A stretch of DNA of 64,000 nt from Calothrix sp. PCC 6303 (GTDB lineage Bacteria > Cyanobacteriota > Cyanobacteriia > Cyanobacteriales > Nostocaceae), in the NCBI RefSeq assembly GCF_000317435.1, contig NC_019751.1:5518001-5582000 (forward strand), written 5' to 3'. The position numbers and the translations under genes were made by a program. Positions 1-64,000 of this stretch are shown piece after piece. How positions within the stretch are numbered: position 1 is the stretch's first letter; the number at the start of each line of letters is the position of its first letter. The notes below the pieces were generated by a model, which was not told the DNA's origin, did no database searches, and was given only the letters and a program-made list of their open reading frames with translations.

Positions 1-2
1 CA

Positions 3-857
3 ACTTGGGAACTTGATTTTTACTCGCGTCCAATTTTGGACGAAAACCAAAAAAAAGTATGGGAATTGCTACTGTGCGAAAGTCCGAAAGATTCCCGTAC
101 CAAAGTTGATTCGTTGTTCCGCTACGCTCAGTATTGCCCTAGTACCGAGGTAAACTCAGCGTGGTTGCGAACCGCAATTCAAGAGGCAATAAGCAAAGCA
201 GGGGAAGCACCAACGCGGATCCGCTTTTTTCGTCGCCAAATGAATAATATGATTACTAAGGCTTGTCAAGATTCTGGGATTCCCGCACAATCAAGCCGTA
301 GAATTTTGGTACTTCATCAATGGTTACAGCAGCGAATGGATGAGGTATATCCCCAAGAACCTGGGTACCAGGGAGGAAGTAACCCTTCGGTACGCTTAGA
401 TGCACCTGTTCCTCAACGCTTACCGGATGCTTTGGAGTTGGAAAATTGGGCTTTTGTGAGGCTAACAGCTAAGGATTTCCTCGATATGCCAGAGTGGGAA
501 ATTGGTTTTGGTGAAGGTTTTCCGCTGGAATTAGCGCAAATTTCCGATGATACACCCATTTCTGGAGTATTAATTTTTTCTTCCCGCTCACTACCTTTAG
601 CAGCTTGGATGTCAGGTTTGGAGTTGGGTTACTTGAAATTTGATCAGAGTGAAGGTGGAAGATTGTTGTTAGAAACAGGTGCTACCGAAAGCTGGATTGT
701 GGCGAATATTCGTAACTCACAAGTGATAAATGAGGCGAAAAATTTTGAAGTTGCCAAACAATCAGCAAATGGTGTGCATTTTATCGGAGTCCAGGCAAAT
801 CCCCAATCGGAATCTTTTGCAGGATTTTGGCTATTGCAAGAGGTCACTTTGCCGTAA
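3..857 (+). CDS. Tab2/Atab2-like RNA-binding protein (DUF1092), 5' end outside the window
   Basis: The frame is open from base 3 and runs through a TTG at 36, so the real start lies before the window. The upstream codons read TWELDFYSRPILDENQKK, the usual N-terminal signature of the Tab2/DUF1092 family. About 284 residues are visible and the C terminus is complete, ending at the TAA at 857. Family members in plants and algae bind the 5' leader of psaB mRNA and support its translation and photosystem I assembly; cyanobacterial homologues are assumed to act similarly in the cytoplasm. The next gene follows on the same strand after about 110 bases. Family assignment is firm; the RNA target in this organism is inferred. 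Confidence 0.85.
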   Translation, partial: TWELDFYSRPILDENQKKVWELLLCESPKDSRTKVDSLFRYAQYCPSTEVNSAWLRTAIQEAISKAGEAPTRIRFFRRQMNNMITKACQDSGIPAQSSRRILVLHQWLQQRMDEVYPQEPGYQGGSNPSVRLDAPVPQRLPDALELENWAFVRLTAKDFLDMPEWEIGFGEGFPLELAQISDDTPISGVLIFSSRSLPLAAWMSGLELGYLKFDQSEGGRLLLETGATESWIVANIRNSQVINEAKNFEVAKQSANGVHFIGVQANPQSESFAGFWLLQEVTLP

Positions 858-967
858 ATTTGTAAGGGGGTAATGGGTATATCAATTTTTCAGTTCCATG
901 TCTCATGTCTTGTGACAATATCTGGAACTGAATGCCCAATTTCCTAGTTCCACTGCTAAAAATCATC

Positions 968-2281
968 ATGGAGTCTCAAAACTCACAACAGGATACGCTA
1001 GCCGAACAGCTGTTGGAACTAGCGCTAAAATCGGGAGCAGATGCGGCTGAAGTATATCAGTCGCACTCACTTTCTAAACCAATATTTTTTGAAGCTAACC
1101 GTCTCAAGAAGTTAGAAACAAGCCAAGCTGAAGGTACAGCTTTGCGTCTTTGGTGTGGAGGAAGTCCTGGATTAACGGTGGCTTATGGGGAGGTTGAACC
1201 CCAAGTTTTGGTGGAAAGAGCCTTAGCTTTAAGCCAACTAAACCAACCGGAACCCATAGAACTGGTGCGTAATTCACAGCCTGCTTATCCTGATTTGGGA
1301 GAGAATGTCTCTGTTGAAACATTAGTGGGTTGGGGCAAAGAAGCGATCGCATTAATTCACGAAGCCCATCCAGATGTGATTTGTCACGGTGATTGGGAAT
1401 GTGATGTAGAAACTACGCGCTTAGTTAACACTCATGGTTTAAATTGTTCCTACACAGATACAACTCTCAATTGCTATCTTTCCGCTGAGTGGGTAAGAGA
1501 TGAAGATTTTTTATGCGTTTCTGATGGACAAACAAAACGTGGTGATTTATACCCCGAACAAGTAGCACAGCAAATTATCCAAAGGTTGGATTGGGCAAAG
1601 GAAAATGTCACACCTCCCAGCAGTGGTGTACCAATTTTGTTCACTTCCAAAGCCGCAGATATGCTGTGGGGAACAATTCAAGCAGCCCTCAATGGCAAAC
1701 ATATACTAGAACGAGCCTCTCCTTGGGCAGAAAAGAGGGGAAAATTAGTTACCTCTAGTCAACTCACTTTATACCAAGACCCCCTAGCAGGACCCTACAG
1801 TTGCCCCTTTGATGATGAAGGTACCCCCACTCAACCCCTGATATTAATTGAGGATGGAATCTTACAGAATTTTTATTGCGATCGCACAACCGGAAGAAGA
1901 CTTGGTATAAATAGTACAGGGAATGGTTTTCGTCCCTGTCTAACTAGTTATCCCATACCCGGATTATTTAATTTTCTGATTGTTCCTAGCCACACATCTT
2001 TACCAGAATTGATTCACCAACTTGATGATGGCTTAATTATTGACCAAATGTTAGGTGATGGTAGTGGGCTTTCTGGTGATTTTTCCATTAATGTTGACTT
2101 AGGTTATCGCGTTCAAAAAGGCAAAGTCACAGGACGAATTAAAGATACAATGGTCTCAGGCAATGTCTACAATGCCCTAAAACAACTTGTGGCAATTGGC
2201 AGCGATGCCGATTGGAACGGTTCTTGTTATACTCCTTCTTTAATTGTTGAAGGACTTTCAATTACTAGTAAAAAATCTTAA
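968..2281 (+). CDS. TldE/PmbA-like protein (TldD/PmbA family), orphan copy
   Basis: A 437-residue protein of the TldD/PmbA family. An upstream ATG at 932 in the same frame would add 12 residues (NFLVPLLK...), but family members begin close to the segment that starts at 968. TldD and TldE form a heteromeric metalloprotease that trims peptides such as microcin B17 precursors and the CcdA antitoxin. This copy lacks the HExxxH zinc motif, so it resembles the non-catalytic TldE partner. A second, complete tldD/tldE pair lies at 9973-12869, making this a third family member without an adjacent partner. Function beyond the family is not evident. Confidence 0.85.
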   Translation: MESQNSQQDTLAEQLLELALKSGADAAEVYQSHSLSKPIFFEANRLKKLETSQAEGTALRLWCGGSPGLTVAYGEVEPQVLVERALALSQLNQPEPIELVRNSQPAYPDLGENVSVETLVGWGKEAIALIHEAHPDVICHGDWECDVETTRLVNTHGLNCSYTDTTLNCYLSAEWVRDEDFLCVSDGQTKRGDLYPEQVAQQIIQRLDWAKENVTPPSSGVPILFTSKAADMLWGTIQAALNGKHILERASPWAEKRGKLVTSSQLTLYQDPLAGPYSCPFDDEGTPTQPLILIEDGILQNFYCDRTTGRRLGINSTGNGFRPCLTSYPIPGLFNFLIVPSHTSLPELIHQLDDGLIIDQMLGDGSGLSGDFSINVDLGYRVQKGKVTGRIKDTMVSGNVYNALKQLVAIGSDADWNGSCYTPSLIVEGLSITSKKS

Positions 2282-2295
2282 ACCAGTTAACTTTT

Positions 2296-2406
2296 TTATT
2301 GGGAAAAAAAACCAGTTAACAACAAAGGTGCCAAAATCAGAATTGAAATAATCAATAAGACAGTGGCTGGATCGATATTGATACCTTTATTGTTGGGGTC
2401 TTTCAT
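2296..2406 (-). CDS. Candidate 36-residue single-span membrane peptide
   Basis: A short reading frame in the 197-base gap between two plus-strand genes, on the opposite strand. It starts with ATG at 2406, has a polar N terminus (MKDPNNKGINIDPAT) and one hydrophobic segment at residues 16-34 rich in Leu and Ile, then ends FFSQ and TAA. The hydrophilic head followed by one clean membrane span is typical of real small membrane proteins of cyanobacteria (as in small photosystem or NDH subunits), but I do not recognise the family. No strong Shine-Dalgarno is seen. It could be chance; sequence conservation would decide. Confidence 0.45.
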   Translation of the reverse strand: MKDPNNKGINIDPATVLLIISILILAPLLLTGFFSQ

Positions 2407-2478
2407 TATTTGTGCCTGTGTTGAAAAAGTTTATTCATCTATCATCTAAAGTATATCCCATAGCGCTTTTCACTACTT

Positions 2479-2850
2479 ATGTCCATTCAAGTTTATGGAA
2501 TTCCTACCTGTGGCACTTGCAAAAAAGCTATGCAATGGCTAGACAAGAATCATGTCAAATATAAATTTATCAATACCAAAGAACATCCACCAAACGAAAG
2601 TACAATTCGAGAATGGGTCAAAACTTTAGGTTTTCAACCCATGCGAAACACTTCTGGACAATCCTATCGGACATTAGGTGAAGAAAAAAAGCAGTGGCAG
2701 GATGAACAATGGATTAAAGCTTTTGCTGAAGACGCAATGCTACTGAAGCGTCCATTATTTGTGAAAGATGAAACTGCGGTGATGGTAGGTTTTCGAGATC
2801 CAGATGATGTTATCCGCCAGAAACTAGCAATTTCTCCCAATTTAAACTAA
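2479..2850 (+). CDS. Spx/ArsC-family thioredoxin-fold protein
   Basis: A 123-residue ArsC/Spx/YffB family protein. The N terminus reads YGIPTCGTCKKAMQWL, giving a CxxC redox pair at residues 11-14 as in Spx and MgsR rather than the single catalytic Cys of classical ArsC. Length is normal for the family. In Firmicutes Spx binds the RNA polymerase alpha subunit under disulfide stress; in cyanobacteria these proteins are usually labelled arsenate reductase-like and their role is unclear. No ars genes are nearby, so arsenate reduction is not supported. The gene stands alone, 126 bases before mntC. Confidence 0.85.
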   Translation: MSIQVYGIPTCGTCKKAMQWLDKNHVKYKFINTKEHPPNESTIREWVKTLGFQPMRNTSGQSYRTLGEEKKQWQDEQWIKAFAEDAMLLKRPLFVKDETAVMVGFRDPDDVIRQKLAISPNLN

Positions 2851-2900
2851 ATTTAGCTTAATTATCCGGCTTTCTTTAATAACTGAAATCAAATTATCTA

Positions 2901-2958
2901 TTATCATTTTTATCTCATTATCTCGATATTCTATGTTAGAGTTGGAGAAAAATGATAA
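2901..2958. promoter_or_regulatory. Inverted repeat upstream of mntC
   Basis: TTATCATTTTT at 2901-2911 is matched by its exact complement AAAAATGATAA at 2948-2958, 18 bases before the mntC start. AT-rich arms of this kind resemble metal-regulator operators, and Mn uptake genes in cyanobacteria are controlled by the ManS/ManR pair. The arms are 36 bases apart, so they could also be two half-sites or chance in an AT-rich leader. Regulator identity is inference. Confidence 0.35.
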
Positions 2959-2976
2959 AATAATGACAAGTATTAA

Positions 2977-4035
2977 ATGAAAACGAATATCAATACCTCA
3001 GAGGTGCGGGTACAAAAATATGTATCCTCAGCATCCGCTAATTCTGACAATATTTTAAAGAACATTTTCAAATATTTCCGTACTTCCACGCTTGTAACCG
3101 CAAAGTCCTCATTAATCATCGGAATTATACTGCTGGTATCTGGGCTAGCCGGGTGCAATTCCACACCCAAAACCGAACCAGAAACAACGAAAGTCACAGA
3201 TACCGCAAAAAAAGATAAAAAAGTAATTTTAACTACCTTCACAGTCCTCGCTGACATGACAAAAAATGTCGCTGGTGACAAAGCAATTGTAGAATCAATA
3301 GTTAAGCCAGGAGCCGAAATCCACGGATACGAACCCACACCTAGCGATTTAGTCAGAGGTAAAAAAGCCGATCTGATTCTTGACAATGGGCTAAATTTAG
3401 AACGTTGGGCAGAAAGATTCTATAACAATATTCCCAAGGTTCCCCGTGTAACTTTAAGTACAGGTATAGAGCCTGTAGAAATCGGTGAGGATGCCTACAA
3501 AGGCAAACCCAATCCCCATGCGTGGATGTCGCCAAAAAATGCTTTGATATATGTAGAGAATATTCGCAAAGCTCTAGTAAATTTAGATCCTATAAATGCC
3601 AATACATATAACACAAATGCGGCTAATTATAGCCAAAAAATTCAAGCAATTGACCAGCGACTAAAAACATCTGTGTCAATAATTCCAGTGGAAAAACGTT
3701 ATATGGTTAGTTGCGAAGGAGCATTTTCTTATGTCACCCGTGATTATGGTTTAAAAGAAGTCTATCTATGGGCAGTTAATTCTGAGCAACAAGCTACTCC
3801 TAGACAGATGGAAAAGGTAATCCAAACTGTGAAAATAAATAAAATACCTGCCGTATTTTGTGAAAGTACAGTTAACGACAAAGCACAAAGAGAAGTTGCT
3901 AATGCCACGGGGGCAAAATTTGGGGGAGTTTTCTATGTAGATTCTCTATCAACAGATAATGGTGCAGCACCAACTTATCTAAAATTAATTGAATATAATC
4001 TGAATATATTGATTCAAGGTTTACAAAAAAATTAG
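2977..4035 (+). CDS. mntC: Manganese ABC transporter, substrate-binding lipoprotein
   Basis: A 352-residue cluster 9 (ZnuA/MntC type) solute-binding protein. A hydrophobic segment ends in the lipobox LAGC (about residues 57-60), so the mature protein is membrane-anchored in the periplasm. The probable metal ligands are the His of EIHGYEPTPSD, the His of NPHAWMSP, the Glu of SCEGAFSY and the Asp of FYVDSLS: a His2-Glu-Asp set as in Synechocystis MntC, without the His-rich loop of ZnuA, which favours Mn(II) over Zn(II). The N terminus before the signal segment is long (about 40 residues), so a later start is possible. It is the first gene of mntC-mntA-mntB. Confidence 0.9.
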   Translation: MKTNINTSEVRVQKYVSSASANSDNILKNIFKYFRTSTLVTAKSSLIIGIILLVSGLAGCNSTPKTEPETTKVTDTAKKDKKVILTTFTVLADMTKNVAGDKAIVESIVKPGAEIHGYEPTPSDLVRGKKADLILDNGLNLERWAERFYNNIPKVPRVTLSTGIEPVEIGEDAYKGKPNPHAWMSPKNALIYVENIRKALVNLDPINANTYNTNAANYSQKIQAIDQRLKTSVSIIPVEKRYMVSCEGAFSYVTRDYGLKEVYLWAVNSEQQATPRQMEKVIQTVKINKIPAVFCESTVNDKAQREVANATGAKFGGVFYVDSLSTDNGAAPTYLKLIEYNLNILIQGLQKN

Positions 4036-4103
4036 AATTTATCTTAACTTTCAGCTACTTATTCTCGTAGCTAATATTCCAAATTGCTATCTTTAAAGGA
4101 CTA

Positions 4104-4871
4104 ATGTCAATGATCAATGAATCAATCAGCATTGATATCGAAAATGTCACTGTCGCCTATAACGGCAAAATTGCCTTACATAGTGCATCTATGCAGCTTA
4201 AAGCGGGTTCAATTTGCGGTTTAGTTGGTATTAACGGGAGCGGAAAATCAACATTATTTAAAGCTGTGATGGGCTTTGTCAAGCCCACAACAGGAAGAGT
4301 TTTAATTAATAGCTTACCCATCAAAATCGCACAAAAGAAAAGCTTAGTTGCTTACGTTCCACAATCTGAAGATGTAGATTGGAATTTTCCGGTAAATGTC
4401 TATGATGTGGTGATGATGGGACGCTATGGATATATGAATATCCTGAGAATTCCCTCTAAAAAAGATCAAAAAATAGTACAAGAGAGTTTAGAAAGAGTCA
4501 AAATGTGGGACATGCGGCATCGGCAAATTGGCGAACTTTCTGGTGGACAGAAGAAACGCGCTTTTTTTGCCCGTGCCCTAGCACAGGAAGCACAGGTTTT
4601 ACTATTAGATGAACCATTTACAGGAGTAGATGTCAAAACAGAAAAGACAATGATTGATTTGTTGATGAAATTACGAGAATTAGGTCATACTATTTTGATT
4701 TCTACACATGATTTAGCTTCAATTACAACTTTTTGTAATCAAGTAGTTCTCATTAATCGAACAATTTTAGCTTATGGAGATACTTCAGAAGTATTTACAG
4801 AAGAAAATCTGTCGCGGACTTTTGGTGATTCTTTAGGTGATTTACCCTTTAAAAAAAATGCAAATAATTGA
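4104..4871 (+). CDS. mntA: Manganese ABC transporter, ATP-binding protein
   Basis: A 255-residue ABC ATPase. Walker A is GINGSGKST (about residues 43-51), the signature is [15 protein letters not shown], Walker B is [12 protein letters not shown], and the switch His is in STHDLAS. It energises metal import by the MntCAB complex at the inner face of the plasma membrane. It follows mntC by 68 bases and overlaps mntB by 14 bases, so the three are almost certainly one transcript with translational coupling between the last two. The Mn assignment rests on the binding protein next door. Confidence 0.93.
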
Positions 4872-5712
4872 ATGGTTTACCGTCCCACTACAAAATAGCT
4901 TTATGGTGAAGGCAATCGCTATAAGTGCTTTAGTGGGAGTTGTTTGTTCACTATTATCATGTTATCTAACTCTTAAAGGCTGGGCATTAATGGGTGATGC
5001 GGTGTCACATGCAGTTATGCCTGGAGTTGTAATTGCCTATATATTAAATATTCCCTTTGCTATAGGTGCTTTTGTTTTTGGAGTTGGTTCGGTAATTGCG
5101 ATAGGTTATATCAAAGCTCAAACCAGGATTAAGGAAGATACTGTAATTGGACTGGTATTTACAGGTTTTTTTGCATTTGGATTAGTCTTAGTTTCTAAGA
5201 CAAAAAGTACTGTAGATTTAACTCATATTCTTTTTGGAAATGTTTTGGGCATTTCTAATCAGGACATTATCCAAACAGTTTTAATTAGTGTCGTGACTTT
5301 AGTAACTATAGCCATTCTTCGCAAAGATTTGCTGCTATTTTGTTTTGACGCTACCCACGCAAAGTCAATTGGTTTAAATACAGGGCTGCTTTACTACATT
5401 CTACTATCTTTACTTTCCTTGACTGCGGTTGCTGGACTACAAACAGTGGGAATAATTCTTGTTGTAGCGATGTTAATCACTCCTGGTGCAACTGCATATT
5501 TATTAACTGACAAATTCGACCACATGATCCCTATTGCTATGGCTTCTGGGGTCTTTTCCAGTGTTATGGGAACTTATATTAGTTACTATATTGATGGTGC
5601 AACTGGTGGTTGTATTGTGGTGTTTCAAACCTTACTATTTTTAGCAGCTATGATATTTGCACCCAAGCATGGTATAATGGCGAAACTAAAAAAACAAAAA
5701 GCTACTTCTTAA
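4858..5712 (+). CDS. mntB: Manganese ABC transporter, membrane permease
   Basis: A 284-residue ABC-3 family permease with about eight hydrophobic segments. The frame is open from 4837, but the ATG at 4858 ([12 protein letters not shown]) is the better start: it gives the usual N terminus, and the ATG overlaps the end of mntA by 14 bases, as in coupled operons. Conserved permease features include [12 protein letters not shown] near residues 44-55, the stretch that contacts the metal path and the ATPase. It forms the transmembrane channel for the metal delivered by MntC. No terminator-like hairpin is evident before the next gene. Confidence 0.92.
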
Positions 5713-5816
5713 ATCAATTTTCCAGATATTCTGTTAACGCTTAGGTACGTGATTCCTCACCTTTTTTATAAATCCGAATGTGACAAGATAAGAAAAGTGT
5801 TTACAGCTGTCACCTG

Positions 5817-6230
5817 ATGTCTTCAACTAATCAATCTCTCGATTTGACACTTCAGCGTCTGCGGGAACTGCGACCTGTACTTCTGCGTTTACACAAAGCA
5901 CTACTAGATTCTGAACGCACGCAGTACGAACAATTATATGGACAGATTCAAACAAATGCCCAATTTTTACAATTAGTGATTGGACATGAGTGGTTTAACT
6001 GGTTACATAGAATTTCCCAGTTTATCGTTCAGATGGATGAGGTTTTGTATTCTAAAAAACCAGTGGAGTTTGAGCAAGCTAATGTAATTTTGGAACAAGC
6101 AAAAACATTACTTCAGCCAAATAATGATGGTACAACCCCAGAACAGAGGTATTTCCACGCGATTCAGCGAGATCCAGATATTGCGTTGATGCACATTCAA
6201 ATCGCTAAGATGTTGGATGCAAAACGCTAA
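5817..6230 (+). CDS. Conserved hypothetical protein, 137 residues
   Basis: A helical, soluble protein with no signal peptide or membrane span; I do not recognise a named domain. It contains many Leu heptads (LDLTLQRLRELRPVLLRLHK), a Trp/His-rich segment (IGHEWFNWLHRIS) and a C-terminal Asp/Gln-rich end. It looks like a conserved cyanobacterial hypothetical. It lies 105 bases after mntB on the same strand and ends at a clear rho-independent terminator (6255-6295), so it may be read through from the mnt operon, though a link with manganese is only inferred from position. Confidence 0.75.
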   Translation: MSSTNQSLDLTLQRLRELRPVLLRLHKALLDSERTQYEQLYGQIQTNAQFLQLVIGHEWFNWLHRISQFIVQMDEVLYSKKPVEFEQANVILEQAKTLLQPNNDGTTPEQRYFHAIQRDPDIALMHIQIAKMLDAKR

Positions 6231-6254
6231 ATTTGATACATGTTGATTTCAAGC

Positions 6255-6295
6255 GAGTAGTGGAAAATAATGATATTTGCCACTACTCATTTTTT
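6255..6295 (+). terminator. Rho-independent terminator
   Basis: GAGTAGTGG at 6255-6263 pairs perfectly with CCACTACTC at 6280-6288 and is followed by ATTTTTT. It closes the hypothetical gene ending at 6230 and possibly the mnt operon. Confidence 0.85.
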
Positions 6296-6504
6296 AGATT
6301 CAGTAGGTTGATATAGTAGTTGTAAATTCCCACACTTACCTATTTAGTGCCTTAGTGAGTGGAAGCGATCGCGTTAAGCGTACTTTCGGTAGTTTACCTC
6401 AAATATTGATCACACTCCCATCCTTGATTGAATAGATTTTTGACGTTACTGGTTTGATGTAACTAAGTCGGTGTTAAAAAGATTGAAACTTGGAACCTAT
6501 AAAC

Positions 6505-7050
6505 ATGTTAAAAAATTTAGTATTAAAAACTGACAGATTGGTATTAAAACCCACCTTAGAAAGTGACTTGAGTACACTACACTCTATTTTTATTAATCCC
6601 TATGTTAAAAAATATTTGTGCGATGACAATATTTGGTCATTGCCACAGGTTGAAGAAATGATAGTGGAGAGTCAAAAGCTATTTGAAGAAAAGAAATTTG
6701 GTATTTGGTTGATTAATACCAAAGATGATCAGGAAATTATTGGGTTAGTTGCTTTGTGGTATTTCTTTGATGAAGAACAACCCCAGTTGGTTTATGCTTT
6801 GTTACCTGAAGCAACTAAAAAAGGTTATGCTACTGAAGCCGCAGCTAAAATAGTGAAATATTCTTTTGATGAACTTGGATATAAATATTTGATAGCGAGT
6901 TGCGATAAACCTAATCTTGAGTCTAAGAATGTAGCGGAAAGAATTGGGATGAGGGAAGTAGAAGAGAAGAGTGTGGATGATAAGCCTATACTATTTTTCA
7001 AGGTTGATAATTGCACGGTAAATGCTCGCCCAATCATCTTAGTAGAATGA
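6505..7050 (+). CDS. GNAT N-acetyltransferase, RimJ/RimL type
   Basis: A 181-residue GNAT protein. The frame is open from a TTG at 6490, but the ATG at 6505 (MLKNLVLKTDRLVLKP) gives the usual RimJ-type N terminus, LxTxRLxLxP. The acetyl-CoA motif region is LLPEATKKGYATEAAAKIVKY (motif A, Q/RxxGxG/A-like) followed by NLESKNVAERIGM, the conserved Asn-x-x-S/A-x-x-V/x-E-R-x-G-M element. It would acetylate an N-terminal or small-molecule amine; the substrate cannot be told. It is a single gene convergent with the CobW-type gene, with a shared hairpin between them. Confidence 0.88.
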   Translation: MLKNLVLKTDRLVLKPTLESDLSTLHSIFINPYVKKYLCDDNIWSLPQVEEMIVESQKLFEEKKFGIWLINTKDDQEIIGLVALWYFFDEEQPQLVYALLPEATKKGYATEAAAKIVKYSFDELGYKYLIASCDKPNLESKNVAERIGMREVEEKSVDDKPILFFKVDNCTVNARPIILVE

Positions 7051-7066
7051 TATTCTTGATGTTCAG

Positions 7067-7095
7067 ATCACCGACTTATTCAACAAGTCGGTGAT
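7067..7095. terminator. Shared hairpin between convergent genes
   Basis: ATCACCGACTT (7067-7077) pairs perfectly with AAGTCGGTGAT (7085-7095) across a 7-base loop. It sits between the stops at 7050 and 7116 of two convergent genes and can act in both directions, although the T-tract is weak. Confidence 0.6.
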
Positions 7096-7115
7096 GTAAT
7101 TAATATTTAACTTTT

Positions 7116-8228
7116 CTATTCTACAACACAAGCTTTAATTTGCTCAAGCAAAGCTTCTTGATCAAGGTTTTGACCAATTAACACAAGTTGGTTTTTCTTC
7201 TCCCCTTTCCACTCATCATCGTCCATCGTAAAACGTTTGCCACAAAGGTGAAAAATATGGCGTTTGGGACTTTCTTCAAACCACATGATTCCCTTAGCAC
7301 GGAATATATTAGTCGGTAGTTGATTATCTAGAAAATATTGAAACTGACGGATACCAAATGGTTTATCACTTTGAAATGAAATGGAGGTAAAACCATCATT
7401 TTCTAAATGAGCAGAATGATGATGGTGTTCGTGATCATGTTCACAATTTTCGTGATCATGTTCATGATGATCATGTTCATGATGATGATCATGTTCATGA
7501 TGTTCATCTAAATCAAAATACTTCTCTGATGCAAATAAACCCACACTCAGAATCAAAGCTAAAGGAACTTGGGAATTTTTCGTCCGAATAATTCTTGCAC
7601 CTTCTTTAACCTGATTAATTTTGGTTTCTAAGTTGTTTAATTCGCTTTCAGTAACTAAATCAGTTTTATTCAACAGAATGACATCACCGTAGGCAATTTG
7701 ACTATGTGCAGCTTCAGAATTAAAAAGGTCTAAGCTATAATTAGCTGCATCAACAACGGTGACAATAGAATCTAAACGGGTTAAATCCCGTAATTCGGTA
7801 CCAAGAAACGTTAAAGCTACAGGCAAAGGATCGGCAAGTCCTGTTGTTTCTACCACCAAATAGTCAATATTATCTCTACGTTCTAAAATCTTATAAACAG
7901 CATCAACCAAATCGGTGTTAATAGTACAGCAAATACAACCGTTACTTAACTCCACCATATTCTCATCAGTGCTGACAATTAACTCATTATCAATACCAAT
8001 TTCACCAAATTCGTTAACTAAAACTGCCGTTTTCAAACCTTGCTGATTGCTGAGGATATGGTTGAGTAAAGTAGTTTTGCCGCTACCTAGAAAGCCAGTA
8101 ATAATTGTTACTGGTATTCCTTGTTTAGTGGAATTCATTACCGGGGATTGGTTGGGACTTACTGCTGACTGCATCATGCGATCGCCTAATTGGATAAATA
8201 GCCTTTCTGATAATTTAGCGTAGACCAT
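7116..8228 (-). CDS. CobW/G3E-family GTPase with His-rich metal-binding region
   Basis: A 370-residue G3E P-loop GTPase. Walker A is GFLGSGKTTLLNH, the CxCC metal site is NGCICC, the G-specificity motif is LNKTD, and the C-terminal CobW_C domain runs from about residue 280. Between them lies a His/Asp-rich stretch (about residues 237-275, repeats of HEHDHH) that probably binds Zn or another metal. Proteins like this deliver metals to enzymes or help in zinc shortage. The start may be the ATG at 8177 or 8174 (residue 18/19), nearer the Walker A. It is divergent from cysS, and CysRS is itself a zinc enzyme, an interesting but unproven link. Confidence 0.88.
   Translation of the reverse strand: MVYAKLSERLFIQLGDRMMQSAVSPNQSPVMNSTKQGIPVTIITGFLGSGKTTLLNHILSNQQGLKTAVLVNEFGEIGIDNELIVSTDENMVELSNGCICCTINTDLVDAVYKILERRDNIDYLVVETTGLADPLPVALTFLGTELRDLTRLDSIVTVVDAANYSLDLFNSEAAHSQIAYGDVILLNKTDLVTESELNNLETKINQVKEGARIIRTKNSQVPLALILSVGLFASEKYFDLDEHHEHDHHHEHDHHEHDHENCEHDHEHHHHSAHLENDGFTSISFQSDKPFGIRQFQYFLDNQLPTNIFRAKGIMWFEESPKRHIFHLCGKRFTMDDDEWKGEKKNQLVLIGQNLDQEALLEQIKACVVE
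7421..7505. repeat. Low-complexity GATCATGTTCAT repeats inside the CobW-type gene
   Basis: Imperfect 6- and 12-base repeats of the GATCATG/TTCATG kind encode the His-Asp/Glu track of the GTPase. Length variation by slippage is expected here. Confidence 0.8.
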
Positions 8229-8324
8229 CTAGAGTCAGGAAAATTAGTTTAGACACAAATACCAATTATCTTTGGTAAATTAGATCCAGTTGAAAGTTAA
8301 AATTAGAGGCTAAATTTTTCTGAC

Positions 8325-9791
8325 ATGACCCTAACCGTTTACAATACACTCACTCGTCACTTGGAAGCATTTGAAACCGTCGAGCCTGGAAAAGTAAAAA
8401 TGTATTGCTGCGGTGTGACAGTATATGACTACTGCCATTTGGGTCATGCACGCTCATATATTAATTGGGATACGGTACGGCGGTATTTGGCTTGGCGTGG
8501 CTATCGGGTAGAATATATCCAGAATTTTACGGATATTGACGATAAAATTCTCAACCGTGCCAAAGAACAAGGCTCGACTATGGAAGTCGTTTCTAACCGC
8601 TTCATTGATGAATATTTTACCGATATTCGTCGCTTGAATGTTACGGATGCTGATGATTATCCCCGTGCAACTGAGCATATCCAGGATATCCAAGATTTAA
8701 TTCAGATTCTAGTAGATAAAGATTTAGCTTACAGCGCTGGTGGTGATGTTTACTACCGCGTGGAAAAATTCCCGACTTACGGTAAACTCTCAGGTCGAAA
8801 TTTATCCGATATGCAAGCGGGGGCTAGCGGGCGTGTAGAGGCAGAAACTAGCGAAAATACCAAAAAACAATACCCCCTCGACTTTGCGCTGTGGAAAGGG
8901 GCAAAACCAGGGGAACCAGCATGGGATTCGCCCTGGGGTCAAGGTCGTCCAGGATGGCACATTGAATGCTCGGCGATGATTCGTAGCCGCTTGGGTGAGA
9001 CAATTGACATCCATGGTGGTGGAGGAGACTTAGTATTTCCCCACCACGAAAACGAAATTGCCCAATCTGAAGGTGCAATTAATAAACCTTTGGCGCGATA
9101 CTGGACACATAACGGGATGGTGATGGTGGATGGACAGAAAATGTCCAAATCTCTGGGGAACTTCATCACAATTCGGGAATTGTTGGATGGAAAATGGGAA
9201 AAATACCCCGAACCAGTTCACCCAATGGCAGTACGCTTATTTGTATTGCAAGCACACTATCGCAAACCATTAGATTTTACCGAAGACGCGATCGCATCCT
9301 CGGTGAATAGTTGGAAAACTCTCCAAGAAGGTTTGGTTTTTGGCGAACAATTTGGAGAAAAACTCGGTTTTACTGAAGATGGCAACCAACTTGATAAAAA
9401 TCTAATTGAACGCTTTGAATCTTTTGGAGATGATGACTTTAATTTCTCCGGTAGTTTAGCGGTATTATTTGAACTGGCAAAAGAACTACGTCGAGAAGGG
9501 AATATCCTAGTTCACGAAGGTAAAACCAAAACTAATACCGCAGAATTACAGCAAGCTTGGTATACATTAGTAACTTTAGCTCAGGTTTTGGGATTAGAAG
9601 CGAAGCTAGAAGCTGTTGAGGATAACTCTTCAGCAGGTTTCAGTGATGCTGACATCGAAACCTTAATTGAACAACGTAACGCAGCCAGAAAAAGTAAAGA
9701 TTTTGCCGAAAGCGATCGCATTCGCAATCAACTCCAAGCCCAAGGCGTTACACTCATCGATAGCAAAGAAGGTACCCGCTGGCATCGGTAA
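8325..9791 (+). CDS. cysS: Cysteine-tRNA ligase
   Basis: A 488-residue class I aminoacyl-tRNA synthetase that charges tRNA-Cys. The N terminus has the zinc-ligand Cys and the HIGH-type motif in [18 protein letters not shown] (residues 28-45), and the KMSKS loop is [11 protein letters not shown] (about 269-279). Other zinc ligands are in WHIECSAM and [10 protein letters not shown]. The C-terminal DALR and CysRS-specific domains are complete, ending [11 protein letters not shown]. Length is normal. It is divergently arranged with the CobW-type GTPase across a 96-base gap that must hold both promoters; an inverted repeat follows the stop. Confidence 0.97.
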
Positions 9792-9793
9792 GG

Positions 9794-9843
9794 GGAATCT
9801 AGAGGTTCTGGTGTAAGTCAAAAGAACCTCTATCTATAGATTC
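9794..9843 (+). terminator. Hairpin after cysS
   Basis: AGAGGTTCT (9801-9809) pairs with AGAACCTCT (9823-9831), and outer arms GGAATCT (9794-9800) and AGATTCC (9837-9843) extend the stem. It starts 2 bases after the cysS stop. There is no long T-tract, so termination is probable but not certain. Confidence 0.6.
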
Positions 9844-9972
9844 CAGTATTTCATCCAGATTAAAACTACAGTTAAAGGTTTTTGAATATCCACCCCACAG
9901 AAAGTCCTCAAATTCTGTTAGTATTCAAGAGCATTTGCTGAAATAATATCTGAAAGTTGAACTAAATATTTT

Positions 9973-11415
9973 ATGTTCGCTGATTTAAATAAAGCTTTAT
10001 CACAAATCAATATAGCCGCTGATTGGGTTGGCATCAGAGCCGTTAAAGAAACTTTATCAACCCGGTTTGTGCGGGATGCTATTCCCCAAATCAATGGTAA
10101 ATCCTTTACCTTAGGGGCAATGGTGGAGGTAATGGTAAACGGATGTATTGCCTACGCTGCTACCAATTCCGTCACACCCGATGACTTGCAAACGGCAGTT
10201 GAGGCAGCATACCATCATGCGATCGCATCTAGCGAATGGTCTGTATTTAAGTTTGATGTCACCACCTCCCGTCCCCAAGTTATTGGTGAATACATCTCCC
10301 CCCACGTTAAATCATTAGATACCCTCACACCAGCAGAAATCAACGATATTCTCATTCGTATTTGCAAAACCCTCAAAGTTAACGACAAAATCGTTCAAAC
10401 ATCTGCTGAACTCGTCACTACCGACAGAGAAGTTTGGTTTGTTAGCAGCAATGGTTCCCAAGTTTACCAAAAATTCCTCTTTATCAGCACCTACTACGGC
10501 GCTACCGCCCAAGATGGTAATGTAGTACAACAACGTAGTAGCAATGGTTGGCAAGCACATACCTATCAAGGAGGGATGGAACTATTTAACGATGCTAACT
10601 TGTGGCAACGGGCGCAAACCATCGGTGAGCAAGCAGTAGAATTACTGGCAGCAGATGAATGTCCCAATACCCGTACTAATCTAGTATTAGCACCAGATCA
10701 AATGATGCTACAAATACATGAAAGTGTGGGACATCCCTTGGAAGTAGATCGGATTCTCGGTGATGAGCGCAACTATGCAGGCGGTAGTTTCATCAAAGCA
10801 GGTGATTTTGGCAACCTAGTTTACGGGTCTTCATTAATGAATATCACCTTTGACCCCACCGTCTCCGGTGAAATCGCCAGTTACAACTTCGATGATACAG
10901 GAGCCACAGCCACCAGAGAATATTTAATTAAGGGGGGAGTATTAAAGCGTGGTTTAGGTAGCTTAGAAAGTCAAGCCCGCGCCGCTATTCCCGGTGTGGC
11001 TTGCGCCCGTGCTTGCTCATGGAACCGTCCAGCAATTGACCGCATGGCTAACTTAAACTTGGAACCAGGTGAAGATACATTTACAGATATCATCGGTGAT
11101 ATTGAAGACGGTATCTATATGGAATCTAACCGTTCTTGGTCAATTGACGATCGTCGTTACAAGTTCCAATTCGGTTGTGAATATGCCAAATTAATCGAAA
11201 ATGGCAAGCTAACTAAAACCCTGCGTAATCCAAATTACCGCGCTACCACCCCAGAATTTTGGGGAAGTTTAGTTAAATTAGGCAACTCCTCTACTTGGGA
11301 GATGTATGGCACACCTTTTTGTGGTAAGGGCGAACCGAACCAAGCGATTTGGGTGGGACATGGTTCACCAGTTTGTGTATTTGCAGATGTAGAAGTTTTT
11401 GGAGGTGGAACTTAG
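9973..11415 (+). CDS. tldD: TldD-like zinc metalloprotease subunit
   Basis: A 480-residue TldD family protein with the zinc motif HExxxH as HESVGH (about residues 249-254, in LQIHESVGHPLEVDR), followed by the family's ILGDERNYAG segment and a Cys-rich GVACARACSWNRPA loop. TldD is the catalytic subunit of a cytosolic heterodimeric protease that degrades unstructured peptides and matures some ribosomal peptides. The probable partner tldE follows 107 bases downstream. Length is normal. In cyanobacteria the substrates are unknown. Confidence 0.92.
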   Translation: MFADLNKALSQINIAADWVGIRAVKETLSTRFVRDAIPQINGKSFTLGAMVEVMVNGCIAYAATNSVTPDDLQTAVEAAYHHAIASSEWSVFKFDVTTSRPQVIGEYISPHVKSLDTLTPAEINDILIRICKTLKVNDKIVQTSAELVTTDREVWFVSSNGSQVYQKFLFISTYYGATAQDGNVVQQRSSNGWQAHTYQGGMELFNDANLWQRAQTIGEQAVELLAADECPNTRTNLVLAPDQMMLQIHESVGHPLEVDRILGDERNYAGGSFIKAGDFGNLVYGSSLMNITFDPTVSGEIASYNFDDTGATATREYLIKGGVLKRGLGSLESQARAAIPGVACARACSWNRPAIDRMANLNLEPGEDTFTDIIGDIEDGIYMESNRSWSIDDRRYKFQFGCEYAKLIENGKLTKTLRNPNYRATTPEFWGSLVKLGNSSTWEMYGTPFCGKGEPNQAIWVGHGSPVCVFADVEVFGGGT

Positions 11416-11448
11416 TTCAGGGAATAATTGTTATGGTTCTAAAAAACC

Positions 11449-11481
11449 AGATCCCCGACTTCTTAGAAAAGTCGGGGATCT
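11449..11481. terminator. Hairpin between tldD and tldE
   Basis: AGATCCCCGACTT (11449-11461) pairs perfectly with AAGTCGGGGATCT (11469-11481). The same arms, with one mismatch, recur at 53270-53302, so it is a dispersed repeat as well as a possible intercistronic terminator or RNA-stabilising stem. Confidence 0.6.
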
Positions 11482-11522
11482 AGCGCTTTAATTAATTAAT
11501 TTATTTATTTAAAATACTCAAC

Positions 11523-12869
11523 ATGAAAACTGAAGAATTAGACACCTTAGAAACCAGCTTTAATAAACTTGTTGAAACCCTCTTAATGAAAAAAGCACCA
11601 TCTGAAGAATTCACACTCAAACTTAATAGTGAACGTAGCTTGTTTACTCGCTTCAATCACGCAAGAGTTCGACAAAGTGGTTATGTCGCAGATGGTTCAA
11701 TTCAACTGACATTAATGCAGAATCAGCGCAGTAGTTACCGTCAAATACCATTTACGGGACATTGGGAAAGAGACTGGCAAGAATTATATTTAGCACTACA
11801 GGAACTTCGCAATGAACTACCAACTTTACCAATTGATCCATACCTAGTTTTACCATCAGGAAATAGCAGTAGTTATGAAGTCAATGAGGGGAAATTACCA
11901 GATTCAGAATTAATCGTCGCAGCCATTTTAGAAGCAGCAGCCAAAATTGATTTTACAGGAATTTATGCCGGGGGTTTGGTAATTCAAGCTTATGCTGATT
12001 CATGCGGACAAAAACATTGGTTTGCAACTAACACATTTACCCTAGATTATTCGATTTTTAATCCTGATGCTCAAGCTGTAAAAGGCTGTTTTGCGGGAAG
12101 TGAATGGAATCAAGAAGCTTATGTGTCTAAAATCCGAGATGCCAAAAATCAATTACAACTACTGGAAAAAACTCCCAAACAATTATCGAAAGGGCAATAT
12201 AGAACTTACTTTGCTCCGGCAGCAGTCTCTGACTTATCATTAATGCTGTCATGGGGAGGTGTTAGTGAAGCTGATATTCAACAAGGAAACAGTTCTTTAG
12301 CAGCGCTACAACGTCAGGAAAAACAACTTTCTTCTAAGCTAAATATATTAGAAAACTTTCAACGGGGTTTTGTTCCTAGATTTAATGAGTTAGGGGAAAT
12401 TGCTGTACCCCACTTTCCAGTAATTGATCAAGGCATTCTAGTTAACACACTAATCAATTCACGCACAGCCAAAGAGTACCAAAAAACAGCCAATGGTGCA
12501 AATAGTAGGGAGTCATTGCGTGCTTTAGAAATTACCAGTGGCAATCTTGAATTTGAGCAAATTCTCACAACACTGGAAACCGGATTATATGTATCTAATT
12601 TGCATTATCTAAATTGGAGTGATTTACCAAGTGGTAGAATCACCGGAATGACTCGATATGCATGTTTTTGGGTAGAAAATGGGCAAATAGTCGCACCAAT
12701 CGAAAATCTCCGGTTTGATGAAACCTTATACAACTTTTGGGGAGATCAATTAGTCGATTTTACCAAATTTCAGGAATTTATTCCCGAAGTGGGAACCTAT
12801 GAAGCTAGGCAACTTGGTGGTAATATGGTTCCGGGAATGTTGGTGGATGATTTTACATACACATTTTGA
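11523..12869 (+). CDS. TldE/PmbA-like protease partner
   Basis: A 448-residue TldD/PmbA family member without the HExxxH motif, therefore of the TldE (PmbA) type. The N-terminal half is divergent; the C-terminal half has the family's NTLINSRTAKEYQ and the GNLEFEQIL segment. It should pair with the TldD protein encoded just upstream to form the active protease. The 107-base gap contains a hairpin, so the two may be one transcript with differential expression. The orphan homologue at 968-2281 may be a second partner for the same TldD. Confidence 0.85.
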   Translation: MKTEELDTLETSFNKLVETLLMKKAPSEEFTLKLNSERSLFTRFNHARVRQSGYVADGSIQLTLMQNQRSSYRQIPFTGHWERDWQELYLALQELRNELPTLPIDPYLVLPSGNSSSYEVNEGKLPDSELIVAAILEAAAKIDFTGIYAGGLVIQAYADSCGQKHWFATNTFTLDYSIFNPDAQAVKGCFAGSEWNQEAYVSKIRDAKNQLQLLEKTPKQLSKGQYRTYFAPAAVSDLSLMLSWGGVSEADIQQGNSSLAALQRQEKQLSSKLNILENFQRGFVPRFNELGEIAVPHFPVIDQGILVNTLINSRTAKEYQKTANGANSRESLRALEITSGNLEFEQILTTLETGLYVSNLHYLNWSDLPSGRITGMTRYACFWVENGQIVAPIENLRFDETLYNFWGDQLVDFTKFQEFIPEVGTYEARQLGGNMVPGMLVDDFTYTF

Positions 12870-13101
12870 TAGCCCTTGGCATAAATGCACGAGAATTCTT
12901 GCTTCACTGACACTACTGAAACCAGATACCTTGTACTGTCTAGTCCAGAGGTAAGACTCTCCCCAATTGCAAGGTTATGAGATTTAAAGGCTCAAAATCC
13001 ATGTAGTTTGCTAGAAAATCGTGGGGTGAATTTTGGATTTGACCTCCAAAACCAGTATTATTCAAGCTGTGTGGCATATAGATTCCCTTTGTGCAGTTTT
13101 T

Positions 13102-13161
13102 CAGCTAACGCTGCGCTACACGTTTCTTGGATGCCCGAAAGGGCTATACAGCAGATCCCTA
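13102..13161. repeat. 60-base dispersed repeat, copy 1
   Basis: This stretch is almost identical to 53208-53266 (one substitution and one single-base gap visible). It contains the internal palindrome GCCCGAAAGGGC. Its last three bases form the TAG stop of the giant kinase on the minus strand. Such units are small dispersed palindromic repeats of cyanobacteria. Confidence 0.9.
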
Positions 13162-16100
13162 ATTACGAATAAATGGCAGTCTAATCACGAACTCAGCACC
13201 TTGATTAACTGAAGAATTAACGTGAATGCTACCTCCATGTTTATCGATAACAATCTGACGGGCAATTGCTAAACCTAAACCTGTACCTTTACCGATGGTT
13301 TTAGTTGTAAATAAGTGATCGAAGATTTTGTTTTTGACATCTTCAGGTATTCCTGCACCATTATCTCGAAGACTAATTAAAACCGATGTTTTATCATTAT
13401 CAAGGCTAGTAGTAATAGTAATTTCGTTAGGATTCGCTTTAATTTGCTCGAAACTAATCCCGGTACTGGATTCATCCAATGCATCAATAGCATTAGCTAA
13501 TAAATTCATGAAGACTTGATTCATTTGTCCTGGGTAGCAGGCAAAAGGATTTATATCTCCGTAATTTTTGATCACTTCAATTTCGGGTCTAAGTTCTGAA
13601 GCTTTCAGACGATGCCTTAATATGAGTAGAGTACTATCAATACACTCATGAATATCACAAACAATCGGTTTATGAGTATCAGACCTCGAAAAAGTTCGTA
13701 AACTGACGCTAATATTATAAATTCTATCGATACTCTGCTTCATCGAAGCAAGCAATTTCGGTAAATCTTCATTAATGTATTCTAAATCAGCTTTGTCAAT
13801 TTTACGGCGCAGTTTTTGACTTGGTTCAGGATGTTCACTTTGATATAAATTGATGATTTCAAACAAATCTTCAATATATTGTTCCGCAGGTTCAATATTG
13901 CCGCTAATACAACCAATTGGGTTATTAATTTCGTGGGCAATACCAGCTACTAAACCACCTAAAGCAGACATTTTTTCGCTTTGCACAAGCTGGATTTGGA
14001 TTTGCTTAACATCTTCTAATGAGATTTCTAACTGTTCCTTAGTTATTTGCAAATTAGCAAGAGAAGATTCTAATTCCTTTGCGTAATCTTGAGAACGTTC
14101 ATACAGTTGAGCATTTTCGATGGAAATTGCCGCTTGTGAACAAATCAGCTGTAATAATTCTATGCGATCGCTTGTGAACACGCCCGCAGTATTTCTGTTT
14201 TCTAGATACAAAAATCCCACTAGTTGGCTTTGACGACGTATCGGTAAACACAACAAACTCTGGGGTTGGTACTGTTGGATATAATTATCACTTAGCCAAT
14301 TCACATGCTTAGTAGTATTATCAATCAGTAAATACTTGCTAGAATTCTTGACATAGTTTAGTACCGAAATAGGTACCTCCATGCTTTCTTCTAATGGTAA
14401 AGAATCAGAGTGAACTGTATTGTTACTTTTTATACTCTGGGATACAGCTTCAACAAACATTTGTCCATTCTTGATTAATACTAATGCTGCCTTACTAGCA
14501 CCAGCATTTTCTAGGGCAACTTCCATCAGTACCATTAGCAGACGTTTGAGATCAATCTCACTAGAAACAGCTTGTGATGCTTTAAGCACAGTTGCTAAAT
14601 CAAACACTGAAGTCATCAAACTGCTACTAGAAGAACCTGTTTGCGTTGCACTTAATACTAAAGTTTCAGTTGTTGTGACTTCATGGGTCTGATTCACAAA
14701 TATCAGCAACTTTGGATAGCTTTGTTCCAAATGTTTGACTTTTGCTTTAGCACCCCAACGTGCATAAGCATAATAAGCATCAGTTAAATAAACTTGAGCA
14801 ATCTTTGATTTTTGCCATCCCAGATAAAACTTAGCTGCTAATTCACCAGCTAAAGCTTCTTCATTTACATATTGATTTTCTCTGGCTAAATTAATTGCAT
14901 TATCATATGCTTCCATTGCCTGTGTATGATTTCCATCAACCCTAAATATCTCTGCCTCAATTAGCAAATACTTGTGTAAGAAATTCTCTGGGCAACTATC
15001 TGCCCATTTCTTCATTTGCAATTGATTTGTCTGCAACTGTTCAAAATACTCAGATTTTAATTTAACATCACTGGTATTTTCATACTTATTAACTAAAGTC
15101 AGAGAGTAATAAAAATTGTGGACTGCGGTGCAGTAAAATCCTAGTACATATTGGATGATCTCTTTAGCTGCAATAGCATATTCGTATGCAGCTTCCCAAT
15201 CACCATATATGTATAACACCTGACATTTCATTACTTTATAGGAACAAAGTCCCAGAAAACTTTTGCGTGATTCACACCTATTTATATACTCTAATTCGCT
15301 ATTGTAACTCGTAGAAAATTCACCATAACTACCTGTCAAACCAGCTAAATTTCTGACTACCAATTCGATAGATTCTATAGCATCAGTTGTGGAAACATTA
15401 TGAGTTTTTTCTGAAAAATCAACGAATCCCGAAAAATCCTGTAACATATCATTTAAATTGGCACCCTGACAAAAGAGGTTTAATGTTTTACCCCAAAGTG
15501 AGTAGCCAGAATTTTGAAATTCTCCAGATTCTAAGCCGTAGCGGTAAGCATCATCATTAATCGGGTTAGAAAAGCGGACGTGTTTATACCAATGATTGAT
15601 GAAACTAGCAAATACGAAATAGGTTCGACATTTCAACGCTGGAGTATTAAAAAAGTTACTTAAATTAATTGCCAGTGTGCCAAATTCATAACCGGCTTGA
15701 TAGTTTTGGAAAATTGAACCTAGTAAAACTCCATAATCAGAGTAACCACGGGCAGATTCAGGAGTATTTCCATACTGTAGTGATAATTTTACTAGTTTCA
15801 GAGCAACAATTGGGAAAAGTTGCGGCATCCCAATATAAGCAACAGAATCTAGATTCATCAGTAATCTGGCAGCAATAATTTTTTCCTGTGATTCCATCAC
15901 GGGTAAATTAATCAAACTGGAAACTTTTCGCTGTGAAGTTAATTGATTAACTTCTGTATATTCTGCTTGCAATTCTTCATAGAAGTTATCTTCTGGTAAG
16001 TTTATATCTAAAAGCTTCAATGCATCTCTGCCAATTTTAATACTTTCAATGAATTTATAATTGAGGGTATATTGAATGATTAAAGTATTTAAAATATCGC

Positions 16101-18621
16101 ATTTTTCCGCATTGGATCTTACTTTCTTTAAAATTTGATAAGTAAGTTCTTCGCTGTTATCAAAGTTGCCATTTAAATATTCAATTTCTATTTTTTCTCT
16201 GTACAATGAATATGTAAACTCATACTGTTCTTCCCAGCAATTTGATCTGAGTAAATTTATGCCCATATCTAAATACTGTTGTGCAGCCATATAGGCAGTT
16301 GCAGCTTTTGCTTTTTTAGCGGCAAATAAATTAAGTTCACAAATAACTTGACGCTCCGCTAAAATTTCAATGAGTTTAATACCTGTATTTAAATGATTAA
16401 CAATATCAAAAATATTTTCTTCTCGTTCTGTTTCCGATGATTTTTCTAATAGCAATCTACCAATTTTTAAATGTGTTTCCTGTTTTTGCGTTTCAGGGAT
16501 TAAAGCATAGGCAGCTTGTTGTACTCGGTCATGCAAAAACTTGTATCTGATTTTGATTTGGGTTTCATCAATTTTGATCGGCTCAGATTGACTAGAAATA
16601 TTTTTAGAATCTGAGTGGAAGAATTTATATGTTTCATTTTTTGGCAGGATCAATTCTTCCTGTAATGCCTTCCACAAGTCTGTAGCTGTATCTGTATAAT
16701 TTTTCTCTAAAACTATTGATAAACTATTTAAATCGAATTCGTTACCGATACAAGCTGCAAACTGCAATACTTTTTGTGTTGATGCAGGTAATTTTTGTAA
16801 AATTTGGGTGATTAATTCAACTACATCATTAGTTAATGCCCGTTCTCGAACTGCAGAAATATTACATTCCCAAGAACGAGAATCTAAGTCAAAAATCAAT
16901 AATCCTTCTTCATACAAAACTTTCATGAATTGCGTACAGAAAAATGGATTTCCCTTAGTTTTTTGATAAATTAATTGTGCCAGTGGCAATGCAACTATTT
17001 CGGAGCAATTGAGGGTATCTGCAACTAAGTTATTAATATGTTCGATCTCTAAGGGTGCGATCGCTACTTCGTTAACGACCGTACCAGACAAACGAATTTG
17101 TTTAAGTGTTAAGAGTAGCGGGTGAGTAGCGGAAACTTCATTGTCACGATAAGCACCAATAATTAATATATGTCCGCTATCGGTTTCTGATGCCAACATT
17201 TGCATCAACTTTAATGATGCAGAATCAGCCCACTGTAAATCATCTAAGAAAATAACTAGGGGGTGTTCTGATGTGGCAAAGATCTTAATAAAGTTTTTAA
17301 ATAGTAAATTAAAGCGGTTTTGGGATGCGGTTCCTTCCAACTCTACGACGGCAGGTTGTTTACCAATAATACCTTCCAATTCAGGTATGACATCAATGAT
17401 AACTTCAGCATTTTCACCTAATACCTCTATGATTGTACTTCGCCAATATTGAAGAAGAGTGTCACTTTCGCTTAATAGCTGACCCATCAAATCACGAAAT
17501 GACTGTACAAATGCCGAAAATGGGATATGACGCTGGAATTGGTCATATTTACCCCTAATAAAGTACCCGCGTTGACGGACAATTGGTTTATGAACTTCAT
17601 TAACAACTGCGGTTTTACCAATTCCCGACAACCCAGCCAATAACATGACTTCGGTGTCACCATGGCTAACACGTTCAAAAGCTGTTAGTAGTTGTTTGAT
17701 TTCATCTTCCCGACCGTAAAGCTTCTCTGGGATAATAAAGCGATCGCATAAATCCCGCTGCCCTAATAAAAAAGCCGGTATATCCCGCTGTTGATGCCAA
17801 TATTTTTGACATCGCTCTAAATCATATTTTAAGCCTAATGCACTTTGATAGCGTTCTTCAGCATTTTTTGCCATCAATTTACTGACAATAGCTGCAAGTT
17901 GCTTAGGAATATCAGGATTAATACTAGTTACATTTTCTGCTTTTTGGGCAATATGGCAGTGCAGCAACTCCATTGGATCTTTAGTGATGAAGGGCAACTG
18001 CTGTGTCAACAGCCGATAAAAAGTCACACCCAAGGAGTAAAAATCTGTGCGGTAATCAATTCCGCGATTCATTCTTCCCGTTTGTTCTGGGGAAATATAC
18101 GCAAGCGTCCCTTCTAAAGTGTTGGGATTTTTTAACTGTTGCGTCTCTCGTGGAAGTACTGAAGCGATACTGAAGTCAATTAATTTAACCTGCTTGGTAT
18201 CGGGGTTAATTAAGATGTTTGCGGGTTTAATATCTTTATGAATAATGCGGCAGCGATGTAAAGCATCTAATGCGACAACTACTTGAATGGCAACATCAAA
18301 AAACTCATGGAGTTCTTTAGGCTTAGATTCATGAAAATACTCATCTAATGAGATTCCGCCAAAGTCTTCCATGACTAAAGCATAAAAGGTATTGTAGGTC
18401 TCCAACGATAAGGGACGCACAACTCCATCAATATCTAAATTTTTGGAAATGATAAATTGATTGCGGAACTGAACTAGCTCGCTAAAACTCGGATATTCAT
18501 TCCGCATCAGTTTTACGATGACGCACTTCCCATCTGATTCACGCATCGCGCGGCAAACCAGGGTTTTTGACCCTGAATAGATTTGCTCATTAATTTCATA
18601 GCCAGGAAGATAAATGTTCAT
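13159..18621 (-). CDS. Hybrid Ser/Thr kinase - AAA ATPase - GAF - histidine kinase
   Basis: A giant multidomain signalling protein of 1820 residues from the ATG at 18621 (an upstream ATG at 18678 adds 19). Order: Ser/Thr kinase (about 8-265; Lys in VIVKLM, HKDIKPAN near 128-135, DFS in place of DFG); AAA/NB-ARC-like ATPase (Walker A GLSGIGKT near 330, Walker B FLDDLQWAD near 459); helical TPR-like region (about 600-1330); GAF domain (about 1355-1530); HisKA with H-box AHEINNP near 1563; HATPase with N-box NLLANAIDAL and G-boxes DNGAGIP and GKGTGLGLA. All key residues for both kinase types seem present. Homologues are frequent in heterocystous cyanobacteria and several affect heterocyst or nitrogen responses. 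Signal and target are unknown. Confidence 0.93.
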   Translation of the reverse strand: MNIYLPGYEINEQIYSGSKTLVCRAMRESDGKCVIVKLMRNEYPSFSELVQFRNQFIISKNLDIDGVVRPLSLETYNTFYALVMEDFGGISLDEYFHESKPKELHEFFDVAIQVVVALDALHRCRIIHKDIKPANILINPDTKQVKLIDFSIASVLPRETQQLKNPNTLEGTLAYISPEQTGRMNRGIDYRTDFYSLGVTFYRLLTQQLPFITKDPMELLHCHIAQKAENVTSINPDIPKQLAAIVSKLMAKNAEERYQSALGLKYDLERCQKYWHQQRDIPAFLLGQRDLCDRFIIPEKLYGREDEIKQLLTAFERVSHGDTEVMLLAGLSGIGKTAVVNEVHKPIVRQRGYFIRGKYDQFQRHIPFSAFVQSFRDLMGQLLSESDTLLQYWRSTIIEVLGENAEVIIDVIPELEGIIGKQPAVVELEGTASQNRFNLLFKNFIKIFATSEHPLVIFLDDLQWADSASLKLMQMLASETDSGHILIIGAYRDNEVSATHPLLLTLKQIRLSGTVVNEVAIAPLEIEHINNLVADTLNCSEIVALPLAQLIYQKTKGNPFFCTQFMKVLYEEGLLIFDLDSRSWECNISAVRERALTNDVVELITQILQKLPASTQKVLQFAACIGNEFDLNSLSIVLEKNYTDTATDLWKALQEELILPKNETYKFFHSDSKNISSQSEPIKIDETQIKIRYKFLHDRVQQAAYALIPETQKQETHLKIGRLLLEKSSETEREENIFDIVNHLNTGIKLIEILAERQVICELNLFAAKKAKAATAYMAAQQYLDMGINLLRSNCWEEQYEFTYSLYREKIEIEYLNGNFDNSEELTYQILKKVRSNAEKCDILNTLIIQYTLNYKFIESIKIGRDALKLLDINLPEDNFYEELQAEYTEVNQLTSQRKVSSLINLPVMESQEKIIAARLLMNLDSVAYIGMPQLFPIVALKLVKLSLQYGNTPESARGYSDYGVLLGSIFQNYQAGYEFGTLAINLSNFFNTPALKCRTYFVFASFINHWYKHVRFSNPINDDAYRYGLESGEFQNSGYSLWGKTLNLFCQGANLNDMLQDFSGFVDFSEKTHNVSTTDAIESIELVVRNLAGLTGSYGEFSTSYNSELEYINRCESRKSFLGLCSYKVMKCQVLYIYGDWEAAYEYAIAAKEIIQYVLGFYCTAVHNFYYSLTLVNKYENTSDVKLKSEYFEQLQTNQLQMKKWADSCPENFLHKYLLIEAEIFRVDGNHTQAMEAYDNAINLARENQYVNEEALAGELAAKFYLGWQKSKIAQVYLTDAYYAYARWGAKAKVKHLEQSYPKLLIFVNQTHEVTTTETLVLSATQTGSSSSSLMTSVFDLATVLKASQAVSSEIDLKRLLMVLMEVALENAGASKAALVLIKNGQMFVEAVSQSIKSNNTVHSDSLPLEESMEVPISVLNYVKNSSKYLLIDNTTKHVNWLSDNYIQQYQPQSLLCLPIRRQSQLVGFLYLENRNTAGVFTSDRIELLQLICSQAAISIENAQLYERSQDYAKELESSLANLQITKEQLEISLEDVKQIQIQLVQSEKMSALGGLVAGIAHEINNPIGCISGNIEPAEQYIEDLFEIINLYQSEHPEPSQKLRRKIDKADLEYINEDLPKLLASMKQSIDRIYNISVSLRTFSRSDTHKPIVCDIHECIDSTLLILRHRLKASELRPEIEVIKNYGDINPFACYPGQMNQVFMNLLANAIDALDESSTGISFEQIKANPNEITITTSLDNDKTSVLISLRDNGAGIPEDVKNKIFDHLFTTKTIGKGTGLGLAIARQIVIDKHGGSIHVNSSVNQGAEFVIRLPFIRN

Positions 18622-19133
18622 AGTGATTATTAACTCACACCACTGAATATATTTAGTCTGTGTAGTAATTGTTCCCATTTGAAGTCAATTTATAACACCT
18701 GGGTATTATTTGTTTGTATTCACAAAGTAATACAAATTATGAACTTACGTAGACTTCATATTATGTACTTAAAAGCAATCTATTAATCATAATAACTTTA
18801 AGTTATCCTTGTAATTTTTATCTGAGTATGAGTATTTTTTTACATTACTGATGAATATTCAACAGATAATCTTATGTTTTCTAGGAGTTTATTCTTAACT
18901 TTATAAATAGGTATTTATTTGCTTGATGGCGTTTAAATTTCCTTTAAGGAAAATTACGTATTTTCTGGCTTATCGTTTTGATTATTTTGATGATTTACTG
19001 TAAATAAAACGAAAGGGTGCAGATAAATTATTTTTCAGCATTATTAATTTGTTTGGTAATGTAATGATCAAATTTTTATTCGCAATTCCTATGATACAAA
19101 TCATTGTTCATAAATATGTGGAATAAAAGCCAT
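18622..19133. other. AT-rich divergent spacer between kinase and oxoamine synthase
   Basis: About 510 bases without a gene, very AT-rich, separating divergent transcription units and therefore containing both promoters. A palindrome centred on AAATTTCCTTTAAGGAAAAT lies near 18935-18954. I could not identify a clean NtcA-type GTA-N8-TAC site by eye. Confidence 0.5.
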
Positions 19134-20420
19134 ATGCAAACTAAAATTTCGACACCTATCCTTAGCTACATGAAGCAGTTGGAAAGCGAAGGAATAACTA
19201 ATATAGAGGAACTATCTGATTACCTGTATGAGCATTACTTGCGACAGGTAGACTTGGGTTTGTATTCCAACGGGCGCTATACATTGACTGGAAGTGATTC
19301 CACAGCCACAGTTGCCTCAACCTTGGTTAATAGCGGAGAAGAATGTATTTTGTGGTGTATCAATCATTACCTAGGATTAAATAGAAATCAGAATGTAATT
19401 GATAAGGTATGTCTCGCTGTACGGGAGTTTGGTACAGGTTCCGGAACATCAGCTATGTCTGGAGGAATGTCCATTATCCACAAGCGAGTTGAAGACAAAC
19501 TGCAACATCTGATTGGTAAAGAAGGTGTTTTACTTTTTCCTACTGGCTTTACAACAAATTTAGGATGTTTGTCAGCTTTGCCAGGAAAACATGATTTAAT
19601 CATTTTTGATCGTGAAAGTCACGCATCGATTATTGATGGTGTTAAGTTGTCTGGTAATAAATGGATGACATTTAAGCATAACAACGTTGGAGATTTGGAA
19701 AGCAAATTAAACAAGTATCAAGATAAATATGAAAATATTTTTGTAGTTATAGAATCAGCTTATTCCATGAGTGGTGACTTAGCACCCCTAAGGGAAATAG
19801 TCGCATTGAAGCAAAAATATAAATTTTTCATTTATGTTGATGAGGCGCATACCTTCGGGATTTACGGTAAAAATGGATCTGGCTATTGCTCACATCTTGG
19901 ACTTGTAGATGACGTTGATTTTATTGCTGCAACTCTATCCAAAGCAACCTCATCTATCGGGGGATTTGTTGCGATGAAATCGAAGTATATTCCCTTATTG
20001 CATTGGCGCGCTAGTACATACACTTTCCAAGCATGTTTGACACCTGGTGATGCCACAGCAATTTTAGCGTCGTTGGAGGAAATTGAACAAAATCCACAAT
20101 TAATAGAATTACTTCACGAGAAAAATCAGTATATGCGCCGTTGTCTGACATCTTTGGGGTTTGATTTAGGTACAAGCCAAAGTCCGATTATTCCTGTGTT
20201 TATACCAGATGTAGAAAAACTAATGGCATTTAACAAAGAGTTATATGCTCGTGGTATTTTCTCTGTGTCAATTGTTTACCCAGGTGTCAAACCCCATGAA
20301 GGCAGAATTAGATTTATCTTGAGTGTGGCACATACGAAGGAACAGATCGATACAACTGTAAATGCATTGTATGAGTTGGGCTTAAAGTATGGAGTTATTG
20401 CTCATGCTATGACCGCGTGA
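19134..20420 (+). CDS. PLP-dependent alpha-oxoamine synthase (AONS family)
   Basis: A 428-residue fold-type I PLP enzyme related to 8-amino-7-oxononanoate synthase, KBL, serine palmitoyltransferase and CqsA. It shows NHYLGL, REFGTGSGTSAMSGG, the PLP-ring stacking DRESHASIIDG, the cofactor Asp in VDEAHTFG, and the Schiff-base Lys in LSKATSSIGG. It would condense an amino acid with an acyl thioester, releasing CO2. The ATG at 19134 has GGA upstream; alternative starts lie at 19116 and TTG 19104. No biotin or 2-amino-3-ketobutyrate genes are near, so BioF or Kbl is not supported. It is divergent from the hybrid kinase. Confidence 0.88.
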   Translation: MQTKISTPILSYMKQLESEGITNIEELSDYLYEHYLRQVDLGLYSNGRYTLTGSDSTATVASTLVNSGEECILWCINHYLGLNRNQNVIDKVCLAVREFGTGSGTSAMSGGMSIIHKRVEDKLQHLIGKEGVLLFPTGFTTNLGCLSALPGKHDLIIFDRESHASIIDGVKLSGNKWMTFKHNNVGDLESKLNKYQDKYENIFVVIESAYSMSGDLAPLREIVALKQKYKFFIYVDEAHTFGIYGKNGSGYCSHLGLVDDVDFIAATLSKATSSIGGFVAMKSKYIPLLHWRASTYTFQACLTPGDATAILASLEEIEQNPQLIELLHEKNQYMRRCLTSLGFDLGTSQSPIIPVFIPDVEKLMAFNKELYARGIFSVSIVYPGVKPHEGRIRFILSVAHTKEQIDTTVNALYELGLKYGVIAHAMTA

Positions 20421-20470
20421 GAAGATTCATAAGAGATTTTTTCCGCTTTTTCCGCTTGATTTTACTGATA

Positions 20471-21154
20471 CTATTTTCGCTTTTTCCCTTGGGGAGAATT
20501 ACTAGGGTTCAGTTGTTGCCTACCATTACGAATTATGTTTAGAATTTGACTTAAATCTGTTTCAATGTTGTCTAAAACACCATCAGCATATTCATCTGCA
20601 CCTTGCTCAATTTGCTGTGCTTGGGCAATGGCTTGGCTTCGCATTTCTTCTAATTCTTCTTGGCAGTGACGGCGTTTGAGATCAATTTCGGTGAGAGTTT
20701 CTTTCATCATCGCTTCACATTCTAATTGAGTTTGGCGACGTATCTGTTGTGCTTCTTTATCTGCTTGAAGAATAATGTCATTTTCATCTAGGATTTGGAC
20801 ACGTTTAGCCTGTGCTGCATCAACTATTTGCTGTCCGTATTCTTCAGCTTCGAGAAGGATTTCCTGCTTTTGCTCGATAATAGCGATCGCGTGATTAAAC
20901 GCATCGGGTAAAGATACACGGATTAAATCTAGTTGTTCTAGCAATTTCTCCTCATCAATTAAAGTTTTGCCAGTTAGTGGAATCCGAAAGCTAGAAAGTA
21001 TCATCTCCTCCAGACGATTTAGTTCCTGCTCAACATCTATGGCTCTAATTCCGGTTGTATCTGTTCTGGAAACTCCATTGTCCCCTGGGGATGGGGAGTT
21101 GTTTCCATTTCCTTTGTGTTCTGATTCGATATCGGATAATTGTGTGCGTAGCAT
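20471..21154 (-). CDS. Coiled-coil protein, DivIVA / ATP-synthase-b-like
   Basis: A 227-residue acidic, Gln/Glu-rich protein with long helices: residues 85-200 are nearly continuous coiled coil ([32 protein letters not shown]). There is no membrane span. This resembles DivIVA/Cdv3-type or F1Fo b-subunit-like helical proteins, but the family is not certain. The first 39 residues (a low-complexity Gly/Ser/Asn stretch) overlap the 3' end of coaD in another frame; the conserved part may begin at about residue 37, so a later start is possible. It lies downstream of coaD and is probably co-transcribed. Confidence 0.7.
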
Positions 21155-21615
21155 TGGTATATATCTAGGGCAACGTGGGGAGGTACAAGATGATTAATCG
21201 CACCACCAAATCTTGCAATCTCTTTTACCACACTACTACTTAAAAAACTATACTCGTTAGACGTGGCAAGAAAAACTGTTTCGATTTCAGTGGAAAGCGT
21301 TTTGTTGGTGTGTGCCATCGACAATTCTATTTCAAAGTCGGAAATTGCCCGCAACCCCCGCAAGAGAACCTGTGCTTGGCGGATATGAGCATAATTCACC
21401 GTTAGTCCATCAAAGCTATCTACCTCCACATTAGATAAATGCTTTGTTGAGTAGCGAATTTGCTCAAGTCGTTGTTCAACTGTAAACAAAGGTGTTTTGT
21501 TAGGATTTCGCAAAACAGCGACAATTATCCTTTCAAATAGCTTGGCACCACGTTGAATTAGGTCAAGGTGTCCTAGCGTTACCGGGTCAAAGCTTCCTGG
21601 ATATATGGCAATCAC
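21037..21615 (-). CDS. coaD: Phosphopantetheine adenylyltransferase
   Basis: A 192-residue CoaD, which transfers AMP to 4'-phosphopantetheine in coenzyme A synthesis. The nucleotidyltransferase motif is [16 protein letters not shown] (residues 5-20) with the T/HxGH signature, and the [10 protein letters not shown] and S-S-x-x-V-K-E motifs ([11 protein letters not shown]) are intact. Bacterial CoaD is normally about 160 residues; here a tail of about 30 Pro/Glu/Thr-rich residues ([14 protein letters not shown]...) follows and its DNA also encodes the start of the next gene. The tail is probably not part of the fold. Confidence 0.95.
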
Positions 21616-21869
21616 AATTGCTGAGGTGCTTTCTCGTCATGTGAGTGCAATTATACCTAATAAATAGTATTTTTATACACTGCTTGCTTTTTATGGCGAA
21701 AAGTTTTTGCTTTCGTATTCAAGTTTCTTCCAAAAAACAGGCTACTGCCCTCATTGACGCTAATTAGGGGATCACCAAAAAATAAATTACCTAATTTTGT
21801 GGGATGGACATCCTGCCTGTCTTTGAGAATCTGCAAAACGGACTTATTACTTGTTACTTATTACTTGTT

Positions 21870-22589
21870 TTAATTAGAAATCACTAGCGGTAAAATTAGT
21901 GCGGCAACAATTCCCACCAGCACAATTATCTCAGCAACCGTCAGAGGAAGATTATTGTGGAGGGAGTGATTGATTCCTCCAGCAAAATTAACTGATGAAT
22001 TACTGAACCAATTACGCAAACGGGTAGACCATTTTTGCGGACTATCTTCTGGACGTATTTTCCCCGAAAAGATGGAAATTAATAACTGTAAACCACCCAC
22101 TTTGCTAGACATTAAAATGTGAATTGCCAAACAGCAAACTATTACCACCCAAGCAGTTAGATGCAGGTAGTACCAAGTGTGATTTAACTGTCCTGTAGGC
22201 AACCATTCTTCTTTCATCATTCTGCCAGACAACACTGCCAAAGCTCCAGATATTAGCATCAGCGTATTCGCAATTCTTTGTAAACTAACCCACCAAATTG
22301 GTTTATTAATCTCAGTTAGCTTTTGGAAGGAATCTTTTTGTAGCAGTCTTTTATTGCCTGCATGAAAGCTATAGAGAGCAAACACTGGGAAAATAACAAA
22401 GAAAAAGACTGCAAATGTTCCATGAACATCGATAATTGAGTCAACCGAAGGGATTGGTAGCTTCCCGAATCTACCATCGAAGGTATTGTAGACTAAAAAG
22501 CCTGTGATCATGGCAGCGATCGCTAAAATTCCGCTAACAGCATGAAGAATTTTTAACAACAAAGGTTGATAGGGTGCAGAACTTGGCAT
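21870..22589 (-). CDS. Cytochrome b561/b6-like integral membrane protein
   Basis: A 239-residue membrane protein with four to five hydrophobic spans: about residues 10-32, 50-75, 100-120, 140-165 and 215-237. His residues placed in or beside the spans (LLKILHAVSG, IIDVHGTFAVFF, YSFHAGNKR, WYYLHLTAW, LAIHILMSS) could act as axial heme ligands of a b-type cytochrome of the b561/b6 superfamily. It would carry electrons across the cytoplasmic or thylakoid membrane. Partner unknown. It is a single gene with its start ATG at 22589. Confidence 0.75.
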   Translation of the reverse strand: MPSSAPYQPLLLKILHAVSGILAIAAMITGFLVYNTFDGRFGKLPIPSVDSIIDVHGTFAVFFFVIFPVFALYSFHAGNKRLLQKDSFQKLTEINKPIWWVSLQRIANTLMLISGALAVLSGRMMKEEWLPTGQLNHTWYYLHLTAWVVIVCCLAIHILMSSKVGGLQLLISIFSGKIRPEDSPQKWSTRLRNWFSNSSVNFAGGINHSLHNNLPLTVAEIIVLVGIVAALILPLVISN

Positions 22590-22673
22590 GAGGGATTATC
22601 TCAGTGGTTATTTTGAGCAGTGTTGCAAAAATACTATCTTACATTACGGCTGTAGTGATTTTTATGTTCCCGA

Positions 22674-22720
22674 CACCCTGGAAGGGTGCGCTATAGAAAC
22701 AAAGGCTGCCTCCGCAGCCT
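22674..22720. repeat. Double palindrome upstream of the cytochrome gene
   Basis: Two small hairpins in tandem: CACCCT/AGGGTG (22674-22688) and AGGCTGC/GCAGCCT (22703-22720, loop CTCC). GC-rich in an AT-rich context, the same style as the other dispersed repeats in this window. Confidence 0.6.
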
Positions 22721-22786
22721 ATAAAGATTTCACTTACCGCAGGCTACTATATGGGAAGCTACTGTGCATCTAAGTTTTGATGCGAT

Positions 22787-23908
22787 TTAGGCTTTTCCCA
22801 GTGTAACCACTGCATTTTGTCCACCAAAACCAAAACTAAAACACATCATTTGATTAATTCTGGTTTCAAGATTCTCTCTGACAAAATTTAAACTGAATTC
22901 TGGCTCCTTCAAGCCTACACAAGATGGTAATATTTGTTGCTTTAATGCCATCAATGAAAAAGCTACACTTAAAGCCCCAGATGCTCCAATTGTATGTCCT
23001 GTAGCGCCTTTTGTTGAGATTATAGGAACAGATTCAGGAAATAACTTCTGTATTAATAAACTCTCAAACTGATCATTTAACACAGTACCAGTTCCGTGGG
23101 CATGAATGGCATCAATATCAGAAAAGCTGATTTGACTGCGTTGTAAACATTGCTTAATGGCAGATTCGGCGCTTTTTCCACTCGGTTCCGGTGAATTGGG
23201 GTGATGTGCATCCGCAGTTAAACCAAAACCGAGAATTTCACCGTAAATATTGGCACCTCTGCGGATTGCTGCTGTTTTCGATTCTAGAACAAATACTGCT
23301 CCACCCTCACCCAATACTAAACCTTCACGGTGTTGATCAAAAGGGTATGCACCCGTTTTGGCTAAAGCACCCATTTGTTGAAATCCGGTAATAGTTAGAG
23401 GTGTAATTGGTGCTTCCACCGCACCAGCGATCGCATATTCGCATTGTCCACTATTAATTAAGGAAAATGCCTGAAAAAGTGACCAAATTCCCGTTGCACA
23501 TGCAGCCATTGGAGCCAATACTATCCCAGTTGATCCTATTTGTCGCGCAGATGCGATCGCATTCATATGGGGAAGGTGATTCATCCATTCTTCCTGACTT
23601 TGAATCCCCTGCGCCATTTGTTCCCAAACACCTTGGAAACCTCGACTAGAACCAATTACCACCCCACAATCTTCTAGAGGTTCACTTAATCCCGCATCTT
23701 GGAGAGCAGATGCGACAACCTGCCAAGTGATTTTTTTTACATCTGCTGGTTCATATCCAATCATTCCCAAAGGACGAGGCGCTAATTGGGGGAAAGGCTG
23801 ATGTAACTTGATTCCAGACTTCCCTGCAATCAATTGTTTCCAACTATCTTGAAGATTATTACCGAGGCAGGAAACAAAACCAATACCAGTCACAACAACC
23901 TGAATCAT
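22787..23908 (-). CDS. Beta-ketoacyl-ACP synthase (FabF-like)
   Basis: A 373-residue thiolase-fold condensing enzyme; the ATG at 23908 (MIQVVVTGIGFV) is preferred to 23917. The Cys-His-His triad is visible: Cys in MAACATGIWS (about residue 140), His in IHAHGTGTVLND, and His in GATGHTIGASG. It extends acyl-ACP with malonyl-ACP. At 373 residues it is shorter than FabF (about 410) and is divergent in places, for example around the SRGFQGVW segment, so it may be a specialised or secondary synthase. No acyl carrier protein or other fab gene is adjacent. Confidence 0.87.
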   Translation of the reverse strand: MIQVVVTGIGFVSCLGNNLQDSWKQLIAGKSGIKLHQPFPQLAPRPLGMIGYEPADVKKITWQVVASALQDAGLSEPLEDCGVVIGSSRGFQGVWEQMAQGIQSQEEWMNHLPHMNAIASARQIGSTGIVLAPMAACATGIWSLFQAFSLINSGQCEYAIAGAVEAPITPLTITGFQQMGALAKTGAYPFDQHREGLVLGEGGAVFVLESKTAAIRRGANIYGEILGFGLTADAHHPNSPEPSGKSAESAIKQCLQRSQISFSDIDAIHAHGTGTVLNDQFESLLIQKLFPESVPIISTKGATGHTIGASGALSVAFSLMALKQQILPSCVGLKEPEFSLNFVRENLETRINQMMCFSFGFGGQNAVVTLGKA

Positions 23909-24014
23909 ACAAACCAAAGTTAAAAGTTATGAATTAGGAGTAAGCTTAGCCAAGTCGCAGCTTCGGCTTCCTCAGCTTAAAAAAACTCCTCCCTCATAAC
24001 TCCTAACCTTTTAT

Positions 24015-24728
24015 CTAATTTCCGCCATTCTTCAGGTTTTCTGCACCTTCAGTCACCTTTGCTGATTCTACGCGATCGCCTTGCTTGATTTTGTCAACAA
24101 CTTCGTCCATTCCCGAAGTCACCTTTCCAAAAACCGCATAGCTGCCATCAAGGAACTGTAAATCAGCCAACGCAAAGTAAAATTGGGCTGAAGCAGAATC
24201 AGGTGCTTGGGATCTTGCCATGGCAATTACACCGCGTTTGTGGGGCAATTCTGGAGCTTCTTTGATAGTTTTACTATAAGTTGGTTCACTAGCACCCTTG
24301 GCTTTAATCTCCAAAGGAACATAGCGAGCTTTACCGGTTTTTGGATTCACAAAACTTCCACTACCCAACGCTTGGGGTGGAACTTTGGGATCTTTACTTT
24401 GAGGATCTCCACCTTGAGCAACAAAGGGATTCTCTGGTGGATTACTTTGGGGTCCAATCACACGATGGAAAGACACCCCATCATATACACCCCTTTGCAC
24501 CAAATCCACAAAATTACCTGCCGAAATTGGTGCATTAGTTCCATCAACCTCGATGGTGATGGGTGAACCATTTACAGTCATGACAACTGTAGCTTTGCCT
24601 TCAAGTTTTGGTAAATCGTTCATTCCAGAAGCTCTCTCACTCGCATTAGTTACTGCGGAACATCCACTTAATAGTAGAGAACCGATGAATAAAAACGCAA
24701 TTAGCGTTTGATGAATTTTGAATCGCAT
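24015..24728 (-). CDS. Cyclophilin-type peptidyl-prolyl isomerase, lipoprotein
   Basis: A 237-residue protein with a signal peptide ending in the lipobox LLLSGC (Cys about residue 23); the ATG at 24728 places it correctly, whereas the open frame begins at 24818. A cyclophilin domain of about 170 residues follows, with motifs [26 protein letters not shown] and SYAVFGKV; the key Arg of the active site is in FHRV. It would catalyse cis-trans isomerisation of Xaa-Pro bonds in proteins of the periplasm or thylakoid lumen. A 17-bp hairpin lies in the spacer to its upstream neighbour. Confidence 0.92.
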
Positions 24729-24980
24729 TGTGAATTTCTCAAATCCAATCCACAGTATATTAACAAACTCTCGGAATTCCCTATCTAAAGGAATAGGTTT
24801 ACACGCAATACAGGTCAATTTAGATCCCTGACTTCACGGATCTAGTGTCCTGCAGCGAACACCACGCATTATTCAAGGTTAGTCCTCAATAGCGATCGCA
24901 TTTATGACACTTTAGGGTGCGGAATATGGGTAACAACATTGGGGATCCAATTCCCGTGCAACTAGCAAGTAGCATCCTTA

Positions 24981-25017
24981 CAAAGTTAAGTGGGGGCTAT
25001 GCCCCCACTTAACTTTG
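24981..25017. terminator. Perfect 17-bp hairpin
   Basis: CAAAGTTAAGTGGGGGC (24981-24997) is exactly complementary to GCCCCCACTTAACTTTG (25001-25017) around a TAT loop. It lies between the PRC-barrel gene (ending at 25103) and the cyclophilin gene start. It could terminate the former. No T-tract follows, so it may instead be a dispersed palindromic element. Confidence 0.6.
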
Positions 25018-25102
25018 CGGTGTTTTCTGTCGGAGTTAAATCCCCGTTACAAAACAGACTTATTACTTATTGCCCATTACTCATTACTTATTTGTAATAT
25101 CC

Positions 25103-26074
25103 TTATTCTTCGTATTCTGGTTGTTTCTCTTTGACTTTGTTGGGAATATTGATGGGTTTTGGTGCATCATCGTCATCCCAAGCATCTTTGTCTAAGTCAT
25201 CTGTGGGAGAATAGTTATCTCTCCCATATACTGATGTTTCATATTGAGGTATTTGATTATACCTATCTTTGTCGGTGGCTTCGCTCCAGTTATCTTCTTC
25301 ATCGTCATCATCATCTTGGTAACGAATTGGTTGTTCTGGACGGGCTTCCATCACCTGACGGCGGGGGGCTTCATCTTCATAGTAATCTTCATCCCACACT
25401 GGTTCTGCTACAGGTTGCCGGGCGGGCATTTTCACTTTTGGTGCTTCTAAGGGAACACCACTAGGTAACTGATTACTAGCTGAGATGGCTTTGGGGGTGG
25501 AATAGTAATCACCATCTTCATCCCGGCTCCATGGTGCTCTACCGATACCAAGTCGTTCAAGTAATCCTACTGAGAGTTGTTCAACTCGCTCTTCGGCACC
25601 TTCAAATACTATCAACCGATTTGGTCCGGTGCTGACGATTTCATCGATAGAAAGTTCGTAGGTACTTAATACCTGTTCGGGGATTTGGGGTAATCCCAGG
25701 GAAGCAATAACAATGGAGTAAATTTTGCCGCTTTCACCGTTGAATTTAAAACCGCGTACTTTCCCCAAAACTTCACCAGTTTCGGTGATTACTTCCCAGT
25801 TAATTAAGTTGCTGAGTAAATCCACCTCAATATCTTCGATGACATCTTCGTTTTCCACGAGGATGACATCACCGATTTTTTCGATGCTATTTAGGTACAT
25901 ATAGCGGGGGATACTAGAAACGGAGATCAGGCTATCTCGCAAGCCAAGCGCTACTACTTCACGTTGATCTACGTCAACCCAAACCTGACTAACGATTCCT
26001 AATCGCCTAGCATCGCTGGTGACAACTTGAGTGTTTAAAATATCTGAGCGTCTAATTGCTTGTTCTGAAGTCAT
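25103..26074 (-). CDS. PRC-barrel domain protein with acidic disordered tail
   Basis: A 323-residue soluble protein. Two PRC-barrel-like beta domains are visible: about residues 8-80 (VVTSDARRLGIVSQVWVD) and 88-170 (EVITETGEVLGKVRG). After residue 190 the sequence is low-complexity, with clusters of Asp/Glu and Tyr (YQDDDDDEEDNW) and Pro, and is probably disordered. PRC barrels are found in the photosynthetic reaction centre H subunit and in RNA-processing factors such as RimM. In cyanobacteria this family is a common hypothetical. Convergent with nothing; it lies 60 bases downstream of smc on the same strand. Confidence 0.82.
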   Translation of the reverse strand: MTSEQAIRRSDILNTQVVTSDARRLGIVSQVWVDVDQREVVALGLRDSLISVSSIPRYMYLNSIEKIGDVILVENEDVIEDIEVDLLSNLINWEVITETGEVLGKVRGFKFNGESGKIYSIVIASLGLPQIPEQVLSTYELSIDEIVSTGPNRLIVFEGAEERVEQLSVGLLERLGIGRAPWSRDEDGDYYSTPKAISASNQLPSGVPLEAPKVKMPARQPVAEPVWDEDYYEDEAPRRQVMEARPEQPIRYQDDDDDEEDNWSEATDKDRYNQIPQYETSVYGRDNYSPTDDLDKDAWDDDDAPKPINIPNKVKEKQPEYEE

Positions 26075-26133
26075 TATAATACCGAGTCCCGATCTCGAAT
26101 CCGGTTAATCTATACACTATTATTAACAAAATT

Positions 26134-29100
26134 TCAAGCCGACGTTGTATCGGTTTTTAATTTGATTCCCAAAACTTGGGTGTAGGCACCTCTTGCTTGG
26201 GTAACACCGATTGTGCGTTCGGCTGATTCTATCATTGGGCGGCGCAAACTCACAACTATAAATTGGGCTTGCTGTGCTTGTTGCTTCACCATTTTAGACA
26301 ATCTTTCGACGTTTGCCCCATCAAGGAACATATCTACTTCGTCGAAAGCGTAGAAGGGTGAGGGACGGAACTTTTGCAGGGCAAAGATAAAGCTGAGTGC
26401 TGTGAGTGATTTTTCTCCCCCTGACATGGATGCTAGTCTTTGAACTGGTTTACCTTTGGGGTGTGCCACCAAATTTAAACTACTAATAAAGGGATCTTCA
26501 GGGTGATCTAGTTGGAGGTAGCCGTCACCGTCGGAAAGGGTGGCAAAGATGCTTTGGAAGTTTTCGTTCACTGCGTCGAAGGCTTCTTTAAAGGCTCGTT
26601 GTCGCAGGGTGGTAAAGTTTTCAATTCTTAATAGTAACTCAGTACGCTCACCTTCCAGGGTTCCTAGTTTTTGGGTGAGTTCTTGGAGACGGTTTTGGGT
26701 ACGTTCATATTGCTCCAAGGCTAGCATGTTGACTGGTTCCATAGCTTGCATCCGTTTGGTGAGGCTACGGAGTTCCTTTTGGAGTTCTTCTAAGTCTACT
26801 TTGTCGGGGACTTCAGGTAAGGGTGAGGGAAGTTCTTGGGAAACGCTGCGTAATTGGGTTTGGATATTGCTGAGTTCTTCCCTTTTGGTGATGATACTTT
26901 CTTGAATTTTTTGGATTTCCCACTCTAATTGTTGCTGCTTGAGTAAATGCGATCGCATTTCGGCTTCAAGGGTATCTCTTTGGTGTTTTTCTGCTCCTAA
27001 TTTGGCTTCCATCTCGGTTAATTCGGCGCGAGTTTGGGCAATTTGAGCAGTTAAGGTGGTGATTTCGGCGGAAACTCTAGATATACCTTCTCTGGTTGTG
27101 GTTTGGTTTTGTTGATATTCGATAATTCTGGTTTCGGCTGCTTGGATACGTTCTTGGAGTCGTTGTTGCTGGGTTTCCAAGTTGACTAAGCGTTGTTCAG
27201 CTTCCCGCAGTGCCGTTTCTCGCTGTTTTAATTGTTGCTCGTTATTTTTGATGGTTGCTTGGATTTGTTGCCACTCGCTGGGGGTTTGGGAGGCTTCCAA
27301 CTCTGCTAGGGTTTGACGAAGTTGTGATAATTGCTGCTCTTGGCTGGGTAATTCCCCTGAAAGCACTTCCAAGCGAGATTGGGCGGTGGTAAATTTTTCT
27401 TGGTTTTGAGTAAGTTGATTTTTCGTGGTTTCAACTTGATGGGTTAGGGCTTTGACATCCTTCTGTAACTGTTCTAGTCGGAGTTGAGATTCCCTTCTTC
27501 CTTGACGACTTTCAGTTAATTGCAGTGAATATTCCTTCACTTTCACGGTTAAATTGGCAATTACTTGATTACATCTGCCTAAAACTGCATCAATCTCCAC
27601 CAAGCGGTTTTTAATGGCTTTAATTTCCTCAGATTCCCCAGTTTCTGGCTTGCCGAAGCGTAATTGCGATCGCGCTCCTATACTACCACCTGTCATTGCG
27701 CCACTTGTTTCCAAAAGTTCACCATCAAGGGTAATAATTCTGTATCTTCCCAAGTGGTTTCTGGCTAGCTGCAAACTCTCAAATACCACCGTATTTCCAA
27801 AAACATAGGCAAATACATCTTGATAGCGGGGTTCAGTTTCAATTAAGTTCACCGCAAAATCAATAAACCCGTTGGCATTTCGCAAATCTCCCAAAGACGG
27901 TAATCGTTGCCCCTGGATTTTATTCAAAGGTAAAAAAGTCGCCCTTCCGGCACGTCTTTGTTTGAGTAACTCGATTCCCGCTGCCCCAATGCCGTCATCT
28001 TCCACCACAATATGACCCAAACGCGCACCAGCGGAGATTTCCAAAGCTAATTGGTAGCGGGGTTCTACCCGTCCTAATTCTGCCACCAACCCACAGACAC
28101 CTGGAAGTCCCGATTGCAGAATTACCTTACTAGCTTGGGTTCCCTGTGCTTCCTGCTGTGCTTGGGTTTGCGCCTCCAATTTATCTAGTTGGCGTTGCTT
28201 TTCTCGCTGTTCGTTGCTTAACCTTTTTTGGGTTTCCTGTTGAAGCTGTAATTCCTGTTCAGTGGCGGCGAGATTTTCAGCTAAATCTTGAATTGGAGTA
28301 CTGGAAGTGGTAAAATTGCTTTGGAGACTGGATAGATCTGTGGATTTTTCTGCCAACTCCGGCTCTAAGCTTTGTAATAACTCAGATTGTTCGTGAATTT
28401 GCTCCTGCAACTGACTATAGCGTTCCTGTAGCTGCGCCTGTTCAGTGCGTTGGGGTTCCAAAGTCTGTAAAACCACCTCAATTTGCCGATTTAGCGCCGT
28501 TTGTTGCTGTACCCAAGCCTCCGAAGCAGTGGCAATTTCCGTAGCCGCTTGACGGGAAAGCTCCAATTCCTGTTGCACGCGATCGCGTTGTTGCTGACAA
28601 TAGGTAATTGACTCACTTTCAACTATTTTCGCCCCACCAATTTCTTGGAGATGCTGTTGCTGTTGCTGAATCTCCCTTTGGGAATTTTCCAATTTCTGAG
28701 TAATTTCCCTTTTGGCAGCTTCCAACTCCCCCAACTGCCGCTGTAATTGTTTCTTCTCAGCCTCTTGATTTGCCAAAAGCGACTGAGTTGCTAAAACCTG
28801 CTCATCCCCCAAAGCCTTCAAATGGGCATTGAGTTTCTCCAATTCAATATTCTTCTCAGTAATCTCCTGATTCACCCTGAGAAGTTGTGCTTCCAAATCC
28901 TTCCCTTGCAATTCACCAGCTTGAATCTGATTGTGTAACCTTTCCTGATTACTTTGCAAAGTTCGCCAAGACAACACAGCTTCCCACTTCTGCTTCTCCA
29001 AAAACTCCACCCGCAGCTTTTGGTACTTCTCAGCCTTAGCCTTATCTTGCGATAAGCGATCGCATTGTGTCACCAACTCCGATTCAATAATCCGACAACT

Positions 29101-29814
29101 GTCTTCCTTTTCCTTAACTTCCTCTAAAGTCCCCTTTGCCTGAATAATTTTCCGATCAAAAGCCCCCACCCCAGCCAATTCATCAATAATTTCTCGACGT
29201 TCTTGACCCTTCATTGAGATAATACTGGTGACATCCCCTTGGAGAACCACATTATATCCATCCGGATGCACCCGCAGAATTTCCAACTCCTCATGCAACT
29301 CTGTTGCTGTGGAAGGAATCCCATTAATATAGTAATTTGATGTGTAGGTACCCTGCTTCGTCACCCTTAACCGTCGCGTCACACACCAATCTTCCCCTGG
29401 TTTGGGGCGAATTTTTTCCTTCCTTGTCAAATCATCCGGATTAAGTTCCGCTTCTTCTTCCTTTTCTGGCACCTCATCAGCCAAAAAATCATCTTCCACC
29501 ACCGTCACAACCAAATCTTCCTCAAATATCTCATCTGGTTTATGATCGGACAAATCAAACGTCACGGTGACACTCGCTTCCACCGTTGCCCGTCCCTTAC
29601 TAATTTGGGTAGTATTCACCAAATCCGGGAGTCTATCAGCACGCATCCCCTTAGAATTGGACAAACCCAAACAAAACAACAAAGCATCCAGAATATTTGA
29701 TTTTCCCGAACCGTTGGGACCAGACACAACAGTGAACCCCGGTAGTAAAGGTACCGAAGTTGTACCACCGAAGGATTTGAAATTAGTCAGTTCAACACGC
29801 TTTATGTGAACCAT
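26134..29814 (-). CDS. smc: Chromosome segregation protein SMC
   Basis: A 1226-residue SMC ATPase from the ATG at 29814 (MVHIKRVELTNFKSFGG); the frame is open from 29910 but the longer leader has no family counterpart. The N-terminal head has Walker A GPNGSGKSN (about residues 31-39), then a long coiled coil, a hinge domain at about 530-680 with conserved Gly (VCGLVAELGRVE), a second coiled coil, and the C-terminal head with signature SMSGGEKSLTALS and Walker B YAFDEVDMFLD. It organises and segregates the chromosome with ScpA and ScpB. An acidic insertion of about 35 residues occurs in the N-terminal head near 110-150. Confidence 0.96.
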   Translation of the reverse strand: MVHIKRVELTNFKSFGGTTSVPLLPGFTVVSGPNGSGKSNILDALLFCLGLSNSKGMRADRLPDLVNTTQISKGRATVEASVTVTFDLSDHKPDEIFEEDLVVTVVEDDFLADEVPEKEEEAELNPDDLTRKEKIRPKPGEDWCVTRRLRVTKQGTYTSNYYINGIPSTATELHEELEILRVHPDGYNVVLQGDVTSIISMKGQERREIIDELAGVGAFDRKIIQAKGTLEEVKEKEDSCRIIESELVTQCDRLSQDKAKAEKYQKLRVEFLEKQKWEAVLSWRTLQSNQERLHNQIQAGELQGKDLEAQLLRVNQEITEKNIELEKLNAHLKALGDEQVLATQSLLANQEAEKKQLQRQLGELEAAKREITQKLENSQREIQQQQQHLQEIGGAKIVESESITYCQQQRDRVQQELELSRQAATEIATASEAWVQQQTALNRQIEVVLQTLEPQRTEQAQLQERYSQLQEQIHEQSELLQSLEPELAEKSTDLSSLQSNFTTSSTPIQDLAENLAATEQELQLQQETQKRLSNEQREKQRQLDKLEAQTQAQQEAQGTQASKVILQSGLPGVCGLVAELGRVEPRYQLALEISAGARLGHIVVEDDGIGAAGIELLKQRRAGRATFLPLNKIQGQRLPSLGDLRNANGFIDFAVNLIETEPRYQDVFAYVFGNTVVFESLQLARNHLGRYRIITLDGELLETSGAMTGGSIGARSQLRFGKPETGESEEIKAIKNRLVEIDAVLGRCNQVIANLTVKVKEYSLQLTESRQGRRESQLRLEQLQKDVKALTHQVETTKNQLTQNQEKFTTAQSRLEVLSGELPSQEQQLSQLRQTLAELEASQTPSEWQQIQATIKNNEQQLKQRETALREAEQRLVNLETQQQRLQERIQAAETRIIEYQQNQTTTREGISRVSAEITTLTAQIAQTRAELTEMEAKLGAEKHQRDTLEAEMRSHLLKQQQLEWEIQKIQESIITKREELSNIQTQLRSVSQELPSPLPEVPDKVDLEELQKELRSLTKRMQAMEPVNMLALEQYERTQNRLQELTQKLGTLEGERTELLLRIENFTTLRQRAFKEAFDAVNENFQSIFATLSDGDGYLQLDHPEDPFISSLNLVAHPKGKPVQRLASMSGGEKSLTALSFIFALQKFRPSPFYAFDEVDMFLDGANVERLSKMVKQQAQQAQFIVVSLRRPMIESAERTIGVTQARGAYTQVLGIKLKTDTTSA

Positions 29815-30011
29815 CGGCGCTGTATCTATATGAAGAGGAAAGTAACAAGTGTACCAAGTTAGTTTAGTTGATAAATGGGTAAATAATTTACTGAAGCGGA
29901 AAATTTTCACCCATATTCTTTATCCTAGCTCAACCTGGTGCATCATAAAGTTGGAGAAACCTTAGAATAAGGATGTCAATCGGTCGAATTTACACTGTCT
30001 ATTGATGCATC

Positions 30012-30584
30012 ATGATTTTACAAACCCAAAATCAAATGACTTTGGAAGAGTTCCTCAACCTTCCCCCAGGTGAAGGAGATACCACTTACGAACTCGTCGA
30101 TGGTAAAATATTTCCAAAGATGTCTCCAAAATTTCATCACTCTAAACTTACCCGCACATTCATTAAGATTATTGAAGAATGGAGCCAAGAAAGGGGGGAA
30201 GTATGTCCAGAATGGTCTATTAAACTAACCCGCCAAAAACGAGATTGGGTTCCAACACCAGATCTTTTATATATTTCCCACGGGCGTTTACCAGCCAATT
30301 GGGATGAAAACACCGCATGTCCTGTTCCTCCCGACTTAGTAATTGAAATTATCTCACCCGGACAAACCTTTGGGCAAATGATTGCCAAAGCCAAAGACTA
30401 TTTAAATGCTGGAGTATCGAGGGTTTGGGTGGTAGATAGTCAAGCTAGAAGCATTACAGTATTTTATCCCGATGCAGCCCCACAAACTTATATGGGGGAT
30501 GAGTTACTTGTAGATTCGATATTTCTGGGATTGGAGTTTCCCGCAGAAACAGTATTTCAAATGGCAAAGATACCTAAATTGTGA
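30012..30584 (+). CDS. Uma2-family (DUF820) PD-(D/E)xK nuclease-like protein
   Basis: A 190-residue Uma2 protein, a restriction-endonuclease-fold family expanded in cyanobacteria. Visible family features are the N-terminal LEEFLNLPPGEGDTTYELVDGK, VPTPDLLYISHGR with the catalytic-type Asp, and PDLVIEIISPGQTFGQMIAKAKDYLNAGV with the E-x-x-S/K core and the Lys of xKxxxY. The family's function is not settled; it is often considered a defence or mobile-element nuclease. It starts on the plus strand, divergent from smc, and stands alone. Confidence 0.88.
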   Translation: MILQTQNQMTLEEFLNLPPGEGDTTYELVDGKIFPKMSPKFHHSKLTRTFIKIIEEWSQERGEVCPEWSIKLTRQKRDWVPTPDLLYISHGRLPANWDENTACPVPPDLVIEIISPGQTFGQMIAKAKDYLNAGVSRVWVVDSQARSITVFYPDAAPQTYMGDELLVDSIFLGLEFPAETVFQMAKIPKL

Positions 30585-30647
30585 ACCAAACTCGATATTA
30601 TTGCTAACCAGAAAATCTTAGCAAAAATAAAAACTTTATAATCTATA

Positions 30648-31475
30648 CTAATGACTCAAATTGAGAAATTGCTGAATAGAAACAACTGTTTGATGGTAAT
30701 CGCTAGAATACCACCCCTGTGTTAGGGCAATATTTTCTCCAGAATTCAATTTAATATTGATTCTGTGTACATTTCCCATGCCACTATCACTTGTTTCAAT
30801 GTCAATTGCGATAATTTCATCTAGAGAATGCTCCACTACATCGTAAATGCGTAACCATCGCTTCCGAGTTAGTGTAAAGTAATTACGATTACGATCAAAC
30901 ACACAGTTGGAATAGCATTCATTTCCAAAGATCGTAGCAAAAATTAAAGTCAGAATAAACCATCCAGTAATTACTGGCAAAACACTATCTGTCACTCTAT
31001 TGCGAATATCTATTGTTTTTACTTCAGGGTTAGCAATAAATTGATTTATTTGATTAGCGATCTCGTCCATCTCAGATTGAGCGCTGAAACTACCTACTAA
31101 AAATAGAGTAAAAGGGATTTTAATATCATTATCAAAACTGAATTTGCTCAAAGGATCCTGAGTTTTCCACAACCGCAAAGCTACCCCATAATTATAATTT
31201 CCTGTTTCTTGATCAGGCTGATTCGATCTAATTACTTCGGCAGTTTTTAAATCAGATAATTTAAAGTTTTGTTTTTCATGAATTATCAAAGATGAACGCA
31301 CAAGTTGACAATTTCCTTGTTTTTGTTCTAACCTCTGACAATTTATTCTCGCTTCTCCTATGGTTAATATCAAAGCAATTATTGATATGCTATTACCTAG
31401 TAAAAGAGTTACCCAAAATATAGCAGATGTTGTTTTGACTTTTAATTTTCCTGTATCTAGATACTGAAGTTGCAT
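30648..31475 (-). CDS. Hypothetical protein with two membrane segments
   Basis: A 275-residue protein from the ATG at 31475 (MQLQYLDTGKLKVKTT); the open frame to 31565 runs into repeats and is unlikely to be translated. Two hydrophobic spans are at about residues 17-42 (IFWVTLLLGNSISIIALILTIG) and 170-190 (VLPVITGWFILTLIFA). Between them is an extracytoplasmic or cytoplasmic region of mixed composition, and the C-terminal domain is beta-rich (DRNRNYFTLTRKRWLRIYD). I do not recognise a named family. Its neighbours give no functional hint. A repeat-rich tract lies upstream. Confidence 0.6.
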   Translation of the reverse strand: MQLQYLDTGKLKVKTTSAIFWVTLLLGNSISIIALILTIGEARINCQRLEQKQGNCQLVRSSLIIHEKQNFKLSDLKTAEVIRSNQPDQETGNYNYGVALRLWKTQDPLSKFSFDNDIKIPFTLFLVGSFSAQSEMDEIANQINQFIANPEVKTIDIRNRVTDSVLPVITGWFILTLIFATIFGNECYSNCVFDRNRNYFTLTRKRWLRIYDVVEHSLDEIIAIDIETSDSGMGNVHRINIKLNSGENIALTQGWYSSDYHQTVVSIQQFLNLSH

Positions 31476-32137
31476 AATTATCCTAGATATTGCGATGTGG
31501 GAAGGACTCGAAATGATACTTATAGCCTTTTCGACTCTGATGAAGTACAGAAGCACCCCTCCCAATAGACGCGTAGCAGCTTCTCTTTGAGTACCCTCCC
31601 CGCTAGCCTACGGTGTACACACAAGTCTTTTGGAGTTGCCTCCCAGGCTTTTCGATCCCCCAACCCCCTACCTCTTACCCTGCGGGAACACCTACGGTGA
31701 ACAGAGCGGCTGAGGCTATGCCGTTGGCAGGCTGAGTGCTTCGCACACGCCAAAGGCGAACGCCTTTCTGGAATGCCCGTAGGCGCAGCCGCCCTGAAAG
31801 GGCTAGGGCTATACGCCACACCCGCCGTAGGATGCCCGCAGGGCTGTAGGGCGAACGCCAAGAAAAAGGGGGCAGAATACCTCTCAAAGTCCCCTTTTTT
31901 AGGGGATTTAGGGGGATCTACGATGATTTTGATTTTATACAGAGATGTGTCTACACCGTAGCCCCACTAGCGGGCGGGTGGGGTCTATTCTATGTGATTG
32001 GCAAACGCTATATGTAAATAATACCAAGGGTGAATACATGTCTACACTCTAATACTAATAAATACCAATAGAGACGCGATACATCGCGTCTCTATGGTGT
32101 TAGGAAATAAGGTAAAATGGTTTTGTGGGTTTAATTC
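31476..32137. repeat. GC-rich repeat island
   Basis: About 660 bases without a credible gene, much richer in GC than the surroundings from 31560 to 31900, and full of short palindromes (for example GGATGCCCGCAGGGC-type units, the GTCCCC/AGGGGA pair at 31890-31910). The open frames here are all in this low-information tract, with odd composition. A terminal palindrome at 32068-32095 is described separately. It looks like a cluster of dispersed cyanobacterial repeats inserted between two genes. Confidence 0.65.
32068..32095. repeat. 13-bp arm palindrome GAGACGCGAT type
   Basis: ATAGAGACGCGAT (32068-32080) and ATCGCGTCTCTAT (32083-32095) are exact complements around AC. A related imperfect palindrome (GACGTAGCAGTGCTGCGTC) lies near 40687-40707. 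These are short inverted repeat units typical of filamentous cyanobacteria. Confidence 0.75.
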
Positions 32138-34864
32138 TTAAACCCAATTTCCCAGAAGTACGTATGCTCCCCAATAATAGGGTGATTTATACTTGGGATC
32201 ATTCAGAACACTTAGTTGGGCACGACGTAAAGCTTCAGCTTTAGATACTCTACTTTTACGAGACTCACTAAGTTCCTCATAAAATTTACTCATTAAGGTA
32301 GCAGAAGCTTCATCATTGACTCTCCAGAGGGTGGCTATGGTACTACGAGCACCCGAACGAACCGCCACGCCTGCCAGTCCTAGGGCTGAACGAGCATCTC
32401 CTGAGGCTGTTTGACAGGCGCTTAGAACCAAGAGTTCAAGGGATTTACTACGGGATAATTCTACTGTTTGCAGAACACTACTGAGATCCTTGACGTTGAT
32501 TTTTTCATCCCAAGTTAAGATGAAAGTCTTCTCTGCCTGGGAACTAAATTGAGCATGGGTAGCTAAATGCACAACTGGAAAAGGTGCAGATGCCACTTGA
32601 GCTTGGAACGCGGCTTTGGTAAATTTATCGTTGAGTAGGATTTTGCTAGGAATTTCTGATTCAATTTGCTTAACTTCCTTGATAACACTGGGGAGTGATG
32701 AGAAGTTGAGACGCGAAGCACTCAATCCTCCAACTAAAGCTCCCAGTTTTTCTTGTTTAGGCGATCGCGGTGCTAATAATTGTAGTCCAGGTGTGAGGGC
32801 GATACTATACTTTTCGATCAGGTATTTTTCGCCATCATGGAGGGCAGAAATAGGAATACTTCTGAGGGAACCATCCAAAACTAACACCAGTGTTTCAACT
32901 TTGCTGGCTGCTAATTCTGGGGCTGCGGGACGTATAATCAGATCGTACATCTTTTGAAGATCTGGCAGAATTAAATCCAGGGCATTGGCTTGATTTAATC
33001 CTCCGCGAACATCGGCTGCAAGTTTATTTACAGCATCGGCTTTGATGTCTGTTTTGTAATAACGAAACTCGCGTTTTTCGCCACTTTTACTGCTTGTGGG
33101 TAATTTTGGTAAACTGACGATTACTGCTAGTTGATCCTCTAGAATAATTGGGTAAATTACGCCTGCTTTTTCATCAACTTGATCAACTTGTTTAGGATCA
33201 GCATTTAGGCAAGCTTCACGGAAAAAGTTATCTAGTTCAACTAGTTGCAAACCTTCAATGATGTCTCGCGCTGTTTTCAAGTTGTCTTTTTGTTTGGATT
33301 CTACCAATAACCTCACAAGTTGACGGTGAATTGGTTCTACGGCATCGCGGAAAGAGAACTGAACATCAGGACTAGCTGTAGCTAAATCTGCGCGTAGAGA
33401 CTTGATGGTATTGACGGCTTCCCTGTATGCTGCGATCGCATTTTCATTTTTTCCCTGTTCTTTGGTGACTCTCCCTAACTGCCATTGCCATAAATAGGTG
33501 ATATCTTCGGCGTTAATTTGCTGGGATAGTTGCATTGCTTGTTGGGTGAGCTTTTCTGATTCTGCCCATTGCCCTGTTTCTTCATAAATACTACCCATAG
33601 TTCCCAATACATAGGACTCTGTACGGGGATTTCCTAATTCTTTTGCCTGTTTGGCTCCTAGTGCCAAGATTTTAGCAACATTGGGTAATGATGTGAGGGT
33701 TTTATCCTTTCTATAGATCCGCATTGTGCTTTGTGCCAGATTTACCCTAGCATCAATGCTAACAATGCTTGAAGGTAAGGCATCCACTTCTGTTTGCAGT
33801 TGGGGAAGTAGCTCTTTGGCTGATTCTAGCTGATTACTATCTATGAGTAAACCCAGTTGGTTTAGTCGGGCTTGAATCCGAATATTTGCGGGTGTGGTGG
33901 GAAACTCTGCTAAATTTTGATACAGGGTTGCTGTTGGTTTAAAGTTAATGGGGGCAAGAGTACCATCATCTAGAATTTCGTCAAAATTAATTTGAGCGCG
34001 GGAAAGGTTTCCTAAACTCAGATTATTTAAAGCTATGGTTTTTGGTATTTCCAGCTTTTGCGCGATCGCTAAACTATGTTCTAAGATGATTTTGGCTGCT
34101 TTAAACTCTCCAATTACCCGCAGGGAATCTCCCAAGATATATAACCCTGTAGCGTTTTCCGCTGATACTGGAATTACCCTTAAAGCAAGTTTAAGTTTTC
34201 CAGGTTCGGCAACCACATCTGTATTTACATCCAACGGCAGATTGAAGGTTTTTGCTAAAAAATCAGCCGCTCTTCGGTAAAGTCCCAGGCTTTGTAAAGC
34301 TTGTGCCTGCTTAATTTTACTGGTTAAAACCAACTGAGGTTGTTTCTGCTGAGTATAAATAGCTGTCACCCTTTCCCAGGTTTTTAGGGCAATCTCTGGC
34401 TTACCTCGTGATAATTGTAACCTTCCCTGAATGTCTAAAGTTTGTACTAGTGCTGATGTATATTCAGGTTTTTGACTTTTATTAGTGTCTAATAGTTTAA
34501 TACTCTCAGTAATTGTACTTTCAGCATCATTCCAATTTCCTAACTGTTGCTGACACAGGGATAAATTGCTTAGACTTAAAGCCTGACGAACAGGGTCTTT
34601 TTTTTGCTGATACTGTTGTGCAGCTTGTTGGAAAAGAGTAGCTGCCTCATTATACTGTCCCTGGTTGTAAAGCGATCGCGCTTGTTGTTCGAGGGATGAA
34701 CTAGATTGATTTTCAACAATCGGGGTTGCAGTTTGAGGAATATCAGAAATTTTAGCAAATCCCGGTGAAGTAATACACAGCAAAGCAGTTACCAACATCG
34801 GCAGAGCATACTTAGTAAACCGACGATAGGATATTCTCAAATGTGAAGTTGAAAATTTTTTCAT
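32138..34864 (-). CDS. Secreted TPR-CHAT protein (caspase-like peptidase)
   Basis: A 908-residue protein from the ATG at 34864 (MKKFSTSHLRIS) with a probable signal peptide ending near residue 38 (SPGFA). Residues 50-500 hold tetratricopeptide repeats (YNQGQYNEAATLFQQAAQQYQQ, ALSNLSLCQQQLGNWNDAE and more). The C-terminal CHAT domain (about 600-908) has the catalytic pair: His in VVHLATHAQFSS (about residue 768) and Cys in LVLSACQTASGD (about 815). CHAT proteins are caspase-related peptidases found in bacterial effector and stress systems; the TPR part binds partners. No obvious partner is next door. Confidence 0.92.
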   Translation of the reverse strand: MKKFSTSHLRISYRRFTKYALPMLVTALLCITSPGFAKISDIPQTATPIVENQSSSSLEQQARSLYNQGQYNEAATLFQQAAQQYQQKKDPVRQALSLSNLSLCQQQLGNWNDAESTITESIKLLDTNKSQKPEYTSALVQTLDIQGRLQLSRGKPEIALKTWERVTAIYTQQKQPQLVLTSKIKQAQALQSLGLYRRAADFLAKTFNLPLDVNTDVVAEPGKLKLALRVIPVSAENATGLYILGDSLRVIGEFKAAKIILEHSLAIAQKLEIPKTIALNNLSLGNLSRAQINFDEILDDGTLAPINFKPTATLYQNLAEFPTTPANIRIQARLNQLGLLIDSNQLESAKELLPQLQTEVDALPSSIVSIDARVNLAQSTMRIYRKDKTLTSLPNVAKILALGAKQAKELGNPRTESYVLGTMGSIYEETGQWAESEKLTQQAMQLSQQINAEDITYLWQWQLGRVTKEQGKNENAIAAYREAVNTIKSLRADLATASPDVQFSFRDAVEPIHRQLVRLLVESKQKDNLKTARDIIEGLQLVELDNFFREACLNADPKQVDQVDEKAGVIYPIILEDQLAVIVSLPKLPTSSKSGEKREFRYYKTDIKADAVNKLAADVRGGLNQANALDLILPDLQKMYDLIIRPAAPELAASKVETLVLVLDGSLRSIPISALHDGEKYLIEKYSIALTPGLQLLAPRSPKQEKLGALVGGLSASRLNFSSLPSVIKEVKQIESEIPSKILLNDKFTKAAFQAQVASAPFPVVHLATHAQFSSQAEKTFILTWDEKINVKDLSSVLQTVELSRSKSLELLVLSACQTASGDARSALGLAGVAVRSGARSTIATLWRVNDEASATLMSKFYEELSESRKSRVSKAEALRRAQLSVLNDPKYKSPYYWGAYVLLGNWV

Positions 34865-35456
34865 ATTTATATTTTCTGATGGAGTCCAGTTTTCGGCTGA
34901 ATCAGAATATAGGGTCAATTTAGCCTTAAACTTTCTATTTCTAGCTAGCAGACCCAAATTTTCGGTAAATTTTGCCTACTCTAAGTATACATATCACCAT
35001 TTACGGATAAAGCAACGAGTTTGTTGCTTTTTTTCAACAAGCACTCACATACGGAGGAAGGCAGATCCTTTTCATCCATCAGAATTTTGATCTGTATAAA
35101 AAGACTTCCAATTAAATAATTATCAACAGTAGGGGGTACCCCGATGCCTATGCGTCGCCAGTTTTGATTTGGGACGGCACGTTTTGAGAGTCGGATGATC
35201 ACATCATTTATATAACTAAAGATTACGCACAAATATTAAATACTTCAGTATTTTCTCTAGATCATCACCTACATATTAATAAAATAGACAGTAAAGACAT
35301 ATTGCGTAATTAATTACCGTAGAGCAGAAATCCTATTATCACTAATTTTAGTTCTAGTTCCACATATCAAGCTGTATTATTTTACTTTCCAATTTGGATT
35401 CAGGTAAAATAAATAAATTTATACAATTTTATACTTATTTAATACTGATTAAACCT
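34865..35456. other. Non-coding spacer upstream of TPR-CHAT and lipoprotein genes
   Basis: About 590 bases between divergently read genes (TPR-CHAT to the left, lipoprotein to the right), so it must hold both promoters. A low-complexity frame of 83 residues at 34981-35232 has unusual composition and no family resemblance and is not called. I see no terminator-like structure. Confidence 0.4.
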
Positions 35457-35792
35457 ATGCAACTCAAGCCTAGCTTACTTCAACTAACTGTCATCATTAT
35501 GATCTTATCCCTAGTTACATCATGTACAGGGAATTCTAACAATCAAGCAGATTGCAACAATCAGTCACAAACAGTAGCAACTAACTCTCAAGCAGGAAAA
35601 GTTGCTAATAAACAACCCAATGATTGCCCACCTAATTCTAATAGTGGTAGCAGCAGTACTGGAAATCGCTTTCGCAGTTCCGGCAGTAGTTCATCTTTTG
35701 GTTCTGGGGATTCTGGGGATTCTAGTAGATCTTCAGGTAAGGTTCGTGGGGGATTTGGGAGTTTTGGACGCGGTGGTTCTGGAGGTGGATAA
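35457..35792 (+). CDS. Small Ser/Gly-rich lipoprotein (DUF1190/YgiB-like candidate)
   Basis: A 111-residue protein from the ATG at 35457 (the frame is open from 35394). A hydrophobic signal (LQLTVIIMILSLVTSC) ends in the lipobox VTSC, so it is probably membrane-anchored. The rest is Asn/Gln-rich, with two Cys residues (QADC, NDC), then a long Ser/Gly tail with RGGFGSFGRGGSGGG. It is followed after 58 bases by the GSP-synthase-like gene. In E. coli the YgiB/YjfM lipoproteins (DUF1190) with Ser/Gly-rich ends precede YgiC/YjfC, so the pair may be the cyanobacterial counterpart; the sequence similarity was not tested. Confidence 0.7.
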   Translation: MQLKPSLLQLTVIIMILSLVTSCTGNSNNQADCNNQSQTVATNSQAGKVANKQPNDCPPNSNSGSSSTGNRFRSSGSSSSFGSGDSGDSSRSSGKVRGGFGSFGRGGSGGG

Positions 35793-35850
35793 ACTGGTAT
35801 GCTAATTTGCCAAAACTATCAAAAATATAAATAATCAATCAAATAAAAAA

Positions 35851-37131
35851 ATGAATTCCTCTAAAAACATATTTAATAGTCAACAACGCAAGCGCTTATT
35901 TCAATCATTAAAAATGGGCTGGTATGATGTTTGTCCAATTGAAGAAGGAACCGGAATTCCTTTGAGTGAGAAAACTGTTCCCTACGCATTATATCACTGC
36001 CAAAAAATTCAACAGCAAACCATCCATGACATTCGACAAGCATCAGTGGCTGTAGGTAAAGTTTTAAAACGTACTTGGTCTATCATTAAATCATTAGATG
36101 ATCAAACTTTAGAACAATATGGATTTCCCAAAGAAAGCATTAAATTAATTAAAAATGACATATTGACACCATTTTGTATGCGTTTAGACTGGTGTTGGAA
36201 TGTAGAAACAGGTGTCAAAAAAGTTATCGAAACGAATCCCCAAACACCTAGCTTTTGGTTTGAATGTCACGAAGGAAATGAGAAAGTAGCCCACCATTTT
36301 GGCTATCAAGCACCTGTGATGAACACCCAGCAAATTTTAAGTTTTTGCTTGGAACAAAATATTCAAAAAGCCGCGAAAATTATTAATAAATCAGTGGCTG
36401 ATTGTAATGTAGTGTTTACAGCTTTGAATAATGCCGAAGACTTGGGAACTATGAAATGGTTAAGTCGGCATTTTTATCAAAACTCTGTAACTATACCTCT
36501 AGAATTCATCGGAATTCAAGATGGAAAATATCTTTTAGATCAACGTACTGGAAAACCTATTGATATCTTATTTATGTGGTATCCCATAGAATGGGTAATT
36601 AATGATATTGATGAAAACGGTCAAGGTTTGTGGACAGCTTTAGAAGAGTTAATTTTGAAAAAGAAAATTGTTGTAGTAAATTTTGCTTCAGCATTTGCCC
36701 TGCAACCTAAAAGTGTCTTTGCCCTAATTTATGATTTGGGACTGGATTTTTTTAATGCAGAGGAGGCAGAAACCATTATCAAATTTTTCCCAAAAACTTC
36801 ATTAGATCCTAATAATATTGGTGATACCTACTTTGCTAAACCAATATTAGGTAGAGAAGGGGAAGGAGGTTTCGCGGTGAAAGCTGGTAAAATTGCTTTT
36901 AGTAGCCCAACTAAAGATGATTGGTATCGGCAACAGCAATTGGTTTATCAAGAGTTATTGGAACTACCCAAATATGAAATCGGTGAAAATTTGATGACAA
37001 CTGTTTGGGGTGCTTGGTTATATAACGATGGAAATGATGAATTTATCGCTGGTGGTGTAGGAATGCGAGTATCGGATAGCGAAATTACTGATAATTTAGC
37101 TTATTGGTGTCCAATTGGGTTGGATAAGTAA
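35851..37131 (+). CDS. Glutathionylspermidine synthase-like ATP-grasp protein (YgiC-type)
   Basis: A 426-residue ATP-grasp protein of the GSP_synth family, lacking the N-terminal amidase of E. coli Gsp. Visible parts include the MRLDWCWN segment, FWFECHEGNE, a middle ATP-grasp core with KPILGREGEGG (the ATP-binding Gly-rich loop, about residues 330-340), and the end MTTVWGAWLYNDGND. It would join a peptide-like acid to an amine with ATP. The substrate is not known; YgiC of E. coli has no demonstrated glutathionylspermidine synthesis. It forms a probable operon with the Ser/Gly-rich lipoprotein upstream. Confidence 0.82.
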   Translation: MNSSKNIFNSQQRKRLFQSLKMGWYDVCPIEEGTGIPLSEKTVPYALYHCQKIQQQTIHDIRQASVAVGKVLKRTWSIIKSLDDQTLEQYGFPKESIKLIKNDILTPFCMRLDWCWNVETGVKKVIETNPQTPSFWFECHEGNEKVAHHFGYQAPVMNTQQILSFCLEQNIQKAAKIINKSVADCNVVFTALNNAEDLGTMKWLSRHFYQNSVTIPLEFIGIQDGKYLLDQRTGKPIDILFMWYPIEWVINDIDENGQGLWTALEELILKKKIVVVNFASAFALQPKSVFALIYDLGLDFFNAEEAETIIKFFPKTSLDPNNIGDTYFAKPILGREGEGGFAVKAGKIAFSSPTKDDWYRQQQLVYQELLELPKYEIGENLMTTVWGAWLYNDGNDEFIAGGVGMRVSDSEITDNLAYWCPIGLDK

Positions 37132-37324
37132 GCAGAAATATTTACATTCATTGTGAGAAAAGCGAGGCAGTTCTAAACCTTGCGTAAAGCCTACGGCATT
37201 CAAGAGTTTATTTTGGTCTCTACGATATTACTTCCTTAGATAGTATGACCGGGGAGATAAATTTGATAAATTGTTACTAGGACAAGTATATCGCTTGTCT
37301 TTTTACATCCAAGGTATAAAATCT

Positions 37325-37600
37325 ATGAATTATCAAAAACTCGATGCGGCTTTGGCAATGGCAGTTAACCAGGTTGAAGATCCTCAAGAGGCAAACTTAG
37401 TTATATTTCTCCACACCCAACAGCCTTTGGATGAAAATGCGATCGCGTTTCTCCAAAAATTAGGAATCAACAATATTACGGCAAACACAAATGTATTTAC
37501 AGTCACAGTATCTCTAGATACAATCTCGGAGCTATCACAGCAAAGTTGGATTCAATACCTCAAGCTCTCACAAAAGCTACATTTGAGCAGAAAAATCTAA
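37325..37600 (+). CDS. Conserved hypothetical protein, 91 residues
   Basis: A small soluble protein from the ATG at 37325 (the frame is open from 37271, with a hydrophobic leader that is probably not translated). The sequence MNYQKLDAALAMAVNQVEDPQEANLVIFLHT and the end WIQYLKLSQKLHLSRKI suggest an alpha/beta fold with beta strands near residues 24-30 and 50-60. I do not recognise a named family. It stands alone between the GSP-like gene and glgC. Confidence 0.6.
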   Translation: MNYQKLDAALAMAVNQVEDPQEANLVIFLHTQQPLDENAIAFLQKLGINNITANTNVFTVTVSLDTISELSQQSWIQYLKLSQKLHLSRKI

Positions 37601-37795
37601 ATTTTTTTAACGAGTAAGCTGGGTTACACTTAAGATAAATTATACAATCAGCAATTTTTTCAAAGTTTCCATAACACAAATACTACAAGCACTCACCATA
37701 GAGAAATATCAGATAAATTCCCGATCCCCCTTATCACTGGCTCCAGAGCATCCTAAACTGAAGGTGGAGTTGACAGGCAGTCGGGAGAAAGAACA

Positions 37796-39085
37796 GTGAA
37801 AAAAACGTTAGCAATTATTCTCGGCGGTGGTGCAGGTACCCGCCTCTACCCTTTAACAAAATTACGTGCAAAGCCTGCGGTTCCTGTTGCAGGAAAATAT
37901 CGTCTCATCGATATCCCTGTCAGTAATTGTATAAATTCGGAAATATTCAAAATTTATGTTCTGACGCAGTTTAATTCAGCCTCGCTCAACCGTCACATTG
38001 CCCGTACCTACACCTTTGCTGGTTTTAGCGAAGGCTTTGTAGAGGTTTTGGCAGCACAACAAACACCCGAAAACCCCAGTTGGTTCCAAGGTACAGCGGA
38101 TGCTGTCCGTAAATATATCTGGTTGTTGGAAGAATGGGATGTTGATGAATACCTGATTCTTTCCGGTGATCACTTATATCGCATGGATTACCGTTTATTT
38201 GTCGAACGTCACCGCCAAACCAATGCTGACATCACATTATCGGTAATTCCGATGGATGAGCGTCGAGCTTGGGATTTTGGTTTAATGAAAATTGATGATT
38301 CTGGTAGAATTATCAGCTTTAGCGAAAAACCCAAAGGTGAAGCGTTAAAGCAAATGCAAGTTGATACAACAGTTTTGGGATTAACAAAGGAGCAAGCCGA
38401 ACTCCAGCCCTATATCGCTTCGATGGGGATTTACGTATTTAAAAAAGAAGTTTTGATCAAGTTGTTGAAGGAGTCCTTAGAACGGACTGACTTTGGTAAA
38501 GAAATTATTCCTGATGCCTCTAAAGAATACAACGTTCAAGCGTACTTATTTGATGGTTACTGGGAAGATATTGGAACCATCGAAGCCTTTTATAATGCCA
38601 ACTTAGCATTAACCCAACAACCATTACCACCCTTTAGTTTTTACGACGAAGAATCACCAATTTATACACGTCCCCGTTATTTACCACCAACAAAACTTTT
38701 AGATTGCCAAGTTACCCAATCCATGATTGGTGAAGGATGCATTTTAAAGAATTGCCGCATAGAACACTCTGTGTTGGGAGTGCGATCGCGTATTGAGTCG
38801 GGCTGTATTATTGAAGATTCCATGATTATGGGTGCCGACTATTATGAAGCATTTGCAGAACGGCAATGTAACATCGAACATAATAATATTCCTGTTGGTA
38901 TCGGCACAGATACCATCATTCGTCGCGCCATTGTTGATAAAAATGCCCGCATTGGGCATGATGTCAAAATCATCAATAAAGACAATGTTCAAGAATCTAA
39001 CCGTGAAAGCCAAGGATTCTACATTCGTAGCGGGATTACTGTAGTTCTCAAAAACGCCATTATTCCCGATGGAACAATAATTTAA
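37796..39085 (+). CDS. glgC: Glucose-1-phosphate adenylyltransferase
   Basis: A 429-residue GlgC, which makes ADP-glucose for glycogen synthesis, the committed and allosterically controlled step (3-phosphoglycerate activates and phosphate inhibits in cyanobacteria). The start is a GTG at 37796. The N-terminal nucleotide-binding site is [13 protein letters not shown], with [19 protein letters not shown], and the substrate motif is [11 protein letters not shown]. The C-terminal left-handed beta-helix has hexapeptide repeats and the regulatory Lys region near the end ([10 protein letters not shown]). The sequence closely follows Anabaena-type GlgC. A perfect 16-bp hairpin follows. Confidence 0.97.
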
Positions 39086-39659
39086 CAGTTAACTGTTAAT
39101 CTTAGTTTCCCAGCTTTTGAAATGCCCCAGGTTAAAGCCTGGACAATTGTACGAAGCCTGGTTTTACAGGCTTCGTACAATTGGTGATAACATTCTCAAC
39201 TATTGATTAAGAAACTGGGGTGCTTCCCTAATGACTAATGACGCTACTGATCATAAAAAATAGTATTTCAGATGCATCTCCAGATCCATACTTTTTTAGG
39301 ATCAACTACAGAAGGTTTTGATAGTTTAATTTGTGGTTCGGAAATTGCCCAGATTGTGATGGGCAAAAACCACACTTGAATTCCAGCTAATGTTTGTTAG
39401 CTTAAGTTTGTTAGCTTAAATTTGTTGAAGTAATTATCGGGATTGAAAAACAGTTGTTTTCTACAACAAATCCGGAAAAAGCAACCAGACAAATTTATTT
39501 TGACAAATAACTACTTATATGCATGTGCTTAAGTATTAATTATGTGTTGATACCGCTGTTGAAGCCAGCCATAAGCGAAGCACTAAACTGGACGTATTTC
39601 AAAAATGCGTCATTTGCGTCTAAAAAAATATAAAAGTAATTTCTACAGGAGGCTGATCT
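39086..39659 (+). other. Non-coding spacer between glgC and dnaJ
   Basis: About 570 bases. It holds a TTAACTGTTAA heptamer repeat just after the glgC stop, the perfect 39145-39182 hairpin, and an AT-rich tract. A 35-codon frame at 39272-39379 exists but has no RBS or other support. A strong ribosome-binding site (AGGAGG) ends the spacer just before dnaJ. Confidence 0.5.
39145..39182. terminator. 16-bp hairpin downstream of glgC
   Basis: AATTGTACGAAGCCTG (39145-39160) and CAGGCTTCGTACAATT (39167-39182) are exact complements with a GTTTTA loop. The position 60 bases after the glgC stop suits a terminator, although no T-tract follows, so a repeat element is the alternative. Confidence 0.6.
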
Positions 39660-40667
39660 ATGGCTTCAACTGACTACAAAGATTATTATTCAACATTGGG
39701 AATTAACAAGACTGCTAGCCAAGATGAAATTAAACAAGCATTTCGCAAGCTAGCGCGAAAATACCACCCTGATGTTAATCCCGGAAATAAGCAAGCTGAG
39801 GCGAAATTCAAGGAAGTAAATGAGGCTTATGAAGTCTTATCAGACCCTGAAAAACGTCAAAAATACGACCAATTTGGTCAATATTGGAAACAAGCTGGTC
39901 AAGGTTTCCCGAATACTGGTACTGGTGCTGGTGTTGATATGGGTGGCTTTGACTTTAGCCAATATGGCAGTTTTGACGACTTTATTGGTGAATTATTAGG
40001 TCGTTTCGGTGGTAATCCAGGTTCCCGTGGTGGACAACAAAGTTATTCCTACCAAACTTCAACTTCTAGGCAAGCTGGTTATGGGGGGTTTAATGATTTT
40101 GGCTTTCAAAACCCAGGAGGAAGCACCACCCAAGATAGTGAAGCATTAATTTCGCTTACTTTTGGTGAAGCATTCCCAGGAATTGAAAAACAACTCAGTT
40201 TAGGTGGAGAAATCATTAAAGTTAGAATTCCCGCAGGTGCGAAAACAGGTAGTCGCTTGCGAGTGCGGGGAAAAGGACCAATTAACCCGATGAATCAGCA
40301 GCGGGGAGATTTATATCTCAAAATAGAATTGAAACCACACGCATTTTTCCAACTTGAAGGTGACAACTTGACATGCGAGGTTCCTATTACCCTGGATGAG
40401 GCAGCATTAGGTGCTGTGGTAGAAGTGCCAACACCGGATAATACTACAGCTAAAGTTAATATTCCCCCAGGAATTCGTTCTGGGCAATCACTAAGGTTGC
40501 GTGGAAAAGGTTGGGTTTTGAGTACAGGTGGGCGGGGCGACCTTTTGATTAAAATAGCGATCGCATCCCCTAAAGAAATCACTCAACAAGAACGGGAATA
40601 TTACGAAAAACTTCGTGATATTCGCACCCACAACCCCCGCAGTAATTTGGAAAATGTCAGGTTGTAA
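39660..40667 (+). CDS. DnaJ-type Hsp40 chaperone (CbpA-like, no zinc finger)
   Basis: A 335-residue type II J protein. The J domain is at residues 5-70 ([20 protein letters not shown]) with the HPD motif in KYHPDVNPG; it is followed by a Gly/Phe-rich linker ([20 protein letters not shown]) and the C-terminal peptide-binding domains from about 155 ([17 protein letters not shown]). There is no CxxCxGxG zinc finger, so it resembles CbpA/DnaJ2 rather than DnaJ. It stimulates DnaK ATP hydrolysis and delivers clients. Neither dnaK nor grpE is next to it. A strong RBS (AGGAGG) lies 9-14 bases before the start. Confidence 0.92.
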
Positions 40668-40686
40668 ATAAGAAAACCCTCGTAAA

Positions 40687-40707
40687 GACGTAGCAGTGCT
40701 GCGTCTG
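40687..40707. repeat. Imperfect palindrome of the GACGTAGCAGTGCTGCGTC type
   Basis: GACGTAGCA and TGCTGCGTC are near complements, 30 bases after the dnaJ stop. Similar to the 32068-32095 unit. Confidence 0.5.
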
Positions 40708-40753
40708 CATCTCAAAGTCTAATGTTCTCCTTACAATTGCGTAAGTCCTATAT

Positions 40754-41485
40754 CTAATCAGGATCAATTCCCCGCGCTTTCAACAAAGCTCGTAATGCTT
40801 CTAACTCAGCTTCCGCATTTTCAGCCCGTTGACGTTCCTCTAATAAGCGCGATTCAGCATTTTCAGCCCGCTGACGTTCTTGTTCAGCCCGCTGACATTC
40901 CTGTTGTCTAAGTTGATCCAATTCTAAATAACTCAAAAACCTCTGTCCATCAGGACGAAATATTTGCAGATTATTATCCACCAACTCAAAGCGTATCCCC
41001 AAACGTGGACTCACCCAACCCACCATCTGCTCAATTTCTTGCAACTCATCCTCACTACGCAACCAACCTGTTAATTCTTCAGTATCTGGGTCATATAAAT
41101 AATATTCTTCCACCCCATAACGCTGGTAAAACTTGTATTTAGCAATCATATCCTTAGCCCTATTTCCAGGAGAAAGGATCTCAAACACAACTTGAGGGGG
41201 AATATTGTCTTCTTGCCACTGAAGATAAGAACCCCGATCACCTTTAGGTCTACCAAAAACTACCATCACATCAGGTGCTCGACGATTAACATTATTACCC
41301 TCAACCGGATACCATAACAAATCACCAGCCACAAAAACATTTGCATCATCAGCAAACAGTAAATCCAAGTTCTTTTTAATTAACACAATTAACTCAAACT
41401 GCTTGGTATTATCTGCCATTGGCTGTTCGTCGCTATCGGGGTAGATGATATTGCTTTGGCTGGAAGGAGGCAATTGTGTAACCAT
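40754..41485 (-). CDS. Uma2-family protein with C-terminal coiled-coil repeats
   Basis: A 243-residue Uma2 (DUF820) protein, a second copy in this window. The nuclease-like domain has APDVMVVFGRPKGDR, PPQVVFEILSPGNRAKDMIAKYKFYQRYGVEEYYLYD, and the W-x-x-PRLGIRF end near residue 170. After residue 195 there is a tail of repeats rich in Arg, Glu and Ala (RAEQERQRAENAE, then LLEERQRAENAE), typical of cyanobacterial Uma2 proteins and probably a coiled coil. Function is unsettled. It lies convergent with dnaJ. Confidence 0.88.
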   Translation of the reverse strand: MVTQLPPSSQSNIIYPDSDEQPMADNTKQFELIVLIKKNLDLLFADDANVFVAGDLLWYPVEGNNVNRRAPDVMVVFGRPKGDRGSYLQWQEDNIPPQVVFEILSPGNRAKDMIAKYKFYQRYGVEEYYLYDPDTEELTGWLRSEDELQEIEQMVGWVSPRLGIRFELVDNNLQIFRPDGQRFLSYLELDQLRQQECQRAEQERQRAENAESRLLEERQRAENAEAELEALRALLKARGIDPD

Positions 41486-41730
41486 CTGCTGTACTCCTGT
41501 TGCTATGTGCTAGTTTATCAGTTGATCAAGTAATTAATGATTAAACTTCTAGTTTCTCATATCCACTGCTTATTAAATAACTAGTATATAGCGGTTTTCA
41601 ATCTTTGTGAAAACCACTCATTCTACTCCCCTTACCTAACATGTAAGGTGTTTGGGATTAGGGTCAGTGTAGTGGATGTACCTAAAAGCCACTATCTCTC
41701 AACATGAGATAAATCTCAAGAGTTAAACCA

Positions 41731-41767
41731 TGATAACTATTAACTGTTAACTGTTAACTGATTTAAT
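41731..41767. repeat. Heptamer TTAACTG repeats at the 3' end of the redoxin gene
   Basis: TAACTGT repeats in tandem (41741-41754) with a further partial copy, extending across the stop codon. Similar short runs occur after glgC (39083-39100) and after ndhG (58636-58654). They are short tandem heptamers of the cyanobacterial STRR kind. Confidence 0.6.
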
Positions 41768-42285
41768 AATCTCTCCACGCTGGCATTATGATCTAAGAAT
41801 GAAAATAAGTGTCGATAGAGTAATTTCCCGTCTTTAGCTAATAAAAACTGTGCAGGTAGTGGCGCTCCTAATGCTTGTCCTGTTTGATATTTACGAAATA
41901 TATTGCAATTAGGATCGCTCAACAATGGCATTTTCAATCCTAAGTCCCTAACAACGATTTTACTTTGCCGTTCATCGGTGCTTGTAATCATGAAAACTTC
42001 GATTCCCTGTTCGATAAACTTCTCGTAGTTTTCATTCAGTGATTTAATATGGGGATAGCAAAATGGACAATATTGGTGTTCTGTAAAAATTCGTGTAAAA
42101 GCTAATATAACTGGCTGTTTATCTCGATATTCTGATAATTTAATTGACTGGTTATTTCTAATATCTGGTAATTGAAAGTCTGATGTTAAAAACCCAATTG
42201 GATGCTTATTAGTAGCAGGAATCGGTAAAAAATTTCGGAAAAAGCGTTCGTTAAATAAGCCGTTAATATTAGTGGAAAGTGCCAT
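41740..42285 (-). CDS. Thioredoxin-fold peroxiredoxin-like protein (AhpC/TSA type)
   Basis: A 181-residue redoxin. The core is SDFQLPDIRNNQSIKLSEYRDKQPVILAFTR followed by the CPFC motif at YCPFCYPHI (about residues 74-77), which replaces the PxxxTxxC of typical 2-Cys Prx and instead resembles a disulfide reductase/thioredoxin CxxC. The C-terminal half has LPAQFLLAKDGKLLYRHL. It may reduce peroxides or act as a membrane-facing thiol reductase. The final residues LTVNS are encoded by a heptamer repeat. It is adjacent to a 2-Cys peroxiredoxin, with which it may share a redox role. Confidence 0.82.
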   Translation of the reverse strand: MALSTNINGLFNERFFRNFLPIPATNKHPIGFLTSDFQLPDIRNNQSIKLSEYRDKQPVILAFTRIFTEHQYCPFCYPHIKSLNENYEKFIEQGIEVFMITSTDERQSKIVVRDLGLKMPLLSDPNCNIFRKYQTGQALGAPLPAQFLLAKDGKLLYRHLFSFLDHNASVERLLNQLTVNS

Positions 42286-42483
42286 ATTAGTTAGCTCAGT
42301 TAATTAAAATAAAAATTTGAATGGAATCACATTTATTTTACGGCAGTGCCTGGGGGCGGCAAAATTTCACCGCTAGTATTAATTTAGGACTTACGCAATT
42401 TTAACAAGAACAGCAGATTTTGAGATTACTTCCTCACGTCATTACAACGTAAGGAAGTAATTATTGCCTAAATTCTGCAACCT

Positions 42484-43077
42484 TTAAACAGCAGAGAAGA
42501 AAACTTTAGATTTAACTGGATCTGGGTTCATGGTTTTGTCACCAGGTTGCCAACCAGCAGGACATACTTCATCTGGGTGAGATTGTACGTGTTGAATCGC
42601 TTGTAATGTGCGTAATGTTTCATCTACGCTACGACCAAATGCGAGGTTGTTGATAGTCGCATGTTGGATAACGCTATCTTTATCGATGATAAATAATCCC
42701 CGTAAAGCAATACCTGCGGCTGGGTCTAACACGTTGTAAGCTGCGCTGACTTCTTTTTTAATGTCGGCAACAAGGGGGTAATTAAGATCACCAACACCAC
42801 CTGATGTACGTTCGGTTTGAATCCAAGCAAGGTGAGAAAATTCGCTATCTACAGAAACACCCAGGATTTCGGTGTTAAGTTTCTTAAAATCTTCATAGCG
42901 ATCGCTAAATGCTGTAATCTCAGTAGGACAAACAAAGGTAAAGTCGAGAGGATAGAAAAACAGCACGACATATCTACCACGATAGTCGGACAGTTTAACT
43001 GTCTTAAATTCTTGATCTACTACAGCGGTTGCTGTAAAGTCAGGTGCTTGTTGACCTACTCGAAGACATCCTTCCAT
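42484..43077 (-). CDS. 2-Cys peroxiredoxin
   Basis: A 197-residue AhpC/Prx1-type enzyme. The peroxidatic Cys is in [15 protein letters not shown] (about residue 50), and the resolving Cys is in the C-terminal [11 protein letters not shown] (about 172). It reduces hydrogen and organic peroxides using thioredoxin. The C terminus beyond the resolving Cys ([18 protein letters not shown]) resembles the sensitive long form. The upstream spacer to the debranching gene at 43214 is 136 bases and holds promoters for both divergent genes. Confidence 0.96.
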
Positions 43078-43213
43078 ATACTTTTCTCCTGGTGTTAATT
43101 TTTTTCTAGTAGCATCTGGACTACAGGTACTAAACTTACCGTAGTCTATGCTTTGACTAATTTATTACGAACTGTTACAAATATATCATACTCATAACGA
43201 TTTTGAGTACCAA

Positions 43214-45214
43214 ATGACAGATTTAGACACAAAAGAATGGTTACTCACAAATGGGTTGGGTAGTTTTGCCAGTGGTACAGTCTCCGATATTCGGACTCGT
43301 AGTTATCACGGCTGGTTATTTGCAGCGATGAATCCACCTTCTGGTCGTCATTTATTGTTGTCGCATCTTGAAGCTAGCCTAGAATTATCCCAAAAAGTTA
43401 TACCCCTAGGAAGTAATTTTTGGGGAACTGGTGAAATAAATCCCCAAGGTTATCGATTGCTAAACTCTTTTGGTGTTGATCCAGTACCAAAATGGAGTTG
43501 GGGTGAGAATAACTGGCAAGTGACAAGGGAATTAATCATGCCACATTGTCAAGTGAGTGGCAAAGAATTCACTAGCAGTTTACTAGTTAAATATACTTAC
43601 GAAGGCGTGGAAACGGCAATCTTGAAATTACGGTTGTTAATTGCCGATCGTGATTTTCATCATCAGCAGCTGCAAACTTCAGAATTGCAGTTTTCCCAGT
43701 TGATAGGGGAAAAACAAGTTTGCTTACAAAGAAAAAACTCAGGTGAATGTGGTATACCTTGGCACTTACGATGGACTCAAGGAGACTATGAAGCAAACGG
43801 GGTGTGGTATTGGAATTATGCCCTACCAGAAGAGACTGCGAGGGGGTTAAAGGATCGTGAAGATTTATATAGTCCCGGATACCTGACAATTCATTTGCAA
43901 CCAGGAGATCAGGTGACATTGGAGGCAAAAGAGGGTTTTCCAGAACCTCAGCAGTTGACTTTAACTGAAGATAGTTTTGCGGAAGCTATAGTTGCTGAAC
44001 AAAAACGACTAACACAAGTTTTTTTGAAGGGGAAAAAAACTGTATCTTTTTCTGATCCCCATACTTTACTTCTACATGCTAGCGATCAGTTTATCGCCTA
44101 CCGGGCTTCTATTAGTGGTCCGACGGTAATTGCTGGGTATCATTGGTTTAATGACTGGGGAAGAGATACTTTAATTGCTTTACCTGGTTTAACATTGACC
44201 CCTGGACGTTATGATCTAGCAAAGGGACTATTGAAAACCTTTGGACATTATTGTCGGTACGGATTGATTCCGAATGCTTTTCCTGATGAAGATAATGAGC
44301 CAATTTATAACAGCATTGACGCTGCCCTATGGTGGATTGAAACCCTGGGATTATATTTAGAAGCAACCCGTGACTGGGATTTTTTAGCCGAACAGTACCC
44401 AGTGGTGCTACAAATCTATAAAGCCTTTGTTGGTGGTACTCGCTACAACATCCAAGTTGATTCTACTGATGGATTAGTCAGTTGGGATAATTGTGGTGTG
44501 GCGTTAACTTGGATGGATGCGGTGGTGAATGGAAAACCTGTAACACCACGTCGCGGGAAGCCAATTGAGATTAATGCATTGTGGTATTCAGCACTGTGCT
44601 GGGCTTCACGGTGGGCGGAAATTTTGAGCGAGCGAGCAGATGTTTCTGAGCAGGGTAAATTAACTAAACAGGCTAATAGATATAGCCAACATGCAGAGCA
44701 TGTAAAAGTATCTTTACAAAAATTCTGGAATTCACAGTTAGGTTATTTTTATGACACCATTGAGCCTGATGACCGGAGAAACTCGCAGATTCGTCCAAAT
44801 GCAGTGATTGCCTTATCGTTGGCACATTGTGGGTTTACTCAACTACAGGGACAACAAATTTTAGAAGTAGCGCGATCGCACTTACTCACGCCCTATGGTT
44901 TAAGGAGTTTATCACCGAGTGATCCTGAATATCAAGGTCGATATATAGGGAATGGGGAAACACGCGATCGCGCTTATCATCAAGGAACAGTTTGGTGTTG
45001 GTTAATTGGTGCATTTGTTCGCTCCTGGCAACGGTTTTACCCAGATCAACCCTTACCTTTCGACTGGCAGCCTTTAATTAGTCATATGAGTGAAAATGCT
45101 TGTGTGGGTTCTATCTCCGAAATTTTTGACGGAGATAAACCCCATTTTCCACGGGGTGCAATTGCCCAAGCTTGGTCTGTAGCGGAAGTTCTCCGCCATT
45201 TCCCCAAATCTTAG
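43214..45214 (+). CDS. Glycogen-debranching type amylo-alpha-1,6-glucosidase
   Basis: A 666-residue GDE_C/GDE_N protein. The N-terminal beta-sandwich domain starts NGLGSFASGTVSDIRTRSYHG; the catalytic (alpha/alpha)6 domain has the signature WFNDWGRDTLIALPGL (about residues 314-330) and LIPNAFPDEDNEPIYNSIDAALWW, with the acids of the GH133-like site. It would hydrolyse alpha-1,6 branches in limit dextrins of glycogen, so it complements GlgC encoded 4 kb upstream. The stop codon overlaps the stop of the next, convergent gene by 4 bases. Confidence 0.93.
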   Translation: MTDLDTKEWLLTNGLGSFASGTVSDIRTRSYHGWLFAAMNPPSGRHLLLSHLEASLELSQKVIPLGSNFWGTGEINPQGYRLLNSFGVDPVPKWSWGENNWQVTRELIMPHCQVSGKEFTSSLLVKYTYEGVETAILKLRLLIADRDFHHQQLQTSELQFSQLIGEKQVCLQRKNSGECGIPWHLRWTQGDYEANGVWYWNYALPEETARGLKDREDLYSPGYLTIHLQPGDQVTLEAKEGFPEPQQLTLTEDSFAEAIVAEQKRLTQVFLKGKKTVSFSDPHTLLLHASDQFIAYRASISGPTVIAGYHWFNDWGRDTLIALPGLTLTPGRYDLAKGLLKTFGHYCRYGLIPNAFPDEDNEPIYNSIDAALWWIETLGLYLEATRDWDFLAEQYPVVLQIYKAFVGGTRYNIQVDSTDGLVSWDNCGVALTWMDAVVNGKPVTPRRGKPIEINALWYSALCWASRWAEILSERADVSEQGKLTKQANRYSQHAEHVKVSLQKFWNSQLGYFYDTIEPDDRRNSQIRPNAVIALSLAHCGFTQLQGQQILEVARSHLLTPYGLRSLSPSDPEYQGRYIGNGETRDRAYHQGTVWCWLIGAFVRSWQRFYPDQPLPFDWQPLISHMSENACVGSISEIFDGDKPHFPRGAIAQAWSVAEVLRHFPKS

Positions 45215-45669
45215 CGACTCCAAACACTACCACCAAAGTTTTGTCCACCAGAAATTTTTTGGATACGACCACCAGAAATTCTCAACGTCATTTCACCGTA
45301 CCCTCTAATGCTACCTTTAGGAACATCAGCCCAACTGCCAACAATTCTACTGCCTGTGATGGTTCCTTGGAAGACATTTGACCAGGTTTGTCCACCATCA
45401 CTACTTTGACCGTACCACCAAATTTGGTTTCCAACCTGGCGAATAAAGTAAACTCCACCATCGTTACAATTCCATGCACCAGTCATGTTGGTAGCTTGGG
45501 CAATTAAAGTAGAGGAATTCCCAACTTTTGCTGGGACACTAGTTAAACTTTCGGCTTTGATTGATTGTGATGCTGCGAAGGTGGAAGCTGTAGAACCCAA
45601 TGTGAAAGCTAAACTGCAAGTAGCAATGCTTACCAATGACTTGAAGGTTTTTGTCGTTAAGTATGCCAT
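45211..45669 (-). CDS. Small secreted protein, Trp/Gly-rich beta domain
   Basis: A 152-residue protein with a signal peptide ending about residue 33 (STASTFAASQ). The rest is beta-rich with repeated aromatic motifs (WNCNDGGVYFIRQVGNQIWWYGQSSDGGQTWSNVFQGTI, written here only to its short motif GNQIWWYG), probably a small lipocalin-like or beta-barrel fold. This is a recurrent cyanobacterial exported hypothetical family. It overlaps the debranching gene tail-to-tail by 4 bases (45211-45214). Function is not known. Confidence 0.75.
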   Translation of the reverse strand: MAYLTTKTFKSLVSIATCSLAFTLGSTASTFAASQSIKAESLTSVPAKVGNSSTLIAQATNMTGAWNCNDGGVYFIRQVGNQIWWYGQSSDGGQTWSNVFQGTITGSRIVGSWADVPKGSIRGYGEMTLRISGGRIQKISGGQNFGGSVWSR

Positions 45670-45938
45670 AATCCGAATTCTCCAATTTTGACTTAGTGAT
45701 TCAGGGGTTAACCCCCTTGTACTCAGTCATATGTTTGTGCTTCTGAGTTTATGCAGGAGAATTCGGAAAAAATTTTTCCCATATTCGTAACTATTAAAAA
45801 GCCCCTGGGGAAATTGCCCCTAAAACTGTTCGGTTCTACGACTTTTAGCTTGCGACAAAAACTAATAACCTCGTAGTTAAGCAGTGAAACATCTGTAAAA
45901 GTGTTCCATCTCGCTCTGAAGCTAAGGGGTGAAGGGTT

Positions 45939-47432
45939 GTGTATAAGTGGATTTTGCCAAGTTTGAGTGAAGTTATTGCGGATAACCATATCAGCACCGC
46001 TAAATGTTCGTCTGCCAAAGCCGAACAGCAGTGGCGTGTTAGCCTTGCCGCAGTGGAAAAACTGCTCACAAGTACACTCACAACAGCTTTAAGCGATACA
46101 ATTAACGCATTAGTTATAGCTACACCAGCACCACTATTTAGCCAACTAAGGTTAACCCCAAATATAGAAATAGTAAATTTGACGGCAATGCCTTTTAATC
46201 CTCTGGCTTTGATGCCTTGGGGAGTTGCTGGTGGGGTTATCCCTACAAATGAATTTACTCCTCAGGAACCAGTTTTACCATTATTAGTAGCAGATCCCTT
46301 AGCAAAAGAGCAATTTTGTTTAGTATTTACCCACCATTTTCAATTAGTGCTAGTTTTAGCAGAAGATGACAATGGGGAGAAAACATTTACATTTTCTTTT
46401 GAGCCTGAGATAGTCAAGCAGACATGGCAAGTTCTAGCTGCTAGGGTGATGATGGTTAACCCTGACTGGTTTGCCCAATTAGCAGATCAAGTCAACGTTT
46501 ATGCAGAAATTCAGCCAAATTACCGGATTTTGATGTATTTTAGCCAATTGTTGTTGGCAGAGCTTCCTGAAGTTGAAGAGTTAAAAGAAGTACGAGGGCA
46601 AAAAGAACAGACGGAGTTAAATAATGTCAAATTTAACTCTACCGTGATGTCAGTGGATACAGAGAAAGCTGTTACTGCTAATTGCCAGGGAACAACCCAT
46701 AACTCAGTTGAAGCTGGGATGTCATCTCGTTCTGATGTTGAACTTCTACAAGCTTTTGCCCATGAGGTACGTACACCCTTGGCAACAATCTTAACAATTA
46801 CTCGGTTACTGCTGAAGCAGCGGGATTTACCAGCGAATGTGATTAAGCGATTGCGGATGATTGAGGCTGAGTGTAATGAGCAAATAGACAGGATGGAGTT
46901 GTTGTTTAAGGCTGCCGAGTTAGAAACTTCCAGTGCAGCAAACTTCAAAAGTACTCAGTTAACACCCATGTGTTTGGAGCAAATTCTCCAGCAAAGTATT
47001 CCTCGTTGGCAACAGTCGGCAAGTCGGCGAAATTTGACTTTGGATGTGATTCTACCACAGCATTTACCAACGGTGGTAAGTAATCCAAGTATGCTGGATC
47101 GGGCTTTGACAGGATTAATTGAGAATTTCACCCGTAGTTTGCCTGCTGGCAGCCGAATTCAGGTTGAGGTAATTCCGGCTGGTGATCAATTGAAATTACA
47201 GTTTTTACCTTTGGCAGAATCTAAAGATGGTGCAACTACAGCAAGTTCTCCATGCACACCTCCAATCCGCCAAGCCTTGGGACAGCTATTGATGTTTCAG
47301 CCAGAAACTGGAACTATTAGTTTAAATTTAAATGCGACGAAGCATTTATTCCAAGCTATTGGTGGTAAGTTGATTGTACGGCAACGTCCCCATATTGGTG
47401 ATGTGATGACGATTTTCTTTCCCTTGAAGTAG
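45939..47432 (+). CDS. Sensor histidine kinase-like protein with degenerate ATPase domain
   Basis: A 497-residue protein with a GTG start at 45939 (an ATG start is not available near it). The N-terminal 200 residues form an alpha/beta sensory domain of unknown type, possibly DICT-like. HisKA has the H-box FAHEVRTPLATI (His near residue 275). The C-terminal domain should hold HATPase_c, but only an N-box-like LIENFTRSLP can be found; the DxGxG and GxGLG boxes are not recognisable (ESKDGATTASS appears there instead). It may accept phosphate or act as a scaffold rather than bind ATP normally. No response regulator is adjacent. Confidence 0.78.
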   Translation: MYKWILPSLSEVIADNHISTAKCSSAKAEQQWRVSLAAVEKLLTSTLTTALSDTINALVIATPAPLFSQLRLTPNIEIVNLTAMPFNPLALMPWGVAGGVIPTNEFTPQEPVLPLLVADPLAKEQFCLVFTHHFQLVLVLAEDDNGEKTFTFSFEPEIVKQTWQVLAARVMMVNPDWFAQLADQVNVYAEIQPNYRILMYFSQLLLAELPEVEELKEVRGQKEQTELNNVKFNSTVMSVDTEKAVTANCQGTTHNSVEAGMSSRSDVELLQAFAHEVRTPLATILTITRLLLKQRDLPANVIKRLRMIEAECNEQIDRMELLFKAAELETSSAANFKSTQLTPMCLEQILQQSIPRWQQSASRRNLTLDVILPQHLPTVVSNPSMLDRALTGLIENFTRSLPAGSRIQVEVIPAGDQLKLQFLPLAESKDGATTASSPCTPPIRQALGQLLMFQPETGTISLNLNATKHLFQAIGGKLIVRQRPHIGDVMTIFFPLK

Positions 47433-47584
47433 TTCCTGACAAGGAATTTTAGTTACCCAAAAAGGGGAAAAGCCAAATAGTTTATGTATATAGCTTATCA
47501 ATTTTAGTTTTTCTAAGTGAATGATTGAAGACTTCGGGTTAATGTAAATAAATGCTAAATTTATTTCATCAATAAAAAACGAAT

Positions 47585-47612
47585 AAACCGGACTGCGAAA
47601 ACAATCCGGTTT
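47585..47612 (+). terminator. Hairpin after the kinase gene
   Basis: AAACCGGA (47585-47592) pairs with TCCGGTTT (47605-47612), followed by TTGAG. A second imperfect hairpin (GGGCTAACCA/TGGTTAACCC) follows near 47625-47654. Confidence 0.65.
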
Positions 47613-47683
47613 TGAGAAAAAAGCGGGCTAACCACAGCTTACTTGGTTAACCCCTATTACATTGAGAACGCGTAGAAATACTT

Positions 47684-48034
47684 CTATTGCAATACCAATT
47701 TAACATTGGCATTTTGCAAACCGCGCTGCTTCACTTCAGTTAAGGTTTTATTCACGGCATACTTTTGATTGATCGAGTTGATCAATTCAGTTTGGTTGTG
47801 TTTTTTAGCAACACCCCAAAGGTCTGCGATTAAATCAAAAGAACCATCGCTGTTGCGTGACCAACCTAAGTCATATTCGCCTTCGAGAACTGCAACGATG
47901 TCAGAACGGACACGTTGACCGTTGTAACCACGAACATCTGCTTCGGTTTTCACAGAAATACCGAGGTCGCGCAATGAAGCTTTGAGGATTTCAGCGTCGG
48001 TGATTTTGGTGCGTAGGGTGCTAAAATGAGACAT
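47684..48034 (-). CDS. ycf35: Ycf35 / DUF1257 protein
   Basis: A 116-residue protein of the DUF1257 (Ycf35) family, conserved in cyanobacteria and red algal plastids. The ATG at 48034 (MSHFSTLRTKITDAEIL) gives the usual N terminus; the frame is open to 48112 but the leader looks non-coding. Conserved parts include LRDLGISVKTEADVRGYNGQ and SFDLIADLWGVAKKHNQ. Its function is unknown. It lies 151 bases downstream of ycf46 on the same strand, separated by a hairpin, so the two may be read from one promoter. Confidence 0.9.
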   Translation of the reverse strand: MSHFSTLRTKITDAEILKASLRDLGISVKTEADVRGYNGQRVRSDIVAVLEGEYDLGWSRNSDGSFDLIADLWGVAKKHNQTELINSINQKYAVNKTLTEVKQRGLQNANVKLVLQ

Positions 48035-48104
48035 TTGGGTTTCCTCCAAAAGAGAAGATTGAGAAAAGGACAACAGTTTGTTTCGTTCGTTTCGTTTCAA
48101 TCCG

Positions 48105-48133
48105 AGCCGCACTTAGCAGATTGCGGCTTTTTT
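48105..48133 (+). terminator. Hairpin with T-tract between ycf46 and ycf35
   Basis: AGCCGCA (48105-48111) pairs with TGCGGCT (48122-48128) and is followed by TTTTT on the plus strand. As both flanking genes are on the minus strand, it would act as a terminator in the opposite sense; for them it is only a stem. A second stem GCTAGC lies beside it. Confidence 0.5.
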
Positions 48134-48185
48134 AATTGCTAGCTTTGCGGCTAGCCTTTCCCCCTGTGGTAGCAGAGGAAAGCTT

Positions 48186-49700
48186 TTAGAACTCCATTCG
48201 CTGATATTCAGCGACTGAAGCTGCTGCGGGTCTGGCGCGTTGCCTAGCCCAGTCTCGCAAGGCTGTAACTTGCTCTTGCATCGTTCGAGACAGTGGGAGG
48301 GTAGCCTTAATTGCAGCTATAATATCTAGTTGTGTAAACTCGCGCTCTTGGGCGAATGCTTCGTACATCGCAGCCACGATCGCTTGTTCAATTTCTGCCC
48401 CCGAAAAGCCGTCTGACATCTTCGACAGTTGTGCTAAGTCGAAGCGGGCAATGTCGTCACTACGGCGTTTGGTCAGGTGGATGTTGAAAATCTGCTGACG
48501 TTCTTCGGGTGTAGGCAAATCCACAAAGAATATTTCATCGAAGCGCCCTTTCCGCAAGAACTCCCCTGGCAACCGTTCAACACGGTTAGCAGTTGCCATC
48601 ACAAAAACCGGAGATTTTTTCTCTTGCATCCAGGTGAGGAAGGAGCCGAAGATTCGATTGGATGTACCTCCATCGGAATCTCCCGATCCACCGCTTCCAG
48701 CAAATGATTTATCTAGTTCATCAATGAACAAAATTGCTGGGGATATAGATTCGGCAGTTTTAAGGGCATTACGGAGGTTTGCTTCTGAGCGACCCACCAT
48801 AGAACCATCATAAACTCGTCCCATATCTAAGCGTAGAAGTGGCAACCCCCAAAGACGGGATGTTGTTTTGGCGATTAGTGATTTACCACATCCAGGTACC
48901 CCTAAAATTAGCATACCTTTAGGCTGAGGCAAACCATACTCTCTAGCTCTTTCTGTGAAGGCGTTAGAGCGCTGAGTTAACCACCTTTTCAATTCCTCTA
49001 AGCCACCAACCGCATCAATGGTTTCATCTTCTTCTATGTATTCTAGTATACCATTGCGGCGGATTAATTGCTTTTTCTCTGATAAAACTATATCAACTTC
49101 TTCTTCAGTTAAGCGTCCGGTTGTCACCTGAGCTTTGCGGTATACTTTTTCCGCTTCATCTTTGGTGAGACCTAGCGCCGCTCTAAGAAGTCTCTCACGG
49201 GCATCCGTAGTTAATCTCCGCCCTCGGTTGTTATCTATATGAGATGTGAGAACTTTGTTTAATTCTGCCATATCTGGCAAGGTGAAATCGAGTACAACTA
49301 CTTCTTTTTCTAACTCGATTGGCACCTGCTGCATGGGTGACATTAAAATTATATTTTTCTGCGTTCCCTTGAAACTAGCGATCGCATCTCGCAACGATCG
49401 GGTAGTCGCAGGTGCATCTATAAATGGATGTAAATCTTTAAGGATAAATATACCAGGCTCTTTCTGGCGAATGATCCACTCAATAGCCGCTTCTGGTGAA
49501 ACTGTATTGTGTTGCGTCACATTCCGAGGCTGACCATACTCAACAATACCGTGAGTAACTGTCCAAACATATACCCGCCGCTGAGGTTTCGAGGACTGGG
49601 CAATGGTAAAAATTGATTGCTCTGCCCGCTCTTCCTCTGAGGTCACAAGATAGATGAGGGGATATTGAGCTTGAATGAGAATATTGAGCTCTTCTTTCAT
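48186..49700 (-). CDS. ycf46: AAA+ ATPase Ycf46
   Basis: A 504-residue AAA+ protein of the Ycf46 family. The N-terminal region of about 220 residues is family-specific (LIYLVTSEEERAEQSIF). Walker A is GVPGCGKSL (about residues 268-276), Walker B ILFIDELDKSF, and the Arg finger region is FLRKGRFDEIFFV. The family is encoded in cyanobacteria and plastids, and in Synechocystis Ycf46 has been linked to inorganic carbon uptake. It is upstream of ycf35 and just downstream of the ribbon-helix-helix gene. Confidence 0.93.
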   Translation of the reverse strand: MKEELNILIQAQYPLIYLVTSEEERAEQSIFTIAQSSKPQRRVYVWTVTHGIVEYGQPRNVTQHNTVSPEAAIEWIIRQKEPGIFILKDLHPFIDAPATTRSLRDAIASFKGTQKNIILMSPMQQVPIELEKEVVVLDFTLPDMAELNKVLTSHIDNNRGRRLTTDARERLLRAALGLTKDEAEKVYRKAQVTTGRLTEEEVDIVLSEKKQLIRRNGILEYIEEDETIDAVGGLEELKRWLTQRSNAFTERAREYGLPQPKGMLILGVPGCGKSLIAKTTSRLWGLPLLRLDMGRVYDGSMVGRSEANLRNALKTAESISPAILFIDELDKSFAGSGGSGDSDGGTSNRIFGSFLTWMQEKKSPVFVMATANRVERLPGEFLRKGRFDEIFFVDLPTPEERQQIFNIHLTKRRSDDIARFDLAQLSKMSDGFSGAEIEQAIVAAMYEAFAQEREFTQLDIIAAIKATLPLSRTMQEQVTALRDWARQRARPAAASVAEYQRMEF

Positions 49701-49800
49701 AGCATCGACCTTCTTGAGACCCTTATAGGAACCTTAAAGACACCGCTTTATCTGTTTTATTTATTGTATTGAGGCTATTAAATTGGGAACAATTCATAAC

Positions 49801-50154
49801 CTAACAAGGAACCAATTCTTCTTCGCCTTTGCGATAGCTGCTCTCACCTTGCTCAAGTACTTCAACCTCTATAGGTATATGTTCTTGACCAATCACTCCA
49901 GGTTGTTTTCCTAGTGCGGCGAGTTCTCCATCTCTTAAAACTAAGGAACTATCACAACTAGGACAGGAGTAAACTCGGTGATTTCTACCGTATGAAGCTT
50001 CGATCTCTTCAACTAACTCGGAGTTAGTTAGGTAGAAAACAAGAGCGCGTTCGGCAAGCTCTGACATCGGTTCGGAATCAACTGCTGAACGGACTTTTAA
50101 CCTTCTATGCAGTTCGGGTGATAAATATAAAGTAACCTTCTGCTTGACTTGCAT
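49801..50154 (-). CDS. Ribbon-helix-helix protein with zinc-knuckle-like CxxC
   Basis: A 117-residue protein. Residues 1-45 resemble a CopG/Arc-type ribbon-helix-helix (VKQKVTLYLSPELHRRLKVRSAVDSEPMSELAERALVFYL). A CPSC motif follows at about residues 68-71, single rather than paired, so any metal site would need a dimer or the C-terminal VPC. The last 40 residues are Glu-rich. It could be a DNA-binding regulator or antitoxin-like protein. No toxin gene is adjacent, and the next gene is ycf46 (101 bases away, same strand). Confidence 0.72.
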   Translation of the reverse strand: MQVKQKVTLYLSPELHRRLKVRSAVDSEPMSELAERALVFYLTNSELVEEIEASYGRNHRVYSCPSCDSSLVLRDGELAALGKQPGVIGQEHIPIEVEVLEQGESSYRKGEEELVPC

Positions 50155-50626
50155 AACTCTTAACTGTCTTACCCGGGTATGTATATCAAGTTATCGGTTC
50201 CCTTCGGACTTGTCAAGACGTTAAAACGTTTTAGCGTCAATTTCGTAACATTAGTTTACAAACGTTAGTATTGTTTGTTGCGACTATCACTTTAAGTCTT
50301 GATATCACTCTACTTTGAGGATGATTATTCAGGTTTTGGAGATGGTTAAATCCATTGCTAATACTTGGCAATGAATTTAACCGCATAAAGCAGTCCATTG
50401 AAATGGACTAAAAACCAAAAATATTCAGTCATCTTGTAGATGACTTTAGTTGGCGAGGGTGGGATTGTAGAAAATCGAGGGAATTCAAGACTTGTGTGTA
50501 CACCATAAGGCACGTTTGTGGGGAAGTTTACCCCACAAAGCCGCCGACCCGATCCAAAAGGGTCTGCCATCGTTAGACAGGCGAGTTAAATACCCAAATT
50601 GCGTTAAACATTTGAGGATTACATAG
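50155..50626. repeat. Hairpin-rich spacer upstream of the RHH gene
   Basis: About 470 bases without a credible gene. It holds several perfect hairpins: AGTCCAT/ATGGACT (50392-50409), AGTCATCT/AGATGACT (50427-50445) and TTTGTGGGG/CCCCACAAA (50515-50539), plus GACCC/GGGTC near 50547-50565. The first two are of the kind found at the ends of IS200/IS605-derived miniature elements in cyanobacteria. A 70-residue frame here is not called. Confidence 0.6.
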
Positions 50627-51922
50627 TTAAAGAGTCAAAGATTGAGCATTGGTTTCAATCAATTTTGCTAAATCCCTCAAGAACGCAGCGCCATCAGCAC
50701 CGTAGATAATGCGATGATCGCAGGTAATATTTACTTGCATTTGCTGCTTGACACCAAACATCCCATCACCTGTTGCGACAACTTGGGGACGAGAAGCACC
50801 AACTGCCAAAATCGAACCTTGTCCGGGAGGTAAAATTGCATCGAAGGTATCAACACCGAACATTCCCAGGTTGGAAATAGTAAAGGTTCCGGTGCTGTAT
50901 TCTTCCGGTTGGAGTTGTTTTGCCCTTGCCCTTTCTACGAGGGACTTCCAGGTGCGAGATAGGGAGTAAATGTCGATTGCATCCGCGTTTCGCAACACTG
51001 GGGTGATTAAACCACCATCATCCATCGCTACAGCTACAGAAACATTGATATCTGAGTGATAAACAATACCTTGCTCCGAATAGCTGGCATTGATGATGGG
51101 GTGCTTTTTCAGCGTTAGCGCGATCGCTTTTGCTAACAAAGCCGTCATAGTCACGCCTTTTGATTTAATCTGCTTGTAAAGGCTATCTAAGGCATCAGTG
51201 GTAATAGTGTAGTTAGCACGGAATACAGGTACTGTCAAACTCGCCACCATATTCCGGGTAACGGCGTTTTGGAGCGCATTGAAGGGAGTTGTTTGTCCGG
51301 GGACTACGGTAGCTACAGGAGCAGGTGCTGGGGCTGTTCTAGGTATTGCTGGAGGTGCGGCAACTGGAGCAGGTGCAGCAGTAACAGTTGGAGGTGTACT
51401 TACTCTGCCAGCAGCGGCTTCGATATCCTCAGCAACGATTCTGCCAAAGGGTCCGCTACCAGATGCGATCGCATTCAGGTCTACTTTGAGTTCTTTAGCG
51501 AGTTTTTTGGCGCGTGGTGATGCCACAATACGCCCTTCGCGGTGATTTGAGGCATTTGTAGTAGTGGCAACTGGTGCGGCGGTGGTGGTTGCCCCATTAG
51601 TGGCAGCTTTGGCAGCTATAGATGGAGTTGCAGGAGCAGCAGCAGAGGTAGCTTTTGACACAGCCCCAGCAATTTCTGCTTCTGTTTCCACGACATACGC
51701 GATCGCGTTTCCCACTGGAGCAGATTCTCCCGCTGGAACTATAATATGTGCCAGGTATCCTTCATAAAAGGATTCCACATCCATATCTGCCTTATCTGAC
51801 TCCACAACCACCACGGTTTCGCCTTTCTCCACTTTGTCACCTGGCGATTTGACCCAGGAAACAATTTTCCCCTCGGTCATGGTGGAACTAAGTGCAGGCA
51901 TGAATACTTCGTATATGCTCAT
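50627..51922 (-). CDS. Pyruvate dehydrogenase E2, dihydrolipoamide acetyltransferase
   Basis: A 431-residue E2 from the ATG at 51922 (MSIYEVFMPALSSTMTEGK); the frame runs upstream through a repeat-derived leader. One lipoyl domain lies at 1-80 with the lipoyl Lys in ESDKADMDVE (about residue 45); then an Ala/Pro/Thr linker, the E3/E1-binding domain (RIVASPRAKKLAKELKVDL, about 130-165), a second linker, and the catalytic domain (about 205-431) ending with CDHRIIYGADGAAFLRDL, with the catalytic His and Asp. It transfers acetyl to CoA in the pyruvate dehydrogenase complex. E1 and E3 genes are not in the window. Confidence 0.94.
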   Translation of the reverse strand: MSIYEVFMPALSSTMTEGKIVSWVKSPGDKVEKGETVVVVESDKADMDVESFYEGYLAHIIVPAGESAPVGNAIAYVVETEAEIAGAVSKATSAAAPATPSIAAKAATNGATTTAAPVATTTNASNHREGRIVASPRAKKLAKELKVDLNAIASGSGPFGRIVAEDIEAAAGRVSTPPTVTAAPAPVAAPPAIPRTAPAPAPVATVVPGQTTPFNALQNAVTRNMVASLTVPVFRANYTITTDALDSLYKQIKSKGVTMTALLAKAIALTLKKHPIINASYSEQGIVYHSDINVSVAVAMDDGGLITPVLRNADAIDIYSLSRTWKSLVERARAKQLQPEEYSTGTFTISNLGMFGVDTFDAILPPGQGSILAVGASRPQVVATGDGMFGVKQQMQVNITCDHRIIYGADGAAFLRDLAKLIETNAQSLTL

Positions 51923-52534
51923 ATGGTGGTTTAGGGAATCGATAATATGTGAACTTGAATGAAAAAGCAGGGGGGCAGCAGAAAGTTTGTGGGGAAGGTT
52001 TCCTTCTTTCAAAGTTTGGCGGGACGGAAACCGACACCGCCACCTGCTACAACGGGGGAAACCCCCGCAACGCAGTGGCTCAACTTTGCGTTTACACAAA
52101 GCTTTTCAAGACAGGCAGCAAGGGGGAAAAGCCACTCACGGGGGTTTGTACCTCTAGCTGCCCTTTCCGTCAGCAATAACTGCCTCTAATAAAACTATCA
52201 GATCGAATTGTATCTTGATGGCGAGCGCGAGGAACCATATTAAAACATAAAAGTCTATTAATTTGTGTTACTTATCGCCGAATTCCCACCCATAAATTTG
52301 GGAAAGGTTCAGAATCGGACTAGCACAGGAAAAAAGTAGGCAAAAAACACAATCTAGAATCCTGAAAACAGGAGACAGAAGACAAGTCCCATAAAGCTTA
52401 TTTTCATAAGTCTTTCATCTGCTCAAAAAGTATTGCCGACAAGTTTAGCCAAATCACGTTTCATTGCCTTTGGTTTTTCTTTCTCCCTCACTCCCCCACT
52501 ACCTCACACACAACAATGGAAAGAGCTTTTTATT
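51923..52534. repeat. GC-rich, palindrome-bearing spacer
   Basis: About 610 bases upstream of the E2 gene and before the next plus-strand gene. The part from 51960 to 52160 is GC-rich, with a small hairpin CGGGGG-AAA-CCCCCG (52053-52067) and the phrases GGGGGAAAC and AGGCAGC. Open frames in it look artificial. It must hold the E2 promoter; no clear motif can be assigned. Confidence 0.5.
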
Positions 52535-53071
52535 ATGTCAGTCAACTTAAAGCTTTTTTTGATTTTAATCCTCAGTCTCTTTGTCACAGCCGCTGCTGGG
52601 GCATTAATTAGACAACAACCTACGGAATTGACATCTGAGGTTAGTAAAAATCAGCAAGAACCTTTAGTATTATCCTCTTCTGTCTCTGTGAATAACACCG
52701 TGTCAGAGCCGGAGCGAATTGGATATAAAACAATACCTTTAGAAAATTTAAAATCGGCACTACAAGGAACTGAGCCGGATGCACTAGCGATGCAATTGGT
52801 GGAGGATATTCAAGGATTTGAAACGGATTTGCGAAAACAAAAAGTTGAAATTACTTATCCTCATCCGAATCAAATCATAGTCACAATTACTCAGCCTATT
52901 GTCTCTAAGGGCTTAAGTAAAAGGGGAAATCTTCAGCAAGTGGTTTCTGGAAGTACTTCCAAATCGACAAGATATCAAAAATATCAAGTTGAATTGACCA
53001 GCATTGGTAGTACAGTACTAGTAAATTCTCCCCCCATGTGGCAGATTGTTTGGGCTGGTTCTGAGGAATAA
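52535..53071 (+). CDS. Hypothetical protein with N-terminal membrane anchor
   Basis: A 178-residue protein from the ATG at 52535 (MSVNLKLFLILILSLFVTAAAG); the frame is open from 52433. Residues 5-22 form a signal anchor or signal peptide. The rest is soluble, with a Ser/Val/Thr-rich linker (LVLSSSVSVNNTVSEPERIG) and a beta-rich part ending SIGSTVLVNSPPMWQIVWAGSEE. I do not recognise a named family. The next plus-strand sequence is repeat, so it stands alone. Confidence 0.6.
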   Translation: MSVNLKLFLILILSLFVTAAAGALIRQQPTELTSEVSKNQQEPLVLSSSVSVNNTVSEPERIGYKTIPLENLKSALQGTEPDALAMQLVEDIQGFETDLRKQKVEITYPHPNQIIVTITQPIVSKGLSKRGNLQQVVSGSTSKSTRYQKYQVELTSIGSTVLVNSPPMWQIVWAGSEE

Positions 53072-53207
53072 TTTTTGAACTTAGGAATGTATAGGAGTGG
53101 ACATCTCGGTTAGGACATACTATTTGTCTAAAAGGGAACTCTTAACAGGCAACAGAGAAAATATAAATGGCTCTTCCCCGCTCCCTACACCCATTAGAAG
53201 ACTTTTA

Positions 53208-53266
53208 CAGCTAACGCTGCGCTACGCGTTTCTTGGATGCCCGAAAGGGCTATACAGCAGACCCTA
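53208..53266. repeat. Dispersed repeat, copy 2 of the 60-base element
   Basis: Near-identical to 13102-13161 (one substitution at CACGTT versus GCGTTT position and one missing base near the end). It lies in the spacer between the hypothetical protein and the YlqD-like gene and is followed by a hairpin that also matches an element after tldD (53270-53302). Confidence 0.9.
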
Positions 53267-53269
53267 CTT

Positions 53270-53302
53270 AGATCCCCGACTTCCTGAAAAAGTCGGAGAT
53301 CT
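53270..53302. terminator. Hairpin matching the one after tldD
   Basis: AGATCCCCGACT (53270-53281) pairs with AGTCGGAGATCT (53291-53302) with one mismatch. The arms are also found at 11449-11481. It lies 14 bases before the stop of the minus-strand gene at 53317, so it can serve as its terminator. Confidence 0.6.
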
Positions 53303-53316
53303 ACAAACACAATTAC

Positions 53317-53763
53317 TTAAATGTCACCGCGAACTTCTTCGACGATTCCATCACGTAGAACCACTTCTACTTGTAACTTACTGATCAAGTTGTCACCTGG
53401 TTCAATCCGGAAAAAGCCTTCCATCTGAAATTGATTGACTTCTTCATCCAACTCCAAAAGCTGTACTTGTTGGAGATTTTGCAAAAATTGGTTTTTTTGC
53501 TCCAGTAATTCGCTTTTCTTCTGATTTACCTGAGCTTGGATATTTTCAATTTGTTGCATACTTTGGGGTCCAGGTGGTTGTAAAGCCTGTTTCTGGATTT
53601 CAGCGATCGCTCTTTGTCCCTGAAGGTCTAATTGCTGTAGCTGTTTATCTGTTTCATTAATTTGACTTTGTAGTTGCTGTTGTACTTCTTCCTTCCACAA
53701 TGTGGTGACAATTGCTTTGACGTTAACAGAGCGCTTTAATAACAGTTGTTTCGAGGCATCCAT
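53317..53763 (-). CDS. YlqD-like coiled-coil protein
   Basis: A 148-residue protein of the YlqD family (PF11068), common in cyanobacteria and Firmicutes. The N terminus (LLLKRSVNVKAIVTTLWKEEV) leads into a Gln-rich coiled coil (residues 25-100, with LQQLDLQGQRAIAEIQ) and a C-terminal beta part GFFRIEPGDNLISKLQVEVVLRDGIVEEVRG. The function is not known. It lies 41 bases downstream of the acyl-CoA synthetase gene on the same strand, so it may share its transcript. Confidence 0.83.
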   Translation of the reverse strand: MDASKQLLLKRSVNVKAIVTTLWKEEVQQQLQSQINETDKQLQQLDLQGQRAIAEIQKQALQPPGPQSMQQIENIQAQVNQKKSELLEQKNQFLQNLQQVQLLELDEEVNQFQMEGFFRIEPGDNLISKLQVEVVLRDGIVEEVRGDI

Positions 53764-53804
53764 AAATGTTTTCCGTTCACTCGTGATTTTGCAGTTGTGG
53801 AGGA

Positions 53805-55790
53805 TTAAGCGAACATGCCGTTAATCATATCGTGATAATGTTCTGCCACGACATGTCGCCGAATCTTCAAGGTTTGAGTCATCATGCCGTTTTCCATCGA
53901 AAACGGCTCCAAAATGAGTCTAAAGGGATTAATGCGATCGTCTGGTCGATATCCCGGACGATTTTGCACTTCCCGATTCAACTCTTGCCGGAATAAATCC
54001 TGGATTATTTTACTCTCCAGATTGATTTTTTGGCTGCCTGACAGTGTAACATTGTCTTCTTGTATACACAGGTCTAAATTGTGTTCCTGCGCCCATTTTG
54101 CCAAAGCTTCGAGATTGGGAACAATTAATGCCCCAATTGAGCGTTGATCTTGTCCCACCAACATAATCTGGTCGATGTAGGGCGATCGCAAGCAAGCATC
54201 TTCTATGGGTTGTGGTTCGATGTTCTCACCATTGGTTAATACAATCGTGTCCTTGGCACGTCCGGTGAGAATTAGGTCATTTTTGTCGCTTACCCAACCT
54301 AAGTCGCCGCTGTCAAACCAGCCTTCAGAATCAATTGCTTTGGCTGTGGCTTCCGGGTTTTGATAGTAACCCTGCATAATTTGTGGACCGCGTAATAATA
54401 CTAATCCCCGTTGTCCGTTTTCTATGGGTTTACGGGTTTCTGGATGCACAATTTTTACTTCTGTTCCCGGAATTGCTAATCCAGCAGCACCACGCAAATT
54501 TCGCCAACTTCGACGTACATGGGTAACGGGGGAAGTTTCTGTCAAACCATATCCGACAAATATCTCTACCCCAACAATTTCAAAAAAGTTATCCACGTAG
54601 CGTGGTAGCGCACCACCTCCGCTGACCATTTGTTTAACTTTGCCTCCGGTGGCTTCGCGCACTTTGCCGTAAACTAGTTTTTCTCCTACTGCATGCAATG
54701 GTGCGAGGAATATACTTTGAATTTGGGCTGTAATTTTGTCCAAAACTGAGGGTTGAAAATTATCCAAACTTACACCTTGGACTATTCGTTGAGCTTTGAT
54801 ATATTTCTCGCTAATGGCAAAGAGATTCTTAACTAATTTTTGTTTTGATGGGGGTTGTTCTCTAAACTGCTTTTGTACCCCTTCGTAGATTGATTCCAAT
54901 AGCCGAGGGACTGCAATAATATAATTAGGTTTAAATTTCTTCAGGTCATTCTTTATTGAACGCAGACTGGTGTAAATCTGCATACAACCCTGGGAAAAGA
55001 GAAAGTATTCACAGCTACGTTCGTAACTATGCCAACTTGGTAGGATACTGAGGACAGTATCACCTTTTTCAGGTTGTACCACCGAACCTAAAGAGGTGAC
55101 TTGATGCATAATATTTCCGTGGTTAAGCATCACACCTTTTGGTTTGCCTGTGGTTCCAGAAGTATAAATTAATGTTGCTAAATCTGTACGTTTGAGTTGA
55201 GTGGGTATCAAAGTATGCTGTCCACCCAGAGTAATTATTTGCTCGAAGTTAAGAATTTTGAGACTTTCTTCTGGGGGTGGTGTTTCTTCTGAAAGAAGGA
55301 TAGCAAATTTGATTCCCAGGTCATCTAAACCTTCACGTAGCTTTTTCAGGGTTTTGAAATTTTCTAGAACCAAAGCAGTACTACCGCTGTTGGCAATAAT
55401 GTATAGTAATTCTTCCCGTTCAGCTTGGGAACCCCGGACTGCATCCACTGCCCCAGCCATCATAATCCCTTGATCTGCTACTAACCAAGCCGGAGAATTA
55501 TCCGAGATGAGGGATATTCTTTCTCCTGCTTGAATACCCAATGCCTGTAACCCGGATGCAAAAGCGCAAATCTTCTCATTCAACTGTTTGTATGTGAAAA
55601 CTACCTCTGGTTTTGCGTGGGGGTCACATACGGCGATACTATCACCAAACCGTTGCGCGATCGCACTCCACATCAAAGGTAATACTTCAATATCTCCGTA
55701 ATCTACCAAATGCTTCGCCTGTTGGCGTTCTACTTGGGAGTAGTTAGCTAAAAATCCTGCCTCTCCGTAAACTCTCACCATCAGTATCAC
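53805..55790 (-). CDS. Long-chain acyl-CoA / acyl-ACP synthetase
   Basis: A 661-residue AMP-forming acyl synthetase. It has the P-loop YTSGTTGKPKGVML (about residues 214-227), the A5 motif YGLTETSPV, the adenylation core DSGDLGWVS, and the C-terminal Lys-containing motif GRAKDTIVLTNGENIEP. The length fits the cyanobacterial Aas/FadD type that recycles free fatty acids as acyl-ACP. Translation may start at the ATG at 55790 or the in-frame ATG at 55781. It would act at the membrane surface. The YlqD-like gene follows. Confidence 0.93.
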   Translation of the reverse strand: MILMVRVYGEAGFLANYSQVERQQAKHLVDYGDIEVLPLMWSAIAQRFGDSIAVCDPHAKPEVVFTYKQLNEKICAFASGLQALGIQAGERISLISDNSPAWLVADQGIMMAGAVDAVRGSQAEREELLYIIANSGSTALVLENFKTLKKLREGLDDLGIKFAILLSEETPPPEESLKILNFEQIITLGGQHTLIPTQLKRTDLATLIYTSGTTGKPKGVMLNHGNIMHQVTSLGSVVQPEKGDTVLSILPSWHSYERSCEYFLFSQGCMQIYTSLRSIKNDLKKFKPNYIIAVPRLLESIYEGVQKQFREQPPSKQKLVKNLFAISEKYIKAQRIVQGVSLDNFQPSVLDKITAQIQSIFLAPLHAVGEKLVYGKVREATGGKVKQMVSGGGALPRYVDNFFEIVGVEIFVGYGLTETSPVTHVRRSWRNLRGAAGLAIPGTEVKIVHPETRKPIENGQRGLVLLRGPQIMQGYYQNPEATAKAIDSEGWFDSGDLGWVSDKNDLILTGRAKDTIVLTNGENIEPQPIEDACLRSPYIDQIMLVGQDQRSIGALIVPNLEALAKWAQEHNLDLCIQEDNVTLSGSQKINLESKIIQDLFRQELNREVQNRPGYRPDDRINPFRLILEPFSMENGMMTQTLKIRRHVVAEHYHDMINGMFA

Positions 55791-56162
55791 CTCAACTCAA
55801 TTAATACATCTATCTGTTGTAATCCAAAATCTTTTTTCCCATATATTAAGCTACGCTGCAATCACGCGATCGCTACCCATATATTTCTCACTGATTACGA
55901 TTGTCATTATCTGTCATATATTTAGAAAAACTTATGCTAATATTGATTTATGTAGCCTAAACCTTATGATAAATACATCATTAAATGGTTATATATAAAC
56001 AAAAGTCAGTTTTACCTGCATGGTAACTAAAGTATGTTAGAGATACCTCGCCCTAAAACAGCGAAGCTTTCTCTTACTTTATGGAAACTTCTGACTTATA
56101 ACTCTCCTATTTTCACGTTTTTAGTTTTTAACCCCGCAAAAAAATTACAGAGGTAACTGCAT
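55791..56162. other. AT-rich spacer upstream of the acyl synthetase gene
   Basis: About 370 bases between the acyl synthetase start and a candidate small gene. Very AT-rich, with one HIP1 site. It must carry the acyl synthetase promoter. I see no structured element or frame of note. Confidence 0.5.
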
Positions 56163-56414
56163 ATGGGTTTTCTGGATGCCATATTCCTGACACTCGTCAA
56201 TACAGTAGCCTGCATCGCACTACCGAGGCTTCTGTCGTTTTTGTTATTGCTGAAGAATAGAATCACAAACTCTGCCATCATTTCCGTAAAACGACAACAA
56301 AGTCAACTTCAAAGCACCAGTTTTCCCTACTGCACGACACAAAGTTTAACTGGTACACCTTCATGCCAGTTTAGCCCAGGTTTTTGTGGAAAATGCTTTC
56401 CTAAATTAAATTAA
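56163..56414 (+). CDS. Candidate small membrane protein, 83 residues
   Basis: A reading frame starting MGFLDAIFLTLVNTVACIALP with an RBS-like GAGG about 13 bases upstream. Residues 4-32 form one hydrophobic segment (LTLVNTVACIALPRLLSFLLLL); the rest is polar with several Cys residues (YC, SC, GFC, KC) near the end. This composition is plausible for a small membrane protein with a Cys-rich tail, but I do not recognise it and the frame lies in a spacer that otherwise looks non-coding. Chance is the alternative. Confidence 0.35.
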   Translation: MGFLDAIFLTLVNTVACIALPRLLSFLLLLKNRITNSAIISVKRQQSQLQSTSFPYCTTQSLTGTPSCQFSPGFCGKCFPKLN

Positions 56415-56440
56415 GTGTGTTTCTATTAAATAATAAGGAT

Positions 56441-56556
56441 ACTTGATACACTTCCCAGCCTTTCAACAAAGTCTGGGGGTTTGATTCCCCAGTAATCAAC
56501 GACGGCAGCAAGTTTTGTGTCGGGGTGGCACGTTTGCTTCCGTCTTGTTTTAAGGA
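56441..56556 (+). ncRNA. Candidate structured RNA with terminator-like hairpin
   Basis: Two stems stand out. CTGGGG (56473-56478) pairs with CCCCAG (56487-56492). Then a long stem: GACGG (56501-56505) with CCGTC (56540-56544), AGCAA (56507-56511) with TTGCT (56534-56538), and an inner GTGTC/GGCAC (56517-56531) closing a GGGGT loop, followed by TTGTTTT. This looks like a transcript end, possibly a small RNA or the 3' end of the candidate small gene at 56163. No known family is recognised. The hydrophobic frame upstream and this structure could be one unit. Confidence 0.4.
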
Positions 56557-56586
56557 CTGGGGACTATATGAACCGAAACAGTAGAC

Positions 56587-57048
56587 TTAGCTCAAAGGTG
56601 CGAACCCAAATGTTGTATTAAATTGGCGGCACCATATTCCCACAGATCTATAATTTACGACCTGAATATCTTTAGGTATTAAATAACGTTGATTGCCACT
56701 AGTGCTTTTCAGAGGTGCGAGGTTTACATAATCCCTATCTCGAATTCCCGACTTAGGAACCGTCGAATCTCGGTACAAAATTACAAACAAATCAGGACCA
56801 GAATCAGAGCGAAAACTTTGATCGAATTCCAAGTAATTTTCCCCACCTTCCTGAACAATACGTACATTCCCCTGAGTTGAATATTGGGCAGCTTGAAAGC
56901 GTCCTAAATTTTGTGATGCTGGCGTATTAGTGGTTGATATATCTGGATTGACTTGCCCCGAATTAGTTGAAGTGGAATTGTCAGAAGGGCTACAGCCTAC
57001 TAGAAAAACTATTGCCAATAGAGGGATTACAGAAGATTTTATCACCAT
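56587..57048 (-). CDS. DM13-domain lipoprotein
   Basis: A 153-residue protein from the ATG at 57048 (MVIKSSVIPLLAIVFLVGC); the frame is open to 57078. The lipobox LVGC (Cys about residue 19) anchors it to a membrane. After a Ser/Thr/Asn-rich linker comes a DM13 domain (about 50-153), with GGENYLEFDQSFRSDSGPDLFVIL and a C-terminal IWCRQFNTTFGFAPL carrying the single conserved Cys of this family. DM13 domains occur in electron-transfer and secreted proteins. Partner is unknown. Confidence 0.85.
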   Translation of the reverse strand: MVIKSSVIPLLAIVFLVGCSPSDNSTSTNSGQVNPDISTTNTPASQNLGRFQAAQYSTQGNVRIVQEGGENYLEFDQSFRSDSGPDLFVILYRDSTVPKSGIRDRDYVNLAPLKSTSGNQRYLIPKDIQVVNYRSVGIWCRQFNTTFGFAPLS

Positions 57049-57105
57049 ATTCAAATCACCACATTCCTGAAAGAACATAACAAAAATAGTAATTAAGATT
57101 GCCTA

Positions 57106-57142
57106 GACTTCGCTCAATTAGCAAAGCCTACTGAGCGAAGTC
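57106..57142. terminator. 11-bp hairpin between ppnK and the DM13 gene
   Basis: GACTTCGCTCA (57106-57116) pairs perfectly with TGAGCGAAGTC (57132-57142). It is just after the ppnK stop on the minus strand and so suits termination of the ndh-ppnK unit; the T-tract is weak. Confidence 0.6.
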
Positions 57143-57159
57143 GAAACTACCATTCCAGA

Positions 57160-58083
57160 TCAATTGGTATGATGTGTACTGCTGTACTTAACCCTGGTTC
57201 CAGCCCACAATAGCTTTTCCCGTAAAGTTCGATAGTAAGAATTATTCTCTCGTAAGATAATAAATTTCGCACGACATTCTGCCATCCGAATATCAACACG
57301 ATGTCCGGGCCAAATCGAAGTTCCCAAAACCCCATCTGTCCAAAGTTTAGTACTCAAATCATAATCACCTAGGGGCCACACACTTACCACTGAACCCGGA
57401 GGTAAAACAATCGGGCGACTAGAAAGACTCATGGGACAAATGGGAGTTACAGTTAGAGCTTCCATCCCATCATGCATAATTGGACCATTGGCAGAAACTG
57501 TATATCCAGTAGAACCAGTGGGGGTAGAAATAATCAAACCATCTCCGACATATTGATCAATGACTTCTCCATCAATTTCCATTTCCAAAATTGATGTAAT
57601 CATTCGATCAGCTGAAGCGGGTTTAATACAGATTTCATTTAACGCCAAATAGCGCTCAGTAACAGGTTCTAAATTTGAACCATGTCCCTCATACACAGCG
57701 GCTTGTAGCATCATCCGTCGCTGAATTGCATAGCGATCTTCCAGCAAACGTTGCCAAACTGCCTCGGTGTCTTGAAATTCTTCCACAGACTCAGTTAAAA
57801 ACCCCAGATGACCTCCCACATTTATACCTAAAATGGGAATGCCAACTGGGGCTAAGTGTCTGGCACCAGTTAAAACAGTGCCATCGCCTCCCAGCACTAA
57901 AGCTAAGTCAATTGATTGGGCAGCGGAAGCCAAAAATACGGGGTAAGGATTATCTTTTGGTCCACTTGGTCCCATCAAAACATGACAATGGAGGCTTTCG
58001 AGTTGCTTGGCACAGGTTTCAGCCCAGCGTTGGCTTTGAGCATCCCGTGCCTTATAAGCAATAATTACCTGCTTTAAATCCAC
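57160..58083 (-). CDS. ppnK: NAD kinase
   Basis: A 307-residue NAD+ kinase, making NADP from NAD and ATP (or polyphosphate). The start is a GTG at 58083. The signature GGDGT is in LVLGGDGTVLTGARH (about residues 64-68), the NE-type motif is in LNEICIKPAS, and the Gly-rich TPTGSTGYTVSANGP segment contacts the nucleotide. It begins 7 bases after ndhE, so translation is probably coupled to the ndh operon, linking NADP supply to NDH-1. Its length is normal for a cyanobacterial PpnK. Confidence 0.95.
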   Translation of the reverse strand: MDLKQVIIAYKARDAQSQRWAETCAKQLESLHCHVLMGPSGPKDNPYPVFLASAAQSIDLALVLGGDGTVLTGARHLAPVGIPILGINVGGHLGFLTESVEEFQDTEAVWQRLLEDRYAIQRRMMLQAAVYEGHGSNLEPVTERYLALNEICIKPASADRMITSILEMEIDGEVIDQYVGDGLIISTPTGSTGYTVSANGPIMHDGMEALTVTPICPMSLSSRPIVLPPGSVVSVWPLGDYDLSTKLWTDGVLGTSIWPGHRVDIRMAECRAKFIILRENNSYYRTLREKLLWAGTRVKYSSTHHTN

Positions 58084-58090
58084 ACAACTA

Positions 58091-58396
58091 CTACCATTTC
58101 AGGAGGTTAAACTGTTCCATATCGACAGTATCTCGGTTCCGGTAGATTGCCAAAACAATTGCCAATCCCACCGCTGCCTCGGCTGCCGCTACAGTAATTA
58201 CAAAGACAGTGAATACTTGACCTTTAATTGCAGTAGAGTCAAGGTAGTTAGAAAATGCCATTAAATTCAAGTTCACGGCATTTAGCAATAACTCAATTGA
58301 CATAAGTACACGCACTGCGTTTCGGCTGGTAATAACCCCATAGATACCAATACAAAACAGTGCTGCTGCTAGCAATAAAAAGTATTGGAGTTGCAT
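58091..58396 (-). CDS. ndhE: NAD(P)H-quinone oxidoreductase chain 4L
   Basis: A 101-residue NDH-1 membrane subunit (NuoK type) with three hydrophobic spans (about residues 3-20, 28-48, 60-85) and the conserved Glu in [17 protein letters not shown]. It is part of the proton-pumping arm of the NDH-1 complex in the thylakoid and plasma membrane. It is the last ndh gene of ndhA-I-G-E, 264 bases after ndhG, and is followed directly by ppnK. Confidence 0.96.
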
Positions 58397-58635
58397 AATT
58401 TTTTTACCTTTTCTTGCCTAAATTACTTGTTTTTGATGAGTTTTGATGATTGAATGTCTTGGTGAATGTTAATAGTTATCGCTTACTGGTTTATTCTTGG
58501 GTTTAAATCTCTACTTCTAAGTAATCAGGCAGAGTTAATTACACAATGTCACAAAAGAGTGAGTGTAAATATTCTTGCCAATCTCTTTATAAAGTGAGTA
58601 GATTTCAGTAAGGTTGGATGTCTGGCTGAAACTGT

Positions 58636-58654
58636 GATAACTGTTAACTGATTT
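58636..58654. repeat. TTAACTG heptamer after ndhG
   Basis: GATAACTGTTAACTGATTT lies at the 3' side of ndhG and repeats the heptamer found at 41741-41761. The copy is only about two units long. Confidence 0.5.
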
Positions 58655-58660
58655 CAATTT

Positions 58661-59266
58661 TTACTCGTTTTCACTGCCTGTTGCCACCAATTCTTTTGCA
58701 CGTTCAGGTAATGTCAAAACTGTTGGTGCTAAAGCGGAATCAGCAGTTTGTTGTGGCAAATACTCGCGGCGTGCCAAAACAATTGCACCCACCATTGACA
58801 TTAACAGCAGCACTGAAGCTAGTTCAAAAGGCAATAAATAATCGCTAAAGAAATGTTCACCAATTACGACTATTGGATTATCAACAGGAGTTCCAGTAGA
58901 TAGTGACCAAGGAGTCGCTAACACCATCGTGCTTAAAAGGGCAAATAAACCGAAGCTAACAACCGCTGTTAGTGCTTTTCGTACCCAAGCATTGGGAAGA
59001 GAAACAAAATCTTCCTGTTTATTTACCAACATGATGGCAAACAAAATCAAGACATTAACCGCCCCAACATAAACAAGTAATTGTGCAGATGCAACAAAGT
59101 CAGCATTTAGTAGTAGATACATTCCTGCCATACTAATGAATACGCCACCTAATAAAAAGGCAGAATAAACAATCTTTTCAAAAAGAACTACTCCCAAGGC
59201 TGCCCCTAGCATCATCAGTGCCAATATGGCAAACGTAACAGTCTGTACACCTTCAGCTAAATTCAC
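58661..59266 (-). CDS. ndhG: NAD(P)H-quinone oxidoreductase chain 6
   Basis: A 201-residue NuoJ-type membrane subunit of NDH-1, with five hydrophobic spans and the typical start NLAEGVQTVTFAILALMMLGAALGV. The end (ERAKELVATGSENE) is soluble. It lies in the membrane arm beside NdhA and NdhE. It is 37 bases downstream of ndhI, so it belongs to the same transcript. A spacer of 264 bases to ndhE is unusually long for an ndh operon. Confidence 0.95.
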   Translation of the reverse strand: MNLAEGVQTVTFAILALMMLGAALGVVLFEKIVYSAFLLGGVFISMAGMYLLLNADFVASAQLLVYVGAVNVLILFAIMLVNKQEDFVSLPNAWVRKALTAVVSFGLFALLSTMVLATPWSLSTGTPVDNPIVVIGEHFFSDYLLPFELASVLLLMSMVGAIVLARREYLPQQTADSALAPTVLTLPERAKELVATGSENE

Positions 59267-59303
59267 TTTTTTGTCCTTGTTAACCTTACAAAATAGTTAA
59301 TAC

Positions 59304-59888
59304 TTATTTTTCCGCTTTTTCCACCAAATCTTGGGGGTAAGCACCTGCGCGGGGTGCATCTGCGGGTAGATCATGAGGATCCATAACTCCGCTGGGCAAA
59401 TACACTAATTCTCGTAGTGGTGTAACCATTGGATCATCGGTAACTTTGTAAGGTAAGCGACCAAGGGCAACGTTATCGTAGTTCAATTCATGGCGATCAT
59501 AGGTGGCAAGTTCGTATTCTTCTGTCATTGACAAACAGTTTGTTGGACAGTATTCGACGCAGTTGCCACAAAAAATACAAACACCGAAGTCGATGCTGTA
59601 GTGCTTCAGTTTTTTCTTTTTAGTAGCTTTGTCAAATTCCCAGTCAACTACAGGTAGGTTGATGGGACAAACTCGCACACAAACTTCGCAAGAAATACAT
59701 TTATCAAATTCATAGTGAATCCGACCTCGGAAGCGCTCACTAGGAATTAGTTTTTCGTAAGGGTATTGAACGGTGACAGGACGACGCTGCATGTGATCGA
59801 AGGTTACTGCCAAACCTTGACCAATATAACGACCTGCTTGTACCGCTTCTTTGGCATAATCGCCGACTTGTTTGAGGAATTTCAGCAT
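59304..59888 (-). CDS. ndhI: NAD(P)H-quinone oxidoreductase subunit I (2[4Fe-4S])
   Basis: A 194-residue ferredoxin-type subunit. Two CxxCxxCxxxCP motifs are clear: [12 protein letters not shown] (about residues 64-75) and [12 protein letters not shown] (about 104-115), which bind two 4Fe-4S clusters that carry electrons from ferredoxin to plastoquinone within NDH-1. The C-terminal tail ([27 protein letters not shown]) is cyanobacterial-specific. It lies 152 bases after ndhA and 37 before ndhG. Confidence 0.97.
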
Positions 59889-60040
59889 TGTGTTCCACTC
59901 TCAATAATTACCAGTTAGGGATTAGGAGTTAAGAATTGGGAGTTAAACATTGCTTATCAAAAGTTCAAAATTGGAAATTATGAACTTTTGACTGGCTTGA
60001 TTTGTTCCATCAACCCTTCGTTCTTAACTCCTAATTATTT

Positions 60041-61159
60041 TTATCCACCGAAGGCCGCAGGAAAAACTAGTTTTAGGGCTGCTGTTAGTAGTAAATTAAC
60101 TAAAGCAACTGGTAGTAAGAACTTCCAACCCAAATCTAGTAATTGGTCAATACGAACCCGTGGTACTGTCCAGCGCAAAAGGATGGCGATAAAGACAAGG
60201 AAATATGCCTTGAGTAGGGTCATGGTAATACCCAAAGCCGCAGTTACTACTTGTAACCATGGTTCGGTTTCACTAACTCCGATTAGGCTAGCAATTAAGT
60301 TGATGGGGATGGGGAAATCCCAACCACCAAGATACAAAACTGCGACTAATAGGGCAGAAAGTACGAGGTTAATGTAGGAACTTAGGTAGAATAGCGCAAA
60401 TTTCATCCCGGAGTATTCGGTTTGATAACCTGCAACAAGTTCTTCTTCAGCTTCGGGTAAGTCAAAAGGCATCCGTTCGCATTCTGCGAGGGCGGCGATC
60501 CAGAATATGATAAAGCCAGCAGGTTGTCGCCAAATGTTCCAACCTAAGATGCCATAACCAGATTGTTGGTTAACGATATCTACGGTACTGAGGCTATTGG
60601 ACATCATAGCGATCGCTAGTACGCTCAAAGCCAAGGGAATTTCGTAGCTAATGGATTGTGCCGCAGCTCGTAAACCACCTAATAGGGCATATTTATTATT
60701 GGAAGCATAACCTGCCATCAACAAGCCGATTGGCTGAACGCTAGACAGGGCAATCCACAAAAATACCCCCATACCGACATCGGTAATTAGTAAATTCTGT
60801 CCGAAGGGTACGATTAAGTAAGACAGAAATACCGGTAATACAACGATGATGGGACCGAGGGTAAACAATAAAGCATCAGACTTAGCTGGAATAATGTCTT
60901 CTTTAAAAACCAGCTTTAGACCATCGGCTACAGGTGCCAGTAAACCCAATGGACCAATATATTCAGGACCAATCCGCTGTTGTGCTGCTGCCGATATTTT
61001 CCGTTCTAGCCAAACGCAGGTAAGTACACCGACTGTGGCACCAATCAGCATTAAAATCATTGGCAGGGGCATCCAGAGGGCTTTAGCTGTTCCCGCTGGC
61101 AAGCCCAATTCCTTGAGGGAATCAATAAATGTTCCTTGCAGATCAATTCCTGAGTTCAT
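60041..61159 (-). CDS. ndhA: NAD(P)H-quinone oxidoreductase chain 1
   Basis: A 372-residue NuoH-type membrane subunit from the ATG at 61159 ([11 protein letters not shown]); an upstream ATG adds only five residues. It has about eight membrane spans and the family motif [21 protein letters not shown] near residue 50, plus [23 protein letters not shown], which lines the quinone site. It couples quinone reduction to proton translocation in NDH-1. It is the first gene of the ndhA-I-G-E group. Confidence 0.97.
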
Positions 61160-61562
61160 GTTTGCGCTCTTCAAGTCATATGAAAGATGAAAGTATCAGG
61201 TGGGAGTTAAGACCAAAAGTAGAGATTTTTAACTTTCACATCCTACACTTTACGCCTGAGTGTTTCACCTTTGCTGTGGTCATTGATTCATCGTCGCCGA
61301 CAACTAACTTCTGTCAGAGAGACCCTGCCGCTTCACGGCGAGGAACTTACTCTGACTTCGTGAATAAATGTAAATTCATCCGCAGTATCGTCGCTGATAA
61401 TCAGGCAAATCTTAGATTGCTGACAATCCCATGCCTAGTATATCGCTGCTTGGTTTTTGGCTGATTACCGCTGGTGAGAATTTCTACTTATGGTATTGAT
61501 TAGAAATTAGGTTTTGAGTCTAGGGAGTCAGGAGTATTCTCTATTGTCCCCAGATCCTTTGA
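61160..61562. promoter_or_regulatory. Promoter region of the ndh group
   Basis: About 400 bases between the ndhA start and the gltA stop on the same strand. It contains no credible gene and must hold the ndhA promoter and any gltA terminator. I see no NtcA-type site and no strong hairpin. Confidence 0.4.
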
Positions 61563-62699
61563 TTATCTTTTCTCAATTGGCGTGTAGAGCGCTTCATGAA
61601 CACCATTGTAGACTTGGGTCGGTCGGAAAATCCGGTTTTCTTCCAGTTGTTCTTTCCAGTGTGCTAGCCATCCGGCTACCCGTGCGATCGCAAAAATCGG
61701 TGTGAACAGATCTGTGGGTATTCCCATTTTGCGGTACACTAAGCCGGAGTAAAAGTCAACATTTGGATAAATTCCTTTGTGACCCAGTTTTTCCTCAACA
61801 ACTCGCTCCATTTCCTGGGCAATATCAAAGTATTTATCATGCCCAAATTTAGCAAACAACTGTTGGGCTAAATCCTGGAGAATAGTAGCGCGAGGGTCTT
61901 TCACTTTGTAGACACGATGTCCAAACCCCATAATTTTCGACTTACGCTGAATGCAATCTTCGATGTAAGGACGGACATTTTTTACCGTTCCAATTTTCTC
62001 CAACATCTCAATTACTTCTTCATTTGCCCCACCATGCAAAGGACCACCCAAAGTTCCCACCGCACTTGCCACCACCGCATAGGGATCAGTTAAAGTCGAA
62101 GCTGTCACCCTAGCACTAAATGTAGAAGCATTCATCGTATGCTCAGCATGAAGAATTAGACACACATCAAAAATTTTCGCTGCCAATTCATCAGGTTCCT
62201 TCTCATTTAACATGTATAAGAAGTTGGCAGAATAATCTAAATCATCATTGGGACGTACAGGATCATTCCCCTTACGCATCAACTGGAATGCAGCCACCAT
62301 CGTAGGAATAGTCGCCAGCAGTTGCACCACCGCACCCCGAATATAGACAGGATTATGTAAATCTCGTCGAGAATAAAATAGACCCAAAGCCGCAGCCGAA
62401 GCTTGCAAAGCATCCATCGGATGACCGCTTTCCGGAAACGATTTCATCATGTCGCGGATACGATATTTAATCCGACGATGGTAGCGAACCTCATGTTCAA
62501 ACTTTTCCAATTCCTCTTTTGTTGGCAATTCATTCCAGATCAAAAGGTATGCAGTTTCCAAAAATGTACTTTTTGCTGCCAGTTCCTCGATCCGGATACC
62601 ACGGTATTCGAGTATACCTTTCTGCCCATCAACGAAGCTAACACTTGATTCGGCGGCAGGAATGCCTTCCAAACCGGGCTTATATTCGCACACCATCAT
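61563..62699 (-). CDS. gltA: Citrate synthase
   Basis: A 378-residue citrate synthase of the short type found in Gram-positive bacteria and cyanobacteria, without the N-terminal E. coli-type regulatory domain. Catalytic residues are visible: His in ILHAEHTMNAST (about residue 187), His in LGGPLHGGANE and GFGHRVYKVKDPR, and Asp in NVDFYSG. It condenses acetyl-CoA with oxaloacetate in the TCA pathway and supplies 2-oxoglutarate for nitrogen assimilation. It stands upstream of ndhA by about 400 bases and downstream of sixA by about 110. Confidence 0.96.
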   Translation of the reverse strand: MMVCEYKPGLEGIPAAESSVSFVDGQKGILEYRGIRIEELAAKSTFLETAYLLIWNELPTKEELEKFEHEVRYHRRIKYRIRDMMKSFPESGHPMDALQASAAALGLFYSRRDLHNPVYIRGAVVQLLATIPTMVAAFQLMRKGNDPVRPNDDLDYSANFLYMLNEKEPDELAAKIFDVCLILHAEHTMNASTFSARVTASTLTDPYAVVASAVGTLGGPLHGGANEEVIEMLEKIGTVKNVRPYIEDCIQRKSKIMGFGHRVYKVKDPRATILQDLAQQLFAKFGHDKYFDIAQEMERVVEEKLGHKGIYPNVDFYSGLVYRKMGIPTDLFTPIFAIARVAGWLAHWKEQLEENRIFRPTQVYNGVHEALYTPIEKR

Positions 62700-62812
62700 G
62701 GCAACACCATCTGCTTTTTGCTCGTATTTGCTTAGGCTAAATTACCAGAAATTATGTTCGCCATTACAGTATCGGTTTTAACAGAAATTTTTTCTACAAC
62801 ATTTAAATCCCG

Positions 62813-63343
62813 TTAAATCAAGTACCTTGGTGGTGTTAACCAAAACATATCACTGTGACCCAGGAGAGAGCCTGTTTCTGGTGCCTTTATCCCGATCATA
62901 CCCGCTTTTTTGAGGACTAACCGTCCTTTGGCTTCACCGTAAACCAGAATTTCTGCCCAATGCCCCAAATCTGGCTCATGTCCAACTAGTACTAACTTAA
63001 TTTTAGATGAATATTTTTTTGGTTCTAACCAGTTAATAAGCCACTCGGAGATTTCACCGTCAGGGGCAAGATATGCTGACTCCTCCACTTTTTGGCTAAG
63101 TCCAGCTTGCATAAGTATTTCTGCTGTATGTTTTGCCCGGACTAGGGGACTAGTGAGAATTAAGTCAAATCGAAAATCCAGTTTTTTGAGATACTGGGCG
63201 ACTTTTTCGGTTTTCTGTTGTCCTTCTTGGGTTAGTTTTCTATCTTCATCTGGGAGTTCTGCCCGCTTTTCTTCGGCGATGCCGTGACGAAATAAATAGA
63301 TTTCCACGATGGTTAAATTTTGATATTTATCTAACTTTACCAA
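62813..63343 (-). CDS. sixA: Phosphohistidine phosphatase SixA-type
   Basis: A 176-residue histidine phosphatase. The RHG motif is in YLFRHGIAEEK; catalytic Arg and His are in LILTSPLVRAKHTAEIL and VLVGHEPDLGHW (His about residue 126). In E. coli SixA removes phosphate from HPt domains of ArcB and NPr. Here the window has two histidine kinases, but no direct link is shown. The GTG at 63307 (VEIYLFRHG) is the conserved start; the longer ATG at 63343 adds 12 residues with no family support. Confidence 0.9.
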   Translation of the reverse strand: MVKLDKYQNLTIVEIYLFRHGIAEEKRAELPDEDRKLTQEGQQKTEKVAQYLKKLDFRFDLILTSPLVRAKHTAEILMQAGLSQKVEESAYLAPDGEISEWLINWLEPKKYSSKIKLVLVGHEPDLGHWAEILVYGEAKGRLVLKKAGMIGIKAPETGSLLGHSDMFWLTPPRYLI

Positions 63344-63798
63344 TCCATCATCTCAAAACTCAGAAGCTAAATCTCCCCTATTTTGAGAACCGTAGTTTGT
63401 AACTCTAGATTATGAGTAGGGTTTAGCCGAGAGTCAACTTCAGGTTATTACGGTGCGTTCAATCAATAAAGACTTAACTTATTTCAGTAGTAATGGTAAA
63501 CTCGTGGCGAAAAACACCTGTTGTTCAACTTTCCCATCCATTAATATGTTCAATCTGATACTACCCAAGGAGAATTAGTTATTTCCCATCCGCATGGGAA
63601 AAGGTTTTTGACTTCTGTGGGGACACCACAAGAGTATAAAAGTGAATGTAAACAGGCTAAAAACTAGCGATCGCAAAGTATTAACCCTGATAGTGTAACT
63701 GAATAACTGTAAATAAATAGCAAAGAAACTTTTTGAGGTCACTAACTTCATTAAGCTCATGAGGATAAGGTGTGTAGGTAACAAGCGAGGAATATAAA
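63344..63798. other. Spacer between sixA and the ABC-2 permease
   Basis: About 450 bases between two divergent genes, without a credible frame. It holds the promoters of both. No repeats or hairpins of note were found by eye apart from a HIP1 site near 63666. Confidence 0.45.
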
Positions 63799-64000
63799 TT
63801 GTTAAACCCATTCAAGGGAACTGCTAAAAAAGCTGCAAAATTCAAACGCTTCTTGCCAATTAGCGACAAAATGTGGGCTAAATTTGATTTGCTCAGAACT
63901 ATGGTAAGACGAGATTTGGAAGCACGTTACAAAGGTTCTGTCTTGGGTAATCTTTGGCCCCTACTTAATCAATTAGCGCAACTCCTGATCTATACTTACG
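63799..64000 (+). CDS. ABC-2 type polysaccharide/lipid export permease, partial
   Basis: The 3' end is outside the window; about 67 residues are visible. The TTG at 63799 has GAGG upstream at a spacing of 8 bases, so it is the likely start. The sequence FDLLRTMVRRDLEARYKGSVLGNLWP is the typical pre-membrane entry of the ABC-2 permease (Wzm/TagG/KpsM type), followed by LLNQLAQLLIYTY, the first membrane span. The protein would export a polysaccharide or lipid-linked glycan. The companion ATPase is expected just beyond the window. Confidence 0.85.
   Translation, partial: MLNPFKGTAKKAAKFKRFLPISDKMWAKFDLLRTMVRRDLEARYKGSVLGNLWPLLNQLAQLLIYTY

Follow-up and report, generated by a model that had tools for sequence, protein, structure and literature searches.

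In the window, the 64,000-nucleotide stretch of Calothrix sp. PCC 6303 DNA analysed here, an alpha-oxoamine synthase (AOS) gene stands head-to-head with the gene of an 1820-residue hybrid kinase, as the initial annotation had described. Both reading frames are open (Table 1), and the synthase motifs LSKAT and VDEAH are intact. The gap between the two genes, which follows from the starts supported by relatives, measures ~512 bp. We regard the two genes at the far side of the synthase as locus markers; the 227-aa gene lies outside the proposed circuit.

Table 1. Features of the locus (nucleotide positions in the window) and domains of the kinase (protein positions)
Feature	Position	Strand	Remarks
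AOS	19134..20420	+	likely start ATG 19134, from alignment of relatives; 428 aa
AOS, open reading frame table	19104-20420	+	TTG start; 438 aa
Dual Ser/Thr-His kinase	13159..18621	-	likely start ATG 18621, suggested by relatives; 1,820 aa
Dual kinase, open reading frame table	13159-18678	-	ATG start; 1839 aa
Conserved block upstream of AOS, ~120 bp	18884..19011	+	61-79% identical, gap-free, in five group-A loci; TTTACTGTAA at 18994
Flank gene, 227 aa	20471..21154	-	no family match; adjoins AOS in 6/6 group-A loci
Flank gene coaD (pantetheine-phosphate adenylyltransferase)	21037..21615	-	200.3 bits against a cut-off of 103.3; found at this locus in 6/6 group-A genomes
Kinase domain Pkinase	27-278		
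Kinase domain AAA_16	319-507		
Kinase domain TPR_CHK1	around 1186-1285		22.7 bits, under cut-off 27
Kinase domain GAF	1376-1521		
Kinase domain HisKA			21.6 bits, under Pfam cut-off 26.9
Kinase domain HATPase_c	1718-1836		passes cut-off

The kinase is laid out as STK, AAA/STAND, helical repeat region, GAF and HisKA/HATPase. We found its STK, Walker A, H-box (GIAHEINNP), N box and G box motifs, and DFS replaces DFG here as in all 8 AOS-adjacent kinases. With an N-terminal STK, a C-terminal His kinase and a GAF between them, it is by layout a cbSTKIII dual kinase of the HstK type, sharing this order with HstK and Pkn40/41 as described in the accessible part of PMC2176072; both kinase activities are putative, as judged from motifs. 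A simple Kyte-Doolittle scan gave no membrane segment above the hydropathy threshold.

Identity of the synthase

The window enzyme is an intact member of the alpha-oxoamine synthase superfamily. Its catalytic residues His173, Asp246/His249 (VDEAH), Lys280 (LSKAT) and Arg403 (numbering from the TTG, also below) are all in place, at positions kept in 38/38 aligned AOS rows. We take Asp246/His249 to be the Asp/His pair of these enzymes and Arg403 to be the carboxylate-binding Arg. In SPT, the stacking His is His159 and the PLP-binding Lys is Lys265, according to the accessible part of PMC8895605.

Which member of the superfamily is it? The enzyme scored below the cut-offs for CqsA/LqsA (177.8 bits vs 428, NCBIfam NF005526), BioF (322.8 vs 426.45, TIGR00858), Kbl (glycine C-acetyltransferase; 254.4 vs 493, TIGR01822, and 299.9 vs 460, NF005394), 5-aminolevulinate synthase (HemA; 241.6 vs 338.55, TIGR01821) and SPT (330.3 vs 640, NF047600; 307.9 vs 500, NF047599; 230.1 vs 670, NF047603), the best NCBIfam model being SPT-CFB at 330.3 bits. 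The AOS tree also argues against Kbl, HemA and SPT and places the enzyme outside the BioF rows, so that the placement inside BioF or Kbl named at the outset as speaking against a signalling role is not what we found. Together with its relatives the enzyme forms a clade of its own (support 93/90; 92% of bootstrap trees), of which Ala117 and Pro146 are typical; Ala117 stands where most other AOS carry Arg. This tree holds no CqsA/LqsA rows and leaves out the long-branch rows L104 and L105 (both pass NF005697), a truncated copy (genome G314) and a second copy from G370. CqsA/LqsA over cut-off was found in 0 of 14 control genomes.

The best PDB profile match was Sphingobacterium SPT (345.9 bits). 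A structure model of the enzyme matches AOS structures with Z 28-35 across the 50 listed; Sphingobacterium SPT (3a2b; Z 35.5, 333 aligned, rmsd 2.4) is tied with the thermostable AOS 7pob among the best. The model has the same predicted fold as Vibrio CqsA (2wk8; Z 31.8, rmsd 3.1, 330 aligned).

Biotin supply has a separate BioF elsewhere in the genome (L002), which at 461.7 bits passes the BioF cut-off of 426.45 that the window enzyme misses. Such cyanobacterial BioF (Npun_R3567 type) shares the superfamily and all five catalytic residues with the window enzyme and is 30% identical to it. Among the scanned window reading frames, which are part of all, we recognised no biotin or threonine-catabolism gene, in agreement with what had been remarked about the neighbourhood.

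Distribution and neighbours of the synthase clade

Is the pairing peculiar to this locus? The clade is present in 10 of 217 family genomes, and in 8 of these 10 the synthase directly adjoins the gene of a giant dual kinase, in three gene orders. Six genomes (group A) keep the pair at one shared chromosomal site, with a kinase identity of 62-94%. Two further genomes (group B) pair the synthase with a kinase of another clade, and within 20 kb their two loci have only synthase and kinase in common, besides other kinase paralogues. The group-A and group-B synthases are sister clades, 68-74% identical. The linkage persists through an inversion of the kinase (G349) and a duplication of the synthase (second copy in G370). 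In G314 the synthase lacks about its first 150 residues, far from contig ends, and the kinase is intact.

No kinase adjoins the synthase of G398 and G359, two genomes of one genus whose copies are 60-63% identical to intact group-A and group-B ones, nor those on two proteobacterial plasmids, of Rhizobium and of Photobacterium. Group A being one locus by descent, kinase linkage thus stands in 3 of 6 lineages; G398/G359 and the two plasmids are the three without. A non-cyanobacterial MAG (G409) carries a synthase of the same clade, followed on the same strand by the gene of a different, hybrid histidine kinase (HisKA-HATPase-REC-Hpt) and then by REC-HD, on a contig of only 5,097 bases; its kinase has three to four segments over the hydropathy threshold near the N-terminus. 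Viral contigs held no relative, and phage records gave only AOS at 35.4% or less. The initial annotation had drawn the link between the genes from position only; through two kinase clades and the MAG case it is now a repeated linkage. Conserved synteny holds for group A, and the synthase again adjoins a kinase, of other kinds, in group B and the MAG, while G398/G359 and the two plasmids place other genes beside the synthase.

The block upstream of the synthase stays with it where the kinase is inverted (G349) and is probably the promoter/operator region of the synthase. Before the group-B, G398/G359 and second G370 synthases, identity to the group-A block was below, or within ~0.02 of, the shuffled maxima, and we recognised no copy there. 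We rejected an RNA element in the block: its consensus fold is weak (-1.3 kcal/mol, from stretches only roughly in register), and Rfam gave no match at gathering thresholds anywhere in the window.

Origin of the adjacent kinases

In a tree built from the 8 kinases that adjoin a synthase and from 20 selected paralogues, the former fall in two separate clades with at least two origins; a single origin appeared in 0/200 bootstrap trees. The linkage recurs with kinases of separate clades. In samples of 118 genomes, scored for the top 3 or 4 candidates each, group-A kinases (at least 62% identical to that of the window) occurred only in genomes with the synthase (5/118), which sets this clade apart from other cbSTKIII kinases; the next-best kinase, at 55%, lies in G298, a genome without it. 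For the group-B kinase the closest match was 67% (G323) and the next 57%, in a synthase-free genome (same sample; G525 lies outside it). The kinase tree unites the window with G349 (100/99), and the synthase tree leaves window, G392, G370 and G349 without a resolved order; within group A the two trees are not plainly congruent. Identity to the window kinase is lower in the GAF (58-63%) than in the STK (76-80%) and HK (70-79%) regions of group A, a pattern not to be expected if the ligand were fixed.

Discussion

We tentatively favour, as the leading possibility, that the synthase makes a small amino-ketone which the adjoining kinase senses. The enzyme would condense an amino acid (or SAM) with an acyl thioester under release of CO2, yielding an alpha-amino ketone, and SDR, methyltransferase or exporter genes, where present, would finish or move it. 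The divergent dual kinase would read the small molecule in the cell, most likely via its GAF or the preceding repeat region, and relay its state by Ser/Thr and His phosphorylation. Substrates, product and ligand binding by the kinase are all putative, and so is a role in communication from cell to cell or among filaments. With less confidence we suggest a wider reading, in which the alpha-amino ketone would pass from one cell or filament to another and be detected by the dual kinase in the cytosol, the synthase having recruited different histidine kinases as receiver several times.

For a signalling module we counted the giant kinase beside the synthase in 8 of the 10 clade-bearing genomes (217 searched), two kinase clades with sister synthases, the arrangement in the MAG, the low chance of such a neighbour, the intact catalytic residues and the separate BioF that serves biotin. 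Counted against it were the lack of a CqsS/LqsS membrane receptor in the window kinase, the kinase-free copies (G398/G359, two plasmids), the truncated G314 synthase, the abundance of dual kinases in the family and the small MAG contig.

The module would work like Cqs and Lqs and is not a member of either. As in CqsA/CqsS, LqsA/LqsR/LqsS and JqsA/JqsS/JqsR, a PLP-dependent synthase gene of the AOS fold lies beside a histidine kinase gene, and the distribution is similarly patchy; the accessible part of PMC3566124 says that cqsA, lqsA and jqsA genes are always adjacent to their kinase. The likeness to cqsA/cqsS and lqsA/lqsS proposed at the outset thus stands for the gene arrangement and fails for family membership and sensor type: unlike the Cqs/Lqs synthases, the window enzyme stays far below their family cut-off and scores higher with SPT and BioF models, and its kinase is a soluble STK-AAA-GAF-HK protein in place of a membrane sensor. 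CqsA homologues of CPR bacteria beside CqsS-like kinases (PMC7567580, accessible part) likewise join an AOS-type gene to a putative sensory kinase on genomic grounds; those kinases match a CqsS profile.

The main rival is that the kinase regulates the pathway of the synthase without sensing its product: the locus would be biosynthetic, for an amino-ketone natural product or defence metabolite, and the regulator would answer nitrogen, iron or redox. We hold this to be possible, yet on the doubtful side. HstK and Pkn40/41 indeed respond to nitrogen source or iron (PMC2176072, accessible part), and biosynthetic company exists: in G398 the synthase shares its strand with genes for an EamA exporter, a DUF4440/SnoaL protein and an SDR, G359 has genes of like sizes in the same order, a methyltransferase gene (75% identical) accompanies the pair in G365 and G349, and in G441 the sister synthase is fused to an adenylation domain in a protein of 1,170 aa. 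These accessory genes are not conserved, however, the kinase being the commonest companion, and no transcription factor was recognised beside the pair in the window. The upstream block that travels with the synthase past the kinase inversion fits regulation and sensing alike.

A lipid role, in which the synthase would act like SPT and supply the envelope with a long-chain base or a cysteate-type lipid, and in which the kinase would be a sensor of envelope or nitrogen state, seems improbable to us. The Sphingobacterium enzyme and the SPT-CFB model give its best matches, but it falls below all three SPT cut-offs and outside L100 and L106, the two tree rows that pass one, both of which carry Arg at the position of Ala117. 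Moreover, we recognised neither an ACP gene nor any further sphingolipid gene in the scanned neighbourhood, and N. punctiforme is described as having shown no sphingolipids, with BioF as its sole AOS (PMC8895605, accessible part). Coincidence or hitchhiking, in genomes that carry so many dual kinases, is a reading already disfavoured and in our view very unlikely. Such kinases are common (ten genomes gave 7 to 30 kinase matches each at E<=1e-150), three of the six lineages go without one beside the synthase, and group A occupies one chromosomal site; yet at an assumed 0.9 genes per kb a giant kinase would lie beside a given gene with a chance of only 0.2-0.7% per genome, or 0.9-1.6% if all 46 scored candidates are counted. 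Against coincidence also speak the two separate kinase clades beside sister synthase clades, the survival of the linkage through inversion and duplication, and the co-occurrence of these kinase clades with the synthase in the sampled genomes.

In summary, a pairing of synthase and dual kinase has arisen more than once in some filamentous cyanobacteria, and it may join a home-made signal, the putative product, to its receiver. We found no description of such a pair in the open-access literature, and no named ligand for a cyanobacterial dual kinase in the accessible parts of the dual-kinase literature. Cyanobacterial dual kinases are numerous, and a pair with a small-molecule synthase makes the question of their input directly testable. 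If the favoured synthase-receiver reading is true, the synthase-plus-histidine-kinase principle of Cqs and Lqs would reach a cytosolic kinase and multicellular phototrophs, and a large kinase class would gain a defined ligand.

RESULTS

The initial annotation had placed an alpha-oxoamine synthase (AOS) head-to-head with an 1,820-residue dual kinase, and this arrangement was borne out, with the AOS on the plus strand and the Ser/Thr-His kinase on the minus strand of the source genome (6.96 Mb, 4 contigs). Taking the likely starts of both genes, the intergenic gap is about 512 bp. A beta-ketoacyl-ACP synthase of PRK05952 type (597.4 bits, cut-off 455) is encoded 2.4 kb past the AOS; it is probably unrelated to the pair, since no homologue was found among the ORFs of the Calothrix locus L003. 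A 939-aa TPR-CHAT protein, encoded further along, has the architecture of a caspase-like protease.

Features of the window around the AOS-kinase pair
Feature	Window positions	Strand	Likely start	Length	Start assigned from
Dual Ser/Thr-His kinase	13159-18621	minus	ATG 18621	1,820 aa	comparison with relatives
Upstream block (probable AOS promoter region)	18884-19011				
Alpha-oxoamine synthase (AOS)	19134-20420	plus	ATG 19134	428 aa	comparison with relatives
Beta-ketoacyl-ACP synthase	22787-23917	minus			
TPR-CHAT protein	32138-34957	minus		939 aa	

To which branch of its superfamily does the AOS belong? Its Pfam domain is Aminotran_1_2, and the five catalytic residues are kept in 38 of 38 aligned AOS rows. 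The protein fell below the cut-off of all 11 matching NCBIfam models, which rejects an assignment to SPT (SPT-CFB, 330.3 bits against a cut-off of 640), BioF (322.8 against 426.45), Kbl (254.4 against 493), HemA (241.6 against 338.55) or the CqsA/LqsA type (177.8 against 428). Among the AOS structures closest to its AlphaFold model (mean pLDDT 72, pTM 0.76) are the thermostable AOS 7pob and the Sphingobacterium SPT 3a2b (Z 35.5, rmsd 2.4); the Vibrio CqsA structure gave Z 31.8 and rmsd 3.1 with 330 residues aligned. Elsewhere in the genome, a second AOS, 30% identical to the first, passes the BioF cut-off (461.7), and therefore the window AOS is not needed for biotin. According to the accessible text of Belton et al. 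(PMC8895605), the sole AOS of Nostoc punctiforme is of BioF type; on that account, the window AOS is thus an extra.

In a tree of 38 AOS rows, none of them CqsA or LqsA, 12 relatives (nine cyanobacterial, one from a MAG, one from a Rhizobium plasmid and one from a Photobacterium plasmid) cluster at 93/90, a grouping seen in 92% of 200 bootstrap trees and lying apart from the rows of BioF, Kbl, SPT and HemA. Their sister, with a support of 100/100, is an AOS that forms one protein with an adenylation domain in genome G441. The clade is marked by an Ala, present in 12/12 rows and in the fused sister, at a position where 23 of the 25 other rows carry Arg (the exceptions are Gln in Phocaeicola and Gly in E. 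coli BioF). The AOS represents a distinct clade within a known superfamily. Judged by reading the sequence, the 1,170-aa G441 fusion (L070 8842-12354, minus strand) combines an adenylation-type domain, a carrier-like stretch and the AOS part, and it looks like a natural-product enzyme.

In the phyla sampled, the gene of this clade is rare and patchy. A clade profile search recovered it in 10 of 217 family genomes and 6 of 56 genera, own genome counted. Across a phylum sample of 386 genomes the profile matched the source genome only, and across 58 genomes of the MAG's phylum it matched strongly just once, in the genome of the MAG itself (G409), and weakly once, in G441. In an order sample, 58 of 291 genomes match the AOS protein at E<=1e-60 and, among the matches listed, none exceeds 36% identity apart from the source genome. 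A different AOS family was also seen close to a signalling gene: an AOS-like gene of the NF005697 family, carried by a plasmid of Rhizobium etli, directly follows a gene for a response regulator (L104 2065-4110).

A giant dual kinase directly adjoins the AOS in 8 of the 10 AOS-carrying family genomes. Group A (window, G365, G392, G370, G314 and G349) occupies one chromosomal site, with coaD and a 227-aa gene beside the locus in 6/6 genomes; because the site is shared, the six loci count as one event. Five of them keep the head-to-head order, and in G349 the kinase is inverted, so that both genes share a strand and the AOS comes second. G370 carries tandem synthase copies (L046 9592-10881 and 11388-12677, 100% identical to rounding) alongside one kinase, the G314 synthase is N-terminally truncated (275 aa), and a methyltransferase accompanies the pair in G365 and G349 (75% identity between them). 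In group B (G323 and G525), the AOS is followed by the kinase on the same strand, with gaps of 89 and 389 bp. Besides the pair itself and further kinase paralogues, these loci have no homologous neighbours in common. No kinase stands beside the AOS in G398 and G359, which belong to the same genus; the G398 neighbours are an EamA transporter, a DUF4440 protein and a short-chain dehydrogenase, and gene sizes and order in G359 match these. DUF4440 proteins directly downstream of the AOS in G398 (L049 10463-10864) and beyond coaD in G370 (L046 7783-8172) share 51% identity over 127 aa, possibly as an accessory enzyme or by coincidence.

By architecture, the window kinase is an ordinary cbSTKIII member, as far as the accessible text of PMC2176072 describes these. 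The AOS-adjacent kinases are paralogues of one architecture in separate clades: identities are 62-94% within group A, 67% within group B and 42-46% between the groups, and the AOS partners are 68-74% identical across groups. When they are placed in a tree together with 20 selected paralogues, at least two origins are required, a single origin appearing in 0 of 200 bootstrap trees. Among 118 sampled family genomes, with three or four candidates scored per genome, kinases at least 62% identical to that of the window occur only in AOS genomes (window, G349, G365, G370 and G314). The next best in this sample reaches 55% in G298, where no AOS was found beside the kinase or elsewhere in the genome; for the group-B kinase, the sole match above 60% is G323 (67%), followed by 57%. 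A striking tandem expansion of this kinase class was seen in G359 (C1:365862-418683), where about 53 kb of a single strand hold nine or more consecutive dual-kinase matches.

Upstream of the AOS, a block of about 120 bp aligns without gaps at 61-79% identity in five group-A loci, including G349 with its inverted kinase. The best 120-bp stretch of the group-A pairs scored 0.62-0.79, compared with at most 0.52 in 60 mononucleotide shuffles each. The block was not found before the AOS genes of group B, G398 or G359, nor before the second G370 synthase copy, so that only the kinase-proximal copy has it. Because it stays with the synthase, it is probably the AOS promoter region. A TTTACTGTAA motif occurs in 3/5 of these group-A loci, and the block is a possible operator.

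Outside the cyanobacteria, the MAG contig L004 encodes an AOS, then on the same strand a 966-aa protein, then a receiver-HD gene. Three to four hydrophobic segments lie close to the N-terminus of the 966-aa protein, which also contains HisKA, HATPase, two receiver stretches and Hpt. The arrangement on this contig resembles the Cqs/Lqs layout, its weak points being the short contig (5,097 bases) and the binning. The AOS neighbour on the Rhizobium plasmid is a methyltransferase, and no annotated kinase lies within 15 kb of the AOS on the Photobacterium plasmid. Kinase linkage was found in three of six lineages (yes in A, B and G409; no in G398/G359, Rhizobium and Photobacterium). With 7-30 kinase matches per genome at E<=1e-150, among 46 candidates scored per genome, and an assumed 0.9 genes per kb, the chance of a kinase neighbour for a given gene is 0.2-0.7%, or 0.9-1.6% counting all 46 candidates. 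Therefore, two linkages with separate kinase clades are unlikely to have arisen by chance.

DISCUSSION

How may synthase and kinase be connected? Based on its family membership, the AOS would convert an amino acid and an acyl thioester to an alpha-amino ketone. In Vibrio, CqsA uses SAM and a dehydrogenase reduces afterwards (PMC3376566); cqsA, jqsA and lqsA-like genes always adjoin their own kinase gene (PMC3566124), and CPR genomes hold 51 CqsA homologues next to CqsS-like kinases (PMC7567580), each according to the accessible text of these sources. By analogy, the best reading of the pair would be a synthase plus receiver. Nearly as likely is its main rival, in which the kinase would only regulate an amino-ketone pathway.

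If the pair is a synthase plus receiver, the kinase would act in the cytosol. No segment above the hydropathy threshold of 1.6 was found in the window kinase; of the other seven kinases beside an AOS, six rise barely over it in one or two segments (1.61-1.95), which lie within folded domains or the repeat region and which we judged not to be membrane helices. By inference, GAF and the repeat region are candidate sensing parts. The group-A GAF identity to the window (58-63%) is below that of the catalytic domains, which argues mildly against a shared ligand bound at GAF. As far as the accessible text of the open-access literature goes, we found no published description of an AOS-dual kinase pairing, which gives the known principle of an AOS joined to a histidine kinase a new form.
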